Source: Paucibacter sp. B2R-40 (GTDB lineage: Bacteria; Pseudomonadota; Gammaproteobacteria; Burkholderiales; Burkholderiaceae_C). From it: 64,000 nucleotides of DNA. Of the stretch, positions 1 to 64,000 are shown in pieces; position 1 is the stretch's first letter, and every line of letters begins with the position of its first letter. A program made the position numbers and the translations under genes. Location: NCBI RefSeq assembly GCF_025717555.1, contig NZ_JAJIRP010000002.1, positions 248,001-312,000 on the forward strand, in the 5' to 3' direction. The notes under the pieces were generated by a model. That model saw only the letters and a program-made list of their open reading frames with translations, did no database searches and was not told where the DNA came from.

Positions 1-321
1 GGCTGCGACATCTGCTACACCAACCATGCCGAGGCCGACCAGGACGATATGGACAATTTGCTGGTGCTGCTGGCCAGCGCCGGCCTGAACTTCATGATGG
101 GCGTGCCGGGCGCTGATGATGTGATGCTGAACTACCAGAGCACCTCGTTTCATGACGCGCTGTTCGTGCGCAAGTTGCTGGGCCTCAAACGCGCGCCCGA
201 GTTCGAGCTTTGGCTGCACGGCATGGGCATCACCGATGGCCAGGGCAGTCTGCTGCCGGCCTCGAGTGGGGCGGCCCTGCTGGCCGATTCGCTAAGCGGC
301 AAAATTGGCGGCATGGCATGA
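1..321 (+). CDS. eutB: Ethanolamine ammonia-lyase large subunit, C-terminal part (partial)
   Basis: Only the last 106 codons are present; the gene enters from the left edge in frame 1. EutB is the catalytic subunit of the adenosylcobalamin-dependent lyase that converts ethanolamine to acetaldehyde and ammonia. Visible EutB signatures are CDICYTNHAEADQDDM, then FMMGVPGADDVMLNYQS and the late FELWLHGMGI segment. The stop codon overlaps the eutC start (ATGA), so the two subunits are translationally coupled. Nothing suggests a shell-forming eut microcompartment operon here, since the DNA after eutC belongs to another operon. Confidence 0.95.
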   Translation, partial: GCDICYTNHAEADQDDMDNLLVLLASAGLNFMMGVPGADDVMLNYQSTSFHDALFVRKLLGLKRAPEFELWLHGMGITDGQGSLLPASSGAALLADSLSGKIGGMA

Positions 322-1076
322 AGCTCGACATCACGCTCGACCCTTGGGCCGAACTACGCCGTCACACCCCGGCCCGCATCGGCATAGGCCGTGCCGGCAC
401 CAGCTTGCCGACCCGCGAGTTGCTGGACTTCAGCGCCGCCCATGCGCAGGCACGCGATGCCGTGTTGACACCGCTGGATGTGGCGGCCTTGAGCGCCGAG
501 CTGAGCGGGCAAAGTTTTGCCTGCCTGAGCGTACAAAGCCAGGCCTCGAACCGCGCGGTCTATTTGCGCAGACCCGATCTGGGGCGCCGGCTGGACGGCG
601 CGAGCATCGAGCGCCTGCAGGCGCTGCCGCCGCAGGCGTTTGACCTTGCCGTCGTGTTGGGCGACGGTTTGTCGGCCATCGCCAGCCAGCGGCATGCGCT
701 GCCGCTGATTCAGCAACTCAAGTTGGTGCTGAGCGAGAACCTCAAATGGGCGCCGCTGGTGATCGCCACACAGGCCCGCGTGGCGCTGGGCGATGAGATC
801 GGCGCGCTGCTGGGAGCCAAGGCGGTGCTGATGCTGCTGGGCGAGCGGCCGGGCCTGAGTTCACCCGACAGCCTGGGCGCCTATCTGACCTTCGCTCCAC
901 ATATCGGCCGCAGCGACGCCGAACGCAACTGCGTCAGCAATATCCGCCCTGCCGGTTTGACGCCCGAGCTGGCCGCCCCACGCCTGGCTTGGCTGCTGCG
1001 GGAGGCCTTGCGACGCAGCCTGAGCGGCGTGGCGTTGAAGGACGACAGCGAACGCGAATTGCTCGGCGCTGCCTAA
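318..1076 (+). CDS. eutC: Ethanolamine ammonia-lyase small subunit
   Basis: A 252-aa protein starting at the ATG that overlaps the eutB stop. The same frame is open further upstream from 210, but that part lies inside eutB and is not EutC-like. Family features are the early TPARIGIGRAGTSLPT segment, the central LAVVLGDGLSAIA motif, and the late FAPHIGRSDAERNCVSNIRP motif. EutC completes the B12-binding active site with EutB. The gene ends 4 bp into the convergent small membrane-protein gene, so the ethanolamine and photolyase operons meet tail to tail. Confidence 0.95.
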   Translation: MKLDITLDPWAELRRHTPARIGIGRAGTSLPTRELLDFSAAHAQARDAVLTPLDVAALSAELSGQSFACLSVQSQASNRAVYLRRPDLGRRLDGASIERLQALPPQAFDLAVVLGDGLSAIASQRHALPLIQQLKLVLSENLKWAPLVIATQARVALGDEIGALLGAKAVLMLLGERPGLSSPDSLGAYLTFAPHIGRSDAERNCVSNIRPAGLTPELAAPRLAWLLREALRRSLSGVALKDDSERELLGAA

Positions 1077-1411
1077 GGCCCGTCCTGCTCGGCCTCGCGC
1101 CCCGGCGGCGGGTAAGCATCGGCCACAAAGGCCGGCCCCTTCATCACCATCACGATGACGCAGCCTATGCCCAGTGTCAGCACCAGCGTCCAGTGCAGCA
1201 GCAACAAGCCCAGCAGCCGGTAGCAAGTCAGCAGCAAGTCACGCTCTGCGGCAGCCGTCAGCTGGCTGGGCACGGCCCACCAACAGGCCAAGGCCAACAA
1301 GCCCGGGATCGCGGTGCCGACCCACAAAATGCGCGGCAAGCGCTGCCAGATTGCCCATTCAAGCCCGGGCGGCGAGCGGTCAAAGCCGGGCAGTCTATTC
1401 AGCCAGTTCAT
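1073..1411 (-). CDS. Small membrane protein of unknown function, last gene of photolyase operon
   Basis: A 112-aa protein if translation starts at MNWLNRLPG. The frame is open 20 codons further upstream, but that would overlap the 58-aa gene even more. Two hydrophobic segments are visible (ILWVGTAIPGLLALACWW and LLLLHWTLVLTLGIGCVIVM), followed by a short polar tail ending REAEQDGP, so it should be an inner-membrane protein with two spans. Its start overlaps the end of the upstream gene by 17 bp, placing it in the same transcript. I do not recognise the family. Confidence 0.7.
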   Translation of the reverse strand: MNWLNRLPGFDRSPPGLEWAIWQRLPRILWVGTAIPGLLALACWWAVPSQLTAAAERDLLLTCYRLLGLLLLHWTLVLTLGIGCVIVMVMKGPAFVADAYPPPGREAEQDGP

Positions 1412-1571
1412 CGCTGCCCCCTGGTTGAGAGGCCGGCGCGCCAACTTGCGCGGCGGGTAACGGAGGTACATGGCTCATCTTCTGCCCATCCCATTGCTGA
1501 CCACACCAGCAGCGCCCGGCCGGATCAATGATGCAAGTGCCGCTGCCGCAGCAGCGAGGATCTTCGGTCAT
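1395..1571 (-). CDS. 58-aa cysteine-rich protein
   Basis: A short gene that is easy to miss. It starts with ATG at 1571 and ends with TAG at 1395. The protein opens MTEDPRCCGSGTCIIDPAG and has C-W-C-G shortly after (RCWCGQQWDG): five cysteines fall in the first 23 residues and none later. This pattern suggests a metal or Fe-S site, which is inference. It lies 25 bp after the DUF393 gene and overlaps the next gene. I recall similar short CCGSGTC proteins in Burkholderiales, but assign no function. The Cys-rich head looks real; the Pro/Ala-rich tail is low-complexity. Confidence 0.7.
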   Translation of the reverse strand: MTEDPRCCGSGTCIIDPAGRCWCGQQWDGQKMSHVPPLPAAQVGAPASQPGGSDELAE

Positions 1572-1596
1572 GAGGTGCTCCTGGGCTCACAGAGAA

Positions 1597-1995
1597 TCAA
1601 AGGGGATCGAAGCGCCGAGCGACTCGTTGCAGCGCCGGCCGTGCATGCAAAAACACACGATAGGCGCGTTCCATCACCCACGCAAGACCTGGCAAGCGCC
1701 CAAGCCTAGCCAGCCAACGCCAGCCGGGCAGCGTCGCCCACAAAGCCAGAAATGCCTCAGCGCCGCTGAGCAAAACCCCGTCGCTGGCCTGCACATGGAA
1801 GCGCGCCATCAGTTGTTCACGTGTGCTGCCCGCGGGCAAGGCCAGGGCCGGGTCGCTGACATCGGCAAAACACAGCGGCTGACTCGCTTGCAGGCCCTGA
1901 TAGAGCGCAATCTCGCGTCGGCACAAGGGGCAAGCGCCGTCGTACAGCACGGTCAGCGGTCTGTCCTTGGGGTTCGGTTGAACAGGATTCACCAT
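1597..1995 (-). CDS. DUF393 / DCC thiol-disulfide oxidoreductase-like protein
   Basis: A 132-aa protein starting MVNPVQPNPKDRPLTVLYDG. The DUF393 (DCC) signature YDGACPLCRREI contains a CxxC that resembles a thioredoxin-type redox motif. A second family feature is the mid-protein MARFHVQASDGVLLSGAEAF segment. The frame is open to 2064, but the upstream part overlaps the photolyase-like gene and reads as noise. Its start at 1995 overlaps the upstream gene end by 7 bp. DUF393 proteins often sit beside photolyase genes; the biochemical role is not established. Confidence 0.88.
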   Translation of the reverse strand: MVNPVQPNPKDRPLTVLYDGACPLCRREIALYQGLQASQPLCFADVSDPALALPAGSTREQLMARFHVQASDGVLLSGAEAFLALWATLPGWRWLARLGRLPGLAWVMERAYRVFLHARPALQRVARRFDPL

Positions 1996-3200
1996 GCGGG
2001 CACCTCGTTGGCGGCCAGGAGTTCGGCCGCAGTTTTTAGGCCGCGCGTGCTGCGGGCCCACCATTGGAAGAACGAGTCACAAGGCTCGGGCGTGAATGGA
2101 AACAGCGCCGGGGCTGGTTGGCACTCGGCCCATGTGGGCAAGTAATGCCTGAGGTGCGGCTCCTCAATGCTGCGCACCCGCAAGCTGCCGGCCAAGGCCG
2201 CGCCAATGGCCGCCGCGTCGCCATACCAAGATTGCAAGGCATGGTCCCTCGATAGCTCGGCGACCCGCTCCGCCACGAAGCGCCAGCGCCGCTCACTCCA
2301 GGGCCAGGACGCGTGGAAGTTGCTGACGAAGACAAAAACCAGCACCGTATCAGGCGGCAGTTGGGCTGGCAGCGCACCCAAACTCCACGGATGCAAGAGC
2401 CAGACCTCTTTGCCCTCGGCAAACACCGCGTCGGGCTTGCCTGCGCCAAGCCAAGCCGGTGGCTGCGCGCTCAGCTGTGGCTCAAGCAGGCCCGGCAAGG
2501 CCGCAAATGACGCGCCCGAGCTCGGCTTAGGCTCGCGCGCCAACCGGTCCAGCGCTTCGTAAGACACATCAATCACGCTGCCCGGGCTATGCCAGGCGGG
2601 TGGGGCATAACGGGCCACGTTATCGGCATTGAACAAGTAGGGCTTGCGGCTGCCGGTGCCGGCAACCCATTGCCAGCTCAGGTGGTTGCTGGCCAGATCG
2701 CCGTCCAGCAGATGCGCGTACATCCAGTCGGCGCCGCAACGCCAATGCAGCTTGCGGATATGGACGCAGTAGCTCGCCAACCACATGCGCGCATGGTTGT
2801 GCAGCATGCCGGTGGCGTACAGCGCATGTACAGCTTGGTCGATCACGGGCAGGCCGGTGCGGCCTTGGCGTATATCGTCCGTCAGTTCGTTTTCGTAAGC
2901 CCCGCCTGGCAGCGGCCCCTGATGCAAATCGGTCAGAATGCCGTCGCCGCGGTGCTGCCAGACATGGCGAAAGTAGGCCCGCCAGCCCAACTCGAAAATG
3001 AATTTGTGCTGCAAGTCCAGCTCATGACGGGCCAACACGCCGACCAGCACCTCCGGCAATGACACAAACCCGTGGGTGATATAGGGCGACAAACCGGTCA
3101 CCGCGCCATTCAATGCATTGCGGCTGCGCGCATAAGCCGCAGGCTGGACGGCATCAACGCGCATGCGCGCCGCTGCCAGCGTCGGTTCAAAGGCTGGCAT
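1989..3200 (-). CDS. FAD-binding photolyase/cryptochrome-family protein
   Basis: About 403 aa from MPAFEPTLAAARMRVDAV. The protein consists mainly of the helical FAD-binding half of the photolyase fold. Diagnostic stretches are YARSRNALNGAVTGLSPYI, then HKFIFELGWRAYFRHVW, LPVIDQAVHALYATGMLHNH, RMWLASY and LSWQWVAGTGSRKPYLFNADN. There is no obvious N-terminal antenna domain; instead about 190 residues follow the FAD domain. It may repair UV photoproducts or act as a cryptochrome. It overlaps the Fe-S photolyase gene by 14 bp, so the two are probably translationally coupled. Confidence 0.88.
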   Translation of the reverse strand: MPAFEPTLAAARMRVDAVQPAAYARSRNALNGAVTGLSPYITHGFVSLPEVLVGVLARHELDLQHKFIFELGWRAYFRHVWQHRGDGILTDLHQGPLPGGAYENELTDDIRQGRTGLPVIDQAVHALYATGMLHNHARMWLASYCVHIRKLHWRCGADWMYAHLLDGDLASNHLSWQWVAGTGSRKPYLFNADNVARYAPPAWHSPGSVIDVSYEALDRLAREPKPSSGASFAALPGLLEPQLSAQPPAWLGAGKPDAVFAEGKEVWLLHPWSLGALPAQLPPDTVLVFVFVSNFHASWPWSERRWRFVAERVAELSRDHALQSWYGDAAAIGAALAGSLRVRSIEEPHLRHYLPTWAECQPAPALFPFTPEPCDSFFQWWARSTRGLKTAAELLAANEVPAW

Positions 3201-4758
3201 CTGGCAATGCTCCCTCTTCACAGCGCCGAATCGCGTCGGCGCGCTCAAGCACGGCCTGGCGCTCCTCGTCGCTCAGCCGAGTGAGGTTCTTGACTTGCAG
3301 CGCCATGCGCGGATTCTTGGCCAAGCTCGCCTCGTGACGCATCAGAAAGTCCCAGTACAAGGTGGTGAAGGGGCAGGCTCTATCTCCGCTGCGCAGGGCC
3401 GGGTCGTAGCGGCAACTCTTGCAATGCGGGCTCATGCGCTGGATGTACTTGCCGGTGGCGATATAGGGCTTGCTGCCCATCAGGCCGCCGTCGGCATATT
3501 GGCTCATGCCCAGGGTATTGGGCAACTCGACCCACTCCACCGCGTCCACATACATGGCCAAATACCAAGCGTGTACCGCTTGAGGCCTGACGCCCAACAT
3601 CAGCGCATAGCCACCGGTCACCATCAAGCGCTGGATGTGATTGGCATAGCCATGCGCCAGGGTCTGGGTAATGGCATCACGCAGGCAAGCCATCTCGGTC
3701 GCGCCGTTCCAGTAGAAAGCCGGCAGCGCATGCTCGGCGCCGAGCGCATTGCGAGCCAAATAGCCCGGCATCTGCGTCCAATAGATGCCGCGCACATATT
3801 CACGCCAGCCCAGAATCTGCCGCACAAAGCCCTCGACACTGGCCAGCGGCGCAGCGCCCGCTTCATAGGCCGCGACCGCCGCCGCCACCACCTCACGCGG
3901 GTTCAAGAGCTTGAGGTTGAGCGCGGCCGACAAGTGGGCGTGATACAGCCAGGGGTCGCCGGGCCAGATCGCGTCTTGGTAGCGGCCAAACAGCGGCAGG
4001 CGCTCGGTGATGAAAGCGCTCAAGGCCTGCAATGCCTGGGCGCGCGTCAGCGGCCAGGCAAAACTCGCCAAACTGCCCGGATGATGGGCAAAGCGGCGCT
4101 CCACCAGCGCGAGCACTTCAAGCGTGACTTCATCGGGCTCGAAGCGACTGCGCGCCGGCAACAGCCCCGGCCCCTCGGCGCCGAAAGCGGCGCGGTTGTC
4201 CGCGTCGAAATTCCATTGCCCGCCCACCGGCCTGTCCGCCTGCTCGGGGTCCATCAGGATCTGGTGTTTTTTGCGCTGCTCACGGTAAAAAAACTCCATG
4301 CGCAGCGATTTGCGGCCGCGTGCATGTGACGCAAACTCGCGCACGCTGCTGAAGAAGTGCCGGTCTTCGCGCAACTCCAGCGGCAGACCACAAGTGTGGG
4401 CGGCGGCCTTGAGCGCTTGCAAAACGCGCCAGTCGCCGGGCGCCGTCAGGATCAAACGAGCGGGCTTCAAGCGCGCCACATCTGACAGCAGTTGCGCGGC
4501 CAAGCTGCCGGCATTGCCGCCTGCCTCCAGGCGCGTGTAGTGCAGCGGCCGTCCCGCAGCTTGCAAGGCGATGGCGAAATGCCGCATCGCCGCCAAAAAC
4601 ATCGCAATGCGCGGCTTGCCGGAAGCGATGTGGGTCGACTCCTCCGCCACCTCAGCCATCCAGACGGCATCCAGCGCTGGGTCAAAGCCGTCGAAGGCGG
4701 CCGCTTCCAGATCGAGTTGGTCGCCCAGGACCAGCACCAGCGCGCGCAGCTCAGCCAT
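3187..4758 (-). CDS. phrB: Fe-S cluster photolyase, (6-4)/FeS-BCP class (PhrB-like)
   Basis: A 523-aa protein of the 'deoxyribodipyrimidine photolyase-related' family. It should use FAD and blue light to reverse UV lesions. The four cysteines C358, C446, C449 and C462 have the same spacing as the [4Fe-4S] ligands of Agrobacterium PhrB (C350, C438, C441, C454). H374 in YANHIQRLM falls where PhrB has its catalytic His366. The N-terminal LVLVLGDQLD start is typical of the Rossmann-like domain. The start codon overlaps the DUF2256 gene by 8 bp. This argues for (6-4) photoproduct repair, though substrate class is inferred from the family. Confidence 0.93.
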   Translation of the reverse strand: MAELRALVLVLGDQLDLEAAAFDGFDPALDAVWMAEVAEESTHIASGKPRIAMFLAAMRHFAIALQAAGRPLHYTRLEAGGNAGSLAAQLLSDVARLKPARLILTAPGDWRVLQALKAAAHTCGLPLELREDRHFFSSVREFASHARGRKSLRMEFFYREQRKKHQILMDPEQADRPVGGQWNFDADNRAAFGAEGPGLLPARSRFEPDEVTLEVLALVERRFAHHPGSLASFAWPLTRAQALQALSAFITERLPLFGRYQDAIWPGDPWLYHAHLSAALNLKLLNPREVVAAAVAAYEAGAAPLASVEGFVRQILGWREYVRGIYWTQMPGYLARNALGAEHALPAFYWNGATEMACLRDAITQTLAHGYANHIQRLMVTGGYALMLGVRPQAVHAWYLAMYVDAVEWVELPNTLGMSQYADGGLMGSKPYIATGKYIQRMSPHCKSCRYDPALRSGDRACPFTTLYWDFLMRHEASLAKNPRMALQVKNLTRLSDEERQAVLERADAIRRCEEGALPDASL

Positions 4759-4921
4759 GACTGGCCGCCTTGCCGCGCCGGCAAGCGTCCGAGCAGTACT
4801 TGACCTCGGCCCAGTTTTTGGCCCAGTTTTTGCGCCAGGTCATGGGCCGCAAACAGACCTTGCAAGGCTTGCTCGGCAGCGCAGCTTTATTGCCGCGAAA
4901 CGAAGGCGCCGAGCCACTCAT
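4751..4921 (-). CDS. DUF2256 small zinc-finger-like protein
   Basis: A 56-aa gene starting with ATG at 4921 and ending TGA at 4751. The protein carries the DUF2256 layout: a basic lead-in, KPCKVCLRPMTWRKNWAKNW, then VKYCSDACRRG. The four cysteines (CxxC and CxxxC) could bind zinc. DUF2256 genes are characteristically found next to the PhrB-like photolyase; here the two overlap by 8 bp. The role of the family is unknown. The gene is too short for usual ORF cut-offs but the motif match is clear. Confidence 0.88.
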   Translation of the reverse strand: MSGSAPSFRGNKAALPSKPCKVCLRPMTWRKNWAKNWAEVKYCSDACRRGKAASHG

Positions 4922-4966
4922 CTTCAAGCAGCTCAGCGGCTCAGTCAGCTCAGGCGCCAGGCGCGA

Positions 4967-5278
4967 TCAGGCCTTCTTGGCCCAGGCGCTGCACCAGCCC
5001 GCTGCGGCCACTTGCTTGCCGGCAAACAGCGGGCAGCCGCCCGCCTTGTCGGCCGCCTTGCCCTGGAACAGCGCACAGCCGGCGCAGTTCTGCCCGGCCG
5101 CGAATTTGGGGAACTTCTTGGCATCAACGCGCTTGGCGTCGGCCACATAGCCCAGCGCGGCAGCCTGGGCATCTTTCTCATCCACCATCGCTTGGGCGAA
5201 GGCGCTGGTGCCTACGGCTGCGGTAGAGGCAGCGGCAACCGTCATCAGGAAAACACGGCGTTGCATAGGGTGGGTCAT
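4967..5278 (-). CDS. hip: High-potential iron-sulfur protein (HiPIP)
   Basis: A 103-aa periplasmic electron carrier. The N-terminus (QRRVFLMTVAAASTAAV) has a twin-arginine type signal, as expected for a protein exported with its cluster folded. The mature part holds the four [4Fe-4S] cysteines: NCAGCALFQG, GGCPLF and GWCSAW. HiPIPs carry electrons from bc1 complexes to oxidases or photosynthetic reaction centres. Here it is the first gene of the photolyase operon, 45 bp ahead of the DUF2256 gene, which hints at a link to light or oxidative stress. Start could be M1 or M5 (MQRR). Confidence 0.95.
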   Translation of the reverse strand: MTHPMQRRVFLMTVAAASTAAVGTSAFAQAMVDEKDAQAAALGYVADAKRVDAKKFPKFAAGQNCAGCALFQGKAADKAGGCPLFAGKQVAAAGWCSAWAKKA

Positions 5279-5421
5279 GGGGAACTCCTTGCGATGGCTA
5301 GCGAGATTGAATCAGAAGGCCTTTCCTTCTGCTTTGCAGGATAAGTTAATTCGAGTCAAAATGTCGTCAAATATTCAATCCCCGAGTAAAACCGTCCGGT
5401 GATTGGAGTCAATTGCGCTTC

Positions 5422-5441
5422 ACTTGAGGTCCACCTGAAGT
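5422..5441. promoter_or_regulatory. Inverted repeat, candidate MerR operator
   Basis: The sequence ACTTGAGGTCCACCTGAAGT is a 9-bp inverted repeat with a 2-bp centre and one mismatched pair, flanked on both sides by TTCACT-like steps. It lies 13 bp before the MerR-family start codon in the 176-bp divergent promoter region shared with the HiPIP/photolyase operon. A dyad this size suits a dimeric MerR protein, so autoregulation or control of both operons is a reasonable inference. No binding data are implied. Confidence 0.5.
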
Positions 5442-5454
5442 TCACTCGGGAGTC

Positions 5455-6522
5455 ATGATGAGCAAAAGCAAGGCAGCCATCAAGGCGGCGCAGCCCGATT
5501 CAGCAGCGCGGCACCGCAGCGGCGCCGTCGCCCGCATGCTGCGCATGCCCGTCGCCACCTTGCGGGTTTGGGAGCGCCGCTATCACTTGACGCAAGCCGA
5601 ACTAAGCGCCAGCGGCCAGCGGCTGTACTCGGCCAGCGACGTGCAGCGGCTCGCCTTGCTGAAGCGCTTGAGCGACCTTGGCCACGCCATCGGCAGCCTG
5701 GCAGAGTTGGACATGCGGCAGCTGCAAGCGGTCGCGGCTACCCATGCCAGCGCGCTGACCCAGACCCATCTAGCCGAGGCCGAGACCGAACCCGCAGCCG
5801 GCGGCCCTTGGCGGCTGGCCGTCATTTGCAGCGCCTTGGGCAACGCCTTGTGCAAGCAACTGCAAAGCCCCGAATTGTTGCGCCGCTTGAGGCGGCCGGT
5901 GCAATTGCTGGGCCCTTTTGAAGATGCCGCCCAAGCCGAGGCCGCCTTGCTTGGGCTGCGGGTCGATGCCTTGTTGGTGCAGGCCCCGCATATACAGACA
6001 GACTGGCTGGCAGGCCTGCGAGCCACCGCCCCCAACTTGGCCGCGCGGCCCAGCGCCCTGCTGTACCGCTTTGCACCTGATGCCGCCTGCGCCGCCTTGG
6101 TGGACGCCGGCACCTTGCTGCTGCGCGAGCCCCAGAGCGACAGCGTGCTGGGCCAATGGCTGCAAGGCTTGCAGGCTGCGGGCGTGCCGCTAGCCGCGCG
6201 ACAAGCGCCAAAAGCGCCAGCGGCGCCCAATCCCGCCACTGCGGCTATAGCGCCGCGCCGCTGGGATGATGCGGCCTTGGCAGATTTTGCCGGCCTGTCT
6301 TCCACCGTCGCCTGCGAATGCCCGCGCCATGTGGCCGAATTGCTGCTGCAGCTCGGCCACTTTGAGGCCTATAGCGCCGATTGCGAGGACCGCAGCCCCG
6401 GTGACGCGCAACTGCACCGTTATTTGCGCGCCGTGGCCGCCGGCTCGCGCGCCAGCTTCGAAGCCGCCCTGACCCATATTGCCGCGCATGAGGGGCTGAT
6501 CCTGCCACCCTCCAAGGCCTAG
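5455..6522 (+). CDS. MerR-family regulator (LitR/CarH-like architecture)
   Basis: A 355-aa protein with an N-terminal MerR helix-turn-helix at about residues 20-85 (GAVARMLRMPVATLRVWERR, then RLYSASDVQRLALLKRL). A long C-terminal region follows that resembles the cobalamin-binding half of LitR/CarH light regulators. The usual B12-ligating histidine motif is not visible there. It is divergent from the photolyase operon, the expected position for its regulator. Start is the first of two adjacent ATGs, preceded by CGGGAGTC. LitR-type regulators of other bacteria control photolyase genes; here that role is inferred from context. Confidence 0.85.
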   Translation: MMSKSKAAIKAAQPDSAARHRSGAVARMLRMPVATLRVWERRYHLTQAELSASGQRLYSASDVQRLALLKRLSDLGHAIGSLAELDMRQLQAVAATHASALTQTHLAEAETEPAAGGPWRLAVICSALGNALCKQLQSPELLRRLRRPVQLLGPFEDAAQAEAALLGLRVDALLVQAPHIQTDWLAGLRATAPNLAARPSALLYRFAPDAACAALVDAGTLLLREPQSDSVLGQWLQGLQAAGVPLAARQAPKAPAAPNPATAAIAPRRWDDAALADFAGLSSTVACECPRHVAELLLQLGHFEAYSADCEDRSPGDAQLHRYLRAVAAGSRASFEAALTHIAAHEGLILPPSKA

Positions 6523-6538
6523 CAAGGTCGACCTGCCA

Positions 6539-7522
6539 TCAGATGGCGCTGAGGACCGCCAGCCACAGTGGCGCCGTCAAGACGAACAGCAAGGTCGAGG
6601 CGACGATGGCTGCCGTCGTTTCGCCCTCCTGGCAACGGTAGCGCTGCGCGAAGATCAGCGCATTGGAGCCGGTCGGCAGCGCCGCCACCATCACGATCAC
6701 CGACAAGGGCAGGCCGGCCAGGCCGAAGCCCCAGTGCGCCACCACCAGGACCAAGGCCGGCAAGACCAGCAACTTCAGCGCCGCCAAGCCCAGCACACCG
6801 CGCCAGGCCCTGGGCCAACCGTAATAGGCCAGGGACATGCCAATCAGCGTCAGGCACAGCGGCACCACCGCCGTGCCCAGCATTTGCAAGACCTCATCCA
6901 GCACGGTCGGCAAGGCCATACCGATTGAATTCAAAACAAACCCTGCCAACACCGGCAGCACCACCGGGTGAATCACCGTGTTGCGCACTGTTAACGCCAA
7001 GGTGCTGGCCAGGCCGCCCTGCTCGGGGCGAGCGCGCGCCAGATCGAGTTCGACCAACAGCGTCAAGACGGTCAACAGTGTCAACGCATGCAGGCTGATC
7101 ACGGTGATGTGAATCGCCAAGCCGGCTTCGCCGAAGATGCCGGCGGCCAGCGGTACACCGATTTGCAAGGTGTTGCCGAAGGTGACGGTGATGGCCTGCA
7201 CGCTGGGCACGGCCGCAGCCTCAGTCACTTGATGTCGCCAGCGCTGCAAGCCATAGACCAACAACAAGAGCAGCAGCACCGGCATGAAGAACGCCGCCAG
7301 GGTCAGCCAAGGCAGGCTCGCCAAATCGAGCCGCGCAGTGGTGCGAAACAGCAGCGCCGGCACAAAGATATAGAAAGCCACATTGGAGAGCACGCGGGCC
7401 GGGTCATTGCCCTCGGCCCCCGCACTGGCGCTGGCACCCAGCCAGCGCATGCGGCCGACAAACCAGCCAATCGCCACCGCGATAAAGATTGCCAGCAGTT
7501 TGTAGAACACCAAGCCTGTCAT
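6539..7522 (-). CDS. AEC-family permease (auxin efflux carrier-like)
   Basis: A 327-aa inner-membrane protein with about ten hydrophobic segments. The pattern fits the AEC family: an opening LLAIFIAVAIGWFVGRM helix, LSNVAFYIFVPALLFRTTA, a central polar loop, and a second helical half containing LPTGSNALIFAQRY near the end. Family members export or import small carboxylates and similar anions; the substrate cannot be told from sequence. It is convergent with the MerR gene, and its start lies 23 bp from the end of the upstream sensor-kinase gene, so the two may share a transcript. Confidence 0.9.
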   Translation of the reverse strand: MTGLVFYKLLAIFIAVAIGWFVGRMRWLGASASAGAEGNDPARVLSNVAFYIFVPALLFRTTARLDLASLPWLTLAAFFMPVLLLLLLVYGLQRWRHQVTEAAAVPSVQAITVTFGNTLQIGVPLAAGIFGEAGLAIHITVISLHALTLLTVLTLLVELDLARARPEQGGLASTLALTVRNTVIHPVVLPVLAGFVLNSIGMALPTVLDEVLQMLGTAVVPLCLTLIGMSLAYYGWPRAWRGVLGLAALKLLVLPALVLVVAHWGFGLAGLPLSVIVMVAALPTGSNALIFAQRYRCQEGETTAAIVASTLLFVLTAPLWLAVLSAI

Positions 7523-7545
7523 GCCTGAGCGCGCTCGTTACTCAT

Positions 7546-9402
7546 TCACGACACCGTGTGCAGGCTGAGCTCGAAGGAAAAGCGGCTGCCGGCGCTAAAC
7601 TCGCTGTGCACATGGATTTCGCTGCCCATCTCACGCATCAGCTGCTGGCTGATCGACAGACCCAGGCCGGTGCCGCCCAGGCAGCGAGCGTCGTCCACCA
7701 CCTGCTCGAACGGCTGGAACAGGCGCACCAGTTGATGATCGGCAATGCCGATGCCGGTGTCGCTGACTTCGAAACTCAGGCGCGCCACGCCCTCTTGCAA
7801 ACTCAGCAAACGCACTGACAGCCCGACACTTCCCGTATCGGTGAATTTCATCGCATTCGAGAGCAGATTCAGCAAGACCTGACGCAGGCGTTGGCCGTCC
7901 ACCATCACCCTGGAGGGCAGTTGCAGGCCGAGGTCAATATTGAACAGCAGGTGCTTTTGCTCGATGCGCAGGCGCACGCTGTCACACACCATGTCCAAGA
8001 GCGCGCGCAGATCCACCGAACTCGGCTGCAAGCGCACCTTGCCGGCTTCGATGCTGGCGGTGTCGAGCACGTCCGTGATCAAGCTGAGCAAATGCTCGCC
8101 CGAGTCGCGCACCTGCGCGATCTTGCTTTGCTGCGCAGCACTCAGGCTGTCGTCCATCTGCAGCAACTGGGTGAAGCCCAGGATCGCGTTCAAGGGCGTT
8201 CGAAACTCATGACTCATGGTGGCCAAGAAGCGGCTCTTGGCCTGGCTGGCGGACTCGGCGCGTTGCTTGGCCTGGCTCAACTCCACGGTGCGCTCGGTGA
8301 CCAGCTCTTCCAGGTGGTCACGGTGATGGGTCAACTCTTGCTCGGCCAGGCGGCGCTGGCTGATGTCACTGACCATGCCCTCGATGCGGGTGCCGCTGCC
8401 ATCTGCCAAGGGCACGACATGAACGCTGAGCTCGACCCATAACTGCATACCTTCTCGGTTGGCGATCAGCAAGGGCACCTGCTGCAGCAAGCGATAACGG
8501 GTCAGCGCCCGGGCGATGCGCTTGTACTCCAGGGCCTCCACCTGCACCAGCGCGCGCAAGCGGCGACCCGACTTGAGCGCCTCTTGGGGCGAGGCGTAGC
8601 CCAGCATCTTGGCCAGCGCACGGTTCAGGCTCAGCAAGCGGCCCTTCGAGTCTGCTTGAAAGATACCCTCGGTGGCGTTCTCGAACAGGCTGCGGTAGCG
8701 CTCCTCGCTTTGGCGCAAGCCTACCGATGAATTCAGTAGGCGCTCGCTCATCGAATTGAACTGCTGGGTCAGTACACCGATCTCGTCGCTGTGCTCGACC
8801 TCGGTGCTCGCCCCCAACTCGCCCGCTGCCACGCGCTGCGCCATTGCGCCTAGCCGCTTGACCGGGCGTGTCACCAGGCGATTGATCAGCAAATAGCTGG
8901 TCGCAATCACCGCCGCCAAGGTGGCGGCGAGCAAGCCGGCGACAAAACGCCGCGTATGGGTGACCTGGGCCTGCACCAACTCACTCGTGGAGATCAGCAC
9001 CGCCTGGGCCACCAGCGTGGGCTCGGCATGCGGGCTGCTTTGATACATCACCGGAAACTCGCGGCGCAGCGGCAGCACGGCCGGCCGATTGCGCTCGCGC
9101 CGCAGCGGCGCGGCGTTGACACCCAAGCTGATCATCTCGACCGCATGCACCTCCGGGTCGGCCATCACCGCATCGAGCAAGTTCTCGATCGCCGTGCCGT
9201 CCAGATTCCAGATCGGGGCGGCAAAACTGCGCGCCACCAGATCGGCCATGCGCTGCTCGCGCTGCACCAGCGCCAGCGACAACTCGCGCTCTTCGGCCAC
9301 CGTCCAGTACCAGCCCAGCGCCAGCACCAGAATGCTCGCCACCAGGCCGATGCCGGCAATCAAGCGGGTCTGAATTCCAATGCTTACCGGGCTCCGTCCC
9401 AT
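7546..9402 (-). CDS. Membrane sensor histidine kinase (HAMP-PAS-HisKA-HATPase)
   Basis: A 618-aa kinase. An N-terminal membrane helix (GIGLVASILVLALGWYW), a periplasmic domain of about 120 residues and a second helix are followed by a HAMP linker (RPVKRLGAMAQRVAAGEL), a PAS domain, a coiled coil, the phosphoacceptor box SHEFRTPLNAILGF and an ATPase domain with NLLSNAMKFTDTG, DTGIGI and GGTGLGLSI motifs. It has no receiver domain and no adjacent response-regulator gene, so its partner lies elsewhere. The neighbours (topB upstream, AEC permease downstream) do not reveal the signal. Confidence 0.93.
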   Translation of the reverse strand: MGRSPVSIGIQTRLIAGIGLVASILVLALGWYWTVAEERELSLALVQREQRMADLVARSFAAPIWNLDGTAIENLLDAVMADPEVHAVEMISLGVNAAPLRRERNRPAVLPLRREFPVMYQSSPHAEPTLVAQAVLISTSELVQAQVTHTRRFVAGLLAATLAAVIATSYLLINRLVTRPVKRLGAMAQRVAAGELGASTEVEHSDEIGVLTQQFNSMSERLLNSSVGLRQSEERYRSLFENATEGIFQADSKGRLLSLNRALAKMLGYASPQEALKSGRRLRALVQVEALEYKRIARALTRYRLLQQVPLLIANREGMQLWVELSVHVVPLADGSGTRIEGMVSDISQRRLAEQELTHHRDHLEELVTERTVELSQAKQRAESASQAKSRFLATMSHEFRTPLNAILGFTQLLQMDDSLSAAQQSKIAQVRDSGEHLLSLITDVLDTASIEAGKVRLQPSSVDLRALLDMVCDSVRLRIEQKHLLFNIDLGLQLPSRVMVDGQRLRQVLLNLLSNAMKFTDTGSVGLSVRLLSLQEGVARLSFEVSDTGIGIADHQLVRLFQPFEQVVDDARCLGGTGLGLSISQQLMREMGSEIHVHSEFSAGSRFSFELSLHTVS

Positions 9403-9429
9403 GCTCCAGGTCCTCAGCGTTCAGCTTGA

Positions 9430-12189
9430 CTAAGCTGCCTTCTTGACGGCAACTTTCTTCGCTGCGGCCTTCTTTGCCGGCGCCTTCTTGGCCGCGACTT
9501 TCTTGGCTGCCACCGTCTTGGCTGGCGCAGCGGTCTTGGCCGCAGCTGGCTTGGCGCCGGGCTTGAGCGCACGCGGCTCAAACTCGAACATTACCTTGCC
9601 TTCCTTCTTGTCATAGGCCAGGAAAGCCTTGAACTTGCGGCGCGTCTTGTTGGAGACAAAGTTTTCCAGCAAGGCGGTCTTGCCCTCGGCCAGGAGCTTT
9701 TGCATCTGTGCCACTTCAATCGGCTGCTGCAAGATGATCTTGCCGCTCTTGAAGTCGCAGGTCACGGCCGCACCGACCGCATGTTCGCAGACATAGTTGG
9801 CCCCATGCTCGAACACATGACCCTGGCATTTCGGGCAAGCACCCAGCGAGGTCTGCGCGCTGAAGTCGACCGGCTCGCCGTCACCCTCGGCCTTTTTCGC
9901 GTCTTCACCGAAGTCGAATTCGAGCTTCCAGTTGTGGATCTCGTCGTCATAGACCAAGGCCAGCTCGGCGGTGAAAGGCCAACCGGCCTTGGAGCGGAAG
10001 CCCTCCAGCGGGCCGATCTTCTTGTCAGTCAAGAACTTCTCAACCTCATGTAACTCGAAGCTGCGGCCACCCGGAATCTTGCCGATCGAGAAGCCGCAGC
10101 CTTCTGCTGCGACCGGGTCGCCCGCCGGGCCGCTCCCAAGGGCGGCCACATCCCCTCGGGGGACCGGCTGCGTACCCGCAGCCGAGGGGCCATGTCCCCC
10201 GCCGATGCAGGTGTAGCGACGATAGTTCTCCTTCACCACGCCGCCACACTTCGGGCAGGGTGCCTTCAAGGTCGCGTAATCACCCGGGATGGTGTCGCGG
10301 TCATATTCCTTGGCCTTTTGCACCACGCGCTCGGTCATTGCGGCGATTTCGGCCATGAAGGTGTCGCGGTTCAAGCGGCCCTTCTCCATCTCGGCCAGCT
10401 GGAATTCCCAGTTGCCGGTCAGCTCGGGCTTGGTCAACTCCTGCACATCGAGGCCGCGCAGCAGCGTCATCAGCTGGAAGGACTTGGCGGTGGGCACCAG
10501 CTCGCGGCCGTCGCGCAGCATGTACTTCTCCATGATCAAGCCTTCGATGGTGGCCGCCCGCGTGGCTGGCGTGCCCAGGCCCTTCTCGGTCATCGCGGCG
10601 CGCAGCTCTTCGTCGTCGATCAGCTTGCCCGCTCCTTCCATCGCCGACAACAACGTCGCTTCGGTGTAGCGCGCCGGCGGCTTGGTCTGCAAACTCTTCA
10701 CATCGACGGACTCGGTGCGCACCACCTCGCCCGGCGCCACCGCGACCAGATTGGCGTCGTCTTCCTGCGCCTCTTTGCCATACACGGCCAGCCAGCCCGG
10801 TTTGACCAGGATCTTGCCGTTGGTCTGGAAGTTCAATTCCTGACCCGCCGCCTTGACGGTCGATATACGCGTCGTCACCATGAATTCGGCCGGCGGGAAG
10901 AACACGCCCAGGAAGCGCTTGACCACCATGTCATAGAGCTTGGCCTCGATGTCGCTGAGGCTCTTGGGCGCTTGCAGGGTCGGGATGATGGCAAAGTGAT
11001 CCGAGACCTTGGCGTTGTCGAAGACCTTCTTGGTCGGCTTGATATAGCCTTCCTTCAAGGCCTTGCGAGCATGGGTCGCCAGCTCGCGCAGTGGGCCCGG
11101 CATGTCCTCATTGGCGATCATCTCGGCGGTCTGCTTGGCGACGGCCAGATAGTCCTCGGGCAGATAGCGCGAGTCGGTCCGCGGGTAGGTCAGGACCTTG
11201 TGCTTCTCATACAAGGCCTGGGCCAGACTCAATGTGGTCTTGGCCGAGAAGCCAAAGCGCGAGTTGGCCTCGCGCTGCAAGGTCGTCAAGTCATAGAGGC
11301 CGCCGCAACTGCTGGTCGTGGGCTTACTTTCCTCGCGCACGCTGGCCGGCTGGCCGAGTGCGGCCAGCGCGATGGCGTCGGCATCGGCCCGGTTCCAGAC
11401 CCGGTCAGCACGGCGCTCCAGGTCCTCGTCTTTCTTCCAGGCCGGGTCAAACCACTTGCCTTCGTACTGGCCGGCGACGGCGTCGAAATTGGCGCGCACT
11501 TCCCAATAGTCACGCGAGACATGCTTGCGGATCTTTTCTTCACGCTCGACCACGATGGACAGCGTCGGCGTCTGCACCCGGCCCACGGTGGTCAGGAAGA
11601 AGCCGCCGTCGCGCGAATTGAAGGCCGTCATCGCCCGCGTACCGTTGATGCCGACCAGCCAGTCCGCCTCGGAGCGGCACCGCGCGGCATCCGCCAGCGG
11701 CAGCATCTGCGCGTCGCTCTTGAGCTTGCCGAACCCGTCGCGAATCGCCTGCGGCGTCATCGACTGCAGCCACAGCCGCTCGACCGGCTTGTTGATCGCG
11801 GCCTTGGCCGTGCCCGCATACTGAACGATCAAGCGGAAGATCAGCTCACCCTCGCGGCCCGCGTCACAGGCGTTGATCAGTTGGGTGACGTCCTTGCGGC
11901 GGATCAGCTTGACCAGGGCGTTCAGCCGGCCCTTGACCTTGTCGATAGGGTTCAGGTCAAAGTGAGGCGGGATCACCGGCAGATTGGCGAAACTCCATTT
12001 GCCGCGCTTAACGTCGAATTCCTCCGGCGCCTTGATCTCCACCAGATGGCCGACGGCCGAGCTGACCACATATTGATCGCTCTCGAAATATTCATCATGC
12101 TTTTCGAACTTGCCGGCGCTGGAGGTCAGCGCGCGGACGATGTCTTGAGCCACGGAGGGCTTCTCGGCAATGATCAGGGTCTTGCTCAT
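9430..12189 (-). CDS. topB: DNA topoisomerase III
   Basis: A 919-aa type IA topoisomerase. The Toprim start LIIAEKPSVAQDIVRAL, the ACDAGREGELIFR acidic motif, VGRVQTPTLSIV and the catalytic-tyrosine region LTYPRTDSRYL are all present. C-terminal zinc-ribbon-like CPKCGG and CPKCQG modules follow. Two oddities stand out. A Gly/Pro/Ala-rich stretch of about 30 residues interrupts the first zinc ribbon, and the last 45 residues are a Lys/Ala/Pro tail (AAKKVAAKKAPAKKAAAKK) resembling histone H1-like bacterial proteins. The enzyme decatenates DNA and resolves recombination intermediates. It is divergent from the SET-domain gene. Confidence 0.96.
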   Translation of the reverse strand: MSKTLIIAEKPSVAQDIVRALTSSAGKFEKHDEYFESDQYVVSSAVGHLVEIKAPEEFDVKRGKWSFANLPVIPPHFDLNPIDKVKGRLNALVKLIRRKDVTQLINACDAGREGELIFRLIVQYAGTAKAAINKPVERLWLQSMTPQAIRDGFGKLKSDAQMLPLADAARCRSEADWLVGINGTRAMTAFNSRDGGFFLTTVGRVQTPTLSIVVEREEKIRKHVSRDYWEVRANFDAVAGQYEGKWFDPAWKKDEDLERRADRVWNRADADAIALAALGQPASVREESKPTTSSCGGLYDLTTLQREANSRFGFSAKTTLSLAQALYEKHKVLTYPRTDSRYLPEDYLAVAKQTAEMIANEDMPGPLRELATHARKALKEGYIKPTKKVFDNAKVSDHFAIIPTLQAPKSLSDIEAKLYDMVVKRFLGVFFPPAEFMVTTRISTVKAAGQELNFQTNGKILVKPGWLAVYGKEAQEDDANLVAVAPGEVVRTESVDVKSLQTKPPARYTEATLLSAMEGAGKLIDDEELRAAMTEKGLGTPATRAATIEGLIMEKYMLRDGRELVPTAKSFQLMTLLRGLDVQELTKPELTGNWEFQLAEMEKGRLNRDTFMAEIAAMTERVVQKAKEYDRDTIPGDYATLKAPCPKCGGVVKENYRRYTCIGGGHGPSAAGTQPVPRGDVAALGSGPAGDPVAAEGCGFSIGKIPGGRSFELHEVEKFLTDKKIGPLEGFRSKAGWPFTAELALVYDDEIHNWKLEFDFGEDAKKAEGDGEPVDFSAQTSLGACPKCQGHVFEHGANYVCEHAVGAAVTCDFKSGKIILQQPIEVAQMQKLLAEGKTALLENFVSNKTRRKFKAFLAYDKKEGKVMFEFEPRALKPGAKPAAAKTAAPAKTVAAKKVAAKKAPAKKAAAKKVAVKKAA
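10112..10203. repeat. Palindromic insert within topB
   Basis: This in-frame segment of about 90 bp breaks the topB zinc ribbon. It contains GGCTGCG-TACC-CGCAGCC (10166-10183), a perfect 7-bp stem, and overlapping outer arms CCCCTCGG (10152) and CCGAGGGG (10182-10189). Such an arrangement is typical of small interspersed REP-like elements; whether other copies exist in the genome cannot be seen from this window. Boundaries are estimated from where normal TopB sequence resumes (CGFSIGKIPGGR). Confidence 0.5.
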
Positions 12190-12264
12190 GATGATGATGT
12201 TTTCTTTTCGTCAATGATCGGGCACCCGGCAAACCGAGTTAGACCCTGCCTACAATCCGGCCTC

Positions 12265-12308
12265 GCGCACATACACACGCACGCACGCACCCACACGCGC
12301 GCACACCC
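12265..12308. repeat. CA/CG-rich simple sequence repeat
   Basis: An alternating purine-pyrimidine tract of CAC, CGCA and CGCG units fills the 44 bp before a short leader, in the divergent region between topB and the SET-domain gene. Tracts of this type can slip during replication and can adopt Z-DNA. It lies between the two start codons, so length change could alter spacing for either gene's expression. Confidence 0.6.
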
Positions 12309-12334
12309 ATGAATTCAATGTACCTAAAAAGCCG

Positions 12335-12844
12335 ATGAGCTCGTCAACAGCGAAAAAAACTGTCAAGCCTTTGCCCGCGGCCAAACAAGCCAAACCCACG
12401 GGCAGGCGCATTCAGGTACGAAATTCTGGTGTCCATGGGCGCGGAGTCTATGCGCTCACGCACCTCAATGCCGGCGATGTGCTGATTGAATACACCGGCG
12501 AGCGTATTTCTTGGGACGAAGCGATGGACCGCCACCCCCATGACCCGGCCCAGCCCAACCATACTTTTTACTTCCACATCGAAGACGGCCGCGTCATCGA
12601 CGCACTGCATGGCGGCAACAGCTCACGCTGGATCAACCATGCCTGCGACCCTAACTGTGAAGCCGATGAGGAAAACGGCCGGGTGTTCATCAAGGCGCTG
12701 CGCGACATCTGCCCCGGCGAAGAGTTGTTCTACGACTACGGCCTGACGGTTGACGAGCGCTACACGGCCAAGCTGAAAAAAGAATTTGCCTGCTACTGCG
12801 GCAGCCCCGAATGCCGTGGCACCATGCTGGCGCCGAAACGTTGA
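12335..12844 (+). CDS. SET-domain lysine methyltransferase-like protein
   Basis: A 169-aa protein that is mostly a SET domain with a Lys/Ala-rich start (about residues 1-25). Key parts are GVHGRGVYAL near residue 35, then SRWINHACDPNCEA (the NHxxxPN cofactor knot), ELFYDYG (catalytic tyrosine region) and the post-SET CYCGSPECRGTM, which supplies zinc cysteines. It should transfer methyl groups from S-adenosylmethionine to lysines; bacterial substrates are mostly unknown. The protein is cytoplasmic (no signal). The biotin ligase gene follows at once. Start chosen at ATG 12335, which overlaps the stop of a 9-codon leader frame beginning at 12309. Confidence 0.92.
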   Translation: MSSSTAKKTVKPLPAAKQAKPTGRRIQVRNSGVHGRGVYALTHLNAGDVLIEYTGERISWDEAMDRHPHDPAQPNHTFYFHIEDGRVIDALHGGNSSRWINHACDPNCEADEENGRVFIKALRDICPGEELFYDYGLTVDERYTAKLKKEFACYCGSPECRGTMLAPKR

Positions 12845-12855
12845 GTCATGCAGCC

Positions 12856-13752
12856 GTGAACCCCGCTTATCAGAACTGGAATGCCGAGAAGCTCTACGAG
12901 GCCTTGCTGCCGCTATTGCCCGGCATCAGCATCGAGGTCTTGGCACGCGCCGAATCAACCAATAGCGCGCTGCTGGACCGCATCAAAAGCGACGCCCGCA
13001 GCGGCGAGCCCCAGCCCTATGGTCGCCGCGCCCACGATATGCAACCCTGCCTGCTGGTGGCCGAGCATCAGACTCATGGCCGCGGGCGCTTGGGGCGCGC
13101 CTGGTTGTCGGCACCCGGCAGTTCGCTGACTTTCTCGCTGGCCTTGAACTTGGCACCCGCAGATTGGTCGGGGCTCTCGCTGGCGGTGGGCTGCGCGATT
13201 GCCGAGGCCTTGGAGCCCAGCCTAGGGCTTAAGCAAGCACCACGCCTGACCTTGAAATGGCCCAACGACATCTGGCTGGACGGCCGCAAGCTCGGCGGCA
13301 TCTTGATCGAGACCGTGACGGCCGGCGCGGGCCGCATGGCGGTGATAGGCGTGGGGCTGAACATCAAGGAACTGAACGCCGGCAAGGACAGTGAGGACTC
13401 CAGCCTGCAATTCAACACCGGTTTTGCTGCGCTGAATGAACTGCGACCTGACTGCACGGCGCCCGCTGCGCTGGCCTTGATTGCCCCGGCCTTGGTGCAA
13501 TGCTTGCTGGATTTTGAGCAAAACGGCTTCGGACCTTGGGCATCGCGCTATGCCAGGCGAGACCTGACCCTGGGCCAAGGCGTGACGGCCGGCCAGGTCG
13601 AGGGCGTCTCGCGCGGCGTCGGCACACAGGGCGAATTGTTGCTGCAGACCCCGCAGGGTGTGGTGGCGATCAACGGCGGCGAGGTCAGTCTGCGCCTGAC
13701 GCCTTCGCCTGACGTCTGCGCCGCCCAGCAGCAACCGCAACAGCAAGGCTGA
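12856..13752 (+). CDS. birA: Biotin--[acetyl-CoA carboxylase] ligase
   Basis: About 298 aa. It joins biotin to biotin-dependent carboxylases through biotinyl-AMP. Motifs: the substrate loop HGRGRLGRAWLSAPGSSL, LKWPNDIWLDGRKLGGIL and VIGVGLNI. No N-terminal DNA-binding domain is present, so it is a ligase rather than a BirA-type repressor. The start is uncertain. GTG 12856 lies just after the SET gene and is used here; TTG 12841 and ATG 12811 are in frame but overlap that gene. The SPOR-like gene follows 4 bp later. Confidence 0.92.
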   Translation: MNPAYQNWNAEKLYEALLPLLPGISIEVLARAESTNSALLDRIKSDARSGEPQPYGRRAHDMQPCLLVAEHQTHGRGRLGRAWLSAPGSSLTFSLALNLAPADWSGLSLAVGCAIAEALEPSLGLKQAPRLTLKWPNDIWLDGRKLGGILIETVTAGAGRMAVIGVGLNIKELNAGKDSEDSSLQFNTGFAALNELRPDCTAPAALALIAPALVQCLLDFEQNGFGPWASRYARRDLTLGQGVTAGQVEGVSRGVGTQGELLLQTPQGVVAINGGEVSLRLTPSPDVCAAQQQPQQQG

Positions 13753-13756
13753 ACCC

Positions 13757-14479
13757 GTGCTGCGCGCCCTGGTCCTGCTGCTGATTTTGCTGAATGGGCT
13801 ATTTTTCGGCTGGACGCGGGGCTGGCTGGATGGGGTGATTGGCATCAAGGCCAGCGGTGAGCGAGAACCCGAGCGGGTCGCCGCTCAAGTGCATCCTGAG
13901 CGCATCACGCTGCTGAGCCCACAGGCCGCAGCCGCGCTGCAAACCCGCAGCTGTCTGGAGTTAGCAAGCCCCTTGAACGGGGATGCCGCGCTGGCCGAGG
14001 CGCAGGCTGTGCTGCAGCGCGCCGGCTTCACGGCCAGTGATTGGCAAGCCCAATCGGCCGAGCAGCCTGGTGTGTGGGCGGTGGCGTCGATTCGCCTGCC
14101 TTCCAAGGACTTCCAGGCGCGCAAGGAAGAGACCTACAAGAAGATGAGAATCGCCTTTGAGTACCTGAGCGGCCCGCCCGAGGAGTTGCCCACCATGGTG
14201 CTAGGCCGCCACGCCAGCGAGAAAGCGGCGCAAGCCGCGCTCGACGCCTACACGCAGCGGCAGCTGAAAGGCTTGCGGGTCTTGCAGCTGCAAGCGCCCA
14301 TGCAGCGTCATGTCCTGCGCGTGCCCAAGGCCGACAGCGCCCAGGCCGCCAAGCTGCTGGGGCTGGCCAAGGAGCCGGCTCTGCAAGGCGGCTTCAAGGC
14401 TTGCGCGGCGCAAGCAGCAGTGCCAGCGGCGACTGCGGCAAGCTCCACGGCTGCTGCGAGCTCGGCAAGCGCGCCCTGA
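13757..14479 (+). CDS. SPOR-like membrane-anchored protein
   Basis: A 240-aa protein with a GTG start 4 bp after the biotin ligase stop. One N-terminal membrane helix (LRALVLLLILLNGLFFGW) is followed by a periplasmic region. That region holds repeated SPOR-like elements (AEAQAVLQRAGF near residue 76, and an AAQAALDAY unit near residue 160) and ends in a low-complexity Ala/Ser tail. SPOR domains bind denuded peptidoglycan at the division septum. In Betaproteobacteria similar proteins often follow birA, usually with coaX between them; coaX is absent here. The SPOR call is from pattern only. Confidence 0.7.
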   Translation: MLRALVLLLILLNGLFFGWTRGWLDGVIGIKASGEREPERVAAQVHPERITLLSPQAAAALQTRSCLELASPLNGDAALAEAQAVLQRAGFTASDWQAQSAEQPGVWAVASIRLPSKDFQARKEETYKKMRIAFEYLSGPPEELPTMVLGRHASEKAAQAALDAYTQRQLKGLRVLQLQAPMQRHVLRVPKADSAQAAKLLGLAKEPALQGGFKACAAQAAVPAATAASSTAAASSASAP

Positions 14480-14500
14480 TTTTTCGCCAAGCCTTGTGCG

Positions 14501-15547
14501 CTAGCGACTCAAATCGATGGTGCCGCAAGGTACATCGATGATGATGCTTTGTGTCAGCACTTGGTCAAACACTTCGCGCCGGAGATTGAGCGTCAAACCT
14601 TCCAACCAGGCCAAGAACTCGACCCGGTTCAGATTGGGCTCGCCGACCTCACCGACCCGGTTCTTGAAAGCGGGCTGCCCCACCGCCCACATCACCTTGA
14701 ACGGGCAGGCCATGGTATTGAGATCGAAGCTGACTTTTTGCTTGTCAATGTCCTTGACCGACCCTAGGAATGCCATCAAAGAATTGTCTTTGAGCGTGTA
14801 GTCGTAGCTCCGGCTTGAGCCTCTGAAACTAAACATCTGCTCAATCGTCACTGGCTGGGCCTCAGCGGGCAAGCAGGGCAAGCGGTACTCACGCGCATGG
14901 TCTTGCGCCAGTCGGGCCATCGCCTGCGAGCTGCTGCTGTAGGCGATCGTCACCTCCGGGGCAGCATCAGGCTTAATAAAGCGGATATGCAGCAAGACGT
15001 TGCCGGAGGTGGGCTTCTTGATATTGCTCGCCAGCGGATTTTCTTCTCGCCACTGCGGCACTTCGGCCGGCGTGCGCAGGCAGCTGACCAAACTGGCGTT
15101 CGCCGGTGGCGCCACATAGCGCATATCGTTCCAATGCACAGGCTGGCCGCCCTTGGGGCTGAACGCAAACTCCTGCACGGCCTCGATTTTCTGACCGCTC
15201 GCCAAACAAGGCAATCGATAGCCGCGCAAATAACGCCGAACTTCGTAGGCCAAATCGTCCGAGCCATTGCGGCTCAGAATCTCCACTTCAGGCGCTCGGT
15301 CGGCGTCAGCAAAGCTCAGCTTGACGCGGAAATTGCCGCCGCGCTGCAAACTCAAATCTTGCTCGGGATAAACCGGGGGCGGCTCTGACATAGTCAGACA
15401 TTGCAAAGGCTTGGCAGCGTCTTGATCGACGATCGTGTTGATCGCATGCGCCGAAAATGAGCCGCACAGCGCGAGCGCTAGCGTTGGTGCCAAGCGCTGG
15501 CCCCGGCGCAGCCAAGCACTGCGGGCAAAAAACGTTGATTGATCCAC
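14501..15547 (-). CDS. Secreted protein with two related domains, unknown function
   Basis: About 348 aa. The start is set at GTG 15547 because a strong ribosome site (GGGAGGAG) lies just upstream; the frame is open further but without a plausible start. A signal peptide is clear (LAPTLALALCGSFSAHA). The mature protein contains two similar units, each with a beta-rich stretch (NFRVKLSFADADRAPEVEIL; VLLHIRFIKPDAAPEVTIAY) followed by a short YRLPCL motif. This duplication recalls TonB/energy-transducer C-terminal folds, but I cannot assign a family. Probably periplasmic. Confidence 0.7.
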   Translation of the reverse strand: MDQSTFFARSAWLRRGQRLAPTLALALCGSFSAHAINTIVDQDAAKPLQCLTMSEPPPVYPEQDLSLQRGGNFRVKLSFADADRAPEVEILSRNGSDDLAYEVRRYLRGYRLPCLASGQKIEAVQEFAFSPKGGQPVHWNDMRYVAPPANASLVSCLRTPAEVPQWREENPLASNIKKPTSGNVLLHIRFIKPDAAPEVTIAYSSSSQAMARLAQDHAREYRLPCLPAEAQPVTIEQMFSFRGSSRSYDYTLKDNSLMAFLGSVKDIDKQKVSFDLNTMACPFKVMWAVGQPAFKNRVGEVGEPNLNRVEFLAWLEGLTLNLRREVFDQVLTQSIIIDVPCGTIDLSR

Positions 15548-15756
15548 CTGATACTCCTCCCTACCTGATTCAAAGTTCGAGAAACTTTTGTTCTCTTGAA
15601 CTACGGTGCAAGGCGCGGGCACTGCATGCAAGTCCGCGCCGAGACCGTTTCTTTGCCGGCAGTATGTCGGGCTGCGGCGATCGCGCAAGCGTGTTTACAC
15701 CAAGACAAGACAAGGCTGCCGACACCCAAGCGGCCCGCCCTTCATGGCGAACAGCA

Positions 15757-18510
15757 TCAGGCCTTAGATCGCGTGCGGCGCAAGAGCCAGGTCGAAAAGC
15801 CCAGCATTGCGACCCACAGGCTGCTGAAAGCCCCGCCTCCACCTCCGCCGCCACTCTCGGCCACCGTCACGGGTGCCGCTGCGATCGCAAAGCTGCGCGA
15901 GACCGGCGTGGCGGCCGCAAAGCTGCTGTCACCCGCTTGCGTGGCGCTTACCGTGCAGGTGCCCACCAGCAGCAAGCTCAGGCTGTTGCCGCTGACGCTG
16001 CAGACCGACGGTGTGCTGGAGCTGAAGCTGATCGCCAGGCCCGAGCTCGCCGTGGCACTCAGGGCCGGTGCCGCTACGCCCAGCACTTGATCAGCGGGGC
16101 CTGTAAAGCTGATCGTCTGCGCGGCCGGCAGCACGGCGAAACTGCTGCTGACCTGAGCGGCCGCAGCGTAGTTCGCATTACCGGCCTGATTGGCCAGCAG
16201 CGTACAAGTTCCACTCGTCACCAAGCTGACTGCGCTGCCGCTGACGCTGCAAACAGCTGGTGTCGCGCTGGTGAACGACACCGCCAAGCCCGAGGAGGCG
16301 CTCGCACTCAAGACGGGCACGGCCACACCGATCGTTTGAGTCGCCACGCTCGCCACCGTGATGGTTTGCGCCGCTTGGGCCACCGTGAAGTTGCGCGTCA
16401 CCGGCGTTGCTGGCGCGTAAGTGTTGTTGCCCGTCTGGGTTGCCGAAACCGTGCAGGTACCGGCGGACAAGACCGTCAGGACCGCGCCACTGACGCTACA
16501 CACCGAGCCGGTGCTGGATGAAAAACCGACCGAGAGCCCTGAGCTGGCGCTGGCCGTCAAATTGAATGCGCTCACACCGAAGGTTTGATTTGACGGGCCG
16601 GCAAATGTGATGGTTTGCGCGGTGACGCCGGCTGAGCTGCTGACAGTAAAGCTGCGCGCGACCGAACTGGCGGCCGCATAGGTCGCATTGCCTGCCTGGG
16701 TCGCGGTGAGGCTGCAATTTCCGGCCGCCAAAAGACTCAAGGTACTGCCACTGACACTGCACACCGAGGGCGTTGTGGACGTAAAGCTAACTGTCAGGCC
16801 CGAGCTGGCGCTGGCCGTCAAGGCAATGGCGCCGCTGCCCAATATTTGATTGCCCGGGCCGGCAAAGCTGATGGTCTGAACGGTGGCGCCGACCAAGGTC
16901 GCGGCGACCGCCGCTCCCGCATCCAGCATGCCCGCACCACAGGTGCTGGTGGTGCAATAACATTCATCCTGTACGGCACTGGTGGGTGCGGTGCACTGCG
17001 CGATGCCGGCCGTACCACCACTGCTGACAAAGGGTCGGGCCGTCCTTTGCAAGATTGCCAACACCTCGGTGGACGTCAGGGAGGGTTTTGCCGAGACCAT
17101 CAAGGCCACCGTGCCCGCCACGATGGGGGCCGAGAAACTGGTGCCCACCGATGCGCCGTTGTTGGTGTAGGCCGCATCAGCCGCCACCGGGGTGGTGCTG
17201 CCGCTATTGGTGGTGGACAACATTGGGAACAGGCAGGCACCGCTCAAGTTGACGCAATTGCCGCCGGGCGCGGCGATGGCCACCTCGGGGCCGACGCTGG
17301 AAAAACCCACCTTGCTGCCGACATGGCGCAGACCGGTGACGGTAATCACGCCCGGGCAATTGCCAGGCAGGCCGACCGCTTGGCCCTCACTATTGCCCGC
17401 CGCCACGACGATGGTGGCGCCGGTGGCGATGACTTGGTTGATGGTGTCGCGGTAGGTGCCGGAGCCGGTAGCGCTACATGTCCCTGTGCCGCCAAGGCTC
17501 AGATTGAGCACCTTGGCCGGATTCGGATTGGTCGGCAGGCCAGGCACGGCGATGCCGGCCGCCCATTTCATGCCGGCCATGATGTCGGAGTCATAGCCGC
17601 CGCATTTGCCCAGCACGCGTATGGGCAGGATCTTCACGCCCCAGGCCACGCCGGCGATACCTTGGCCATTGTTGCTGCTGGCCGCAATCAGGCCGGACAC
17701 CCGCGTGCCATGCCAGCTGCTGTTGCCAATGTCAGTCGCGTCGCAACCCGTGCCGAGCGCTCCGCCGTTGATATCGGCTTGCGTGACGTAGTCACCCGGG
17801 TCGGAGGCATCACTGTCACGCCCCGCCACGCCGTCGCCGGCGGTGGCGTCATTGGCGATCATGTCGTAGCCGCCGACGAACTGCCCGGCCAGGTCAGGGT
17901 GGTCCTTGCGTACGCCGGTATCCAGCACCGCCACCACCACCGAACTGATGCCGGTGCTGGTGTCCCAGGCTGCAGGCGCGTTGATGCTGGATACCACCTC
18001 ACCGACCGGCGCCTTCAAATACCATTGCCCATTGGCTGAGCCATTGACACCACTCGGGGCGACGCCGCCAAAGCCAGCATACAAGGGGTCATTCGGCGTC
18101 ACGGCCGTATGCCGACGGCGCCCGTCAATGACCACCATCTCGACCTCGCTGTCCAAAGCCAGGCGCTTGACCAGCTCAGCGGAGCTGATGCCCTTGGCGG
18201 TGAACACATGCGTGCGCTCATCCAGGCTGCGATGGGCCTGCAGGCCGACCACGCCTTTGTTGACGCCGGTGCGCAGGCCTAAACCGGTGGCGCGGGTCTG
18301 CGCGATGTCTTGGGCTGAAGCCTTGCTCGCCTGGGCCGACATGATCTTGGCCCTCACACTCGGTGCGGCCGGCTTGAAGCGCACGATCACACGGGCGCTA
18401 TAGCTTTCGGCCGCCGAGGCCTCGGTGGCGGCCGCCAGCGAGGACTGCGGGTACAGCGCAGCGCCCAGTAGCAGGGTCGACAAAAAGGGCGCAAGGATCA
18501 GGTACTTCAT
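15757..18510 (-). CDS. S8 subtilisin-like serine protease with GlyGly-CTERM anchor
   Basis: A 917-aa secreted protease. A signal peptide is followed by a propeptide-like region to about residue 140, then a subtilase domain with the triad D197 (VAVLDTGV), H267 (SWHGTRVSG) and S458 (GTSFSAP). From about 545 to 880 there are four copies of an Ig-like repeat, each starting QTI and containing SVCSVSG. The C-terminus is a seven-Gly run, a hydrophobic helix and an Arg-rich end (LLRRTRSKA), which fits a GlyGly-CTERM sorting signal. Such signals are processed by rhombosortase; one is encoded at 51453. Confidence 0.92.
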   Translation of the reverse strand: MKYLILAPFLSTLLLGAALYPQSSLAAATEASAAESYSARVIVRFKPAAPSVRAKIMSAQASKASAQDIAQTRATGLGLRTGVNKGVVGLQAHRSLDERTHVFTAKGISSAELVKRLALDSEVEMVVIDGRRRHTAVTPNDPLYAGFGGVAPSGVNGSANGQWYLKAPVGEVVSSINAPAAWDTSTGISSVVVAVLDTGVRKDHPDLAGQFVGGYDMIANDATAGDGVAGRDSDASDPGDYVTQADINGGALGTGCDATDIGNSSWHGTRVSGLIAASSNNGQGIAGVAWGVKILPIRVLGKCGGYDSDIMAGMKWAAGIAVPGLPTNPNPAKVLNLSLGGTGTCSATGSGTYRDTINQVIATGATIVVAAGNSEGQAVGLPGNCPGVITVTGLRHVGSKVGFSSVGPEVAIAAPGGNCVNLSGACLFPMLSTTNSGSTTPVAADAAYTNNGASVGTSFSAPIVAGTVALMVSAKPSLTSTEVLAILQRTARPFVSSGGTAGIAQCTAPTSAVQDECYCTTSTCGAGMLDAGAAVAATLVGATVQTISFAGPGNQILGSGAIALTASASSGLTVSFTSTTPSVCSVSGSTLSLLAAGNCSLTATQAGNATYAAASSVARSFTVSSSAGVTAQTITFAGPSNQTFGVSAFNLTASASSGLSVGFSSSTGSVCSVSGAVLTVLSAGTCTVSATQTGNNTYAPATPVTRNFTVAQAAQTITVASVATQTIGVAVPVLSASASSGLAVSFTSATPAVCSVSGSAVSLVTSGTCTLLANQAGNANYAAAAQVSSSFAVLPAAQTISFTGPADQVLGVAAPALSATASSGLAISFSSSTPSVCSVSGNSLSLLLVGTCTVSATQAGDSSFAAATPVSRSFAIAAAPVTVAESGGGGGGGAFSSLWVAMLGFSTWLLRRTRSKA
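15860..16880 (-). repeat. Four tandem ~250-bp coding repeats
   Basis: Each unit encodes roughly 83 residues starting AQTI, with a central TASASSGL-type strand, a PSVCSVSG core and an ATQAGNATYA-type end. The copies have diverged at DNA level, so they look like old domain duplication. They form a stalk between the protease domain and the membrane anchor. Copy number could vary between strains. Confidence 0.75.
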
Positions 18511-18636
18511 GGCCGGGCAACTCCAAACAAGGCGCGCCGCCCGAGCGGCGCATATCCCTTCAGTTTAGTTCGGCCCCGCGAGCCACAGAGGTAAAGAAAG
18601 GCAACTGCGCGGCACTTGTTTGAGTCAAAGCGGACG

Positions 18637-18672
18637 CAAAAAAGGCCTTGCTTTTTTATCAAGCAAGGCCTT
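18637..18672 (-). terminator. Rho-independent terminator after gap
   Basis: Read on the minus strand, AAGGCCTTGCTT and AAGCAAGGCCTT form a 12-bp stem around a short A-rich loop, followed directly by a T run. It sits 19 bp past the gap stop codon and separates gap from the subtilase gene. Confidence 0.9.
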
Positions 18673-18690
18673 CGATCAATAGCTCAAGTC

Positions 18691-19758
<1,068 letters not shown>

Positions 19759-19766
19759 TCACCCAA

Positions 19767-21800
19767 TTACTTCTTCTTGCCCAGCGCAACCTTGACGGTG
19801 GCCGCCACATTCTCAGGCGTGAAGCCAAAATGTTTGAACAGCACCGGTGCCGGAGCCGATTCGCCGTAAGTATCGATGCCAACGACGGCCGCGCAGCCGT
19901 ATTTCCACCAGCCGTCCGTCACGCCCATTTCCACCGCCACACGCGGCAGGCCTTCGGGCAAGACGGACTTCTTGTACTTGGCGTCTTGGCGATCGAACAC
20001 GCTGGTCGAAGGCATGGACACGACGCGCACGCCAATGCCGTCCAGCGCCAACAACTCTTGCGCGCGCATGGCCAACTGCACTTCCGAGCCGGTCGCGATG
20101 ATCACCGCCTGAGCCTTGCTCTTGATACCGACCGAAGCTGGCTCGGCCAAGACATAAGCGCCCTTGCTGATTTCGTCCAGCGCCTTCTTCGGCGCATAAG
20201 GCAGGTTCTGGCGACTCAGCGCCAGCACGCTTGGGCGGCTGGCGTTGCCCAGCGCCATCGTCCAGGCAACCGCGGTTTCGGCCGTGTCGGCCGGACGCCA
20301 GACGTCCAAGCCGGGGATCAGGCGCAGGCTGGCCACATGTTCGATCGACTGATGCGTCGGGCCGTCTTCGCCCAGGCCGATCGAGTCATGCGTGAACACG
20401 TGAATAACGCGCAGCTTCATCAGCGCGGCCATGCGGATGGCGTTGCGGCTGTAGTCGCTGAAGGTCAGGAAGGTGCCGCCGTAGGGGATGTAGCCGCCAT
20501 GCAGCGCAATGCCGTTCATGATCGCGGCCATGCCGAATTCGCGCACGCCGTAGTTGATGTGGCGCCCGCCATTGCTGCTGCCGTCGGCTTCCAGGCGGAA
20601 GGCGGTCGCGGCCTTGGTGTTGGTCAGGTTGGAGCCGGTCAGGTCGGCCGAGCCGCCGAGCATTTCGGGCACGGCGGCCGTGAAGGCTTCCAGCGCGATC
20701 TGGCTGGCCTTGCGGCTGGCGACGGTTTCGGCTTGCGTGTGGGCGGCGATCACCGCGTCAACAGCGGTCTGCGCGAAGTTGGCGGGCAGGTCGCCGGCCA
20801 TGCGGCGCTTGAACTCGGCCGCCAGCGCGGGGTGCGCCTTGGCATAAGCGGCAAAGCGCTTGTCCCAGCCGGCTTGCAGCTTGGCGCCCTGCGCCTTGGC
20901 GTCCCAGCCGCTGTAGACCTCCTTGGGGATCACGAAAGGCGCGTGCGCCCACCCGATCGCCTCGCGGGTCAGCTTGATTTCGTCGCCGCCGAGTGGCTCG
21001 CCATGGGCCTTGGCGGTGTTGGCGCGGTTCGGGCTGCCTTTGCCGATATGGGTCTTGGCAATCACCAGGCTTGGCTTGTCCGTGCTCAGCTTGGCCTGGG
21101 CAATCGCAGCGTCAACGGCGTCGATGTCGTGGCCGTCAACCGGGCCAATCACGTTCCAGCCATAGGCCTCGAAACGCTGCGCCGTGTTGTCGGCGAACCA
21201 AGGTGCGACTTGGCCGTCGATCGAGATGCCGTTGTCGTCATAGATGGCGATCAGCTTGTTCAGCTTCCAAGCGCCGGCCAGCGAGCAAGCTTCGTGGCTG
21301 ATGCCTTCCATCAGGCAGCCGTCACCCATGAAGACATAGGTGAAATGGTCGACCACCGCGTGCTTGTCACGGTTGAATTCCTTGGCCAGCATCTTCTCGG
21401 CCAGCGCCAGGCCGACCGCATTGGTGATGCCCTGCCCCAGCGGGCCGGTGGTCGTCTCGACGCCGGGGGTGATGCCGACTTCGGGGTGGCCGGGGGTCTT
21501 GCTGTGCAGCTGGCGGAAGTTCTTCAGCTCTTCGATGGACAGGTCATAGCCGGTCAGGTGCAGCAGCGCATAGATCAGCATAGAGCCGTGGCCATTGCTC
21601 AGCACGAAGCGGTCACGGTCGGCCCATTGAGGGTTCGTTGGGTTATGGCGCAGATGGCGGTTCCACAAGGCGACGGCGATATCGGCCATGCCCATGGGCG
21701 CGCCGGGGTGGCCGGAATTGGCTTGCTGCACGGCGTCCATGGCCAGTGCGCGAATGGCGTTGGCCATCAAAGTGGGGTTGCTTGCAGCGGTAGTTGCCAT
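19767..21800 (-). CDS. tkt: Transketolase
   Basis: A 677-aa thiamine-diphosphate enzyme of the pentose phosphate pathway, and of the Calvin cycle if one is present. The start [20 protein letters not shown] reaches the conserved [12 protein letters not shown]. The thiamine-binding [13 protein letters not shown] motif, the pyrimidine-domain [14 protein letters not shown] and the C-terminal [10 protein letters not shown] are present. It is preceded by a non-coding stretch that separates it from the PEP-CTERM gene and its terminator. It reads through or terminates just ahead of gap. Confidence 0.98.
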
Positions 21801-21945
21801 GGCTTGAGGAGCTTGAGGAGCTGGAGTTTCGAGGAGGGGTAACCCGGGATTTTACTAGGCCTGCGCGCACCCACCGTTCATGCCAGTGAGACCAAGCCAT
21901 CATTCCATCAAAACGCTTGCCGCAAAGCCAAGAAGCGTCACCCAA

Positions 21946-21986
21946 ACAAAACAGGCGATCGCCGCAGAAAAGCTGGCGATCGCCTG
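21946..21986 (-). terminator. Terminator after PEP-CTERM gene
   Basis: A perfect 12-bp inverted repeat (CAGGCGATCGCC ... GGCGATCGCCTG, 21952-21986) with an 11-nt loop is followed on the minus strand by TTTTGTTTG. It lies about 40 bp after the PEP-CTERM gene and insulates tkt from it. Confidence 0.85.
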
Positions 21987-22026
21987 GTTCAAACTTGATT
22001 GACAGCCTCGGCTGTCAAGGCCTTGC

Positions 22027-22650
22027 TCAGCCGCGGCGGCGGCGTGTCAGGCCCAGCAGCGCGAAGCCGCCGGCCAACATCATCAGCGAGGTGCTGGCCT
22101 CGGGCACGGCCGAGATATTGTCAAAGCCGATGTTCTGTCCGGCGCTGCCGGTCAAGTCGAAGGACTTCGCGGTGCCGCTGAAATTCAAGGTCACTTGCTT
22201 CCAGCTGTCGTAGCCGGCATCTGCCGTCTTGGCCAAGTTGAAGGTACCGAGCAAGTCGCCGGTGCCATTCAAGCCGGAATAGGCCTTGACGGCGCCGGTC
22301 ACGTCAACGTAGCTGGCGTAGAACAAAGACAGGCCGCTCTCGACACCACCCGCCACATTCATATAGGCAGAGGCACCGGGGATGTCTTGAACGTAGGCCG
22401 TACCTTGGGCCGATGGCGCGCCGCTGTAGAAAGTGAAGTCAGCGTCATTGGACAAGCCTGCCACGCCGACGAACTCGACGCCCAGGTTGACGCCGGTGGA
22501 CTCATCGGAGGCCGCGCCACCGTTGTAGAAACCATTGACCGCCACGTCGTAGCTCCAGGTCTTTTCAAAGTCGACCACGAAGCTCGTGGCGCCTGCGAAG
22601 GCTGGGGCGGCGGCAAACAGGGCCAGAACGGCCAGGCGAGAAAGCTTCAT
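22027..22650 (-). CDS. PEP-CTERM sorting-domain protein
   Basis: A 207-aa secreted protein starting MKLSRLAVLALFAAAPAFAG (signal peptide). The middle is Gly/Ser/Asp-rich and beta-like, beginning SFVVDFEKTWSYDVAVNGFY. The end carries a PEP-CTERM variant: VPEAST, a hydrophobic helix (LMMLAGGFALLGL) and TRRRRG. Such proteins are sorted by an exosortase (EpsH/XrtA) and usually belong to an extracellular matrix. No exosortase gene is in this window. The upstream open frame to 22881 lies in the divergent intergenic region and was not included. Confidence 0.88.
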   Translation of the reverse strand: MKLSRLAVLALFAAAPAFAGATSFVVDFEKTWSYDVAVNGFYNGGAASDESTGVNLGVEFVGVAGLSNDADFTFYSGAPSAQGTAYVQDIPGASAYMNVAGGVESGLSLFYASYVDVTGAVKAYSGLNGTGDLLGTFNLAKTADAGYDSWKQVTLNFSGTAKSFDLTGSAGQNIGFDNISAVPEASTSLMMLAGGFALLGLTRRRRG

Positions 22651-22879
22651 GGGAATAATCCAGGTTGGGGGGAACTGAGCGTGGCCATCAAAGCCACATT
22701 GCGCCGCCAGTCTATTCACGCTACACGACAACAGTGTGACCAAGCCGACACCGTTGCGGCTGCCATTCGGATCAAGCACCGCAAGCTCCATAGCCGCTGC
22801 CATTGGCACTGTCATCGGCGCTTCATATGAAGTCGCTAGGCTCGCCCTCTTCCCATCTCCAGCGCCCGCTCTACAGACC

Positions 22880-23326
22880 ATGACTCAGCTCATTGATCGC
22901 CGCCATCTGCTGCGCGCGGCCGCTGCCGCCGGCCTCGGCGCTTGCCTGCCGCGCGCGCGCGCCTGCGAATTTTTTTGCACCACGCTGCGCGTCACCCACC
23001 CCTGGACGCGCGCCTCCGCCCCCGGCGCCACCAGCGCCGTGATCAACATGAAGTTCGACGAAGTGCTGCAGGACGACCGGCTGATCGGCATTGAAACCCC
23101 GGTGGCGGCCAGCGCCGAAATCGGCCGCGCCGGCTCGCGCGACAAGCGCGCGGTGGACTTTGCCATTCCGGCCGGCCAAGAAACCGAACTCAGCGAAACC
23201 GGCACCTTCATTCGACTGACCGGCCTGAAGCACCCGCTCGAAATCGCCCGCAGCTATCCATTGACGCTGGTGTTCGAAAAAGGCGGCAGCATCGAAGCCG
23301 ACCTCAGCGTCGACTATGACAACTAG
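22880..23326 (+). CDS. PCu(A)C-like periplasmic protein lacking copper ligands
   Basis: A 148-aa protein with a Tat-like signal (RRHLLRAAAAAGLGACL). The mature fold resembles the copper chaperone PCu(A)C (VTHPWTRASAPGATSAV start, then LTGLKHPLEIARSYPLTLVF and a late VDYDN). PCu(A)C proteins bind Cu(I) with two Met and two His residues and deliver it to cytochrome oxidase. Here the expected His after the first strand is replaced (SAEIGRAG) and no Met-rich motif remains, so copper binding is doubtful. It is upstream of the PHP-type gene but 160 bp away. Confidence 0.8.
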   Translation: MTQLIDRRHLLRAAAAAGLGACLPRARACEFFCTTLRVTHPWTRASAPGATSAVINMKFDEVLQDDRLIGIETPVAASAEIGRAGSRDKRAVDFAIPAGQETELSETGTFIRLTGLKHPLEIARSYPLTLVFEKGGSIEADLSVDYDN

Positions 23327-23486
23327 TCAGTCAACGTAGGCCATCAGGCACGGACAAACCGTCACGACCAAGTCACCTAGGCTCCCTAACATCCAAGGGC
23401 AGTTTAGGCAGGGCAGCTGTTTGCCCGCCAAAGAATCACCCGCACGCCCCACCCCCTTTCCCGTAAAACAATCAGGAGTTGTTCAC

Positions 23487-25748
23487 ATGAAATTCGGTTT
23501 CAGCAAAAGCCGGCTCGCCCTCGCGGCAGTCGCAGCCATCGGCTGCACCACCCTGTCCGTAGCCCCGACTGTCGCCAGCGCCGCCGGCAAGACCGCCGGT
23601 CAATATGTGACGGGAGACTTCCACAATCACACCACCTGCTCGGACGGCTCGATTTCGATGCAGAAGTTGGTCAAGAAGGTCACCGACAAAGCCGGCAGCG
23701 GCGACACGCCATGGGGTCTGGACTGGTTTGTGCAAGCCGGCCACGGCGGCAACGGCAACCGCAATTGCACTTTGACCGAAGACGCATCGCTGAGCACGCC
23801 TGCCTACCCCAACATCCCCGGCAAGGGCCCGACAACAACTTGGGCCAATAGCGTTGGCGCAGCAGCCATCAAGGGTGATGGCGGCGGCGTGGGTGGCAAC
23901 GGCAATATGTGGCGCTGGCAGTCGATTCAGGAATTCCAGTACCCGCTGATCGAGTATTTGGCAACTTCCAAGAACCTGCCCCTGTTCATCGGCATGGAAT
24001 CGGTCGTGGCCGGCCATGAGCACAGCTCGATGAGCATCATCACCGGCCAAATGCCGGCCTCGCTGGACGGCGCCACCATGCCTGCAGCGCCTGGCTACAC
24101 AGCCCTGGGCAATGCCAACGCCTTGGCCCAATGGTCGTATTGCTTTGACCGTGGCGACACCGACAAGAGCCGCGGCAACGTCACCGGCTCGGCCATCGGC
24201 AACAACTGGAATTGCGCCGTCCCAGGCAGCAACAGCGCCGGCGACATCAGCTGGAACGCTGCAGCCCAGAAGCTGATGCCTGCCAGCGGCACCGGCAACG
24301 GCACCAAGGGTCACCTGAAGACCGTGGAAGCCATCAAGTGGATGGCCCAGAACCACGCCAACGGCAGCTACTATGTGCCTGCCCACTTGGAGCGCGCCGG
24401 CCCCTTCTACGCCGATGGCAACCAAGGCTTCAACATCGAGCATCTGCGCAACTTCAACAATGCCGGCCCGACCATTGCCTTCGGCTTTGAAACCCAGCCT
24501 GGCCACGGCGCTTCTTCGAACCGCGGCGAATACCAAGTCAAGCGCAACAATATCGGTGGCGTGGCGACCGACTCGGTCGGCGGCACCACCTACGGCGGCA
24601 CCGGCGTCTATGGCGCCCAAGTCGGCGGCGTCTGGGATGCATTGCTGGGCGAAGGCCGTAACTTCTGGTACTTTGCTTCGTCCGACTGGCACAACCGCGG
24701 CTCGTTCGGCCCGGATGACCGCCGCTCGACGCAAGACTTCTACCCCGGCGAATACGCTCGTGACTTCGTGATGGTGCGCAACGGCGCCGACAAGCTGCGC
24801 CCGCAAACCATTGTTGACGGCCTGCGCACCGGTAACAGCTTCGCCGCCAGCGGCCAGCTGATCGACCGCCTGGCTTTCGTCGCCTGCGCTTCCTACGCCG
24901 GCCCTGCCGCGCGCACCAACGCACAGGTCGAGGCCTTGGCCGTGGCAGCTGCCACCAATAACAAGGACATTGATGCCAGCGGCTGCGCCACCATGGGCGA
25001 AAAGCTGGTGGTTCGCCCCGGTGCCGAGATCGTCGTGTCGGTGGTCGTGCGTGATCCAGAAGGTATCAGCCACGCGCCTTACAGCTTCCCCAACCCATCG
25101 CTGAAGCAAGTCGGCATCATCCAGCCGCTCAATATGCCCGTGCTGGACCACATCGACCTGATCCGCGGTCTGGTGACTGGCTACAAGACACCGGGTGCGG
25201 CTGACTACGCCGGCGCTTGGCCAAGCAACACCGACTGGCTGCGCACCGACGGCAGCACTGCGGACCTGTCCGTCGTGCCCGCCGCGGCCAAGAACACCAG
25301 CGCCGCTGTCATCAAGACCTTCAGCGAGAACGGTGCCGCAGCTTGGGTGGCCGTTGCCTCTGGCGTCGACAACAGCAAGTTCCTGAAGATGACTTACCGC
25401 ATTCCTGCGGTCACGGCATCCCAGTATGTGCGTCTGCGCGGCAGCAATCTGCCGGCCGCTGTGCCTTATGAAACCGACGCCAATGGCAACCCCTTGGCCG
25501 ACTTGTTCACCAACGCCAACGACACCACCAAACTGCGGATTCCTTGCACCACCGTGGGCAGCAATGTGCCTGCAGCCGGCGTGACCTACACCGGCAACAC
25601 CATCGACGGCTGCCCAACGCATCTGCCGGTCGTGAGCGGCCAGAAGATGGTTGCCTATGACGTCGCCGCCTGGTCCGATCTGTGGTTCTACAGCAACCCG
25701 ATCTATGTGCAAGTGAACGGCTCCACCGCCGTCGCCGGCGTCAAGTAA
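23487..25748 (+). CDS. Secreted PHP-domain-like metal-dependent hydrolase
   Basis: A 753-aa exported protein. Start ATG 23487 follows CAGGAG; a signal peptide ending near VASAAG is clear. The mature N-terminus has the PHP metal motif DFHNHTTCSDGS, with further histidines at AGHGG, GHEHSS, YVPAHLER and SDWHNRGS, the pattern of PHP phosphoesterase-type active sites. The last third is Thr/Ser/Gly-rich and likely beta structure. Substrate is unknown. The gene ends at a strong terminator; the PpiC/HupE cluster begins 200 bp later. Confidence 0.82.
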   Translation: MKFGFSKSRLALAAVAAIGCTTLSVAPTVASAAGKTAGQYVTGDFHNHTTCSDGSISMQKLVKKVTDKAGSGDTPWGLDWFVQAGHGGNGNRNCTLTEDASLSTPAYPNIPGKGPTTTWANSVGAAAIKGDGGGVGGNGNMWRWQSIQEFQYPLIEYLATSKNLPLFIGMESVVAGHEHSSMSIITGQMPASLDGATMPAAPGYTALGNANALAQWSYCFDRGDTDKSRGNVTGSAIGNNWNCAVPGSNSAGDISWNAAAQKLMPASGTGNGTKGHLKTVEAIKWMAQNHANGSYYVPAHLERAGPFYADGNQGFNIEHLRNFNNAGPTIAFGFETQPGHGASSNRGEYQVKRNNIGGVATDSVGGTTYGGTGVYGAQVGGVWDALLGEGRNFWYFASSDWHNRGSFGPDDRRSTQDFYPGEYARDFVMVRNGADKLRPQTIVDGLRTGNSFAASGQLIDRLAFVACASYAGPAARTNAQVEALAVAAATNNKDIDASGCATMGEKLVVRPGAEIVVSVVVRDPEGISHAPYSFPNPSLKQVGIIQPLNMPVLDHIDLIRGLVTGYKTPGAADYAGAWPSNTDWLRTDGSTADLSVVPAAAKNTSAAVIKTFSENGAAAWVAVASGVDNSKFLKMTYRIPAVTASQYVRLRGSNLPAAVPYETDANGNPLADLFTNANDTTKLRIPCTTVGSNVPAAGVTYTGNTIDGCPTHLPVVSGQKMVAYDVAAWSDLWFYSNPIYVQVNGSTAVAGVK

Positions 25749-25770
25749 GACCAGCAAAAGCTTCGCTTGA

Positions 25771-25804
25771 AGGGCGCCATGCGGCAAGGCATGGCGCCCT
25801 TTTT
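25771..25804 (+). terminator. Rho-independent terminator
   Basis: AGGGCGCCATGC and GCATGGCGCCCT form a 12-bp perfect stem with a GGCAAG-type loop, followed by TTTTT. It lies 22 bp after the PHP-type gene. Confidence 0.92.
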
Positions 25805-25948
25805 CATGCGCTCAAGGGAACTCGCGCACGCCGCGTCGATGACCGACCGTCTTCATCCTGACATGCACGCGTCATAAGATTCTCGGCTTTGCTGCTCCCC
25901 CAGCCGCTCTCGCGCAACCGCTGCGAGGCCAAGCTCGACCTTGCCCCC

Positions 25949-26812
25949 ATGTCCACATCACAAAACACTACATTGCTCGCCGGTCTTGACACCAGTCCGC
26001 GAGGCCAGGCCCGCCCGGCATGGCTGAGAGAACCCTTGCTGCATTTCCTGATCTTGGGCGCGCTCTTGTTTGCAGCCGACCATTACTTGGTCGGGCGCGC
26101 CGATGACCCACGCAGCATCGTGGTCGGCGCCGAGGTCGACGCCGAGGCTAAACAGATTTTCAGCGCCGCACGCGGCCGCGAACCCAATGCCGAGGAACTG
26201 ACCGCGCTGCGCCAGGTCTGGCTCGACAACGAAGTGCTCTACCGCGAAGGCATGGCCATGCAGGTCGACCGTGGCGACTCGGCCATCCGTGAGCGGGTCA
26301 TCTTCAAGGCGCTCAGCGTGGTCGATGCCAACACCAAATTGCCGCCCGCCACAGACCAGGTCCTGCGCGCCTGGTTCGAGAAAAACCGCGTCAAATACGA
26401 CGAACCGGCCCGCTTCGACTTCCAGGAAGCCGCGCTGGCCGGCGACAACTCGGAAGCGGCTGTGCGTGCCTTTGTCAGCGAGCTGAACAGCGGCGCGGCG
26501 GGTGACGCCAAAGCCGGCCTACGCGTCTTCAAGGGTCGGCCGCAAAGCAATCTGCTGCAAAGCTATGGCGCCGACTTCGCCAAGACCTTTGCAAGCCTGA
26601 CGCCGGGCGAGTGGCATGCGCTGCAAACCCGCGATGGCTGGCGCGCGATGCGACTTGACGCCATCAGCAAGCCGCAACCCGCGGCGTTCGAGCCGCTGCG
26701 CACCGTCGTTCAGCAAGACTGGACCGATGCCACCTTATCCGAGCAGCGCAGCGCCGCCGTGCGCGCCTTGACGCAGAAATACAAAGTGAAATTCGAGGCC
26801 AGCAAGCCATGA
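25949..26812 (+). CDS. PpiC-type peptidyl-prolyl isomerase, membrane anchored
   Basis: A 287-aa protein starting MSTSQNTTLLAGLDT. One membrane helix lies near residue 50 (LLHFLILGALLFAADHYLV), followed by a periplasmic chaperone-like helical region and a parvulin-like domain (about residues 145-270) with FAKTFASLTPGEWH and a late FEPLRTVVQQDW. It should help fold exported proteins. It ends ATGA-overlapped with the HupE gene. Its dedicated location beside an exported metalloenzyme and HupE suggests a specific client. The upstream ATG (25889) was rejected as part of the leader. Confidence 0.83.
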   Translation: MSTSQNTTLLAGLDTSPRGQARPAWLREPLLHFLILGALLFAADHYLVGRADDPRSIVVGAEVDAEAKQIFSAARGREPNAEELTALRQVWLDNEVLYREGMAMQVDRGDSAIRERVIFKALSVVDANTKLPPATDQVLRAWFEKNRVKYDEPARFDFQEAALAGDNSEAAVRAFVSELNSGAAGDAKAGLRVFKGRPQSNLLQSYGADFAKTFASLTPGEWHALQTRDGWRAMRLDAISKPQPAAFEPLRTVVQQDWTDATLSEQRSAAVRALTQKYKVKFEASKP

Positions 26813-27759
26813 TGTTGCGGTTGTTCAAACTGCTGCTGGCCGGCCTGGCCTTGCTGACAAGCCAGGTCAGCGCGCATGAAATGAGCATGGCCGAGATGCA
26901 GCTGCGCGAGATGGCACGCGGCGAATTCTTCTGGCAATGGACGGCCAGTGAAAAGCGCGCGCCGGCCGAAGTACTCAAGCCGGTGTGGCCTGAAAACTGC
27001 GAGGCCGAAGGCAATGTGCTGCACTGCGGCGGCGCCGGCCTGAGCGGCCGCATGGCCATGGACGGCGTAGGCCAAGCCTACTCAGCGGTGATGGTCAAGG
27101 TCTTCTGGCTCGATGGCCAGACCCGCGTCTACACGCTGACCGCCGGCCAGCCGAGCGTGCAACTCTATGGCTCGGCCGATGACAAGAGAGGTATGGGCGA
27201 GATTGCCCGCGCCTACACGCTGCTGGGCGTCGAACACATCCTGGCCGGCATCGATCACCTCCTGTTCGTGATCGCCATGCTGATGCTGGTGGGCTTCAAT
27301 CGCCGCCTGATCTGGACCATCAGCGCCTTCACGCTCGCCCACAGCCTGACTTTGGCCAGCAGCGCCGTAGGTTGGCTGGTATTGCGCCCGCCGCCGGTGG
27401 AAGCGGCGATTGCGCTGTCCATCGTGCTGGTCGCGGCCGAGGCCTTGCACTCGCGCCAGACGATTGCGCGGCGCTGGCCGGCGCTGGTGGCCTTTTTGTT
27501 CGGCCTGGTGCATGGCCTGGGCTTCGCGGGCGCGCTGAAAGAAATCGGCCTGCCTGACCAGCATCTGCTCATCGCGCTGCTGACCTTCAACCTGGGCGTT
27601 GAGATCGGGCAGTTGATGACGGTCGCTGCGGCCTATATTTTGTGGCGTGTGACGGCGCGCTGGCCTTGGGCCGCCAAAGCTCGCACCGTGCTGCTCTACA
27701 TGATAGGCGCCATGGCCGCTTATTGGTCTTTGCTGCGCATCACCACGATCTTTGCCTGA
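26809..27759 (+). CDS. HupE/UreJ-family membrane protein
   Basis: A 316-aa protein. A signal peptide ending SQVSAHE is followed by a periplasmic stretch of about 120 residues and six or seven membrane helices. The HupE/UreJ motif GVEHILAGIDHLLFVIAM is present, followed by FTLAHSLTL and LVHGLGFAGAL. HupE/UreJ proteins are putative nickel or cobalt permeases; the metal is not known for this branch with the extra periplasmic domain. It overlaps the PpiC gene by 4 bp. Confidence 0.9.
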   Translation: MMLRLFKLLLAGLALLTSQVSAHEMSMAEMQLREMARGEFFWQWTASEKRAPAEVLKPVWPENCEAEGNVLHCGGAGLSGRMAMDGVGQAYSAVMVKVFWLDGQTRVYTLTAGQPSVQLYGSADDKRGMGEIARAYTLLGVEHILAGIDHLLFVIAMLMLVGFNRRLIWTISAFTLAHSLTLASSAVGWLVLRPPPVEAAIALSIVLVAAEALHSRQTIARRWPALVAFLFGLVHGLGFAGALKEIGLPDQHLLIALLTFNLGVEIGQLMTVAAAYILWRVTARWPWAAKARTVLLYMIGAMAAYWSLLRITTIFA

Positions 27760-27806
27760 CCCCTTGCCGTCTGCCCCTTGCTGCCTGACCCCTTTGACCG
27801 CCGAAC

Positions 27807-28436
27807 ATGTCCAGCTCCGAAATCATCAGTCTGTTCCCCACGCCTTTTTTGCGCGCGCCGGGCGCCTTGCCGCCCGCCTTGGTGAACGCCTTGGTCAAGC
27901 ATTTCAGCCAGCAGGCGCAGCAAGAGAACAATGCCTCGACTAATCTCTCGCACACCCGCATGCTTAAGCCGAGCGAAAGCCCCTTGCTGGTCGACGCGGC
28001 GGCCTTGATAACGCCAAAGCTGAGCGAGTTCGGCGCGCTGATGTTCGGCGAGCAAATGGGCTGGTCGCTGAAGGAAATGTGGGTCAATGTGCTGGACCAG
28101 GGTGGCAGGCAGGCGATGCACAACCATGCCAACAGCTTTATCTCGGGGGTGGTTTACCTGACACCTACCGATGACTCATCGCGCACCGTCTTCATGAAGT
28201 CGCCGGGCGGCACCGATTTCTCCTTCAAGAACGACCATGCCGGCGTCACCACCGGCCCCTTCAATGCCGAGAAGTGGATCAGCCCCAATCCGGCGGCCGG
28301 CGATCTGGTGCTGTTCCCCAGCTATCTGATGCACGCGGTGCCGCCTAACGAAGGCGCCCGACGCATCACGCTGGCCTTCAATGCGATTCCGGCCAGGCTC
28401 GATTCCTGGGGCTACCAAGTCAGCTTCAGCGGCTGA
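27807..28436 (+). CDS. 2-oxoglutarate/Fe(II) oxygenase-like protein (TIGR02466-type)
   Basis: A 209-aa cytosolic protein. It has the double-stranded beta-helix layout of 2OG-Fe(II) dioxygenases: MHNHANSFISGVVYLT with the first metal His, a DLVLFPSYLMHAV strand with the distal His, and RRITLAFNAI with the Arg for 2-oxoglutarate. The early LFPTPFLR motif is typical of the TIGR02466 group. The substrate is unknown. It lies 47 bp after HupE and 1 bp ahead of the next gene, so it belongs to the same operon. Confidence 0.85.
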   Translation: MSSSEIISLFPTPFLRAPGALPPALVNALVKHFSQQAQQENNASTNLSHTRMLKPSESPLLVDAAALITPKLSEFGALMFGEQMGWSLKEMWVNVLDQGGRQAMHNHANSFISGVVYLTPTDDSSRTVFMKSPGGTDFSFKNDHAGVTTGPFNAEKWISPNPAAGDLVLFPSYLMHAVPPNEGARRITLAFNAIPARLDSWGYQVSFSG

Positions 28437-28437
28437 A

Positions 28438-31089
28438 ATGATGGCGATCAAACGAGGTGAAGGTGCCGCGCTGGCGCTGATGCTGGCCTCGGGCTTTGCG
28501 GGCCTGGGCTACCAAGTGGTCTGGACCCAGCAGGCCGGACTCTGGCTGGGCCATGAATCGGCCGCCGTGCTGGCGGTGGTGGCGGCATTTTTCGGCGGCC
28601 TGTCGCTCGGCGCCTTGAGCTTTGGGCCAAGCATCGAACGCTCGAGGAATCCGCTGCGCTGGTATGCGGCCCTGGAACTTGTCATCGCCTGCTGGGGCCT
28701 CGCGCTGATCCTGCTGATGGCGCCGGCCAGCGCCGCGCTGCTGGCCCTGACAGGCGCGCGGCCCTCGCCGGCCTGGCAATGGACGGTCGCTTTCGCGGGC
28801 TGCTTCTTCTTGCTGCTGCCGGCCACCGTTGCCATGGGCGCCACCTTGCCGGCGCTGGAGCGCGTGCTGGCGCAATGGCGCGGCGCGGGCAGGTCGATTG
28901 CGACGCTCTATGCCAGCAACACCGCCGGTGCAGTGTTGGGCGTGCTGGTCAGCGCCTTCTGGTTGATTCCCAGCCTGGGTCTGACGCGCACGGCCGCTAT
29001 CTGCGTGGCGCTCAATCTGCTGTGCGCGGCGGGCGCCATGCTGGCGCTGCGAGCACCAACGCCCGCCGGCTCCAACCCTGTGCCTACAGGCTCGGGCCAG
29101 CGGGCCATGCTGATGCGCCTGGCCCTGACCGGCCTGCTCGGCATCGGCTACGAGGTCCTGGTGGTGCGCGTGCTCAGCCAGGTGACCGAAGACACGGTCT
29201 ACACCTTTGCCATGCTGCTGGCGGTTTACTTGATCGGCACGGCCGCCGGCGCCGCAGCATGGCAGCGTTGGCTGGCCAAACAGAGTGACGCTGCCAAGTG
29301 CAGCGATCACTTGCTCGCGGCCTTGGCGCTCGCCTGCCTCCTGGGTATCGGCAGTCTGTGGACGGCCGAAGGGCTGCGCGCCCTTTTGCTGAGCGCTTTG
29401 GGCCCTGGCATGGCGGCCGCGATCGCCGTCGAGGCCGCCTTGGCTGTAGCCGCCTTTGCCTTGCCGACCTTGCTGATGGGGGCGCTGTTCAGCCAACTCT
29501 GCGCACGGGCAGCCCAAGCGGGACTGAGCTTCGGCCGCGCGATCGGCTTCAACACCGTGGGCGCGGCCGCAGCGCCGGTCTTGTTTGGCGTGCTGCTGAC
29601 GCCTGCTTTGGGCAGCAAGTGGACCCTGCTGATGATTCCACTGGGCTATCTGGCCTTGGTCGCACCGCAAACTTGGCTGCGGCCGACCGTGCTGCTGCCC
29701 GCCACTGCGACTTTGGCCTTGGCGCTGTTGACGCCGCCCTTGGCCTTTGTCGACGTGCCCGAAGGTGGCCGCATCTTGAGCTACCAGGAAGGCGCGATGG
29801 CTGCCGTCAGCGTGGTTGAAGACGCACAGGGCGTGTCACGCCTGCGCATCAACAACCGCCAGCAAGAAGGCAGCAGCTCCAGCCTGTGGTTCGATGCCCG
29901 CCAGGCGCTGCTGCCGCTGCTGCTGCACCCGGCGCCCAAGCATGCTTTGTTCCTGGGCCTGGGTACCGGCATGACGGCTGCCTCGGCCGCCGAAGATCCG
30001 ACGCTGCAGGTCGATGCGGTGGAGTTGCTGCCCGAGGTGATCAGCGCCTCAGCGCATTTCACCCAGAACCTCAACCAGGGCCGGCCGCACGCCAATCTGC
30101 AGCTGATTGCCAGTGATGCACGCCGTTATGTCAGGGCCTCAGCAACGGGCTATGACGTGATCATCTCGGACAACTTCCACCCGGCGCGCAGCGGCTCGGG
30201 TGCGCTCTACACGGTCGAGCATTTTCAAGCGGTGCGCGCCAGGCTGGCCGAGGGCGGCTTGTTCTGCCAATGGTTGCCGCTGCACCAGCTCGACCTGCCG
30301 ACCCTGCGCAGCATCGTGCGCTCGTTCTTGATCGCCTACCCGGGCGCCACCGCGATCCTGGCCAACAACAGCCTGGAGACACCGGTGCTCGGCTTGATCG
30401 GCCGCCAAGCAGATGGCAGCAGTGGTTTCACCAGTGTGGAGGCGGCGCGCACGCGGTTGGCGGCGGCCTCGTTCGCCCGGTCGCCGGCTCAATTCGGCAT
30501 TGAGGACGAATTCGCGCTCTTGGGCAGCTTTGTCGCTGGGCCGGCCGCCTTGGTCAAGTTCGCCTCGGATGCCCCGGCCAATACCGATGACCACCCCGTG
30601 GTCGCGCACCTGGCGCCGCGCATCACCTATGCGCCCGATTCAGCACCGCGCGATCGGTTAATGGCCTTGCTACCGGCCTTGAACATCAGTCCGGCCGACT
30701 TGTTTGGCGCGCAGGCGCTGAGCGCTGAAAACTCAGCCAGCGCGGCCCGTCTGAGCGCCTACTGGCAGGCGCGCCGGCAGTTCATAGAGGCAGGCCGTCA
30801 CATCCACGCGAGCGGGGATCTGCGCGCCATGCTGGCCCAGGTCGAGGGCCCGCTGCTGGATGTTTTGCAACTCAGCCCGGACTTCCGCCCGGCTTACGAT
30901 CCACTCTTGCGCATGGCCAAGGCCCTCGCTGGGCTTGACCCTGAGAAGGCCCAAGTTTTACTCAAGCAACTGCAAAGCCGGCAACCGGCGCGCCAGGAGG
31001 CCGGAGATATCTTGCTTCAAATGGGCGGGATGGCCGGCGTGGCCGATGCTGCACAGCCCCATGCGGGCAGGCAAGCCGGCAGCCCCTGA
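28438..31089 (+). CDS. Membrane-fused spermidine synthase-like protein
   Basis: An 883-aa fusion. The first 460 residues contain 12 or more hydrophobic helices like a permease half (GFAGLGYQVVWTQQAGLWLG, then SNTAGAVLGVLVSAFWL). The second part is a spermidine-synthase-like Rossmann domain with LFLGLGTGMTAASA, VDAVELLPEVI, DARRYVRAS and VIISDNFHPARSGS. The C-terminal 170 residues look like TPR-type helices. Fused proteins of this family have no firm function; the aminopropyl-transfer chemistry is inferred. It is the last gene of the cluster. Confidence 0.88.
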   Translation: MMAIKRGEGAALALMLASGFAGLGYQVVWTQQAGLWLGHESAAVLAVVAAFFGGLSLGALSFGPSIERSRNPLRWYAALELVIACWGLALILLMAPASAALLALTGARPSPAWQWTVAFAGCFFLLLPATVAMGATLPALERVLAQWRGAGRSIATLYASNTAGAVLGVLVSAFWLIPSLGLTRTAAICVALNLLCAAGAMLALRAPTPAGSNPVPTGSGQRAMLMRLALTGLLGIGYEVLVVRVLSQVTEDTVYTFAMLLAVYLIGTAAGAAAWQRWLAKQSDAAKCSDHLLAALALACLLGIGSLWTAEGLRALLLSALGPGMAAAIAVEAALAVAAFALPTLLMGALFSQLCARAAQAGLSFGRAIGFNTVGAAAAPVLFGVLLTPALGSKWTLLMIPLGYLALVAPQTWLRPTVLLPATATLALALLTPPLAFVDVPEGGRILSYQEGAMAAVSVVEDAQGVSRLRINNRQQEGSSSSLWFDARQALLPLLLHPAPKHALFLGLGTGMTAASAAEDPTLQVDAVELLPEVISASAHFTQNLNQGRPHANLQLIASDARRYVRASATGYDVIISDNFHPARSGSGALYTVEHFQAVRARLAEGGLFCQWLPLHQLDLPTLRSIVRSFLIAYPGATAILANNSLETPVLGLIGRQADGSSGFTSVEAARTRLAAASFARSPAQFGIEDEFALLGSFVAGPAALVKFASDAPANTDDHPVVAHLAPRITYAPDSAPRDRLMALLPALNISPADLFGAQALSAENSASAARLSAYWQARRQFIEAGRHIHASGDLRAMLAQVEGPLLDVLQLSPDFRPAYDPLLRMAKALAGLDPEKAQVLLKQLQSRQPARQEAGDILLQMGGMAGVADAAQPHAGRQAGSP

Positions 31090-31273
31090 TCTGCCGGCGG
31101 GATAGGTCCGGCGCCTGCGGAGCTGCACTTTTCCCGCCGATGTCGTGCGTTTGCTCACACGGCAACGATGGTGCCGGCGCGCACATGTAAGCAATTGCAG
31201 TCAAGCTAGCGGCCAGCATTGCGATCGCCCAGGCGGCATCCGTTGACGCCGCCGCCGGTCAAGGAGCAAGGCC

Positions 31274-32830
31274 ATGAACGAAGAACTTGCACCCGTCCTC
31301 GAGCCCGCAGCAGCAACAGCTCCTGCTGCGGCCCTTGCCACCATCTTGTTCGTGGACGATGAGCCCTCCATCCTGAGCGCCTTGCGGCGCTTGTTTCGCC
31401 CGCAAGGCTATAAGGTGTTGATGGCCGAGGGCGGCGAAGCCGGCCTGGCACTGCTGGAGCTGGAGCAGGTTGACCTGGTGATCTCCGACATGCGCATGCC
31501 CGAGATGGACGGCGTGCAGTTTCTGGAGCAGGTGCGCCAGCGCTGGCCCGGCATTGTGCGCGTGATGTTGACCGGCTATGCCGACATCAGCTCCACCATC
31601 GGGGCCATCAACCGCGGCGAGATTCACCGCTATATCGCCAAGCCCTGGGACGATCAGGACATATTGCTGTCTGTCAGCGACGGCCTGACCCGCCGGCGTC
31701 TGGAGCGCGAGAACCAGCGCCTGGCCCTGTTGACCCAGGAACAGAACCTGCAGTTGCAAGTGGTCAATGGCCAGCTGAACGAGGCCAATACGCAGCTCCA
31801 AGATGTCAACGCTCAGCTGCAAGGCGCCAATCAGCAACTGCACGGCGTCAATGAGGAGTTGGAGCTGCGCGTCAAGGCGCGCACCCAGGAGCTGGAGTCG
31901 GTCAACGGCCAACTGGCCGATGCCAACGTGCAGCTCGGTACGGCGAACGCGCAGATGGAAAAAGCCAATCAGCAACTGAACGCGGCGAACCTGCAGCTGG
32001 AGGAGAACTTCGCGCTTTCGATCAGCGTATTCGCCGGCCTGCTGGAGCTGCGCGATGGCAGCGTGGCCGGCCACGGCCACCGTGTCGCCACCCTGGCCCG
32101 GCGCATGGCCGAGCAGATGGACCTGAGCGCCATCGAGGTGACCGACATCTACAACGCCGGCTTGCTGCATGAGGTCGGCAAGATCGGCCTGCCCGACCAT
32201 CTGTTGCAAAAGACCGTGTCGCTGATGACGGGCGACGAGTTCGAGCAATACAAGCTGCACCCACAACACGCGCAAGCGGCGCTGATGCCACTGGGCCGGC
32301 TGCGCCAGACCGCTGTGATCATTCGCGCCCAACATGAGCGGGTCGACGGCAAAGGCTTCCCCGATGGGCTGCAAGGCCTGGAGCTGCCGCTGGGTGCGCA
32401 AATCATTCAGGTGGCGGCGACCTATGAGGCGCTGATCAGCGGGCGCTTGGCGGAAAAGGTCTACTCGACCGAAGATGCTGCGGCAGCGATTCGGGAAGGC
32501 CTGGGCACCCGCCAAGAGGCAGCCGTGCAAGAGGCGTTTGACCTCGTGTTGGAGCAGATAGTGGCCGAGGCCGGCGCCGATATTGAAGTGCTGTCGGCCG
32601 AGCTCAAGTCAGGCATGGTGCTGAGCCGGCCGGTGCTGAGCCCGCATGGCAATGTCTTGCTGCCGGCGGCCTTTCACTTCACGTCACCGGTGATCAAACA
32701 GGTGCTGGATTTTGAGCAGCGCTTGGGCCAGCCCTTCAGCTTCTTCGTCAAGAAGCCGCAAGACCCTAAGTCGGCCGGCACGAGCAAAAAGCCAGCTCCA
32801 GCCACTCCGGCCGCTAGCGCAGCAGCCTGA
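31274..32830 (+). CDS. Response regulator with coiled coil and degenerate HD-GYP domain
   Basis: A 518-aa protein preceded by a clear AAGGAG ribosome site. A receiver domain (ILFVDDEPSIL, acceptor Asp in DLVISDMRMPEMDG, switch VMLTGYAD) is followed by a long coiled coil of about 125 residues built from QLNEANTQL-type heptads, then an HD-GYP-like domain. Canonical HD-GYP enzymes hydrolyse cyclic di-GMP. Here the HD motif reads LLHEVGKIGLPD and the GYP motif QHERVDGKGFP, so key metal ligands are altered. Activity may be lost. The PAS kinase 24 bp downstream is the likely partner. Confidence 0.9.
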   Translation: MNEELAPVLEPAAATAPAAALATILFVDDEPSILSALRRLFRPQGYKVLMAEGGEAGLALLELEQVDLVISDMRMPEMDGVQFLEQVRQRWPGIVRVMLTGYADISSTIGAINRGEIHRYIAKPWDDQDILLSVSDGLTRRRLERENQRLALLTQEQNLQLQVVNGQLNEANTQLQDVNAQLQGANQQLHGVNEELELRVKARTQELESVNGQLADANVQLGTANAQMEKANQQLNAANLQLEENFALSISVFAGLLELRDGSVAGHGHRVATLARRMAEQMDLSAIEVTDIYNAGLLHEVGKIGLPDHLLQKTVSLMTGDEFEQYKLHPQHAQAALMPLGRLRQTAVIIRAQHERVDGKGFPDGLQGLELPLGAQIIQVAATYEALISGRLAEKVYSTEDAAAAIREGLGTRQEAAVQEAFDLVLEQIVAEAGADIEVLSAELKSGMVLSRPVLSPHGNVLLPAAFHFTSPVIKQVLDFEQRLGQPFSFFVKKPQDPKSAGTSKKPAPATPAASAAA

Positions 32831-32853
32831 GCAAATATCGCAAGGGAAGCAGC

Positions 32854-35007
32854 ATGCAAGCGCATCACACTCCAGGCCTGGGCAACGCCGCACCAAAGCT
32901 GGCCGCATTTGGCGCGGCGCAAACAAGTGCACTCGATGACTTGCAACGCCTGGCACTGGACGCCGTCAGCGCGCCACTGCTGGTGCATGGTGGCGGCTTG
33001 ATCCTCTACGCCAACCCGGCCATGCTGCGCCTCTTGGGCTATGACCTGGAACAGTTGCAAAGCCTGCCGCATTACGCCTGGGCCAATGATGCCGACGTCG
33101 AGAACCTGAGAGCCTACGGCGAGCGATGCTTGCAGCAGGACGAAGCCTTGCCGACGCTGGAATGCGAGGCCATGACCGCCACCGGCGCGGTGCGTTTTCT
33201 CGAAGTCACCGCCCGCGGCTTGGCCACGGCCGAGGGCAAGCTGGTGCTGCTCAGCTGCCAGGATTTGAGCGATATGCGCCATGTGCAGATGAGCTTGCTG
33301 GAGGTCGGGCAGGTGATGCATCAAATTCTGGAAAACAACCCGGTGCCCACTTTTGTGATCGACAAGAACCACCGCATCACCCATTGGAACGGCGCCTGCA
33401 CACAGCTCACCGGCGTCGAGTCCTGCGATGTGGTCGGCAGCACCGAGGCCTGGAAGCCCTTCTACGACCAAGCGCGCCCGCTGCTGGTGGACCTGATCGT
33501 CGAAGGCTCGGTGGCCGAGGAGCGCCAGCGCCTGTATGGCGACAATTTGCGCGCCTCCAGCCTGGTGCTGCGCGCCTATGAGACCGAAGACTTTTTCCCC
33601 CAATTTGGCGAATCCGGGCGCTGGATCTTCTGCACCGCCGCCCCGCTGTATGACATGCAGGGCAAGGTCGTCGGCGCCATTGCCACGCTCTTGGACGTGA
33701 GCGAGCGCCATCTGGCCGAAGAACAATTGCGCCAGCACCAAGCCGAGCTGGAAGGCACGGTGGCTGAGCGCACGGCCGAGCTCTCGCGCAGCCACCGGGA
33801 GTTGGCCGCTTTCATGGAGAACGCCTCGGTTGGCATCATCTACAGCAGCCGCCACCAGATCGTGCGCAGCAATAAAAAGTTCGCCGAGATTTTCGAACTG
33901 GACACGAGCGAGCCCGCCGAGCTGCTGGCCTCACAGTTTTTCAGCAGCCAGCAGGCCTACCAGGAGCTCTTGAATATTGCCACGCCGGTGCTCGGCAAGG
34001 GTCAGTCATTGATGCACGAAATGGAGATGCTGACCGCCGCCGGCAATCGCATCTGGGTGCAGCTGATTGCCTACCCGGCCAACCCAGCCGACCTGCATTC
34101 GGGCGTCTGGTGGCTGCTGCAAGACCGCAGCGAGGTGACCCGCGCGCAACGCGAGTTGGTCAACAACTACCGCGATATCAAGCAAGCCCATGCGCGCCTG
34201 GAAGAAGCGCAGAACCAGTTGTTGCAGTCCGAAAAAATGGCCTCGATTGGGCAATTGGCCGCCGGGGTTGCGCATGAGATCAACAACCCGGTCGGCTTCG
34301 TCAGCTCCAATCTCGGTACGCTGCGCCGCTATGTCGAACCCCTACTCAAGCTGGTGACGCTGTACGGCGGCCTCGACCTGTCGGCGCAGCCGGCCGCGCA
34401 ACTGGCCCAGCTCAAGACCTTGGCAGAGCAGGCCGATCTGGAATTCATCCACGAGGACTTGCCGCAGCTGCTGAAGGAAAGCGACGAAGGCCTGAGCCGG
34501 GTCAAGAAGATCGTGCAGGATTTGAAGGACTTCTCGCGCGTCGACCAAGCCGACTGGCAAGAAGCCGACCTCAACCAAGGCCTGGCTTCGACGCTCAATG
34601 TGGTGCGCCACGAGATCAAATACCAAGCCGAGGTCACCTGCAACTTCGGCCGCCTGCCCCTGGTGCGCTGCCTGGCCGGCCAGCTCAACCAGGTCTTCAT
34701 GAACCTGATCATCAACGCGGCGCACGCGATCGCGCAGCGCGGTGAGATCAAGCTCAGCTCCGAGCAGATTGATGACTATGTTTGCGTCAGCGTGCAAGAC
34801 AATGGCTGCGGCATGAGCGCTGAGGTGCAGCGCCGCATCTTTGACCCTTTCTTCACCACCAAGCCGGTCGGCCAAGGCACGGGCCTGGGCCTGTCGCTGA
34901 GCTTTTCCATCGTCAAAAAGCATGGCGGGCGCATCGAGCTGATATCCAGCCCCGGCGCGGGCAGTTGTTTCAAGGTCTGGCTGCCGGTGCGCGGGCCGAA
35001 TGCCTGA
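32854..35007 (+). CDS. Multi-PAS sensor histidine kinase
   Basis: A 717-aa kinase without clear membrane helices, probably cytoplasmic. Three PAS-type regions lie at about residues 30-130, 155-290 and 320-430, followed by a coiled coil, the H-box GQLAAGVAHEINNPVGFVSS and an ATPase domain with NLIINAAHAI, DNGCGM and GTGLGLSLSFSI. The H-box differs from the neighbouring membrane kinase at 7546 and belongs to the NtrB-like 'HEINNP' class. It is co-directional with the HD-GYP regulator before it and the porin after it. Confidence 0.93.
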   Translation: MQAHHTPGLGNAAPKLAAFGAAQTSALDDLQRLALDAVSAPLLVHGGGLILYANPAMLRLLGYDLEQLQSLPHYAWANDADVENLRAYGERCLQQDEALPTLECEAMTATGAVRFLEVTARGLATAEGKLVLLSCQDLSDMRHVQMSLLEVGQVMHQILENNPVPTFVIDKNHRITHWNGACTQLTGVESCDVVGSTEAWKPFYDQARPLLVDLIVEGSVAEERQRLYGDNLRASSLVLRAYETEDFFPQFGESGRWIFCTAAPLYDMQGKVVGAIATLLDVSERHLAEEQLRQHQAELEGTVAERTAELSRSHRELAAFMENASVGIIYSSRHQIVRSNKKFAEIFELDTSEPAELLASQFFSSQQAYQELLNIATPVLGKGQSLMHEMEMLTAAGNRIWVQLIAYPANPADLHSGVWWLLQDRSEVTRAQRELVNNYRDIKQAHARLEEAQNQLLQSEKMASIGQLAAGVAHEINNPVGFVSSNLGTLRRYVEPLLKLVTLYGGLDLSAQPAAQLAQLKTLAEQADLEFIHEDLPQLLKESDEGLSRVKKIVQDLKDFSRVDQADWQEADLNQGLASTLNVVRHEIKYQAEVTCNFGRLPLVRCLAGQLNQVFMNLIINAAHAIAQRGEIKLSSEQIDDYVCVSVQDNGCGMSAEVQRRIFDPFFTTKPVGQGTGLGLSLSFSIVKKHGGRIELISSPGAGSCFKVWLPVRGPNA

Positions 35008-35114
35008 GCCCAGAAAAGCACGCCAAACTGTTCAAGAAGTCACGCTGCCTGCCGATACCGTCCTACGGGCATCGTCGTTGGGATGGTGCCAGCCCATCAC
35101 CCAAAGGACGGAAG

Positions 35115-36278
35115 ATGAGAAAACTTCACGCTGTCAAACTGCAAAGAATTGGCTCGGCAGTCGCCCTGCTGTTCGCCGCCGGCACGGCATCGGCGCTTGA
35201 CTACAGCTACTCAGGCTTTGCCAATGTGACCGCCGGGCGCGTTTTCAGTGGCAGTGGGCTGAACATCGGCTACCCCAATCCTCAAACCTGGCCCCAATGC
35301 CCGAGCTGCTATGTGGCTGACTTCTCGCATGGGTCGGTCTATGAAACCAGCTGGACCTTGAAGCCCGAGTCGCGTGCGGGCCTGCAGGGCACCGTCAATT
35401 TCACCTCTGACTTCTCCTTCACCGGGCAGCTGATGGCCAGGCATGCTGCCGAAGAAGCCAAGCTGGATATCGAATGGGCTTTTCTGAGCTACAACCTCAG
35501 CCCCAAATTCACACTGCAGGCCGGCCGCAAGCGCCTGCCTTTGTTCTATTTCTCGGACTTCCAGGACGTCAGCTTCGCCTACAACTGGGTGCGGGTGCCG
35601 CCCGATGTGTACGGCTGGGCGGTCGTCAATTACAACGGCGCCAACATCACCTACCGCGATGACATCGCCGGTTGGGCGGTCAAGTCCAATGCCTACGCGG
35701 GCCAGGAGCATTCCAAGGAAAACCCGATCGCCAAGCTGGAGCGCCCAGAGCGCCAAGACATCAGCTGGGACAATATGATGGGCATCGACCTGGAGCTCAA
35801 TCGCGATTGGTTCACCGCGCGCTTTTCCTATAACAAGTCCAAGCAACGCTCGGTCTTATGGCTGCCCGAGGGTCAGGTACAAACCTCGCCCGACCCCGAT
35901 CTCTACGGCAAGTCTTCGCCGCAGACCTTCAGCTCGGCCGCCTTCAATATCGACCTCGACAACTGGGTCGGCCGCAGCGAGTTTTCGCGCATCACGCGCA
36001 CCCCGGCGCGCGGCAGCTACCGCGGCTACATGATCGGCGGTGGCTACCGCATCGGCAAGTTCCTGCCCATGATCACCATCAGCGAATTGCGGGCCTATAG
36101 CGCCGGCGACGCCTCCAAACATGTCGAAACCGACAGCAATATCGGCGTCACGCTGCGCTATCAATTGAACGACAGCAGCAGCCTCAAGCTTCAGGTGGAC
36201 CGCAGCCGCTGGGACTTCTTGGACGGCACCGACAGCAAACGCAAGCTGATGACCGTCTCTTACGACATGATCTTCTGA
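35115..36278 (+). CDS. Outer-membrane porin-like beta-barrel protein
   Basis: A 387-aa protein with a signal peptide (IGSAVALLFAAGTASA) and a mature start LDYSYSGFANV. Alternating hydrophobic strands and tyrosine-rich turns run to a terminal Phe (VSYDMIF), the usual barrel signature. Strands such as FTLQAGRKRLPLFYFSDF resemble DcaP- or phosphate-selective-type porins, but substrate choice is not decided by sequence. Start is the ATG after AAGGACGGAAG. The next gene is a small phosphate-binding-like protein 16 bp away, so the pair may serve one solute. Confidence 0.85.
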   Translation: MRKLHAVKLQRIGSAVALLFAAGTASALDYSYSGFANVTAGRVFSGSGLNIGYPNPQTWPQCPSCYVADFSHGSVYETSWTLKPESRAGLQGTVNFTSDFSFTGQLMARHAAEEAKLDIEWAFLSYNLSPKFTLQAGRKRLPLFYFSDFQDVSFAYNWVRVPPDVYGWAVVNYNGANITYRDDIAGWAVKSNAYAGQEHSKENPIAKLERPERQDISWDNMMGIDLELNRDWFTARFSYNKSKQRSVLWLPEGQVQTSPDPDLYGKSSPQTFSSAAFNIDLDNWVGRSEFSRITRTPARGSYRGYMIGGGYRIGKFLPMITISELRAYSAGDASKHVETDSNIGVTLRYQLNDSSSLKLQVDRSRWDFLDGTDSKRKLMTVSYDMIF

Positions 36279-36294
36279 AGCAGGAGCAAAGATC

Positions 36295-36711
36295 ATGTCA
36301 TTCACTCATCAAGTATTCATCCTGGCCTTGCTGGCCGGCGGGGCGCAACTCGCGGCCGCCGATGTCGCCGTGATCGTCCACCCCAGCAATGCAGCCTCCA
36401 TCGACGAGGAGCAAATCACCAAGATTTTCCTCGGCCAAACCAAGACCTTCTCCGGTGGCTCCGAGGCCACCCCGGTGGACATCAAGGAAAGCCCGCTGCG
36501 CGAAGAGTTCGGCACCAAGGTTTTAAAGAAGAACTCCGCCCAATTGAAAGCGCTATGGGCACGGCAGATCTTCACCGGCGGCGCCAAGCCACCGCGCGAG
36601 TTGGGCAGCGACGAAGAGGTCATCAAGTTCGTGGCCAGCACACCGGGCGCGATTGGCTATGTGGACGCCGGCAAGGCCAACGCAACGGTCAAGGTGATCA
36701 CGAAGCGCTAA
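36295..36711 (+). CDS. Small PstS-like periplasmic binding protein
   Basis: A 138-aa exported protein with a signal peptide ending QLAAAD. The mature domain has the half-PstS pattern: AVIVHPSNAASIDEEQITKI, FLGQTKTF, an LKALWARQIFTGGAKPP motif and the final GAIGYVDAG. It is roughly half the length of full PstS proteins, so it may be a sensor or a partial ligand binder rather than an ABC transporter subunit; no pstCAB genes follow. The porin upstream and the kinase pair before it suggest a surface-sensing role. Confidence 0.88.
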   Translation: MSFTHQVFILALLAGGAQLAAADVAVIVHPSNAASIDEEQITKIFLGQTKTFSGGSEATPVDIKESPLREEFGTKVLKKNSAQLKALWARQIFTGGAKPPRELGSDEEVIKFVASTPGAIGYVDAGKANATVKVITKR

Positions 36712-36755
36712 GGCCTGCATCAGGCCGCGCGATTTGCTGGTTAGACTGTGTGCCC

Positions 36756-37460
36756 ATGCGAGCCATCATCCTCGCGGCCGGGCGCGGTGAGCGCATGCGG
36801 CCGCTCACCGACACCACCCCCAAGCCGCTGCTGTGCGTGCGCGGCGGCAAGCCCTTGATCGAATTCCACATCGAGGCGCTGGCCGCTGCCGGTGTGCGCG
36901 ACATCATCATCAACACCGCCTGGCTGAGCGAGCAGTTCCCGGCCAGATTGGGCGACGGTGCGCGCTTCGGCGTGCGACTGCATTTCAGCGATGAGTCCCA
37001 GGAGCCGGTCGGCGCGCTGGAGACAGCCGGCGGCATTGCGCGTGCCTTGTCGCTGTTGACCGCCGATGGAGACGCCGCCTTCTGGGTCGTCGCCGGCGAT
37101 GTGTTCCTGCCGGATTTCCGCTTCCCAGCCCAAGCCGCCGAGGGCTTTTTGAACAGCAACTTGGATGCCCAGCTTTGGCTGACCCACAACAGCCCGCACC
37201 ACCCCAAGGGCGATTTCGGCATCAGTGCCGAGGGCCTGGCCTTGAGCGACACAGCCTCACCGCGCTACACCTGGGCCAGCGTCGGGCTGTTCCGCAGCCG
37301 CATGTTTGCCAACATTCAGCCCGGCGCCAAGGCGGCGTTGCGCCCGTATCTGGAGGACGCGATCCGGCGCGGCAAGCTGGGGGCCGAGCTACTGAACGGG
37401 GCTTGGGTCGATGTCGGTACCGTCGAGCGCTTGAACAGTTTGAGCAGCCTGCACGGCTGA
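36756..37460 (+). CDS. murU: MurU-like N-acetylmuramate-1-phosphate uridylyltransferase
   Basis: A 234-aa nucleotidyltransferase with the opening MRAIILAAGRGERMRPLTD, then TPKPLLCVRGGKPLIEFHIE, and the metal-binding AGDVFLPDF. It fits the cell-wall recycling enzyme MurU, which makes UDP-MurNAc from MurNAc-1-phosphate, although its partner kinase AmgK is not in the window and other sugar nucleotidyltransferases are possible. Its last 72 bp overlap the convergent end of the diguanylate cyclase gene. Confidence 0.85.
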   Translation: MRAIILAAGRGERMRPLTDTTPKPLLCVRGGKPLIEFHIEALAAAGVRDIIINTAWLSEQFPARLGDGARFGVRLHFSDESQEPVGALETAGGIARALSLLTADGDAAFWVVAGDVFLPDFRFPAQAAEGFLNSNLDAQLWLTHNSPHHPKGDFGISAEGLALSDTASPRYTWASVGLFRSRMFANIQPGAKAALRPYLEDAIRRGKLGAELLNGAWVDVGTVERLNSLSSLHG

Positions 37461-40400
37461 GCCGACCAGCTCCAACTCGCCACTGGCCAGCCAGCCGGCC
37501 ATAGGTTGGCGCGTGCGCTCGGTCAAGCCCTGCACCGAGGCGCCGGGAGCGCTGAGCACGCCGAGCCAGCCTTTGCGGCCGGCGCGCTTGACGGCGAGCA
37601 GCGCTGCATCGGCCAGATTGACGGTGGCGTTCCAGTCCACCGCCCTTGCCGCCTGAGGCGCCAAGGGGAAACAGGCAAAACCGAGCGAGCAAGTCTTGCT
37701 CAAGCTGCTGCCGTCATCCAGCACAAAAGGCTGCTCGGCGATGGCGCGGCAGGCGCGCTCGGCCAAGTCGGCGGCATGCCGGCGCGAAGTCTCGCGCGCA
37801 ACGATCAAAAACTCTTCGCCGCCCCAGCGCACCAAGTAGTCGCTGTCGCGGAACACCGAGGCCAAGCGGCCGCGCATCTGCCGCAGCACCGCGTCGCCTG
37901 CGGCATGGCCGAGTTCGTCGTTGATCTGCTTGAAATGGTCAATATCGACCAAGAAGAAGATCATGTCGCCATCCTCCAAGGCTGCGCCCTGCCTGGGCGT
38001 TTCATTGCGACGCAAGGTCAAAGCGACATCGGACTCGATCTGCTGCGCCAGAAAGCGCCGGTTGCGCAGACCCGTCAAAGGGTCGGTCAGGCTGGAAGCT
38101 TCCAGTGCCGCCGTGCGCTCGCGCACCTTGTTCTCCAACCAGACTTGCCGCTGGCGCAAGAGCCGCGTGCGCGAACGCACCAGCGCCGCAACGGCAGCGG
38201 CCAACAGCGCCAGCAGCACGACACGAAACCACCATTGCTGCCACCAGGCGGGCAAGACCTTCACTGGAATAGCCAACTCCTGCTCGCTGGCGACACCGCT
38301 GCGGTTGTGCGCGCGCACCCGCAGCACATAGTCGCCCGGACTCAGATTGCTGTAGCTGGCCACGCGCAAGTCGGCGCCGGTCGCTATCCAGTCCGGATCA
38401 AAGCCCTCTAACTTGTAGGCATAGCGGCTGCGGCCCGGGTTGCTGTAGTCCAGCGCCGCAAACTCCAGGCTGAAGCTGCGTTGCTGCGGGCTCAGGCGCA
38501 GACCGTCCTGCAATTGCCCTGCTTGCTGGCGCTCGCCATTGATGCGCAGCTCTGACACCACCAGCGGCGGAGCATGCCTTGAGCGATCAAATTGATCCGG
38601 CGAGACCACCGCGATGCCTTTGCTGCCACCGAACAAAAAGCGCCCGTCCGCTGCCTTGGCGAAAGAGAAGAACCAAGGGGTGCCGATGTCGAGACCATCA
38701 GTTGGGGTGAGCTCATCCAACCTGTCGGAGACCGGGTCATAGACATTCATCTGCGTCCAGATGCGGCCACGGCCGTCTTCCAGCAAGTTCGCGCCGAAGG
38801 GCCGGTTGACAATGCCATGGCGCTCGCTGATGCGCTCAAAACTGGCTTGCCTGCCATCCCAGGCCTTCATCCGGTGCAGGCCGGCCACGGCGGTGTCGAC
38901 CCAAAGCGTTTGCTTGCTATCGAACAACAGCCCCAGCACCACCGGGTTGGCCAGCTCAGCCCCGGCCGGTGACGCGACCCGCTGCAACTCGCTGCCCTCT
39001 GCGGCCAAGCGGAACAAGCCGCGCATGCTGCCGACCCACAGGGCGCGATCCGGCGCCTCGGCCATCACATGTATTTCGCCCGTGAGCGCTTGGCCGCCAG
39101 GTCGCGCCAAACGCTGCACTTTGGCGGCCCCAGGGCGCAAGACATGCAGGCCATCATCTGCACCAATCCACAGCGAGCCGTCGCTGCCGGCCAGCAATCG
39201 CCGGGTCTTGCCGGCGTCCAGATGCAGGCTGCGCAGCTGTCGATCTTGCGCATCGAATTGATAGAGCAGCCCTTCCGCGCCCAGCCATATTTTTCCATCC
39301 GGCATTTGGGCCATTGAGGTGATGCGCGCAGCCTCCAGCTGCGCAGCGGGTGAAAGTGCGGCGTACTCTTTGCCTTGCGTCGAGCCCGCCATCAGCCGTG
39401 GCCGCAGCCCGCCAACAACACGCAGACCGGCGTCCAAACGCGCCACTTGGCCGTCATGCCCGGCGGCCAGAAGCTCGCCGTTTTTCAGCGACAAAAGGCT
39501 GCGCACATCAGGCTTCTTGAGGTCGCCTGTGGGCCCGCCAACGAGGCCGACAGCGGAGCCGGCGCCGCGCACCCAAATGCTGTGATTGTTTGGATTGTGG
39601 CGTTGCAGCCCCAGGCCAAAGCCGCCCACCCAAACCCAGCCCGCGCGGTCGACCCACAAATTCACGACCTCATCGCCGGCCAAGCCGGCCGGCTTGCGCG
39701 GGTCGTGCCGCATACGCTGCTGCAGGCGTCGCGAGCGCAAGTCATGCACATCAATGCCGCCCGCATGACCAACCCAGATTTGACCGCTCGTCGCTTCGAT
39801 CAGGCTATTGATCTCCCCGCGCCCGGCGATCGGCCCGCCTGCACCTTGCTCATCATCGCCAAGCAGCTTGCCTTGACCGGTTTGCGGGTCCATCACGGCC
39901 AAGCTGCCACGCTGTGTACCCGCCCAGATTTGCCCGTTAGACGCCTGCAGCAGCGCTTGCACGCGTTGCCCGGCCAAGCCTTGCAGTATCGGCTCAAAGC
40001 GCTGGCTCGCCCTGTCAAAGCGGCTCAAGCCCGACCAGGTGCCGACCCACAGCGTGCCTTGACGGTCGACCAGCAGCGATTGCACTCTTGCATCATCCAA
40101 GCTGCCGGCAGCAGCGCTGTGCCGATAGTGGCTGAAAGTTTGGGTGTGGGGGTCAAAGCGATGCAGGCCGCCACCCAGGGTGCCCAGCCAGATCGAGCCA
40201 TCCACATCTTCAGCCAAGGCTCGGATGGTCGGCAAGGGTGAGAGTTTTTCCACCGAGTTGGGGTTCGCTGCTGGAGCCTCATGCTCAAAGCGAAAGCTGC
40301 TGACCTGCTCGGTCAGCGGGTCATAAACGGCCAAACCATCGGTCTCGGTGCCTATCCACAAACGCCCATCGCGGGCGGGCAGCAGCGCACGCAGCCAACC

Positions 40401-40667
40401 CAGATTGCGCGCTGCGGCGATCTTGCTGGCGCGCTCCTGCGGGCGAAAGCGGTAGCCGTCGTAACGCACCAGGCCATCGCCCGTGGCGACCCAGATAAAA
40501 CCCGCCTTGTCTTGCGCCAACGACGCCACCACGCCGCGCGGGATAGCGTCGGCGCCGACCGACTCAAAGCGAGCTTCAGCCAAGGAAGCGGCAGCGCTGC
40601 CGCCAAGTGCAGGCAGCGCCGCCATTGTCAGCAGAAGTAAGGCGCTAAGCCGACGAATCCATTTCAT
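37389..40667 (-). CDS. Two-component propeller / Y_Y_Y diguanylate cyclase
   Basis: A 1092-aa membrane-bound sensor. After a signal peptide, about 12 repeats of a two-component regulator propeller (units like GFIWVATGDGLVRYDG) form a large periplasmic domain. A Y_Y_Y domain (about residues 690-790), one membrane helix (VVLLALLAAAVAALV) and a GGDEF domain follow. The catalytic motif is GGEEF, and RDSDYLVR just before it is a full RxxD inhibitory site, so feedback inhibition by cyclic di-GMP is likely. It makes c-di-GMP in response to an unknown external signal. Confidence 0.92.
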   Translation of the reverse strand: MKWIRRLSALLLLTMAALPALGGSAAASLAEARFESVGADAIPRGVVASLAQDKAGFIWVATGDGLVRYDGYRFRPQERASKIAAARNLGWLRALLPARDGRLWIGTETDGLAVYDPLTEQVSSFRFEHEAPAANPNSVEKLSPLPTIRALAEDVDGSIWLGTLGGGLHRFDPHTQTFSHYRHSAAAGSLDDARVQSLLVDRQGTLWVGTWSGLSRFDRASQRFEPILQGLAGQRVQALLQASNGQIWAGTQRGSLAVMDPQTGQGKLLGDDEQGAGGPIAGRGEINSLIEATSGQIWVGHAGGIDVHDLRSRRLQQRMRHDPRKPAGLAGDEVVNLWVDRAGWVWVGGFGLGLQRHNPNNHSIWVRGAGSAVGLVGGPTGDLKKPDVRSLLSLKNGELLAAGHDGQVARLDAGLRVVGGLRPRLMAGSTQGKEYAALSPAAQLEAARITSMAQMPDGKIWLGAEGLLYQFDAQDRQLRSLHLDAGKTRRLLAGSDGSLWIGADDGLHVLRPGAAKVQRLARPGGQALTGEIHVMAEAPDRALWVGSMRGLFRLAAEGSELQRVASPAGAELANPVVLGLLFDSKQTLWVDTAVAGLHRMKAWDGRQASFERISERHGIVNRPFGANLLEDGRGRIWTQMNVYDPVSDRLDELTPTDGLDIGTPWFFSFAKAADGRFLFGGSKGIAVVSPDQFDRSRHAPPLVVSELRINGERQQAGQLQDGLRLSPQQRSFSLEFAALDYSNPGRSRYAYKLEGFDPDWIATGADLRVASYSNLSPGDYVLRVRAHNRSGVASEQELAIPVKVLPAWWQQWWFRVVLLALLAAAVAALVRSRTRLLRQRQVWLENKVRERTAALEASSLTDPLTGLRNRRFLAQQIESDVALTLRRNETPRQGAALEDGDMIFFLVDIDHFKQINDELGHAAGDAVLRQMRGRLASVFRDSDYLVRWGGEEFLIVARETSRRHAADLAERACRAIAEQPFVLDDGSSLSKTCSLGFACFPLAPQAARAVDWNATVNLADAALLAVKRAGRKGWLGVLSAPGASVQGLTERTRQPMAGWLASGELELVGSAVQAAQTVQALDGTDIDPSPVQ

Positions 40668-40737
40668 CGCGCACTATGGCATGCGCGGATGACGGGCTCG
40701 CCCCCGAAAAACCCGCTGCTTGACTGAGGTCAATGGA

Positions 40738-41718
40738 CTACTTTGCCAATGGCTCGGTAATCGCATCGATGCGCGCCAACACCTCAGGCGTCAGTTTCGG
40801 CGTCAAGGCCAGCGCGCCGAGATTGTCTTGCAGCTGCGCAAACTTGCTGGCGCCCAGAATGACGGTAGAAACGCGCGGATTGTGATTGGCCCAGGCGATC
40901 GCGAGCTGCGCCACATTGCCGCCCAAGTCGGCAGCCACCGCCGCCAACTGCGTCACCGCCGCGTTTTTGGCCTTGTCGGTCAAACCTTCGACCATCCAGC
41001 TCATATTGTCGAGCGCACCGCGGCTGCCGGCCGGCACGCCATCCTTGTACTTGCCGGTCAGCAAGCCCGATGCCAAGGGGCTCCAGGTGGTCAGGCCCAA
41101 GCCGATGTCTTCATAAAGGCGCGCATATTCCTGCTCGACCTTGCTGCGGTGGAAGAGGTTGTACTGCGGCTGCTCCATCACCGGCTTGTGCAGGTGGTGG
41201 CGCTCGGCAATCTCCCAGGCCGCGCGGATATCACTGGCCGACCATTCGCTGGTGCCCCAGTAAAGCGCCTTGCCCTGGGTGATCATGTCGCTCATCGCGC
41301 GCACGGTCTCTTCGATCGGCGTGTGCGGGTCGGGGCGGTGGCAATAGACCAGATCGATGAAGTCCAGCTGCATGCGCTTGAGCGAGCCGTCGATTGCCTG
41401 CATCAGGTATTTGCGGTTCAGCGTGTCTTTGCGGTTGACCGGATTGCCTTCGCCGCCCAAGCCCCAGTAAAACTTAGTCGAGACGATGTAGTTCAGGCGC
41501 GGCCACTTCAGCGCCTTGAAAGCCTCGCCCATCACGATTTCACTCTGACCCAGGGCATAGACCTCGGCGTTATCGAAGAAGTTGACACCGGCATCAAACG
41601 CGGCGGCCAGCATCTCGGAGGCGGCCTTGGTATCGACCTGCTTGGCGTAAGTGACCCATGAACCCAGCGAGAGTTCGGAGACTTGCAGGCCGCTGCGGCC
41701 CAAACGACGGTATTGCAT
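40738..41718 (-). CDS. Aldo/keto reductase (Kv-beta-like)
   Basis: A 326-aa NADPH-dependent oxidoreductase. Family features are [21 protein letters not shown] at the start, the catalytic Asp and Tyr in [14 protein letters not shown], the lysine in VSTKFYW and the catalytic His in VYCHRPD. It resembles the potassium-channel beta-subunit subgroup, whose bacterial members reduce aldehydes of unclear identity. It is divergent from ubiH. Confidence 0.92.
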
Positions 41719-41823
41719 GGTGGTTTCCGAATTGGATGAAGCCCGCAGCGTACAGCAGGCCGGCCGCTATAGTTCAGGCCAAGCTCAAAAGCCCGCAAGC
41801 GCGGGAAAGTCATCGACCCACTA

Positions 41824-43061
41824 TGCGCACAATCCATCCGCCCGACGCCGCCTCGGCTGCCTCCGCCAACCAGCTGCGCCTGGCCGTGGTCGGCGCCGGC
41901 CCGGCCGGTTTGACCTTGGCATTGCTGGCCGCACAACTGCTGCCGCAGGCGCAGATCACGCTGTTTGATGCCCGGCCTTTGGACAGAGATGTATCTGGCG
42001 ACCCGCGCACCCTGGCCCTGGCGCTGGGCAGCGTGCAACTGCTGCAGCGCCTGCAGGCCTGGGACGCGAGCCAGGCGCAGGCGATTTTGACGGTCAGCGT
42101 CAGCCAAGCGCCACCGACCCTGAAACACCCGTTGTTCGGGTCGACGCAAGAACCTGCCGTGGCACTGAGTGCGGCCGAACAAGGCGTCAGTGAATTGGGC
42201 TCGGTGATCAGCTACGGTCAGTTGGTCGCGCCGCTGCAGGCGCGCTGGCTGGCCCGCGCAGCGCTTGAGCCGGCCCGCCTGAGCAGCCGCTTCGGCACGC
42301 CCGTCCAGGGCCTGAAGGCGGTCGCGGACGGGGTGGAAATCGACGCCGAGATCGCCGAGCAGTTTGATCTGGCCGTGGTGGCCGAAGGCGGCGTGTTTGC
42401 CGAGCAGGCGCGCAAAGCGATCGCGCATGACTATCAACAAAACGCCTGGGTCGGCACGCTGACCTTGAGTGCCGACAGCCCGGCCGGCGCAGCCTATGAA
42501 CGCTTCACGCGCAATGGCCCGTTGGCGCTGTTGCCGCTGCCGCCCAAAGGAGGCGAGCGCCGTGCGGCCTTGGTCTGGTGCATGCCACAGGCCGAGGACG
42601 AGGTCGCCCAGCTGAGCGACAGCCAGCGCCTGGCCGTCTTGCAAAGCCTGCTGCCCGAGAGCGTCGGCGTCTTGCAAGCCATCAGCCCCTTGAAATGCTT
42701 TGCCTTGGGGCTGAACGCCGAGCGCACCCTGGTCGACGGGCGCATCGTTCGCATCGGCAATGCCGCGCAGACCCTGCACCCGGTCGCAGGCCAAGGACTC
42801 AATCTGGGCTTGCGTGACGCCTACGCGCTGGTCGATGCCTTGCGCGCCGGTGGCCCTATAGAAGCGGCGCTGCGCCGGGTCGAATGGCAGCGCGCGCCGG
42901 ATCGCTGGAGCATGATCGCCGCCACCGATTTTCTGGCCCGCACATTTGCCTGGCGCTGGCCGGGCTTGCCAATTGCACGCGGCCTGGCACTGGCAGCGCT
43001 GCAGGCCGCCACGCCGCTGAAAAAAGCGCTGGCGCGCCAGATGATGTTCGGCAGGCGCTGA
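41824..43061 (+). CDS. ubiH: UbiH-type 2-polyprenyl-6-methoxyphenol hydroxylase
   Basis: A 412-aa flavoprotein mono-oxygenase of ubiquinone synthesis. The dinucleotide-binding start LRLAVVGAGPAGLTLALLAAQ, the GDPRTLAL motif and the FAD-binding GNAAQTLHPVAGQGLNLGLR are typical of UbiH. The frame is open upstream to 41658, but the ATG at 41824 gives the correct length. It abuts the end of the convergent lipoprotein gene. Confidence 0.92.
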
Positions 43062-43610
43062 TCAGTTGAGCGCCAGCGCAATCAAATCGCGCAGCATCGA
43101 ATTGACATTGCTGCGCACCGCACCCTCGGTGGCCAGGCGCAAGCGCTCGTTCGGGTCCACCATGGCGGAGGTAAATTCGGCCACATAGGCACTGCGCAGG
43201 CGGCGCTGATAAACAACCGTGCCGCTGCGCTTTTCAACCACCGTGTAAGCCAGGGTGACGGCCACGCGGGTGTTCAGGCCGATGATGGGCTGCTCCAGCT
43301 CGATCAGCTGCACTTCCATTTGGTAGTTGCCCGTGCCGGGGCGCAGCGCCAACATGCCGGTGGCACGCAGCGACTCCTCGATCGACTCTTGCAGCGCAAG
43401 ATTGCTGACCTTGCTGCCCCACATGCTGCCGGTCGGCTGGCCGCCGGTGACCGGCGACAAGGAAATCTGCCCCCTCAAACGGTCCGGCACCCAGCCGCGC
43501 ATTTGCAGGCTCTCTTTTGAGCTCAAGGCCATGCTGGGCGGATCAGTGGCCGTTCCGCAGCCGGCCAGCGCGATCAACCCAGCCAGCCCGAACAGAAATC
43601 GCCTCATCAT
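43062..43610 (-). CDS. Predicted lipoprotein
   Basis: A 182-aa protein. The N-terminus MMRRFLFGLAGLIALAGC is a lipoprotein signal with an LAGC box, so it should be acylated and carried to the outer membrane (the residue after Cys is Gly). The mature part has a DLLRAQ-less alpha/beta pattern with SMWGSKVSNLALQESI and a VAVTLAYTVVEKRSG strand. It resembles small conserved YajG-like lipoproteins, but no confident family is assigned. Its neighbour on the same strand is the amidohydrolase gene. Confidence 0.82.
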   Translation of the reverse strand: MMRRFLFGLAGLIALAGCGTATDPPSMALSSKESLQMRGWVPDRLRGQISLSPVTGGQPTGSMWGSKVSNLALQESIEESLRATGMLALRPGTGNYQMEVQLIELEQPIIGLNTRVAVTLAYTVVEKRSGTVVYQRRLRSAYVAEFTSAMVDPNERLRLATEGAVRSNVNSMLRDLIALALN

Positions 43611-43642
43611 TGCATCAGCCCTCCAGAATTGCCGCCCGAGAC

Positions 43643-44446
43643 CTACAGCCGCCGATGCTGCAGGGCCGGCAACTGGCGCCGCACAGCGGCCAGGCGCGCC
43701 AGGTCCAAGTCGGCCAACACCACACCTTCGCCCTCGGGCAGACAAGCGATCACCTCACCCCAAGGGTCGATGATCATCGAGTGGCCCCAGGTCCTGCGGC
43801 CATTTTGATGCAATCCACCTTGGGCCGGTGCGATGACATAGGCCTGATTTTCGACCGCTCGTGCGCGCAGCAGCAATTCCCAATGGGCTTGGCCGGTCAC
43901 GTAGGTGAAGGCGGCCGGCACACTGATCAGGTCGACCGGCCCGAGGCTGCGGTACAGCTCGGGGAAGCGCAGGTCATAGCAAACGCTCAAAGCCACCCGC
44001 AGCGGCCCCGCCTGCAGCGCCACCGGCTCCGTCCCGGCCTCCAGCACGCGGCCCTCGTCATAGCTCTCGCTGCCATTGTCAAAACGGAACAGATGCATCT
44101 TGTCGTAACGCGCCGCCTGAGCGCCGTCGGGCGTGTACACGCAGCAGGCGTTGCGGACCCGCCCGGCCTGCGCCGTGTGCAGCGGAATCGTTCCGCCTAT
44201 CAGCCACAGGCCCAGCTCAGCAGCAGCCCGACTCAACATGCTTTGGATGGGCGCGCGGAGATCACCTCCTTGCTCGGCCACCGCCAGCTTGTCGCTGTCG
44301 GCGAGGCCCATCAGGCAAAAATACTCGGGCAGCGCCACCAACTCGGCACCTTGGGCTGCGGCCTGCTCCAGCCAATGGCGAGCCCGCGCCAGATTGAGGG
44401 CCAGATCGGGGCCGGAGACCATTTGAACGGCGGCTACTTTCATCAT
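43643..44446 (-). CDS. Carbon-nitrogen hydrolase (Nit1/omega-amidase-like)
   Basis: A 267-aa nitrilase-superfamily protein. The Glu-Lys-Cys triad is visible: ALPEYFCLMG (Glu), YDKMHLFRF (Lys) and SVCYDLRFPELYR (Cys). The Nit1 subgroup hydrolyses amides such as deaminated glutathione, which is a likely but unproven substrate here. It lies between yhdP upstream (about 10 bp) and the lipoprotein gene, so the three genes form one operon. Confidence 0.92.
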   Translation of the reverse strand: MMKVAAVQMVSGPDLALNLARARHWLEQAAAQGAELVALPEYFCLMGLADSDKLAVAEQGGDLRAPIQSMLSRAAAELGLWLIGGTIPLHTAQAGRVRNACCVYTPDGAQAARYDKMHLFRFDNGSESYDEGRVLEAGTEPVALQAGPLRVALSVCYDLRFPELYRSLGPVDLISVPAAFTYVTGQAHWELLLRARAVENQAYVIAPAQGGLHQNGRRTWGHSMIIDPWGEVIACLPEGEGVVLADLDLARLAAVRRQLPALQHRRL

Positions 44447-44455
44447 TCACTCTCC

Positions 44456-47400
44456 TCAAGGGGCGCTGGCGGCGGCTGATGGGGCTGATGGGGCTGGTGC
44501 AGCATCGGCCGCCGGCGCGGTTTCAAATAGATTGCTGTGGTGCTCGACCCGTTCGACCTTGGGGTCCACCCAGCTGCCGGTAATGCGGAATTCACGCGTA
44601 TTGGCGGCCGCGATCGGCTTGCTCAAAACCAGCTGCGCCAAAAACGTGCCCAGGCCAATGGCCGGATTGATCGCGATATAGGCCAGCGAAGCGCCGCCGG
44701 TATTGAACTCGGGCACCACCAGCACGCGCAGGTTTTGTGTTTCAGCCGCAAGGTCGGCCTGGCCGTCCACCAAGACGGTCGCCTGCACGCCGCGCGTACG
44801 CAGATTGCTGCTGCTGGCCACGCCGCGCGTAATCTTGACATCGCCGGTCACGCCGTCGAAGGTAAAGCCTTCGGAGAACACGTCTCGGAAATCAAAAAGA
44901 AAACGCCGCGGCAGCGATTGCAGGCTCAGCACCCCCATCAAGCGCCCCACGCCAGGCTCCACATTGAGAAATTGCCCGGACTCCAGCTGCACATGGAGTT
45001 GACCGTTCATGCTGGCGAAGTCCGGCGCCAGCGGCTCGCCCGCCCAACCCAGCTGGCCGGTCAAGTGACCTTTGCCGCCGCGCAAGACCCGACCCTGGCC
45101 CAAGCGTTCCAACATATCGCCGGCATCCAGCAGTTCTAACTTCCAATCCAGCTGGGTACGTCTGAGTGCCCGCCCCGGTTCATTCAACCATTGGCCGGTA
45201 GCGTTGAGCACGGCGTCGGGCGCCTTCAACTGCAGCTTGCTCAAGCGCCAGTCATGCGCCGGGCCACTGGCTTGCGCCTCAATCTCCAGCCTACCCAAAC
45301 GCTTGCCGCGCAGCTCAAAGTCATCGACAACAATATCCAGATCAGGCACGTTGCCGGGCTGGCTGTCCAAAACCTGGCCCACGCCATCGGCCTCCTGATG
45401 CGGCAGGGACAGCCGACTCAGCCTGGCGAACACGCGCGCGGGCTGCGCTGGCTGAGCCCCTCGCAACTCGACATAGCCGGCCATTTGTGCCGCATCAACG
45501 GTAAAGCGCCAAGTGTTTTTGGTGGGCGCCGGCGCCTGCGTGATGCCGGCCACGACCTTGGTCAGAGAGCGGCCGGAAAAATGCAATTCATTCGCCCGCA
45601 GGGCAATTTGGCTGGGTGCATAGGCGCTGGCCAGGCCGGAGCTCGAGGCCGCTTGCCCGCCCTCATTGCCCGGCGCTGCCGCCGAGCCCCACAGCCGCTG
45701 CAGGGTCTTGTTCCAAGTATCCAGATTGACGCTGTCCAGGTTGGCCTGCAGTTGCACGCCGCTGCTGGGCAGGCCGGCCAAACTGTCCTGCACGCTCAAC
45801 GCGCCGCGCAAGACTCGCGCCGGTTCGACCGAGACATCGCGCTGGTAATGCGCTTGCAAGAGATTGCCCAACTCGAAGCGCAGTTCATCGAGTTTGGCAT
45901 CTCGACTCCCGTCCGGCTTGAGCTGTAAGCGCAGCGGCAGGCTTGCGCCCGCTTCTTTGCGCAGCGGTGCCGGCAGGTCCAATCCCAGCCCAACGAGATT
46001 GCTGGTGATCGAAAAGTCTGCCAAGCCTTGATTCAACCCGACCTGCAGCCGGTAGCTGGCCTGGCCGCTGGCGGCCTGCGCCAATTTGGCGACGGACCCG
46101 AGTTCGGGCGAACGCTGCAAGGCTTCGGCCGTGGCCACGCCGGTCGCCGTGAAACGCAGGCTGCCATCGGCTTGGTTGCCGCCCTCGACGCTCAAGTCGC
46201 CGCCAAAAGCACGTGCCTGCACCGTCTGCAACTTGACGCCCTGGCGGTCGAACTCGACGCTGCCGCGGGTGCTGGTCAACAAGGGCAAATCGGGCCGCAG
46301 CCGCAGCTCCCCGCCCAGCAATTGCACCGCCCCCTTGACGACCGACTTGTCCATGTCTTGCAAGGGCAAATTCAAGCTCAGTTTCAGTTTCGCCGCGCCG
46401 CCGGCCGTGGCTGCCGCCAACAAGCCGCCGCTGGCTTCATTGACCGGCGACTGACGCACAAACTTCAGCAACTCGGTGCCCGGCCCGTTGCCCTGCCCCT
46501 CGATCTCCAGTCGGTGTTTGACCAGCAAGTCTTTGATGCCGCCCTTGATGCCGCTGAGTTCATAAGCAAACATCTTGGCGCGACCATTTTTGATCTGCAT
46601 GCCGCCGCGCTCGAACACCAGCTCGGCATTGACTGCCTCCAGGGCCGGCCAATTCGATGCCCGCCCCTCGACGCCGGGCACGTAGAGAAAATCGATGTCG
46701 CGCGCCTGTGTGGTGATGCGGAACTGCCCGTCGCGCTCGCGCTCGCCGTCGAAGGGGAACTTGGCCAACTCACCGCGCACGCGAATATTGACCGCACGCG
46801 CCTCACCCGCACGCAGGGCGTCTCGCACATAGTCCAGCGCATGGTCCCCAACGGCCAGCGGCAAATAGCGGTGAACCTTGACTGCATCGATCTTGTCGAT
46901 CTGTCCCGTCAGCTCCAGCCAACCCGGCAGCCGACGTCCAGCTTTGCCGCTGCGCCAGACCGCATCAAATTGCCCTTGCATATCTTGGTTGAGCAGTTCC
47001 AAGCGGCTCACGCGCAGCTCATAGTGCGGCGGCTGCTTGGGCGCCGATTCAATCCGCCAGTCCAGCTTGGCGCTCAGGCGCTGAATCGGCGGCAGATCTT
47101 GGCGGAATACGCCGGGCAGCTCAAGTATTCCATCGGCCATGCTCAGCTGCGCCTGACCGCCTTTTTCGCTGGCGTCGAGCTGCAAGGTCAAACCACTCAA
47201 GCCCAGGTGCTCCAATCCCTGACGGCGCCCGCCCAGACGCAGGCCCTCAAGGCGACCTTTGACTTGGTAGCGGCGCGGGTCCATCACCGGGCCCTCCCAG
47301 CTAGCGCTGAGCCGGCTCAAGACGCCTTGCGGCGCCATCTCGGCCAACCAGGCATGGGTTTGCTCGTCAAACGGCAGGCGCTGGGCCAGCTGGCTCATCA

Positions 47401-48568
47401 AGGCCAGGTCGAGCCGTTCGGCCGACAGCTCCCCGCCTATGGGCAAGCCCTGCACGACAGAGCCCGCAGCGGGTTTGGGCAGGCGCAGCGCCAACTTCCA
47501 ATCCGTACGCGGCCAAATCACGCCGTCGCCGCTGATGAAACCGAGCTGGCTGGCTTGCAGGCTGAGCGATTGCGCGGCGTGCACAAACTGCAGCCTGCCT
47601 TCGATCTTTTCCAGGTCGAGTTGATCGGCTTTGGGTGTCAGGCGCAGCTTGACCGCACGCAGCGCCAGATCGCTGGTCACACCCTGCGGCTGGCCCTGCT
47701 TGAAATCGACCCAGGCGCGCAAGGCGCCGTCGCCCTCGCTCAGCTCGAAGGGCAGGTCAATATGACGGCGAAGCTCGCGCAAATCTGCGCGCGGCAAATC
47801 GGCATAGAGCTGGCCGCTCCAGCCCTGAAAATCGCTCGGCCGGCCCAGCAGCGTTTGGGTGAAGCGCCCGCGCAGGCCAAAGCGCTGGCCCCATTGCGGC
47901 GGCGGCGTCGCGTCCAGGCGTAACTCATGGCGGCGCACGCCGTTGCGCAAGACTAGGTTGAGATCAGACAACTCCAGCGCTTGCGTGGCGCGGCGCTCGT
48001 CGATCCAGCGCACCCGGCCATTCAGGATCACAAACTCATGTTGTGACAACAGCCAATCCGCCCATTCCTCAGCCAGGCCGGTGGATTCGGCCTGCGCCGC
48101 CTCGTCGACGCTCAGGCCGGCGACAAAAAAGCGCCCCTTGGCATCGCGGCGGACCTCGACCTGGGGGGCGTCGATCAGCAGTTGCTCGAAGCGCAAATTC
48201 AGACTCAGCAGCGAGCGCGCCGACAGCGCGGCCGCCACCTTGGGCAAGCGCAGCGCTTCGCGGCCACTGGGGTCGAGCAGGCGTACCTCGCGCATCTCAA
48301 TCGCCGGTATCCACCCCCCCGAAGTAACCTCGATGCTGCCGATGCGCACCGTTGCCCCCAAGGCCTGTGAGGCATGGCGCTCCAGTGCCGGACGCCACTC
48401 GTCGATGTGCGGCAGAATCACCCAGTGCAAGCAGCCCCACGCCACCATCACCAAGCCCCAAGCCAGCAAGAGCAGGGCCAGCGCCCAGCCGATCAGGCTG
48501 CGCAACCAGCGGCCGGGTCGTTTGAGCCAGAACAGGCGCGTGGATAGTGGGGATGGCTTTACTGACAT
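44456..48568 (-). CDS. yhdP: YhdP-family AsmA-like envelope lipid-transport protein
   Basis: A 1370-aa protein (from MSVKPSPLSTRLFWLKRP). One N-terminal membrane helix (LIGWALALLLLAWGLVMVAW) anchors a very long periplasmic region rich in beta strands; the C-terminal VASSSNLRTRG and VLVVPEFNTGG stretches match the TIGR02099/YhdP family. YhdP forms a bridge for phospholipid movement to the outer membrane. It is the first gene of the yhdP-nit-lipoprotein operon and is divergent from glnE. The open frame continues to 48646 but that part lacks protein character. Confidence 0.92.
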   Translation of the reverse strand: MSVKPSPLSTRLFWLKRPGRWLRSLIGWALALLLLAWGLVMVAWGCLHWVILPHIDEWRPALERHASQALGATVRIGSIEVTSGGWIPAIEMREVRLLDPSGREALRLPKVAAALSARSLLSLNLRFEQLLIDAPQVEVRRDAKGRFFVAGLSVDEAAQAESTGLAEEWADWLLSQHEFVILNGRVRWIDERRATQALELSDLNLVLRNGVRRHELRLDATPPPQWGQRFGLRGRFTQTLLGRPSDFQGWSGQLYADLPRADLRELRRHIDLPFELSEGDGALRAWVDFKQGQPQGVTSDLALRAVKLRLTPKADQLDLEKIEGRLQFVHAAQSLSLQASQLGFISGDGVIWPRTDWKLALRLPKPAAGSVVQGLPIGGELSAERLDLALMSQLAQRLPFDEQTHAWLAEMAPQGVLSRLSASWEGPVMDPRRYQVKGRLEGLRLGGRRQGLEHLGLSGLTLQLDASEKGGQAQLSMADGILELPGVFRQDLPPIQRLSAKLDWRIESAPKQPPHYELRVSRLELLNQDMQGQFDAVWRSGKAGRRLPGWLELTGQIDKIDAVKVHRYLPLAVGDHALDYVRDALRAGEARAVNIRVRGELAKFPFDGERERDGQFRITTQARDIDFLYVPGVEGRASNWPALEAVNAELVFERGGMQIKNGRAKMFAYELSGIKGGIKDLLVKHRLEIEGQGNGPGTELLKFVRQSPVNEASGGLLAAATAGGAAKLKLSLNLPLQDMDKSVVKGAVQLLGGELRLRPDLPLLTSTRGSVEFDRQGVKLQTVQARAFGGDLSVEGGNQADGSLRFTATGVATAEALQRSPELGSVAKLAQAASGQASYRLQVGLNQGLADFSITSNLVGLGLDLPAPLRKEAGASLPLRLQLKPDGSRDAKLDELRFELGNLLQAHYQRDVSVEPARVLRGALSVQDSLAGLPSSGVQLQANLDSVNLDTWNKTLQRLWGSAAAPGNEGGQAASSSGLASAYAPSQIALRANELHFSGRSLTKVVAGITQAPAPTKNTWRFTVDAAQMAGYVELRGAQPAQPARVFARLSRLSLPHQEADGVGQVLDSQPGNVPDLDIVVDDFELRGKRLGRLEIEAQASGPAHDWRLSKLQLKAPDAVLNATGQWLNEPGRALRRTQLDWKLELLDAGDMLERLGQGRVLRGGKGHLTGQLGWAGEPLAPDFASMNGQLHVQLESGQFLNVEPGVGRLMGVLSLQSLPRRFLFDFRDVFSEGFTFDGVTGDVKITRGVASSSNLRTRGVQATVLVDGQADLAAETQNLRVLVVPEFNTGGASLAYIAINPAIGLGTFLAQLVLSKPIAAANTREFRITGSWVDPKVERVEHHSNLFETAPAADAAPAPSAPSAAASAP

Positions 48569-48654
48569 TAAGAGGGGAGCAAGCCGTGAGACAGAGTTCG
48601 GGTAAGTTGAAGCTGGCCGCTGCGGCCCTGAGCGGTTCCGTAGCATAGCCAGCC

Positions 48655-51450
48655 ATGACAGCCATTGATTCCCTCATTGTCCCCGAGACTGCGCCTGTGG
48701 CTTTGGCCGAACACAGCCGATTTGTGCAAAGAATTCGGCGCCGCTATGCCGCCGAGCTGAGTTTGCTGCCTGCCGGCCGGCCGGACCGAGCCGCCATTGA
48801 GCAGTTGATCCACACCTTGCAAGCCGCCGGCCGCCAGCTTGGCCCAGCGCTGCGGGTGGCCCGCCACTTGGTGCTGGAGCGCCTGGCGGTGCTGGACATC
48901 GAGGCCGGCGCGGCGATGCATCAAATCACCGAGGTGATGACCAGCCTGGCCGAAGTGACGCTGTGCCTGGCGCTCAAAAGTGCCCGCGCCGAGCAAGATG
49001 GGCTGAGCGGCGCGGCCCGCAATGCGAGCGGCGAGGTCATCGAGTTCTGGGTGCTGGGCATGGGCAAACTGGGCGCCCGTGAGCTGAATGTCTCCTCCGA
49101 CATCGACCTGATTTATGTCTATGACGATGATGGCCACACCGATGGCAATGTCAACGGTAAAGGGTCCATTTCGGCGCATGAATACTTCGCCCTGGTCGCC
49201 AAGCGGCTCTATGCGCTGATCGGTGAGGTCACCGATGATGGCCAAGTCTTCCGGGTCGATCTGGCGCTGCGGCCGAACGGCAACTCGGGGCCGGCGGCCG
49301 TCAGCATGGCGATGCTGGAGGAGTATTTCCTCGTGCAGGGCCGCGAGTGGGAGCGCTTTGCCTGGCTGAAGAGCCGCGTGGTGGCGCCGCTGGAGAGCGT
49401 GCAGCTGGGCCGCGCTTTAGGCCTGCGCTCGCTGGTGACGCCCTTTGTCTATCGCCGCTACCTGGACTACGGTGTGTTCGAAGGCCTGCGGCAATTGCAC
49501 CGCAAAATCCGCGACGAAGCACGCTCGCGCGCCGTCGGCCGGCCCGAGCGCGCCAATGACGTCAAGCTCTCGCGCGGCGGCATCCGCGAGATCGAATTCA
49601 CTGTGCAGCTGCTGCAAGTGGTGCGCGGCGGCCAGTTCCCCGAGATCCGCACGCGCTCGACCGTCAAGGCGCTGGCGCGGCTGGCCGAGCGCGGCCTGAT
49701 GACGGCCGAGGCCGCCGAAAAGCTGAGCGCCGCCTATGTCTTCTTGCGCCAGGTCGAGCACCGGATTCAGTACCTCGACGATCAGCAGACGCACTGCCTG
49801 CCCAGCAATGATGAAGACCTGAAGTGGATCGCCCGCAGCATGGGCATGCCGTGCCAACAAGCGGGCGCCGCAGGGGCAAGAATTTCCTGTCAGCTGCTGG
49901 ACCGCTTGGGCGAGGTGCGCGAGATCGTTGCCACCGAGTTCGACGCGCTCTTGCATGACGGCCAGGCGCCCAAGGCCGGCGGCAATGGCTGCCGCAGCTG
50001 CAATGGTCCGGCGCTGCCGGTCGATTCGGATGAGTTCCTGGCCAAGCTGCCGAGCGAGCTGGCCGTCGCCGTGCGGCGCTGGGCCGAGCAGCCGCGCGTG
50101 CAAAGCCTGCGTGAGGAGTCGCGCCTGCGCCTGGCCAAGCTGGTCGGCCGCGCAGCCGTCGCGGTGCGCGACGAAGCCTGCAGCATGGCTGCGGCCTTGC
50201 GCTTTGTCGACTGGATCGAGCCGCTGCTGCGGCGCGAGAGCTATTTGGCCCTGCTGGTTGAAAGGCCGGCAGTGCAGGCCCGGCTGCTGCGTCTGCTGGG
50301 TTTGGCTCGTTGGCCGATGCGCTATCTGATGCTGCATCCCGGCGTCATCGACGAGTTGGCCGACAGCCGTTTGCAAAACGACCGCTTTGACGGTGCCGTG
50401 TTCCTGCAAGACCTGCAAGAGCGCCACGCCGCCTGGGAGCGCGGCGGCGAGGCGCATGAAGAAGCCTTGCTCGACACCCTCAGGCGCGCCCATCAGGCGG
50501 AAGTGTTTCGCACCCTGGTGCGCGATATCGAGGGTCAGATCACGGTCGAGGAGGCGGGCGATGAGTTGTCGGCGCTGGCGGACGCGATTTTGCAATGCAC
50601 GATCGAATGGACCTGGGCGCGGCTCAAGCAAGCCCACCGCCCGGCGCCGCGCTTTGCCGTGATTGCCTATGGCAAGCTCGGCGGCAAAGAGCTGGGCTAT
50701 GGCGGCGATCTTGATGTGGTGTTCTTGTTCGACGACAGCGACGAAGCGGACAAAGACCTGGCACCCGAAATCTACGGGGCCTTCGTGCGCAAGCTGATCA
50801 CTTGGCTGACCGTGCGCACTTCGGCCGGCGAGCTGTTCGACATCGACACCGCGCTGCGCCCGAATGGCAATTCCGGCATGTTGGTGACTTCTCTCGCCTC
50901 CTTCGAGAAATACCAGACCGGGCGCGGCAGCAATACCGCCTGGACCTGGGAGCATCAGGCGATCACGCGAGCGCGCTTTTGCGCCGGCGACCCGGCCCTG
51001 GCCGAGCGCTTCGAGGCGGTACGCCGCCATGTCTTGACCGCGCCGCGCGATCAGGCCGCGCTGCGCTTGGAGATTCAGGCGATGCGCGACAAGGTCCGCG
51101 CCGCCCATCCGGTCCGGATGAGCAAGTTCGACGTCAAACACAGCCCCGGCGGCATGATGGATGCCGAGTTTGCCTTGCAATACCTGGTCTTGGCCCATGC
51201 CGGCGCGCACCCCGAGCTGATCGCCAACGCGGGCGCCATTGCGCTGCTGCAGCGGGCTGAAGCAGCGGGTCTGCTGCCGGCCGGGGTCGGCAGCAAGGCA
51301 GCCAATGCCTACCGAGAGCTGCGCCGCGCCCAGCACAAGGCAAGGCTGGATGAGCAACCCACGGCGGTCGAAGCGGCGGACTTGGGCGCACTCGGCCTGG
51401 ACCTGCACCGCGATGCCGTGCTGGCGCTGTGGCAGGCGGTGTTCGTCTGA
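48655..51450 (+). CDS. glnE: Bifunctional glutamine-synthetase adenylyltransferase/deadenylase
   Basis: A 931-aa enzyme that adds or removes AMP on glutamine synthetase in response to nitrogen status and PII. It has two nucleotidyltransferase halves: GMGKLGARELNVSSDIDLIYVY with metal aspartates near residue 147, and YGKLGGKELGYGGDLDVVFLF near residue 675. The helical linker SRGGIREIEFTVQLLQVVR is also typical. Divergent from yhdP by 86 bp and followed closely by the rhombosortase gene. Confidence 0.97.
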   Translation: MTAIDSLIVPETAPVALAEHSRFVQRIRRRYAAELSLLPAGRPDRAAIEQLIHTLQAAGRQLGPALRVARHLVLERLAVLDIEAGAAMHQITEVMTSLAEVTLCLALKSARAEQDGLSGAARNASGEVIEFWVLGMGKLGARELNVSSDIDLIYVYDDDGHTDGNVNGKGSISAHEYFALVAKRLYALIGEVTDDGQVFRVDLALRPNGNSGPAAVSMAMLEEYFLVQGREWERFAWLKSRVVAPLESVQLGRALGLRSLVTPFVYRRYLDYGVFEGLRQLHRKIRDEARSRAVGRPERANDVKLSRGGIREIEFTVQLLQVVRGGQFPEIRTRSTVKALARLAERGLMTAEAAEKLSAAYVFLRQVEHRIQYLDDQQTHCLPSNDEDLKWIARSMGMPCQQAGAAGARISCQLLDRLGEVREIVATEFDALLHDGQAPKAGGNGCRSCNGPALPVDSDEFLAKLPSELAVAVRRWAEQPRVQSLREESRLRLAKLVGRAAVAVRDEACSMAAALRFVDWIEPLLRRESYLALLVERPAVQARLLRLLGLARWPMRYLMLHPGVIDELADSRLQNDRFDGAVFLQDLQERHAAWERGGEAHEEALLDTLRRAHQAEVFRTLVRDIEGQITVEEAGDELSALADAILQCTIEWTWARLKQAHRPAPRFAVIAYGKLGGKELGYGGDLDVVFLFDDSDEADKDLAPEIYGAFVRKLITWLTVRTSAGELFDIDTALRPNGNSGMLVTSLASFEKYQTGRGSNTAWTWEHQAITRARFCAGDPALAERFEAVRRHVLTAPRDQAALRLEIQAMRDKVRAAHPVRMSKFDVKHSPGGMMDAEFALQYLVLAHAGAHPELIANAGAIALLQRAEAAGLLPAGVGSKAANAYRELRRAQHKARLDEQPTAVEAADLGALGLDLHRDAVLALWQAVFV

Positions 51451-51452
51451 AC

Positions 51453-52022
51453 GTGGCGCGCCATGGCTGGAGCGGCTTTGGCATCTTCCTGGGCCTGGCC
51501 GCGCTGCTGACCTGGCTGCTCCCCAGCAGCGTACTGGACTGGCAACCGCAGCTCTTAGCCAGCGAACCTTGGCGCGCCTGGACCAGCGCCTTCGTCCATT
51601 GGAGCCGGCAGCATCTGTGGGCCAATCTGCTGGCCTGCGCCGTCGTCACGCTGTTCGGCTGGGGCGCGCGCGTGCCCAGCCGTTGTGCCCTGGCCTGGTT
51701 CATTGCCTGGCCGCTGACGCAGATCGCGCTGCTGCTGCAGCCGACGCTGCCGCATTTCGGCGGGCTCTCGGGCGTGTTGCATGCGGGCGTCGCGGTGGTG
51801 CTGGTGGAGTTGCTCAGACGCGACGGCCGCGAGCGCCTGATCGGTGCCGGCGTCACGCTGGGGCTGCTGATCAAACTTTGGCAAGAGCAGCCTCTGGGAG
51901 AGCCCATGCGTCACTTGGCCGAGTGGGACATTGCCGTCGTGCCGTTTTCGCATTTGACCGGTGCGCTGGCCGGTGCGCTCAGCGCCCTGGTCTTGCTAGG
52001 GCTGGCGCGCCGGCGAACCTAG
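51453..52022 (+). CDS. rrtA: Rhombosortase (rhomboid-family GlyGly-CTERM protease)
   Basis: About 189 aa with five or six membrane helices. It shows the rhombosortase pattern: WTSAFVHWSRQHLWANLLAC, the serine motif GGLSGVLHAG and the histidine motif FSHLTGALAG. It should cleave GlyGly-CTERM substrates in the inner membrane. The subtilase at 15757 bears such a tail and is a likely client. The start is set at GTG 51453, 3 bp after the glnE stop; GTG 51429 is an in-frame alternative. Confidence 0.88.
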   Translation: MARHGWSGFGIFLGLAALLTWLLPSSVLDWQPQLLASEPWRAWTSAFVHWSRQHLWANLLACAVVTLFGWGARVPSRCALAWFIAWPLTQIALLLQPTLPHFGGLSGVLHAGVAVVLVELLRRDGRERLIGAGVTLGLLIKLWQEQPLGEPMRHLAEWDIAVVPFSHLTGALAGALSALVLLGLARRRT

Positions 52023-52040
52023 CCAAGGCATAGTGCGCGG

Positions 52041-52979
52041 ATGAATGATTTGCGCAAAACCCATCTCGACCGTGTTGCCGTCGGCAGCCTGCTGCTGTGC
52101 TGCATCTTGTGGGGCTTGAACCAGGTCGCCGCTAAGGCCGGCTTGAGCGAAATCGGCCCGCTCTGGCAAGCCGGCTTGCGCTCCAGTGGCGCGGCGCTGC
52201 TGGTTTGGGCTTGGGCCGGGATGCGCGGCATCAAGCTGTTTGAGCGCGACGGCAGCCTGCGCGGTGGCTTGATGGCAGGCCTGCTGTTCGGCCTGGAGTT
52301 CGCCTGCGTCTTTGTCGGCCTGCAGTACACCAGCGCCTCGCGCATGGTCGTGTTTATCTACCTCAGCCCCTTTGTCGTGGCGCTGGGCATGCCTTTTATT
52401 GCGGCTTCCGAGCGGCTCAACGTCCGCCAGGTGAGTGGCTTGTTGCTGGCCTTTGCGGCCGTGGCATGGGCCTTCTCGGAAGGCTTTGGACAGAGCAGCG
52501 GCAATCCTCGCCAATGGGTCGGCGACGCGCTGGGGGTGTTGGCGGCGCTGTTCTGGGGTGGCACCACGCTGACGATTCGCGCCAGTGTTTTGAGCCGCAT
52601 CAGCGCTGAAAAGACCCTGTTCTATCAGCTGGTCGTTTCCGGCCTGGGCCTGTGTTTGGCGGCCGCCCTGCGCGGCGAGGCTTGGCCGGCGGTCTGGTCG
52701 CTGCGCCTGAGCGGTTTGTTGCTGTTTCAAACCGTCATCGTCAGCTTTGCCAGTTATTTGCTCTGGTTCTGGATGGTGCGGCATTACCCGGCCACGCGGC
52801 TGGCCACCTTCACCTTGGCCACGCCGCTGTTTGGCCTGCTGGCGGGCGCCCTGCTCTTGCAAGAGGACATCACGCTGCGCCTGATCTTGGCGCTGCTCGC
52901 TCTGGCAATAGGGGTTGTTCTGGTCAATCAAAGGCCGCAGCCGCAGGCAGAATCACGCGGTGAAAATGCTAGCTTGTAA
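52041..52979 (+). CDS. EamA/DMT-superfamily permease
   Basis: A 312-aa inner-membrane protein with ten hydrophobic helices in two halves, e.g. VGSLLLCCILWGLNQVAAKA and SGLLLAFAAVAWAFSEG, and a closing LALLALAIGVVLV. EamA proteins export metabolites or amino acids; the substrate cannot be told. It lies 18 bp after the rhombosortase gene and overlaps the start of the solute-binding gene by 14 bp. Confidence 0.93.
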   Translation: MNDLRKTHLDRVAVGSLLLCCILWGLNQVAAKAGLSEIGPLWQAGLRSSGAALLVWAWAGMRGIKLFERDGSLRGGLMAGLLFGLEFACVFVGLQYTSASRMVVFIYLSPFVVALGMPFIAASERLNVRQVSGLLLAFAAVAWAFSEGFGQSSGNPRQWVGDALGVLAALFWGGTTLTIRASVLSRISAEKTLFYQLVVSGLGLCLAAALRGEAWPAVWSLRLSGLLLFQTVIVSFASYLLWFWMVRHYPATRLATFTLATPLFGLLAGALLLQEDITLRLILALLALAIGVVLVNQRPQPQAESRGENASL

Positions 52980-53868
52980 TCCACACGCAGCGCCCTTGAG
53001 CCGCCGCGACTGCCTTCGCCTCGGCTTGGCCGGCACCGCACTGATGGGCGGGCTGTCCGGCTCGCCGACCCATGCCGCCGAGGGCGCGGTGCTGGCGGCC
53101 GGGCCGGCCGACGTGATGGCCGACTATCAGCGCTTTTTGAACCAGCGCGATGTGCTGCAACTGAATGATTTCGGCGGCCCCTATTCGCGCCGTGATGTGG
53201 TTGAAGTGGTGCTGTTCCACCAGGCGCTGCACCGCGGCGGCTGGCGCACGGCCTTGAAGTTTCAAGACATGCCCTCGGTCGAACGCTTGTTGCGCGAACT
53301 CGGCACCGGCCATGTTATTTCCAGCAGCACCAGTTACTGGAGCGAAGACATCAGCGGCGCGGAGGCCTCCGTGCAGCTCAGCCAGGCGGTGATCGGCGAT
53401 GGCGAGTTCGAGGCCGGCTTCTACACGGTTGAAACCAATACCCGGGCAATGAGCGCCAAGAACCTCAAGGACCTGCAGGCCTTGAGCGGCTTGTCCAATC
53501 AAACCTGGTTGGTGGATTGGCGCAATTTGAAGCGGCTGGGCATTCAAGCCCAACATGTCACCAACTGGGAGTTGATGCCCAAGATGGTGGCCGCCGGCCG
53601 AGCCGACTTCTTGTTGGCGCCCTTTCAAGCCACGCCGGACTTGAGCCTGCAAGTCGGCAACGTACGCCTGCTACCGATCCCCGGCGTCAAGATCGGCATG
53701 CAGGGCACGCGGCATTACCTGATATCCAAAGTGCATCCAGAGGCTCAAAAACTGCAAGCGGCGCTCAATGCCGGCCTGCAACAGCTGCGCCAGCAAGGTG
53801 TGATCCGCAAGGCTTATATGCAATCCGGGTTTCTAAACTCAAAGGTCAGCGACTGGCTGCGGCTCTAG
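52966..53868 (+). CDS. Extracytoplasmic solute-binding-like protein
   Basis: A 300-aa exported protein. Its N-terminus has a twin-arginine-type signal (LSRRDCLRLGLAGTALMGG). The mature region has the two-lobed type II binding-protein pattern: VLFHQALHRGGWRTALKF, MSAKNLKDLQALSG, a VAAGRADFLLAPF strand and a late MQGTRHYLI. Ligand unknown. The start codon lies inside the EamA gene. It is the last intact gene before the interrupted GST gene. Confidence 0.8.
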   Translation: MLACNPHAAPLSRRDCLRLGLAGTALMGGLSGSPTHAAEGAVLAAGPADVMADYQRFLNQRDVLQLNDFGGPYSRRDVVEVVLFHQALHRGGWRTALKFQDMPSVERLLRELGTGHVISSSTSYWSEDISGAEASVQLSQAVIGDGEFEAGFYTVETNTRAMSAKNLKDLQALSGLSNQTWLVDWRNLKRLGIQAQHVTNWELMPKMVAAGRADFLLAPFQATPDLSLQVGNVRLLPIPGVKIGMQGTRHYLISKVHPEAQKLQAALNAGLQQLRQQGVIRKAYMQSGFLNSKVSDWLRL

Positions 53869-53907
53869 ACTGACCCATCTTTCAAACCCCAACCAGAAGG
53901 CAAGCTC

Positions 53908-53952
53908 ATGATTCAGCTCTGCGGTTTCTCGCTCTCGAATTACTACAACAAG
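53908..53952 (+). pseudogene. 5' fragment of interrupted glutathione S-transferase gene
   Basis: Fifteen codons, MIQLCGFSLSNYYNK, with a ribosome site (AGAAGG) upstream, then TAG. This is the start of a GST-like domain, where the CGFSLSNYYNK segment is the glutathione-binding region. The next codons in the reading frame (VKFF MLEKG) are found 8.7 kb away at 62667. The intervening DNA is the inserted element described below. Confidence 0.92.
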
Positions 53953-53996
53953 TAGGGTGAAGTGAGCTGCATTTTGTATTTAAGCCAGGTTTTATC

Positions 53997-54020
53997 TGTG
54001 AGAAATTAACGTTTCTTACA
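53997..54020. promoter_or_regulatory. Inverted repeat near left end of element
   Basis: TGTGAGAAA and TTTCTTACA flank a 6-bp centre (TTAACG), with 8 of 9 positions paired. It sits 44 bp inside the left junction and 20 bp before the -35 box of the recombinase operon. It could be a recombinase arm site or a repressor operator. This is inferred from symmetry alone. Confidence 0.45.
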
Positions 54021-54039
54021 AGACACTTTGTAATTCATA

Positions 54040-54067
54040 TTGTGAAATATTCTGCAGATGGTATGAT
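54040..54067 (+). promoter_or_regulatory. Promoter of recombinase operon, leaderless arrangement
   Basis: TTGTGA and TATGAT are separated by 16 bp. The ATG of the first recombinase starts at 54074, only 6 bp after the -10 box, which is where transcription should begin. The transcript would therefore have almost no leader and no ribosome site; none is visible before that ATG. Confidence 0.55.
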
Positions 54068-54073
54068 TTCATC

Positions 54074-55360
54074 ATGTCCATAAGCGCATCATTGCCTTGC
54101 CGACTCAAAACCTCCCTCTTCGGTTCGGGAGAGCGCGCTGCGTTTCTAGTCGACTCAGACGGCCTGCCAGAGCCTTACAGCACGCTCTACGTCACCATGA
54201 AGTTGCGGAATGCCGGGCATTCGGTTTCGACGCAGATAGCCGAGCTCAACGCAATCAACGTATTGTTTGCACACGCGGCAGAAGCCGGCATTGAGTTGGT
54301 ACCGCGCTTCAAGGCAGGGGACTACTTGGATAGAGTTGAGTGTGAAGCGTTACGCAGAAGCTCTCAACGCAATTACGGACCAAGCGCAAAGCACCAAGCC
54401 GTAGTAATTGCCCTCGGAAACGGCAAACGAGGGTACATCCCTGCCGTGCCTCCCGTCGCCCCGTCGACTCAGTACAAACGATTGTCTTACTTCGCACGCT
54501 TTTTAAAGTGGCTTGGCGAAGAGTTGGCCGGCGATAGCGGAGATGGACGGGCGCCGGTCATCAATGCGATGGTTGAGAACATTCAGGCACTGCGTCCGGC
54601 TCAAATCGACTCAAAGACCGACATAGAGTCGAATACATTTTCTCGCGAAGACGACGCCCTACTTTGTGGCCTCCTTGCCGAAGGCTCGCTGACAAACCCA
54701 TTCACCCCCATGGTGCAGGTCCGCAACTTGCTGGCTATCGACCTTTTGCGCCTTCTCGGGAAACGACGGGGTGAAATTTTAAACATCCGGTTGAGTGACA
54801 TCAACTTATCAAAACGACAAATTGACATCGTTCGACGCGCTGACAACGTGCACGACCCTCGCGTAAATCAGCCCTTGGTTAAAACGCGGTCGCACACGCT
54901 GCCAATCGGTCCAAGTTTGGTTAGCCTTATCAATCAATACTTGCCGCTACGTCGCTCAGTAGCTGGCGCGTCCAAGCATCCGTATTTGCTGGTGACGCAC
55001 AAGTCAGGCCCGACTCAAGGCCAGCCAATGACGATTGAGGCGCTTAAGGAAGTATTCAGAACCATCAAACGCGCAGAACCGCGGCTGTCCCACCTACATC
55101 CGCACCTACTGCGGCATTTCAACGGTGATGCAACTGCCAGGGCTCAGCAAGGTGACCAAGCAACCCCAGGAAACAGCGAACGCGACCGGCGCCAACGCAA
55201 TTTTTTGGCTGGACGTGCCCCCGAGTCAACCATGGACAGCCACTACACAGCACGCGAAACAGAGCGGCATGCAAATAAGACTTCGTTGAGAACACAAGAA
55301 GAGCTCACCAAGGCAATTAAATCCGCACACATCTCAAGCGAAGAGCCTGACAGCCTATGA
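54074..55360 (+). CDS. Tyrosine recombinase A of the element
   Basis: A 428-aa integrase-family protein. The N-terminal half is a SAM-like helical domain; the catalytic half holds Arg in LLGKRRGEILNIRLSDI, Lys in PLVKTRSHTLPIG, the HxxR box HPHLLRHFNGD and, near the end, APESTMDSHYTARE, which supplies the nucleophilic Tyr. All key positions look intact. It is the first gene of the six-gene operon and ends ATGA-overlapped with the second recombinase. GC content and codon use differ from the host genes on both sides. It probably makes the strand exchanges with one or both partners. Confidence 0.9.
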   Translation: MSISASLPCRLKTSLFGSGERAAFLVDSDGLPEPYSTLYVTMKLRNAGHSVSTQIAELNAINVLFAHAAEAGIELVPRFKAGDYLDRVECEALRRSSQRNYGPSAKHQAVVIALGNGKRGYIPAVPPVAPSTQYKRLSYFARFLKWLGEELAGDSGDGRAPVINAMVENIQALRPAQIDSKTDIESNTFSREDDALLCGLLAEGSLTNPFTPMVQVRNLLAIDLLRLLGKRRGEILNIRLSDINLSKRQIDIVRRADNVHDPRVNQPLVKTRSHTLPIGPSLVSLINQYLPLRRSVAGASKHPYLLVTHKSGPTQGQPMTIEALKEVFRTIKRAEPRLSHLHPHLLRHFNGDATARAQQGDQATPGNSERDRRQRNFLAGRAPESTMDSHYTARETERHANKTSLRTQEELTKAIKSAHISSEEPDSL

Positions 55361-57036
55361 AAAAGTCCAGCATTCCGAGACCGTTGGCGGTGCTCCCAGC
55401 ATCGAACAACCAGCCCTACTTGGTCATAACCAGGGATGGGGTGGAATTCGATAGTCGAATGCCAACGTGGCCTATCGATGCACAGACGACTCTTTACGTT
55501 GAAGACCTTTGCAGCCTCTTTGACTCAGAGCTAGCGGAAGGATTGGTTGGAACGCTGCGCAACCTAGTCAGCAAATTTAGTGCCAATACGGTACATGGGC
55601 ACGCGACAGTCTTACGACATTACCACCGAACGATTGCTCCTTCTAGTGTGATTCATCATTGGGACGCAAGCGACTTACGCGGCTATCGAGAAAGCCTCAT
55701 CAACGAATTCGGTCATGAAGAGTACCTGATAAGGCTACGGGCGTTCCTCAAACACTGGGGAGCGTTGCGGCAGCCGGGCGTCTCTGCCGACACGACCAGG
55801 GTACTGCGAGAAATGCGACTCAAGGCCTCTGAAAAAGGTCGCGCGGTACGCATTCAAGACCCCCAAAAAGGGCCCCTAACGCCAGATGAGCTACTCAATC
55901 TGACGCGAGACATTTACCGAGGCGTAGAAGCCGGCGACATCAGCTTAGAGCTACTCAGCCTCGTGGTCTTCCATATCGTTACGGGCCGAAGGACGGGCCA
56001 GTCAGCGGCCCTCAAGTGCCTGGATGTAGACAGAAGTCGAAAAGGGGACCCGACCCCCGGTAAAAATGAAGGCGAACAGCTCTATTTGTTACATGTGCCA
56101 AGGGCCAAACAACAAGGGCATGGGTTTCGAAGAACGCGTCGCAGCATACAGCTCATAGAGGTGAATTTCGCATTGTTCGAGGCTCAGCGTGAAATGGTGC
56201 GCGCCGAATTTAATCAACTCTTGGAAGAGAACGGCTTCCAATTGCAGCACTTAGACGTCGAGCACTTGCTGGCATGCGTACCCCTCTTCCCTAACTGGAA
56301 GAATATTCGCAATACCGTAACTGCCGCCAAATCACTCCGCGAGCAAAGCCACGCCCTCGCACTGGCCACCTTGCGGACTCACGCTGAAGGGCAGCTTTGG
56401 CACCTAACCCGAACCCAAGTAACAAAAATGCTGCAAAAGGCTGGCAAGCTGGCCGGGGCAAAAGCGCGTGATGGAACACCCCTGCAGTTAGACGTAACAC
56501 GCCTGCGATACACAAAGGGCACGGACTTGGCCCGCCAGGGCGTTAACCGGCCAACGATAGCCTGGTTGCTGGACCACTCCAACCTCGATAGCGCGGGCAT
56601 TTACATTGACAATTTACCCGAGCATGCTGCACATGTTAACGAAGCCTTAAAGGGCTCCCTGGTCATGAATCACGTTGCAGCCCTGTTCCGCGGCGAAATT
56701 GTGGACTCTGAAGCGGATGCAGTTGCCGGAAACGTCCCTCAACAAAGTCGAATTTACTACCAGGGTAACGGCGCAGCCACTTGCGGCATCCAAAAGCAGT
56801 GCGGTTTGGGAGGCGGAATCCCTCTAGCCTGCTACACCTGTGAGCGATTCCAACCTTGGATTGACGGCCCCCATGAATCTGTATTGGCCGATTTGCTCCG
56901 AGAACGCAGCCTCGAATGCAAAACCCTAGGCGACGACCATCCCGTAACTCGTCGACGTGACGCCACCATATCGGCAGTCATCAATGTAGTTCAGCGCTGC
57001 ACAGCCAGAAAACAAGAGCTGGCGGCTCGCACTTGA
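55357..57036 (+). CDS. Tyrosine recombinase B of the element
   Basis: A 559-aa integrase-family protein. The catalytic Arg lies in TGRRTGQSAALKCLDVD; later, VTRLRYTKGTDLARQG (in place of the usual HxLR) and LLDHSNLDSAGIYIDN with the final Tyr. A Cys-rich tail follows: CGIQKQCGLGG and CYTCERFQPWIDGPH, which looks like a zinc-binding module, then a basic end. It is longer than a simple integrase because of this tail. Start overlaps gene A by 4 bp (ATGA), and its stop overlaps gene C (TTGA). Confidence 0.88.
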   Translation: MKKSSIPRPLAVLPASNNQPYLVITRDGVEFDSRMPTWPIDAQTTLYVEDLCSLFDSELAEGLVGTLRNLVSKFSANTVHGHATVLRHYHRTIAPSSVIHHWDASDLRGYRESLINEFGHEEYLIRLRAFLKHWGALRQPGVSADTTRVLREMRLKASEKGRAVRIQDPQKGPLTPDELLNLTRDIYRGVEAGDISLELLSLVVFHIVTGRRTGQSAALKCLDVDRSRKGDPTPGKNEGEQLYLLHVPRAKQQGHGFRRTRRSIQLIEVNFALFEAQREMVRAEFNQLLEENGFQLQHLDVEHLLACVPLFPNWKNIRNTVTAAKSLREQSHALALATLRTHAEGQLWHLTRTQVTKMLQKAGKLAGAKARDGTPLQLDVTRLRYTKGTDLARQGVNRPTIAWLLDHSNLDSAGIYIDNLPEHAAHVNEALKGSLVMNHVAALFRGEIVDSEADAVAGNVPQQSRIYYQGNGAATCGIQKQCGLGGGIPLACYTCERFQPWIDGPHESVLADLLRERSLECKTLGDDHPVTRRRDATISAVINVVQRCTARKQELAART

Positions 57037-59276
57037 CAGTGAACAACTCACAAAAACCACTTCACTCCGAGTTGCGGAGTCGGGCCACTCGAAAGCGGGC
57101 AGAAGCCCTCGCTGCGTACATCCAAACAGCCCAAGAGGGCTTCAAGGGCTTAGCTTACGACTGGGAAGCGCCCCACTGGAAGGGAGTGGGTGTATTCGCC
57201 AAGCACGGCGTCGTGAAAGGCGGTCCAAGAACAAGGGGGTACGACAGCTCAGAGTTATTTGACCCCGGTTTCCTCGACTTTGCGAAAGCCTACATCAGGA
57301 CGCAGCACCTTCAAAATCCGAGAGAGTCAAAAGCCGAACAAGGCAGCCGTCTCATGGGGCTTCGCCTTGTTGAGCTAGCCCTTCTTGAGCTTCACGAAAT
57401 AGCCGACCCGTTGAAAATTGACCGAGGTGTTCTTGACCGCGCGACAGCGCTGGCGATGAAGCTTCACACAGGCGCATCCTGCCCTAAAGCCGGCAATGCT
57501 GTTCAATCGATGGTGCAGACCTTGATTGCCCAGGGCATCTTGCCAATTGAGCTGAATGGCTGGACATCACCAATTCGTTCGCACCGCAATATGGGCACCA
57601 CTGCGGGGAGTGAAGGGGACCGAGCTCGCCAACAGAAGTTACCCAGCCTGGAGGCTTTGCAGGTTCTGGCCAATATCTTCAATCGCGACTTGGACCCAGA
57701 AGACGACAGGCACCATAGGGACATCTACACCACGAGCGTCGTAGCTCTACTACTTTCGGCACCTTCTCGCGGGCAAGAAATTCATAGACTGCCTGTGAAC
57801 TTAGAAGTCAAGACTACTGACAGATTCGGCAACGAACAGACGGGGTTGCGGCTGCACGCGAGTAAGGGCTTCGGGGCCTACGTCAAGTGGGTATGGTCCG
57901 GCATGGTGCCTACCGCGCTAACTGCAATAAAGAGACTGACGTTAATTACAGAAGAAGCGCGCGCACTGGCTCGTCACCTTGAGAACGCCAAAACTCGCAA
58001 TCGATTCTTCCGCCATTCGAACTGCCCCGCGGTTGCTGATGACGAGCCACTGACTGCTGAGCAAGTTTGCATGGCGCTGGGCAAGGCAAGCACGGGAAGC
58101 CTTAGTACTGCGGGGCTCAGCACCGCAGACTGCCGGCATACGCTGGCCTCGCTGTGGAAAGATTGGGTACTCCCCCTCCACGAGAAAAAGCACCCCTACT
58201 TCCCTTACGTCAGCAAGAAAGACCAAGCACTTGGCAGTAAGGGAGGGCTAAAGTTCAGCGACGCCTTATTTTGCATGCGAGCCGACCAACTCTCGGCGCA
58301 TAGAACCAGCATGGTGACGCTATGGCTCCCTAGCCTGAGCTCGGCATTCGCGTTCGATGTCGCACCCTCAAGAGCAAGGGGGTCAGTCAACATTTTTGAC
58401 CGATATGGCTACACGAGTACCGACGGCAAGCCCTTGAAGCTGACGTCGCACCAACCACGCCACCTACTGAACACGGAGGCACAACATGTGGAATTGCCTG
58501 ACGACCTTATTGCGCACTGGTCGGGTCGCTTGAGCATTAAGCAAAACGAGACCTATGACAATCGGCCGGAGCAAGAGCGCGTGGACCATGCCCGCCCACT
58601 GATAGACGAAATGGACGCGCAGCTAGCCTATCGTCCCTCCAGGACCGAGGAGGCGCGTCCGCTGCAAGCCAGTCATTGGAGCATCGACAGCGGGCCAAAG
58701 CCTCGCTCATGTGCCGACCTTGACATCCAACCGCAGCTCGCTGGCCTTAAAACCGAGTATGGCGAGTGCCATCACGATTGGGCGATGGCCCCCTGCGAGG
58801 GCCTAGTTGCATGCCTAGAATGCAGCGAACACGCGTGCATCAAAGGCTCCGACTCCACCGCTCAAGAGAGGTTGGCCCGAATCGACCGCCTACACCGCCA
58901 AGTATTGGCTGAAGTCGAAAAGGCAAAGACAGCGGTTACCCAGGAGAACTGGGGAGCACAGGAGTGGCTGGCCCTGCAATTGCGCTACGCGACCAAGCTC
59001 GAACAGCTCATCTCAATCTTGCAAAACCCTGATGTGCCGGACCGGTCCGTCATTCGACTGTCCCACGCTCAGCATCCGACCCACTTGCACCGCGTCCTGC
59101 GCGGAATTGCCGAACGGGCTCTAGCGGATAACTCAGCGCCGGCTCATGTAATGAAGCAAATGCTTGATGCCTTGAGCAACGCCGAGCAAGGCGTCCAGTC
59201 GATTACTGTGCATAAGCCCAAGCAACTATCCAACCCAAACAAAGTAGCCTCGGAGACGGTAACGGATGGCTCGTAA
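57033..59276 (+). CDS. Tyrosine recombinase C of the element (large, zinc-motif type)
   Basis: About 747 aa, starting at TTG 57033 (TTGA overlap) or GTG 57039. The central catalytic region has Arg in LLSAPSRGQEIHRLPV, the HxxR box in LTSHQPRHLLNTEAQH and HWSGRLSIKQNETYDN, where the Tyr is the nucleophile. Downstream is a Cys/His cluster (ECHHDWAMAPCEGLVACLEC) and a helical, charged C-terminus. This is a less common branch of the tyrosine recombinases. It overlaps the next gene by 11 bp. Confidence 0.85.
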   Translation: MTVNNSQKPLHSELRSRATRKRAEALAAYIQTAQEGFKGLAYDWEAPHWKGVGVFAKHGVVKGGPRTRGYDSSELFDPGFLDFAKAYIRTQHLQNPRESKAEQGSRLMGLRLVELALLELHEIADPLKIDRGVLDRATALAMKLHTGASCPKAGNAVQSMVQTLIAQGILPIELNGWTSPIRSHRNMGTTAGSEGDRARQQKLPSLEALQVLANIFNRDLDPEDDRHHRDIYTTSVVALLLSAPSRGQEIHRLPVNLEVKTTDRFGNEQTGLRLHASKGFGAYVKWVWSGMVPTALTAIKRLTLITEEARALARHLENAKTRNRFFRHSNCPAVADDEPLTAEQVCMALGKASTGSLSTAGLSTADCRHTLASLWKDWVLPLHEKKHPYFPYVSKKDQALGSKGGLKFSDALFCMRADQLSAHRTSMVTLWLPSLSSAFAFDVAPSRARGSVNIFDRYGYTSTDGKPLKLTSHQPRHLLNTEAQHVELPDDLIAHWSGRLSIKQNETYDNRPEQERVDHARPLIDEMDAQLAYRPSRTEEARPLQASHWSIDSGPKPRSCADLDIQPQLAGLKTEYGECHHDWAMAPCEGLVACLECSEHACIKGSDSTAQERLARIDRLHRQVLAEVEKAKTAVTQENWGAQEWLALQLRYATKLEQLISILQNPDVPDRSVIRLSHAQHPTHLHRVLRGIAERALADNSAPAHVMKQMLDALSNAEQGVQSITVHKPKQLSNPNKVASETVTDGS

Positions 59277-59676
59277 CACACACATCAAGGCCGTCCACGT
59301 TGCGGCCATCCAAAACCTCATCCGAGCATGGGATGAGGAAAAGATAACTTGGGCGTCGGTTTGCGCAGCTGCGGAGCCAATTCTCGGCTACACGCCCAGT
59401 CGGTCCGGGCTAAATGCGCATCCCGGGGTGCTCGCGGCCTTCCAAGCCCGAAAGCAAGGCCTGACAGTTAGCCCGCCTGCTAAGCGCCCCATGCCCAGCA
59501 GCTTAGCTGCTGCAGGCCAGCAGCTAGCGGCCAAGAACGCCGAAATTGCGGAGTTGAACCGCACCCTTAGCAAATTTGAAGAGCAATTCAGACGTTGGCA
59601 GTACAACGCAAGGCTGCGCAAAATAACCCTGGAACAGCTGAACGAGCCACTTCCCGCAATCGACAGGACCCTCTGA
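59266..59676 (+). CDS. Small helical accessory protein D of the element
   Basis: A 136-aa protein starting inside gene C. Residues 1-60 look like a helix-turn-helix-type fold (VAAIQNLIRAWDEEKITWAS and a GYTPSRSGLNAHP loop); residues 75-125 form a charged helix (AAKNAEIAELNRTLSKFEEQF). It has no catalytic motif. Small proteins of this type accompany some multi-recombinase transposons (for example TnpC of Tn554) and probably guide or regulate the recombinases, which is inference. Confidence 0.7.
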   Translation: MARNTHIKAVHVAAIQNLIRAWDEEKITWASVCAAAEPILGYTPSRSGLNAHPGVLAAFQARKQGLTVSPPAKRPMPSSLAAAGQQLAAKNAEIAELNRTLSKFEEQFRRWQYNARLRKITLEQLNEPLPAIDRTL

Positions 59677-59677
59677 G

Positions 59678-60133
59678 ATGCCAAGCGTAGGGCACTTGGC
59701 GGCTCAAGCGGTTCGACGCTTCAATGAATGGGTGGTCGAACGAGACCGGGCGGCCGATTGGCCCGACTACATCCGTGCCGGAAAACTCAATCGCAGCGAG
59801 CTAGCCAAGGAGTGCGAGTTTGGCAGGGCGGCGCTGCAACAAAACCCGAGCCTTGCTGCAGCGTTGGCCGCATTGGAGGTTCGTTTAGCAGACCAAGGCG
59901 TCCTAAGCGCAGCGCCTCTGGTCGACCCGGAATTAAAAGCGATGGTCGGCGCTGCTGACGAGCAGGTTCGGCGGGCGATGTCAGCTCGCGCTACTCTGGA
60001 AAAGCGCGTCAAAACCCTCGAAGAACAAAACGCTGCCCTCCGGGCTGAAACAGCTGAACTGCGAGAACGGCTTCGACGCTCCGCGTTGGCAGACATTCAC
60101 TTGTCCCAGACTGGAAGGCTCCTTCCGCCATGA
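59678..60133 (+). CDS. Small coiled-coil accessory protein E of the element
   Basis: A 151-aa protein, starting 1 bp after gene D. Residues 1-60 are helical and contain NRSELAKECEFGRAALQQNP, which resembles a DNA-binding helix-turn-helix. Residues 100-135 form a coiled coil (RVKTLEEQNAALRAETAELR) followed by a short IHLSQTGRLLPP end. I recall similar ends in accessory proteins of integrase clusters. It overlaps the helicase gene by 4 bp. Confidence 0.72.
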   Translation: MPSVGHLAAQAVRRFNEWVVERDRAADWPDYIRAGKLNRSELAKECEFGRAALQQNPSLAAALAALEVRLADQGVLSAAPLVDPELKAMVGAADEQVRRAMSARATLEKRVKTLEEQNAALRAETAELRERLRRSALADIHLSQTGRLLPP

Positions 60134-62355
60134 GCGTGGTACAGGTGTTTCTCCGCGTAACGAGTGTGCGCTCGCGAGGTGCCGCCGGCGGTGCCATATT
60201 TGCCGGAAAAACGGATTTGGGAGAGAGTTACGTTGTAGTGGTGAACTACGCTCTCCTCGGGGACTCCAGTCTCGTTGAGCGCGCCCAAGTCTGGTCCGTT
60301 GAAGGCGAGGCCGCCCCCGTGTCATATACCGTGGACGGTATCGTTCGTAGCGAGGTGCAGATACGGGCCTCACAGGTAGCCTTGCAGCGCCCTAGCGGCA
60401 AGAACCTCGTCGCCTGGATTGCCCAGTCTTCCGAATGTATTGGCATCGGAGAAGTTCGAGCTCGACGGCTCTGGGAGACCTTCGGCACGGACCTGCCCGC
60501 GCTCATTGAGTCCGCAAACATTGCCGCGTTGGCGCCAGTGGTAGGAGAAGAGCCCGCCCGCACCCTTGTAGCCGCGTTTGAGAAGCACGGCATTGCGCAA
60601 GTTTTGCTCTGGCTGGACCAATTGGGGCTACCAAGGGCGCTAGGGGCCTCTGTAGCGCGTTACTGGGGGAAAGACGCCAGAGTCAAGGTCGGAATGAATC
60701 CGTACGTCCTTGTGTCCTTCTGCGCGGACTGGAAGACGGTTGACGACCTCGCACAGAAACGCTTTGAAATAGGCCCAGATGACTCGCGGCGACTCATAGC
60801 TGCCGTCGAAGAAGCCCTCTACAGAGCAATGGACAGAGGGGACACCGCGCTGCCCTGCGAAAACCTTAAGAGTCGATTGCGCCTGCTTCTGGGAAATTCT
60901 CAGCGGGCCGAGCTAGCCCTATCGGCAGCGCTGGGTAGCGGCGTAGTTACTGAATCGGCCGGCCTAGTCCAAGCAAAAGGCCTGGCTCACATAGAGGAAA
61001 CCATTGCTGCTCGGTTAAAAGCACTGCAAGCCGGTCGAGGCCCCGACCAAGATGAGCTGTTCACTGTGGACTTGCCTCGAACTCAAGATGTGCAGAACTC
61101 AGTTGCGCTCTATGAGTCCTTGCACAGCATCGAGCTGACGCCCGAGCAGCGCGAAGCAATATTGACCTCCGCAACCAACCGAGTGAGCCTCATTCTGGGG
61201 GGAGCTGGAACGGGGAAGACCACCGTCCTAAAAGCGCTATGTCAAGCTATCGACCAAGTGACGCCAGGCGCCACCATTCATCAAATTGCATTGGCAGGTC
61301 GTGCTGCTCAACGGATGACTCAGGCGACAGGTCGGCCAAGCAAGACCATTGCGGCTTTCCTGCTTGACGACGATATCGCGCCAGGCTCGACCGTCCTCCT
61401 TGACGAGGCCAGCATGGTCGATGTCATCCTGATGTATCGACTCCTTCGACACATCCCTGCCGTACGCCTAGTTCTGATTGGCGACCCCTCGCAGCTGCCG
61501 CCGATTGGCCCCGGCCTCGTTCTCCACGCATTGGTTGGGCAGCCGTCAATTCCGCAGACCCTTTTAAAGACGGTCAAGCGGCAGACGGCAGCATCCGGAA
61601 TACCTATGGTGGCGAAAGCAGTCCGGGACCACTGCAACCCCGAGTGGGCGCCTTACGTCGGGAAGGGAACAGGGGTGTCGGTTGTACCCTGCTCGGAAGG
61701 CGCCCTTGACGCCACCGTAGCCAACATCTACTCGGAACTGGGGGGGACCGGTCAGGACTTCTCAGTCCAAGTGCTAAGCACGACCCGCTCCGGAGCGGGC
61801 GGAATACGGGCGCTAAACGACATTCTGCACAGTCGTTTCGCGCCAAAGGCGCAGCCCGTGTGCAGCCATAGCAATGAGTTTGGCTCGGTCAATGAGAGAA
61901 CCGCCGACCAACTCAGCCTCTTCGTGGGCGACTTGGTGCTCTTCGGGTCCAACGATTACACCCTAGGCTTGCGAAATGGCGCACTGGGCTGCGTCAGCGA
62001 GTCGCTCAACCCCGCCAGCGCGGATGAACCTGTTTGCAGGGCCGAATTTGAAGGGGTGCCCTATGAGTTGACTGCGGCGCATGTGCGGCACGTCATCCAT
62101 GCTTATGCGATGACCATTCACAAGGCGCAGGGAAGCCAGTTTGAACGTGTCATCGTCCCTATTCGGTACTCCAGGATTCTCGACAATTCCTTGCTGTACA
62201 CGGCCATAACTCGGGCGATTGGCCAGGTGGTCTTGGTCGGAGATATCCGAGCTGCGGAACAGGCCATACTCGCCCCGAGTTCCGCTTCGTTGCGCACCAC
62301 CAGGTTGCAGGCGCTGATGCAGTGCGCAGAAACACCCCCTTCAAGACCGAATTAA
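60130..62355 (+). CDS. RecD-like superfamily 1 helicase of the element
   Basis: A 741-aa protein. Residues 1-110 look like an OB-type domain, followed by a helix-hairpin-helix region (IGIGEVRARRLWETFGTD). The helicase core has Walker A GGAGTGKTTVL, Walker B LLDEASMVD, motif III LIGDPSQLPPIG, motif V TIHKAQGSQF and motif VI LYTAITRA. All motifs look intact, so it should be an active 5'-3' helicase of the RecD2 class. It is the last gene of the recombinase operon, overlapping gene E (ATGA), which suggests a role in moving or replicating the element. Confidence 0.9.
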   Translation: MSVVQVFLRVTSVRSRGAAGGAIFAGKTDLGESYVVVVNYALLGDSSLVERAQVWSVEGEAAPVSYTVDGIVRSEVQIRASQVALQRPSGKNLVAWIAQSSECIGIGEVRARRLWETFGTDLPALIESANIAALAPVVGEEPARTLVAAFEKHGIAQVLLWLDQLGLPRALGASVARYWGKDARVKVGMNPYVLVSFCADWKTVDDLAQKRFEIGPDDSRRLIAAVEEALYRAMDRGDTALPCENLKSRLRLLLGNSQRAELALSAALGSGVVTESAGLVQAKGLAHIEETIAARLKALQAGRGPDQDELFTVDLPRTQDVQNSVALYESLHSIELTPEQREAILTSATNRVSLILGGAGTGKTTVLKALCQAIDQVTPGATIHQIALAGRAAQRMTQATGRPSKTIAAFLLDDDIAPGSTVLLDEASMVDVILMYRLLRHIPAVRLVLIGDPSQLPPIGPGLVLHALVGQPSIPQTLLKTVKRQTAASGIPMVAKAVRDHCNPEWAPYVGKGTGVSVVPCSEGALDATVANIYSELGGTGQDFSVQVLSTTRSGAGGIRALNDILHSRFAPKAQPVCSHSNEFGSVNERTADQLSLFVGDLVLFGSNDYTLGLRNGALGCVSESLNPASADEPVCRAEFEGVPYELTAAHVRHVIHAYAMTIHKAQGSQFERVIVPIRYSRILDNSLLYTAITRAIGQVVLVGDIRAAEQAILAPSSASLRTTRLQALMQCAETPPSRPN

Positions 62356-62401
62356 AGCTGGCTGCGTAACACCCTCGTTCCAGAGGAGCATCGGCCCCTT
62401 G

Positions 62402-62440
62402 CCCGCCGCTAGCGGCGGGTCGCCGGGAAGGCCCCGGCGA
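62402..62440. terminator. Two adjacent hairpins at the end of the recombinase operon
   Basis: CCCGCCGCT/AGCGGCGGG (62402-62419) is a perfect 18-bp palindrome and TCGCCGGG/CCCGGCGA (62420-62440) is an 8-bp stem with a 5-nt loop. They lie 47 bp past the helicase stop. There is no T run, so they may act as a factor-dependent terminator, a protein-binding site, or a structured element used in recombination. Confidence 0.5.
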
Positions 62441-62564
62441 GGGTATGCGACGAACACCCAATCTTGGCGGCGCTGCCCCACGCCTCGGGTCAATTGGCGT
62501 TAGCCGAGTTTGTGACGGAAATGTCGGTAACGGCCCACGTCCAAGTCGCTTACCTACTAACTTA

Positions 62565-62593
62565 TGGACATAATTCAAGCAATCTCGTATAAT
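62565..62593 (+). promoter_or_regulatory. Outward-facing strong promoter near right end
   Basis: TGGACA and TATAAT, a perfect -10, are separated by exactly 17 bp. Direction is rightward, out of the element and into the GST remnant. Just after it is a short inverted repeat CCTCT-TTACAT-AGAGG (62598-62613) at the likely start site, then a Shine-Dalgarno-like AGAGGAAA. No start codon follows at the right distance. Confidence 0.7.
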
Positions 62594-62666
62594 CAGACCT
62601 CTTTACATAGAGGAAATTCCACTCACTCAGTCAGTTTGCAAGCGCTGAACTCTCCTTAATTATAAG

Positions 62667-63287
62667 GTCAAGTTCTTCATGCTGGAGAAGGGCATCCCCT
62701 TCGAAGAGCAGTTGGTGATGACGCACTCGCACGAAGAGGCCGTGTTGACCTGCAGCCCGCTCGGCAAGGTGCCTTTCATCCGCACGCCGCAAGGCGCTTT
62801 GTGCGAGAGCCAGGTCATCCTTGACTATTTGGAGGCCGCCCACCCGAGCCCGGCGCTGCTGCCCAGCGACGCCTTCGAAGCGGCCAAACAGCGTGAGCTG
62901 ATCGTCTTCATTGAGCTGCACCTGGAGTTGGTGGCGCGCGAGCTGTACGGTCAAGCCTTTTTCGGCGGCACCGTCAGCGAAGGTACGAAGGCGCGCGTCC
63001 ACAAACTGCTGGTCAACAACATCGCCGGCTTCAAGCGCCTGGCCCGCTTTGGTCCCTACGTCGGCGGCGAACAGTTCGCCATGGCCGATTGCGCCGCCTG
63101 GGTCAGTCTGCCGCTGGTGGCAATGGCCAGCAAGGCGGTGTTGGGCGAAGACCTGTTGGCGGCCGGCGGCATCGACTGGAAGTCCTATGCCAAGCTGGTC
63201 GGCGAGCGACCCGCCGCGCTGACGGTGGCCGCCGACCGCAAGGCCGATCAAGACCGCATCGCCTTGTTGAAGGCGCAAGGCGGCTGA
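62667..63287 (+). pseudogene. 3' fragment of interrupted glutathione S-transferase gene
   Basis: The frame resumes VKFFMLEKGIPFEEQLVM, then the thioredoxin-like GKVPFIRTPQGALCESQVI (with the conserved cis-Pro after Val) and the helical GST C-domain to residue 221 of the rejoined protein. It has lost the first 15 residues, including the glutathione-binding start. A protein could still be made from ATG 62679, perhaps driven by the outward promoter, but it would lack the active-site strand and is probably inactive. Confidence 0.88.
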
Positions 63288-63332
63288 TCCGACCGCTTCA
63301 TCCCGCGTTTTCTGCAGACTGTCGTTTCACAG

Positions 63333-63353
63333 GCCCCCCAGGTGGGGGCTTTT
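63333..63353 (+). terminator. Terminator after GST remnant
   Basis: GCCCCC-CAGGT-GGGGGC followed by TTTT, 46 bp past the GST stop codon. It separates the interrupted locus from the GntR/ABC operon. Confidence 0.8.
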
Positions 63354-63359
63354 GTTATG

Positions 63360-63381
63360 GTGTGCTACATCAGCAACACAC
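63360..63381. promoter_or_regulatory. Imperfect palindrome, candidate GntR operator
   Basis: GTGTGCTACATCAGCAACACAC pairs at 7 of 11 positions and ends 21 bp before the GntR gene. YtrA-type GntR regulators usually bind such a site to control their own ABC operon. Confidence 0.5.
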
Positions 63382-63402
63382 AGGCCACAGGCCCTCGTTG
63401 AT

Positions 63403-63753
63403 ATGCACAACTGGAACGACACCGCCCCCATCTACCAGCAGCTGGCCGACCGCCTGGCCGTACAACTACTGGACGGAGAACCGCCCGAAGGCGACGCCAT
63501 GCCCTCGGTACGCAAGCTGGCAAGCCAATATCTGATCAATCCGCTGACGGTCAGCCGCGCGCTGCAAAGCCTGGTCGACAACGGCTTGGTGGAAAGCCGC
63601 CGCGGTCTCGGCATGTATGTGCGCGGCGGCGCCAGAGCGCGCTTGCGGCAAAGCGAGCGCGAGCAGTTTTTGCAAACCGAATGGCCACTCTTGCGCGAGA
63701 AGCTGCAGCGCCTGGGCCTGAGCGCATCCGACTTGAATTGGGAGACGAAATGA
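63403..63753 (+). CDS. GntR-family regulator, YtrA subfamily
   Basis: A 116-aa repressor type. It has a winged helix with APIYQQLADRLAVQLL, then PSVRKLASQYLINPLTVSRA and LVDNGLVESRRGLGMYV, and a short C-terminal helix without an effector domain, which is the YtrA pattern. It sits directly upstream of, and overlaps (ATGA), an ABC ATPase gene, the usual arrangement for YtrA-type control. The start is ATG 63403; the frame is open to 63352 but that region includes the operator. Confidence 0.93.
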   Translation: MHNWNDTAPIYQQLADRLAVQLLDGEPPEGDAMPSVRKLASQYLINPLTVSRALQSLVDNGLVESRRGLGMYVRGGARARLRQSEREQFLQTEWPLLREKLQRLGLSASDLNWETK

Positions 63754-64000
63754 GCAACTTGATCGAAGCCCGCAATTTCAACATTCGCTACGGCAAGAAA
63801 ACTGCCGTTGACAACATCAGCTTCAACATCGCCAAGGGCCGCGTCATCGGCCTGCTGGGCCACAACGGCGCCGGCAAGACCTCGCTGATGAAGGCCATGG
63901 TCGGCTTGATCGCAGGCAGTGGCGACTTGAAGGTGCTGGGCCTGGACCCGCGCAATCAACGCAACGAGCTGCTGCAGTCCATGTCCTATATCCCCGACGT
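63750..64000 (+). CDS. ABC transporter ATP-binding protein (partial, runs off window)
   Basis: The first 83 codons are present. The start MSNLIEARNFNIRYGKKTAV leads to the Walker A motif GLLGHNGAGKTSLMKAMVGL. It looks like an export-type or membrane-stress ABC ATPase and is translationally coupled to the GntR gene. The permease should lie beyond the right edge. Confidence 0.93.
   Translation, partial: MSNLIEARNFNIRYGKKTAVDNISFNIAKGRVIGLLGHNGAGKTSLMKAMVGLIAGSGDLKVLGLDPRNQRNELLQSMSYIPD

Follow-up and report, generated by a model that had tools for sequence, protein, structure and literature searches.

GInts are elements defined by the ginABCD operon (Bardaji et al. 2017, PMC5385486), and all four gin genes are required for excision as a circle. 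Movement through this circle and strand exchange with a 6-nt stagger have both been proposed, the ends are described as imperfect direct repeats, and cargo, with a lower limit of 2.5 kb, is placed between ginD and the 3′ end (PMC5385486). The same account gives high site specificity, with insertion sites including the ends of ssb and the ribonucleotide reductase alpha gene, yet also reports some 5′-end insertions. A second family relevant here, the gamma-mobile-trio (GMT) elements, is named and cited in PMC12715929.

On sequence evidence, the window (the whole 64,000-nucleotide stretch of Paucibacter sp. B2R-40 DNA analysed here) holds a complete element with defined ends within a gene and a ginABCD-type gene order. 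The element spans 53953..62666 (+ strand; 8,714 bp, one copy of a shared AAG counted) and interrupts a gene whose translation we read as glutathione-S-transferase-like. The 5′ part of this gene, 15 codons long, lies at 53908..53952 (+) and the 3′ part at 62667..63287 (+). Joining the flanks without the element gave a single open frame, and the site was empty in 10/10 relatives compared. In same-genus loci, left-flank homology stopped at 53952 and right-flank homology started at 62664, with AAG in common. At the left junction, 6 bp (AACAAG, 53947..53952, +) were identical to the uninterrupted site; of the 6 bp at the right junction (TATAAG, 62661..62666, +), the first 3 differed from the target. 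This fits the rule given for SEs, in which the target 6 bp is found at attL and the carried-over 6 bp at attR (PMC10214605), and following the published GInt and SE proposals the two junctions probably represent a 6-bp core. The junction repeat fitted such a core with 3 mismatches; no 10–11-nt repeat was seen, and terminal inverted repeats were weak. The element has a G+C content of 56.5%, against 63.9% for the part of the window on its left. Only 121 bp separate its left edge from gene 1, and 311 bp separate gene 6 from its right edge, too little for cargo genes of the usual size; the earlier note on this DNA had likewise seen nothing that looked like cargo.

That note had described six coupled open reading frames between 54074 and 62355, and all were present with intact frames; from gene 1 to gene 6, successive genes overlap by 4, 4 and 11 bp, then stand 1 bp apart, then overlap by 4 bp. 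Its assignment of three recombinases also held. Pfam Phage_integrase (cut-off 27.1 bits) matched gene 1 (54074..55360, +; 428 aa; 46.5 bits), a tyrosine recombinase that is GinA-like by position and kin, and gene 2 (55357..57036, +; 559 aa; 29.5 bits), a GinB-like tyrosine recombinase that scored 381.6 bits against NF041502 (cut-off 350). Gene 3 (57033..59276, +; 747 aa, TTG start), encoding a large GinC-like, recombinase-like protein of which the genome holds one copy, had no significant match in the Pfam search. Its profile weakly matched the XerC-like recombinase 4a8e in the PDB (E 0.0086), and R246, K278, H473, R476, R499 and Y508 were invariant among 23 aligned sequences; we read these six residues as the likely recombinase active site. 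An AlphaFold model of gene 3 built from 4 sequences was unusable (mean pLDDT 38.7). The remaining genes were, as had been noted, two for small proteins and one for an SF1 helicase. Gene 4 (59266..59676, +; 136 aa) is GinD-like by position. Gene 5 (59678..60133, +; 151 aa), previously left unnamed, encodes a VPA1267 family protein (NF040697; 102.5 bits, cut-off 90) with weak coiled-coil matches, and is distant kin of gene 4 (profile comparison, probability 94.8%). Gene 6 (60130..62355, +; 741 aa) encodes a RecD2-like helicase with AAA_30, UvrD_C_2 and HHH_RecD2 matches, scoring 339.8 bits against the NCBIfam RecD2 model, under its cut-off of 500. The helicase motifs were located in its sequence under their usual names.

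Genes 1–4, three tyrosine recombinases followed by a small protein in one operon, resemble a GInt, an element type that the earlier note had not considered. They share order and homology with relatives inserted at the ends of ssb and nrdA; the link to GInts is drawn from gene order, gene sizes and the insertion sites of these relatives. The same four-gene core was found without the last two genes adjoining an nrdA-type gene and at ssb ends, which are published GInt sites (PMC5385486). The proposal of an undescribed element class was correct in part: it was not supported for the core, which follows the ginABCD order, and genes 5 and 6 are an addition to it. The window element differs from described GInts in having no cargo and a VPA1267-helicase pair after the fourth gene, unless the pair itself is counted as cargo, and in cutting its target gene after codon 15. 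The terms ‘helicase’, ‘RecD’ and ‘AAA’ never appear in the main text of PMC5385486. The pair was missing from the closest relatives (L001–L003) and from the other pair-less GInt loci examined (20 in total), so that GInt movement as such does not depend on it. The earlier note would have taken a helicase present in some copies only, as cargo would be, to refute its proposal, and this is the distribution found across GInts overall.

Other families with grouped recombinase genes were compared by description. SEs share the presence of several recombinases per operon but differ in their gene set (intA, tfp, intB and srap), and SE and GInt genes are reported to show no similarity by blast (PMC10214605). 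RIT (recombinase in trio) elements also have three recombinase genes side by side, overlapping slightly, but measure ~3.5 kb (PMC3414803); ‘helicase’ appears in the main text of neither paper. Tn554-like elements, with TnpA, TnpB and TnpC (as listed in PMC10214605), were set apart by gene counts, the window element having three recombinase-like and two small proteins against two and one.

The earlier note had set GMT elements aside as different, yet two GMT operons on IncC plasmids end in a VPA1267 family gene and an AAA ATPase gene, homologues of genes 5 and 6, and bear the same right-end motif as the window element (described below); GmtY also matched an iterated gene 1 profile. GMT elements are said to go back to Mahata et al. 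2024. The remaining core differs, consisting in the IncC copies of a VPA1269/integrase protein and gmtX (NCBI gene names). Profiles of the second and third GMT genes, taken from these two copies, were run against a locus set that included the window and matched nothing beyond the loci they came from. By this measure the window lacks the GmtY, GmtZ and GmtX core, and GMT-named NCBIfam models had no match among its six proteins.

The VPA1267 and helicase genes occurred together in every VPA1267 locus collected. In three sets of such loci, VPA1267 had a RecD-like ORF on its own strand and downstream of it in 11/11, 13/13 and 20/20 cases (44/44); 31 of these 44 loci came from searches with the VPA1267 family, and all 31/31 had the RecD-like gene next. 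Wherever a recombinase operon was recognised the pair followed it directly, whether the recombinases were GInt-type or GMT-type. With blastn (E 1e-5), L057, which has a GInt trio, matched L058 only over the 2,611 bp of the VPA1267 and RecD span (83.2%), and matched the GMT locus L010 over the same two genes (74.3%). The helicase of L057 grouped with those of L010, L013 and L058 (100/98) in a tree where the GMT label of L058, L059 and L060 reflects layout plus a weak recombinase match; GmtZ and GmtX profiles found no match in these three loci. VPA1267 and the RecD-like helicase thus read, from gene sequence and order, as a portable two-gene module next to at least two types of recombinase operon. 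A tblastn search of plasmids with gene 5 returned nothing at E 1e-3, though homologues exist there; profiles were needed to detect them. No published experiment on the pair was found in the literature searched, to which the original GMT paper did not belong.

We also considered that pair-bearing elements might have relaxed targets compared with site-specific pair-less elements. This was rejected, since pair-bearing elements were also found at specific sites. Rhizobial pair-bearing elements had a dif-like palindrome (GCATAA or a close variant, then 6 bases, then TTATGGAA) at the left junction in 8/8 cases, and three pair-bearing GInts (G1224, G1232 and G1217) followed the end of an apparent endonuclease III gene, as read by eye.

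Near its right end the window element carries the motif CACTCACTCA (62620..62629, +), with 47 bp from the first motif base to the last element base; this was the only match in the window, against 0.06 expected from shuffles. The motif was exact in 11/25 pair loci of the first set, with a one-base variant in L052, and was also present in L058 and L059. In a later test on 20 new pair loci it occurred in 7/20, all on the predicted (+) strand and 0 on the other, where base composition alone would give 0.44. Pair loci did show two copies on the minus strand, at 14198 in L033 and downstream of L058. The distance from the first motif base to the last element base was 45 in seven rhizobial elements and 46 in L010; measured to a repeat of left-flank sequence, it was 46 in L058 and 42 or 46 in G1213. 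The right flank of L059 gave no match to the tRNA-Arg genes on its left, and its right end is unconfirmed. That many pair-bearing GInt and GMT elements carry CACTCACTCA ~46 bp in from the right end appears to be new here, although the original GMT paper could already describe the pair or the motif. It was missing from 19/39 pair loci with enough downstream DNA, in a tally whose 110-bit cut-off was chosen after the data had been seen; four of the motif-less loci (L008, L009, L048 and G1246) encoded VPA1267 proteins close to the profile. The motif tracks the VPA1267 subfamily along lines of descent, and this tie need not be causal.

Taken together, we favour, with a probability of roughly two in three, the reading that the window element is a minimal, cargo-free GInt variant to which a VPA1267-helicase module acting at the right end has been added. 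The recombinases would exchange strands with a 6-bp stagger and the element would move through a circle, as proposed for GInts. With less certainty, VPA1267, the distant relative of gene 4, may bind CACTCACTCA near the right end and recruit the helicase, which would unwind from that end; one strand might then be copied out, or the circle replicated. More tentatively, and at rather less than even odds, the pair may be a portable transposition module, used by at least two tyrosine-recombinase systems (GInt and GMT), that recognises CACTCACTCA and drives a strand-specific copy-out, and hence replicative movement.

Among the alternatives, one that we consider unlikely but take most seriously is that the pair replicates or maintains the excised circle somewhat in the manner of an iteron-type origin, the ACTC repeats serving as origin or initiator site, VPA1267 as their binder and RecD2 as helicase. 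This overlaps the last step of the mechanism above and leaves strand exchange to the recombinases alone. It accords with the motif being a short direct repeat, lengthened in G1149a, with the pair being dispensable for GInts in general, and with a RepB-primase-domain gene that adjoins the pair in Rhodovastum L008. However, the motif started 42–47 bp from the end wherever an end could be placed, rather than anywhere in the element, and none of the six window proteins was recognised as a replication initiator (Pfam, NCBIfam).

It is distinctly improbable that this is a plain GInt carrying 2.7 kb of unrelated cargo, with a motif that right ends share by common descent and that has no link to the pair. 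The published lower limit of GInt cargo would allow it, the motif is absent from almost half of the pair loci, and the right ends of the rhizobial elements, being homologous, are not independent of one another. Yet the motif is common to GInt and GMT right ends whose recombinases and other terminal bases differ, and it was found in 0/20 pair-less GInt loci, weak evidence in that few of their right ends were located. Least probable of all is that the pair is defence or addiction cargo standing first after the operon by chance: the PADLOC model typeIV_RecD does match gene 6 (E 8e-51), some GInt-type loci carry defence genes (e.g. Avs4 or Qat) and pair-less GInts are common in the locus set, but the pair keeps its operon-end place beside different recombinases, variable rhizobial genes lie further right (cargo beyond the helicase in L031, L032 and L051; none in L012, L033 and L049) and many pair-bearing elements have the terminal motif in common, which also bears out the earlier view of the helicase as unlike ordinary cargo.

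For GInts and SEs alike, circles are often found without a detectable empty site, and how they form is left open in the accounts of both (PMC5385486, PMC10214605). A copy-out step would have a concrete candidate in a helicase module whose terminal site keeps a near-constant distance; at 8.7 kb and free of cargo, the window element could be tested as a whole. The pair also links GInt and GMT, two families described apart, whose members carry defence, resistance or fitness genes (PMC5385486, PMC12715929). If the proposed role of the module is true, this would mean replicative movement in elements that encode only tyrosine recombinases.

The six ORFs at 54074–62355 were intact and arranged as the earlier note had described, with overlaps of 4, 4 and 11 bp, then a 1-bp gap and a final 4-bp overlap. 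Genes 1 and 2 (GinA- and GinB-like) belonged to the Pfam family Phage_integrase. A Pfam search matched no family to gene 3 (GinC-like), and an alignment of 23 sequences revealed invariant R246, K278, H473, R476, R499 and Y508. Pfam and NCBIfam profiles placed gene 5 in the VPA1267 family and identified gene 6 as a RecD2-like helicase. Searching 39 related genomes with the operon's right-hand neighbour gene gave matches in 16, including the window's own. In all ten same-genus loci compared (L015–L024), the flanks up to 53952 and from 62664 met, sharing a common AAG; the whole element therefore spans 53953–62666 (8,714 bp). It contains the six genes only, and its genome carries one GinC copy. 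Joining both flanks restored a single open frame, whose translation reads as a predicted glutathione-S-transferase-like protein. Read with the 6-bp proposals in the accessible parts of the papers on GInts (PMC5385486) and SEs, another multi-recombinase element (PMC10214605), the left junction retains the target AACAAG and the right bears TATAAG. A 21-bp inverted repeat (54064–54084/62561–62581, 81% complementary) lies near both ends.

The window element is a GInt variant. Genes 1–4 also occurred together in L001–L003 (43–50% recombinase identity to the window), on plasmids of Klebsiella oxytoca and E. coli, and elsewhere. This four-gene core lay between the ribonucleotide reductase alpha and beta genes in L003, followed a similar 973-aa ORF in L001 and L002, and was downstream of a gene ending like ssb in L004, L005, L039, L042, L043 and L045 (annotated ssb in five). 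The anatomy and site choice are those of GInts, as far as the accessible part of PMC5385486 describes them; ‘helicase’, ‘RecD’ and ‘dif site’ had no occurrences in its main text. The three recombinases occurred without genes 5 and 6 (the pair) in 20 loci (L001–L005, L034–L046, L068, L069), and all non-self matches in searches with the window GinC (1/399 and 2/350 genomes) were pair-less. In the E. coli plasmid locus L005, an Avs4 anti-phage gene (12543–17306) sits directly 3′ of the ginABCD-type operon. Apparent palindromes were seen by eye left of the first recombinase gene in L034–L038, pair-less rhizobial-type relatives.

A RecD-like ORF followed VPA1267 in every locus possessing the latter (11/11, 13/13 and 20/20 in three sets; 44 in total). 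The helicase frame was broken in L050, G1209, G1154, G1207 and G1198, and the two genes were 1.5 kb apart in L063. VPA1267 family searches, with matches in 3/399, 10/398 and 22/197 genomes (own and earlier ones included), supplied 31 of the 44; the last gave 24 places, of which two were not new, and we examined 20 of the remaining 22. Upstream of these 31 lay a GInt-type trio in 17, a GmtZ or GmtX profile match (gamma-mobile-trio, GMT) in five, and in the remaining nine one or two recombinase matches, none, or a contig cut. On a Salmonella plasmid (L013, 8866–10893), a RecD-like gene without VPA1267 neighbours a mercury operon, and the right-end motif is still found at 12651.

The pair is not plain cargo, but portable. 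Across rhizobial elements the six genes were constant, and variable genes lay between helicase and right end (common to L031 and L051 in different surroundings, others in L032) or were lacking (L012, L033, L049). Similarity between L057, a GInt, and L058 was limited to VPA1267 plus helicase (2,611 bp at 83.2%). The GinC tree (33 rows) required six changes for the pair, at least four forced by well-supported branches, a rough count because several rows were long-branched. On Bradyrhizobium ottawaense pBoOO86 (L033, from 5606), a tandem second copy of a six-gene element, seen in part as the examined stretch ends inside it, starts 8,754 bp after the first; inverted ends mark the junction between them.

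The right ends of the window and rhizobial elements had CACTCACTCA in common. Exact plus-strand copies occurred in 11/25 first-set pair loci (the window, L010–L013, L031–L033, L049–L051), including two GMT operons on IncC plasmids (L010, L011); L052 carried a one-base variant and L033 an extra minus-strand copy at the helicase end. The motif occurred in 0/20 pair-less GInt loci, with right ends visible only in L001–L003, L005 and L039 (the last two recognised as repeats of the ssb end). More downstream DNA added L058 (plus one minus-strand copy) and L059. In a fresh test of 20 new loci it occurred in seven, always plus-strand and downstream of RecD, against 0.44 plus-strand occurrences expected from base composition. 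Among 39 loci with enough downstream DNA, leaving out five short contigs and L013, 20 had the motif, including L052 with its variant, and 19 lacked it, which counts against a general signal. Presence followed VPA1267 profile score (20/24 at ≥110 bits, 0/15 below; Fisher 1.5e−7), a value that is no probability of function because the cut was chosen post hoc, some of the same rows went into building the profile and the rows are related. L008, L009, L048 and G1246 scored high and lacked it.

Measured from first motif base to last element base, the distance was 47 in the window element. Seven rhizobial elements gave 45, and L049, with its self-overlapping motif, gave 42 or 46. Among the matches listed for L010 (1,079 plasmid records), 10/12 started at query base 55, placing its last element base at 17243 (distance 46); the left match stopped at 3620 in 10/12 of those listed. 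With a repeat of left-flank sequence taken as the end, L058 gave 46 and G1213 gave 42 or 46. Just outside the left end of 8/8 rhizobial elements (L012, L031–L033, L049–L052) lay a dif-like palindrome, made up of GCATAA or a near variant of it, then 6 bases and TTATGGAA. It may be a target, since it also occurs element-free near an ISNCY-type transposase gene in L053 and in L054.

The pair most likely acts at the right end. A GinD-like role for VPA1267 is suggested by its profile match to gene 4 (94.8%) and by the resemblance of GinD to TnpC stated in the accessible part of PMC5385486. We infer that the pair may drive copy-out or circle replication.
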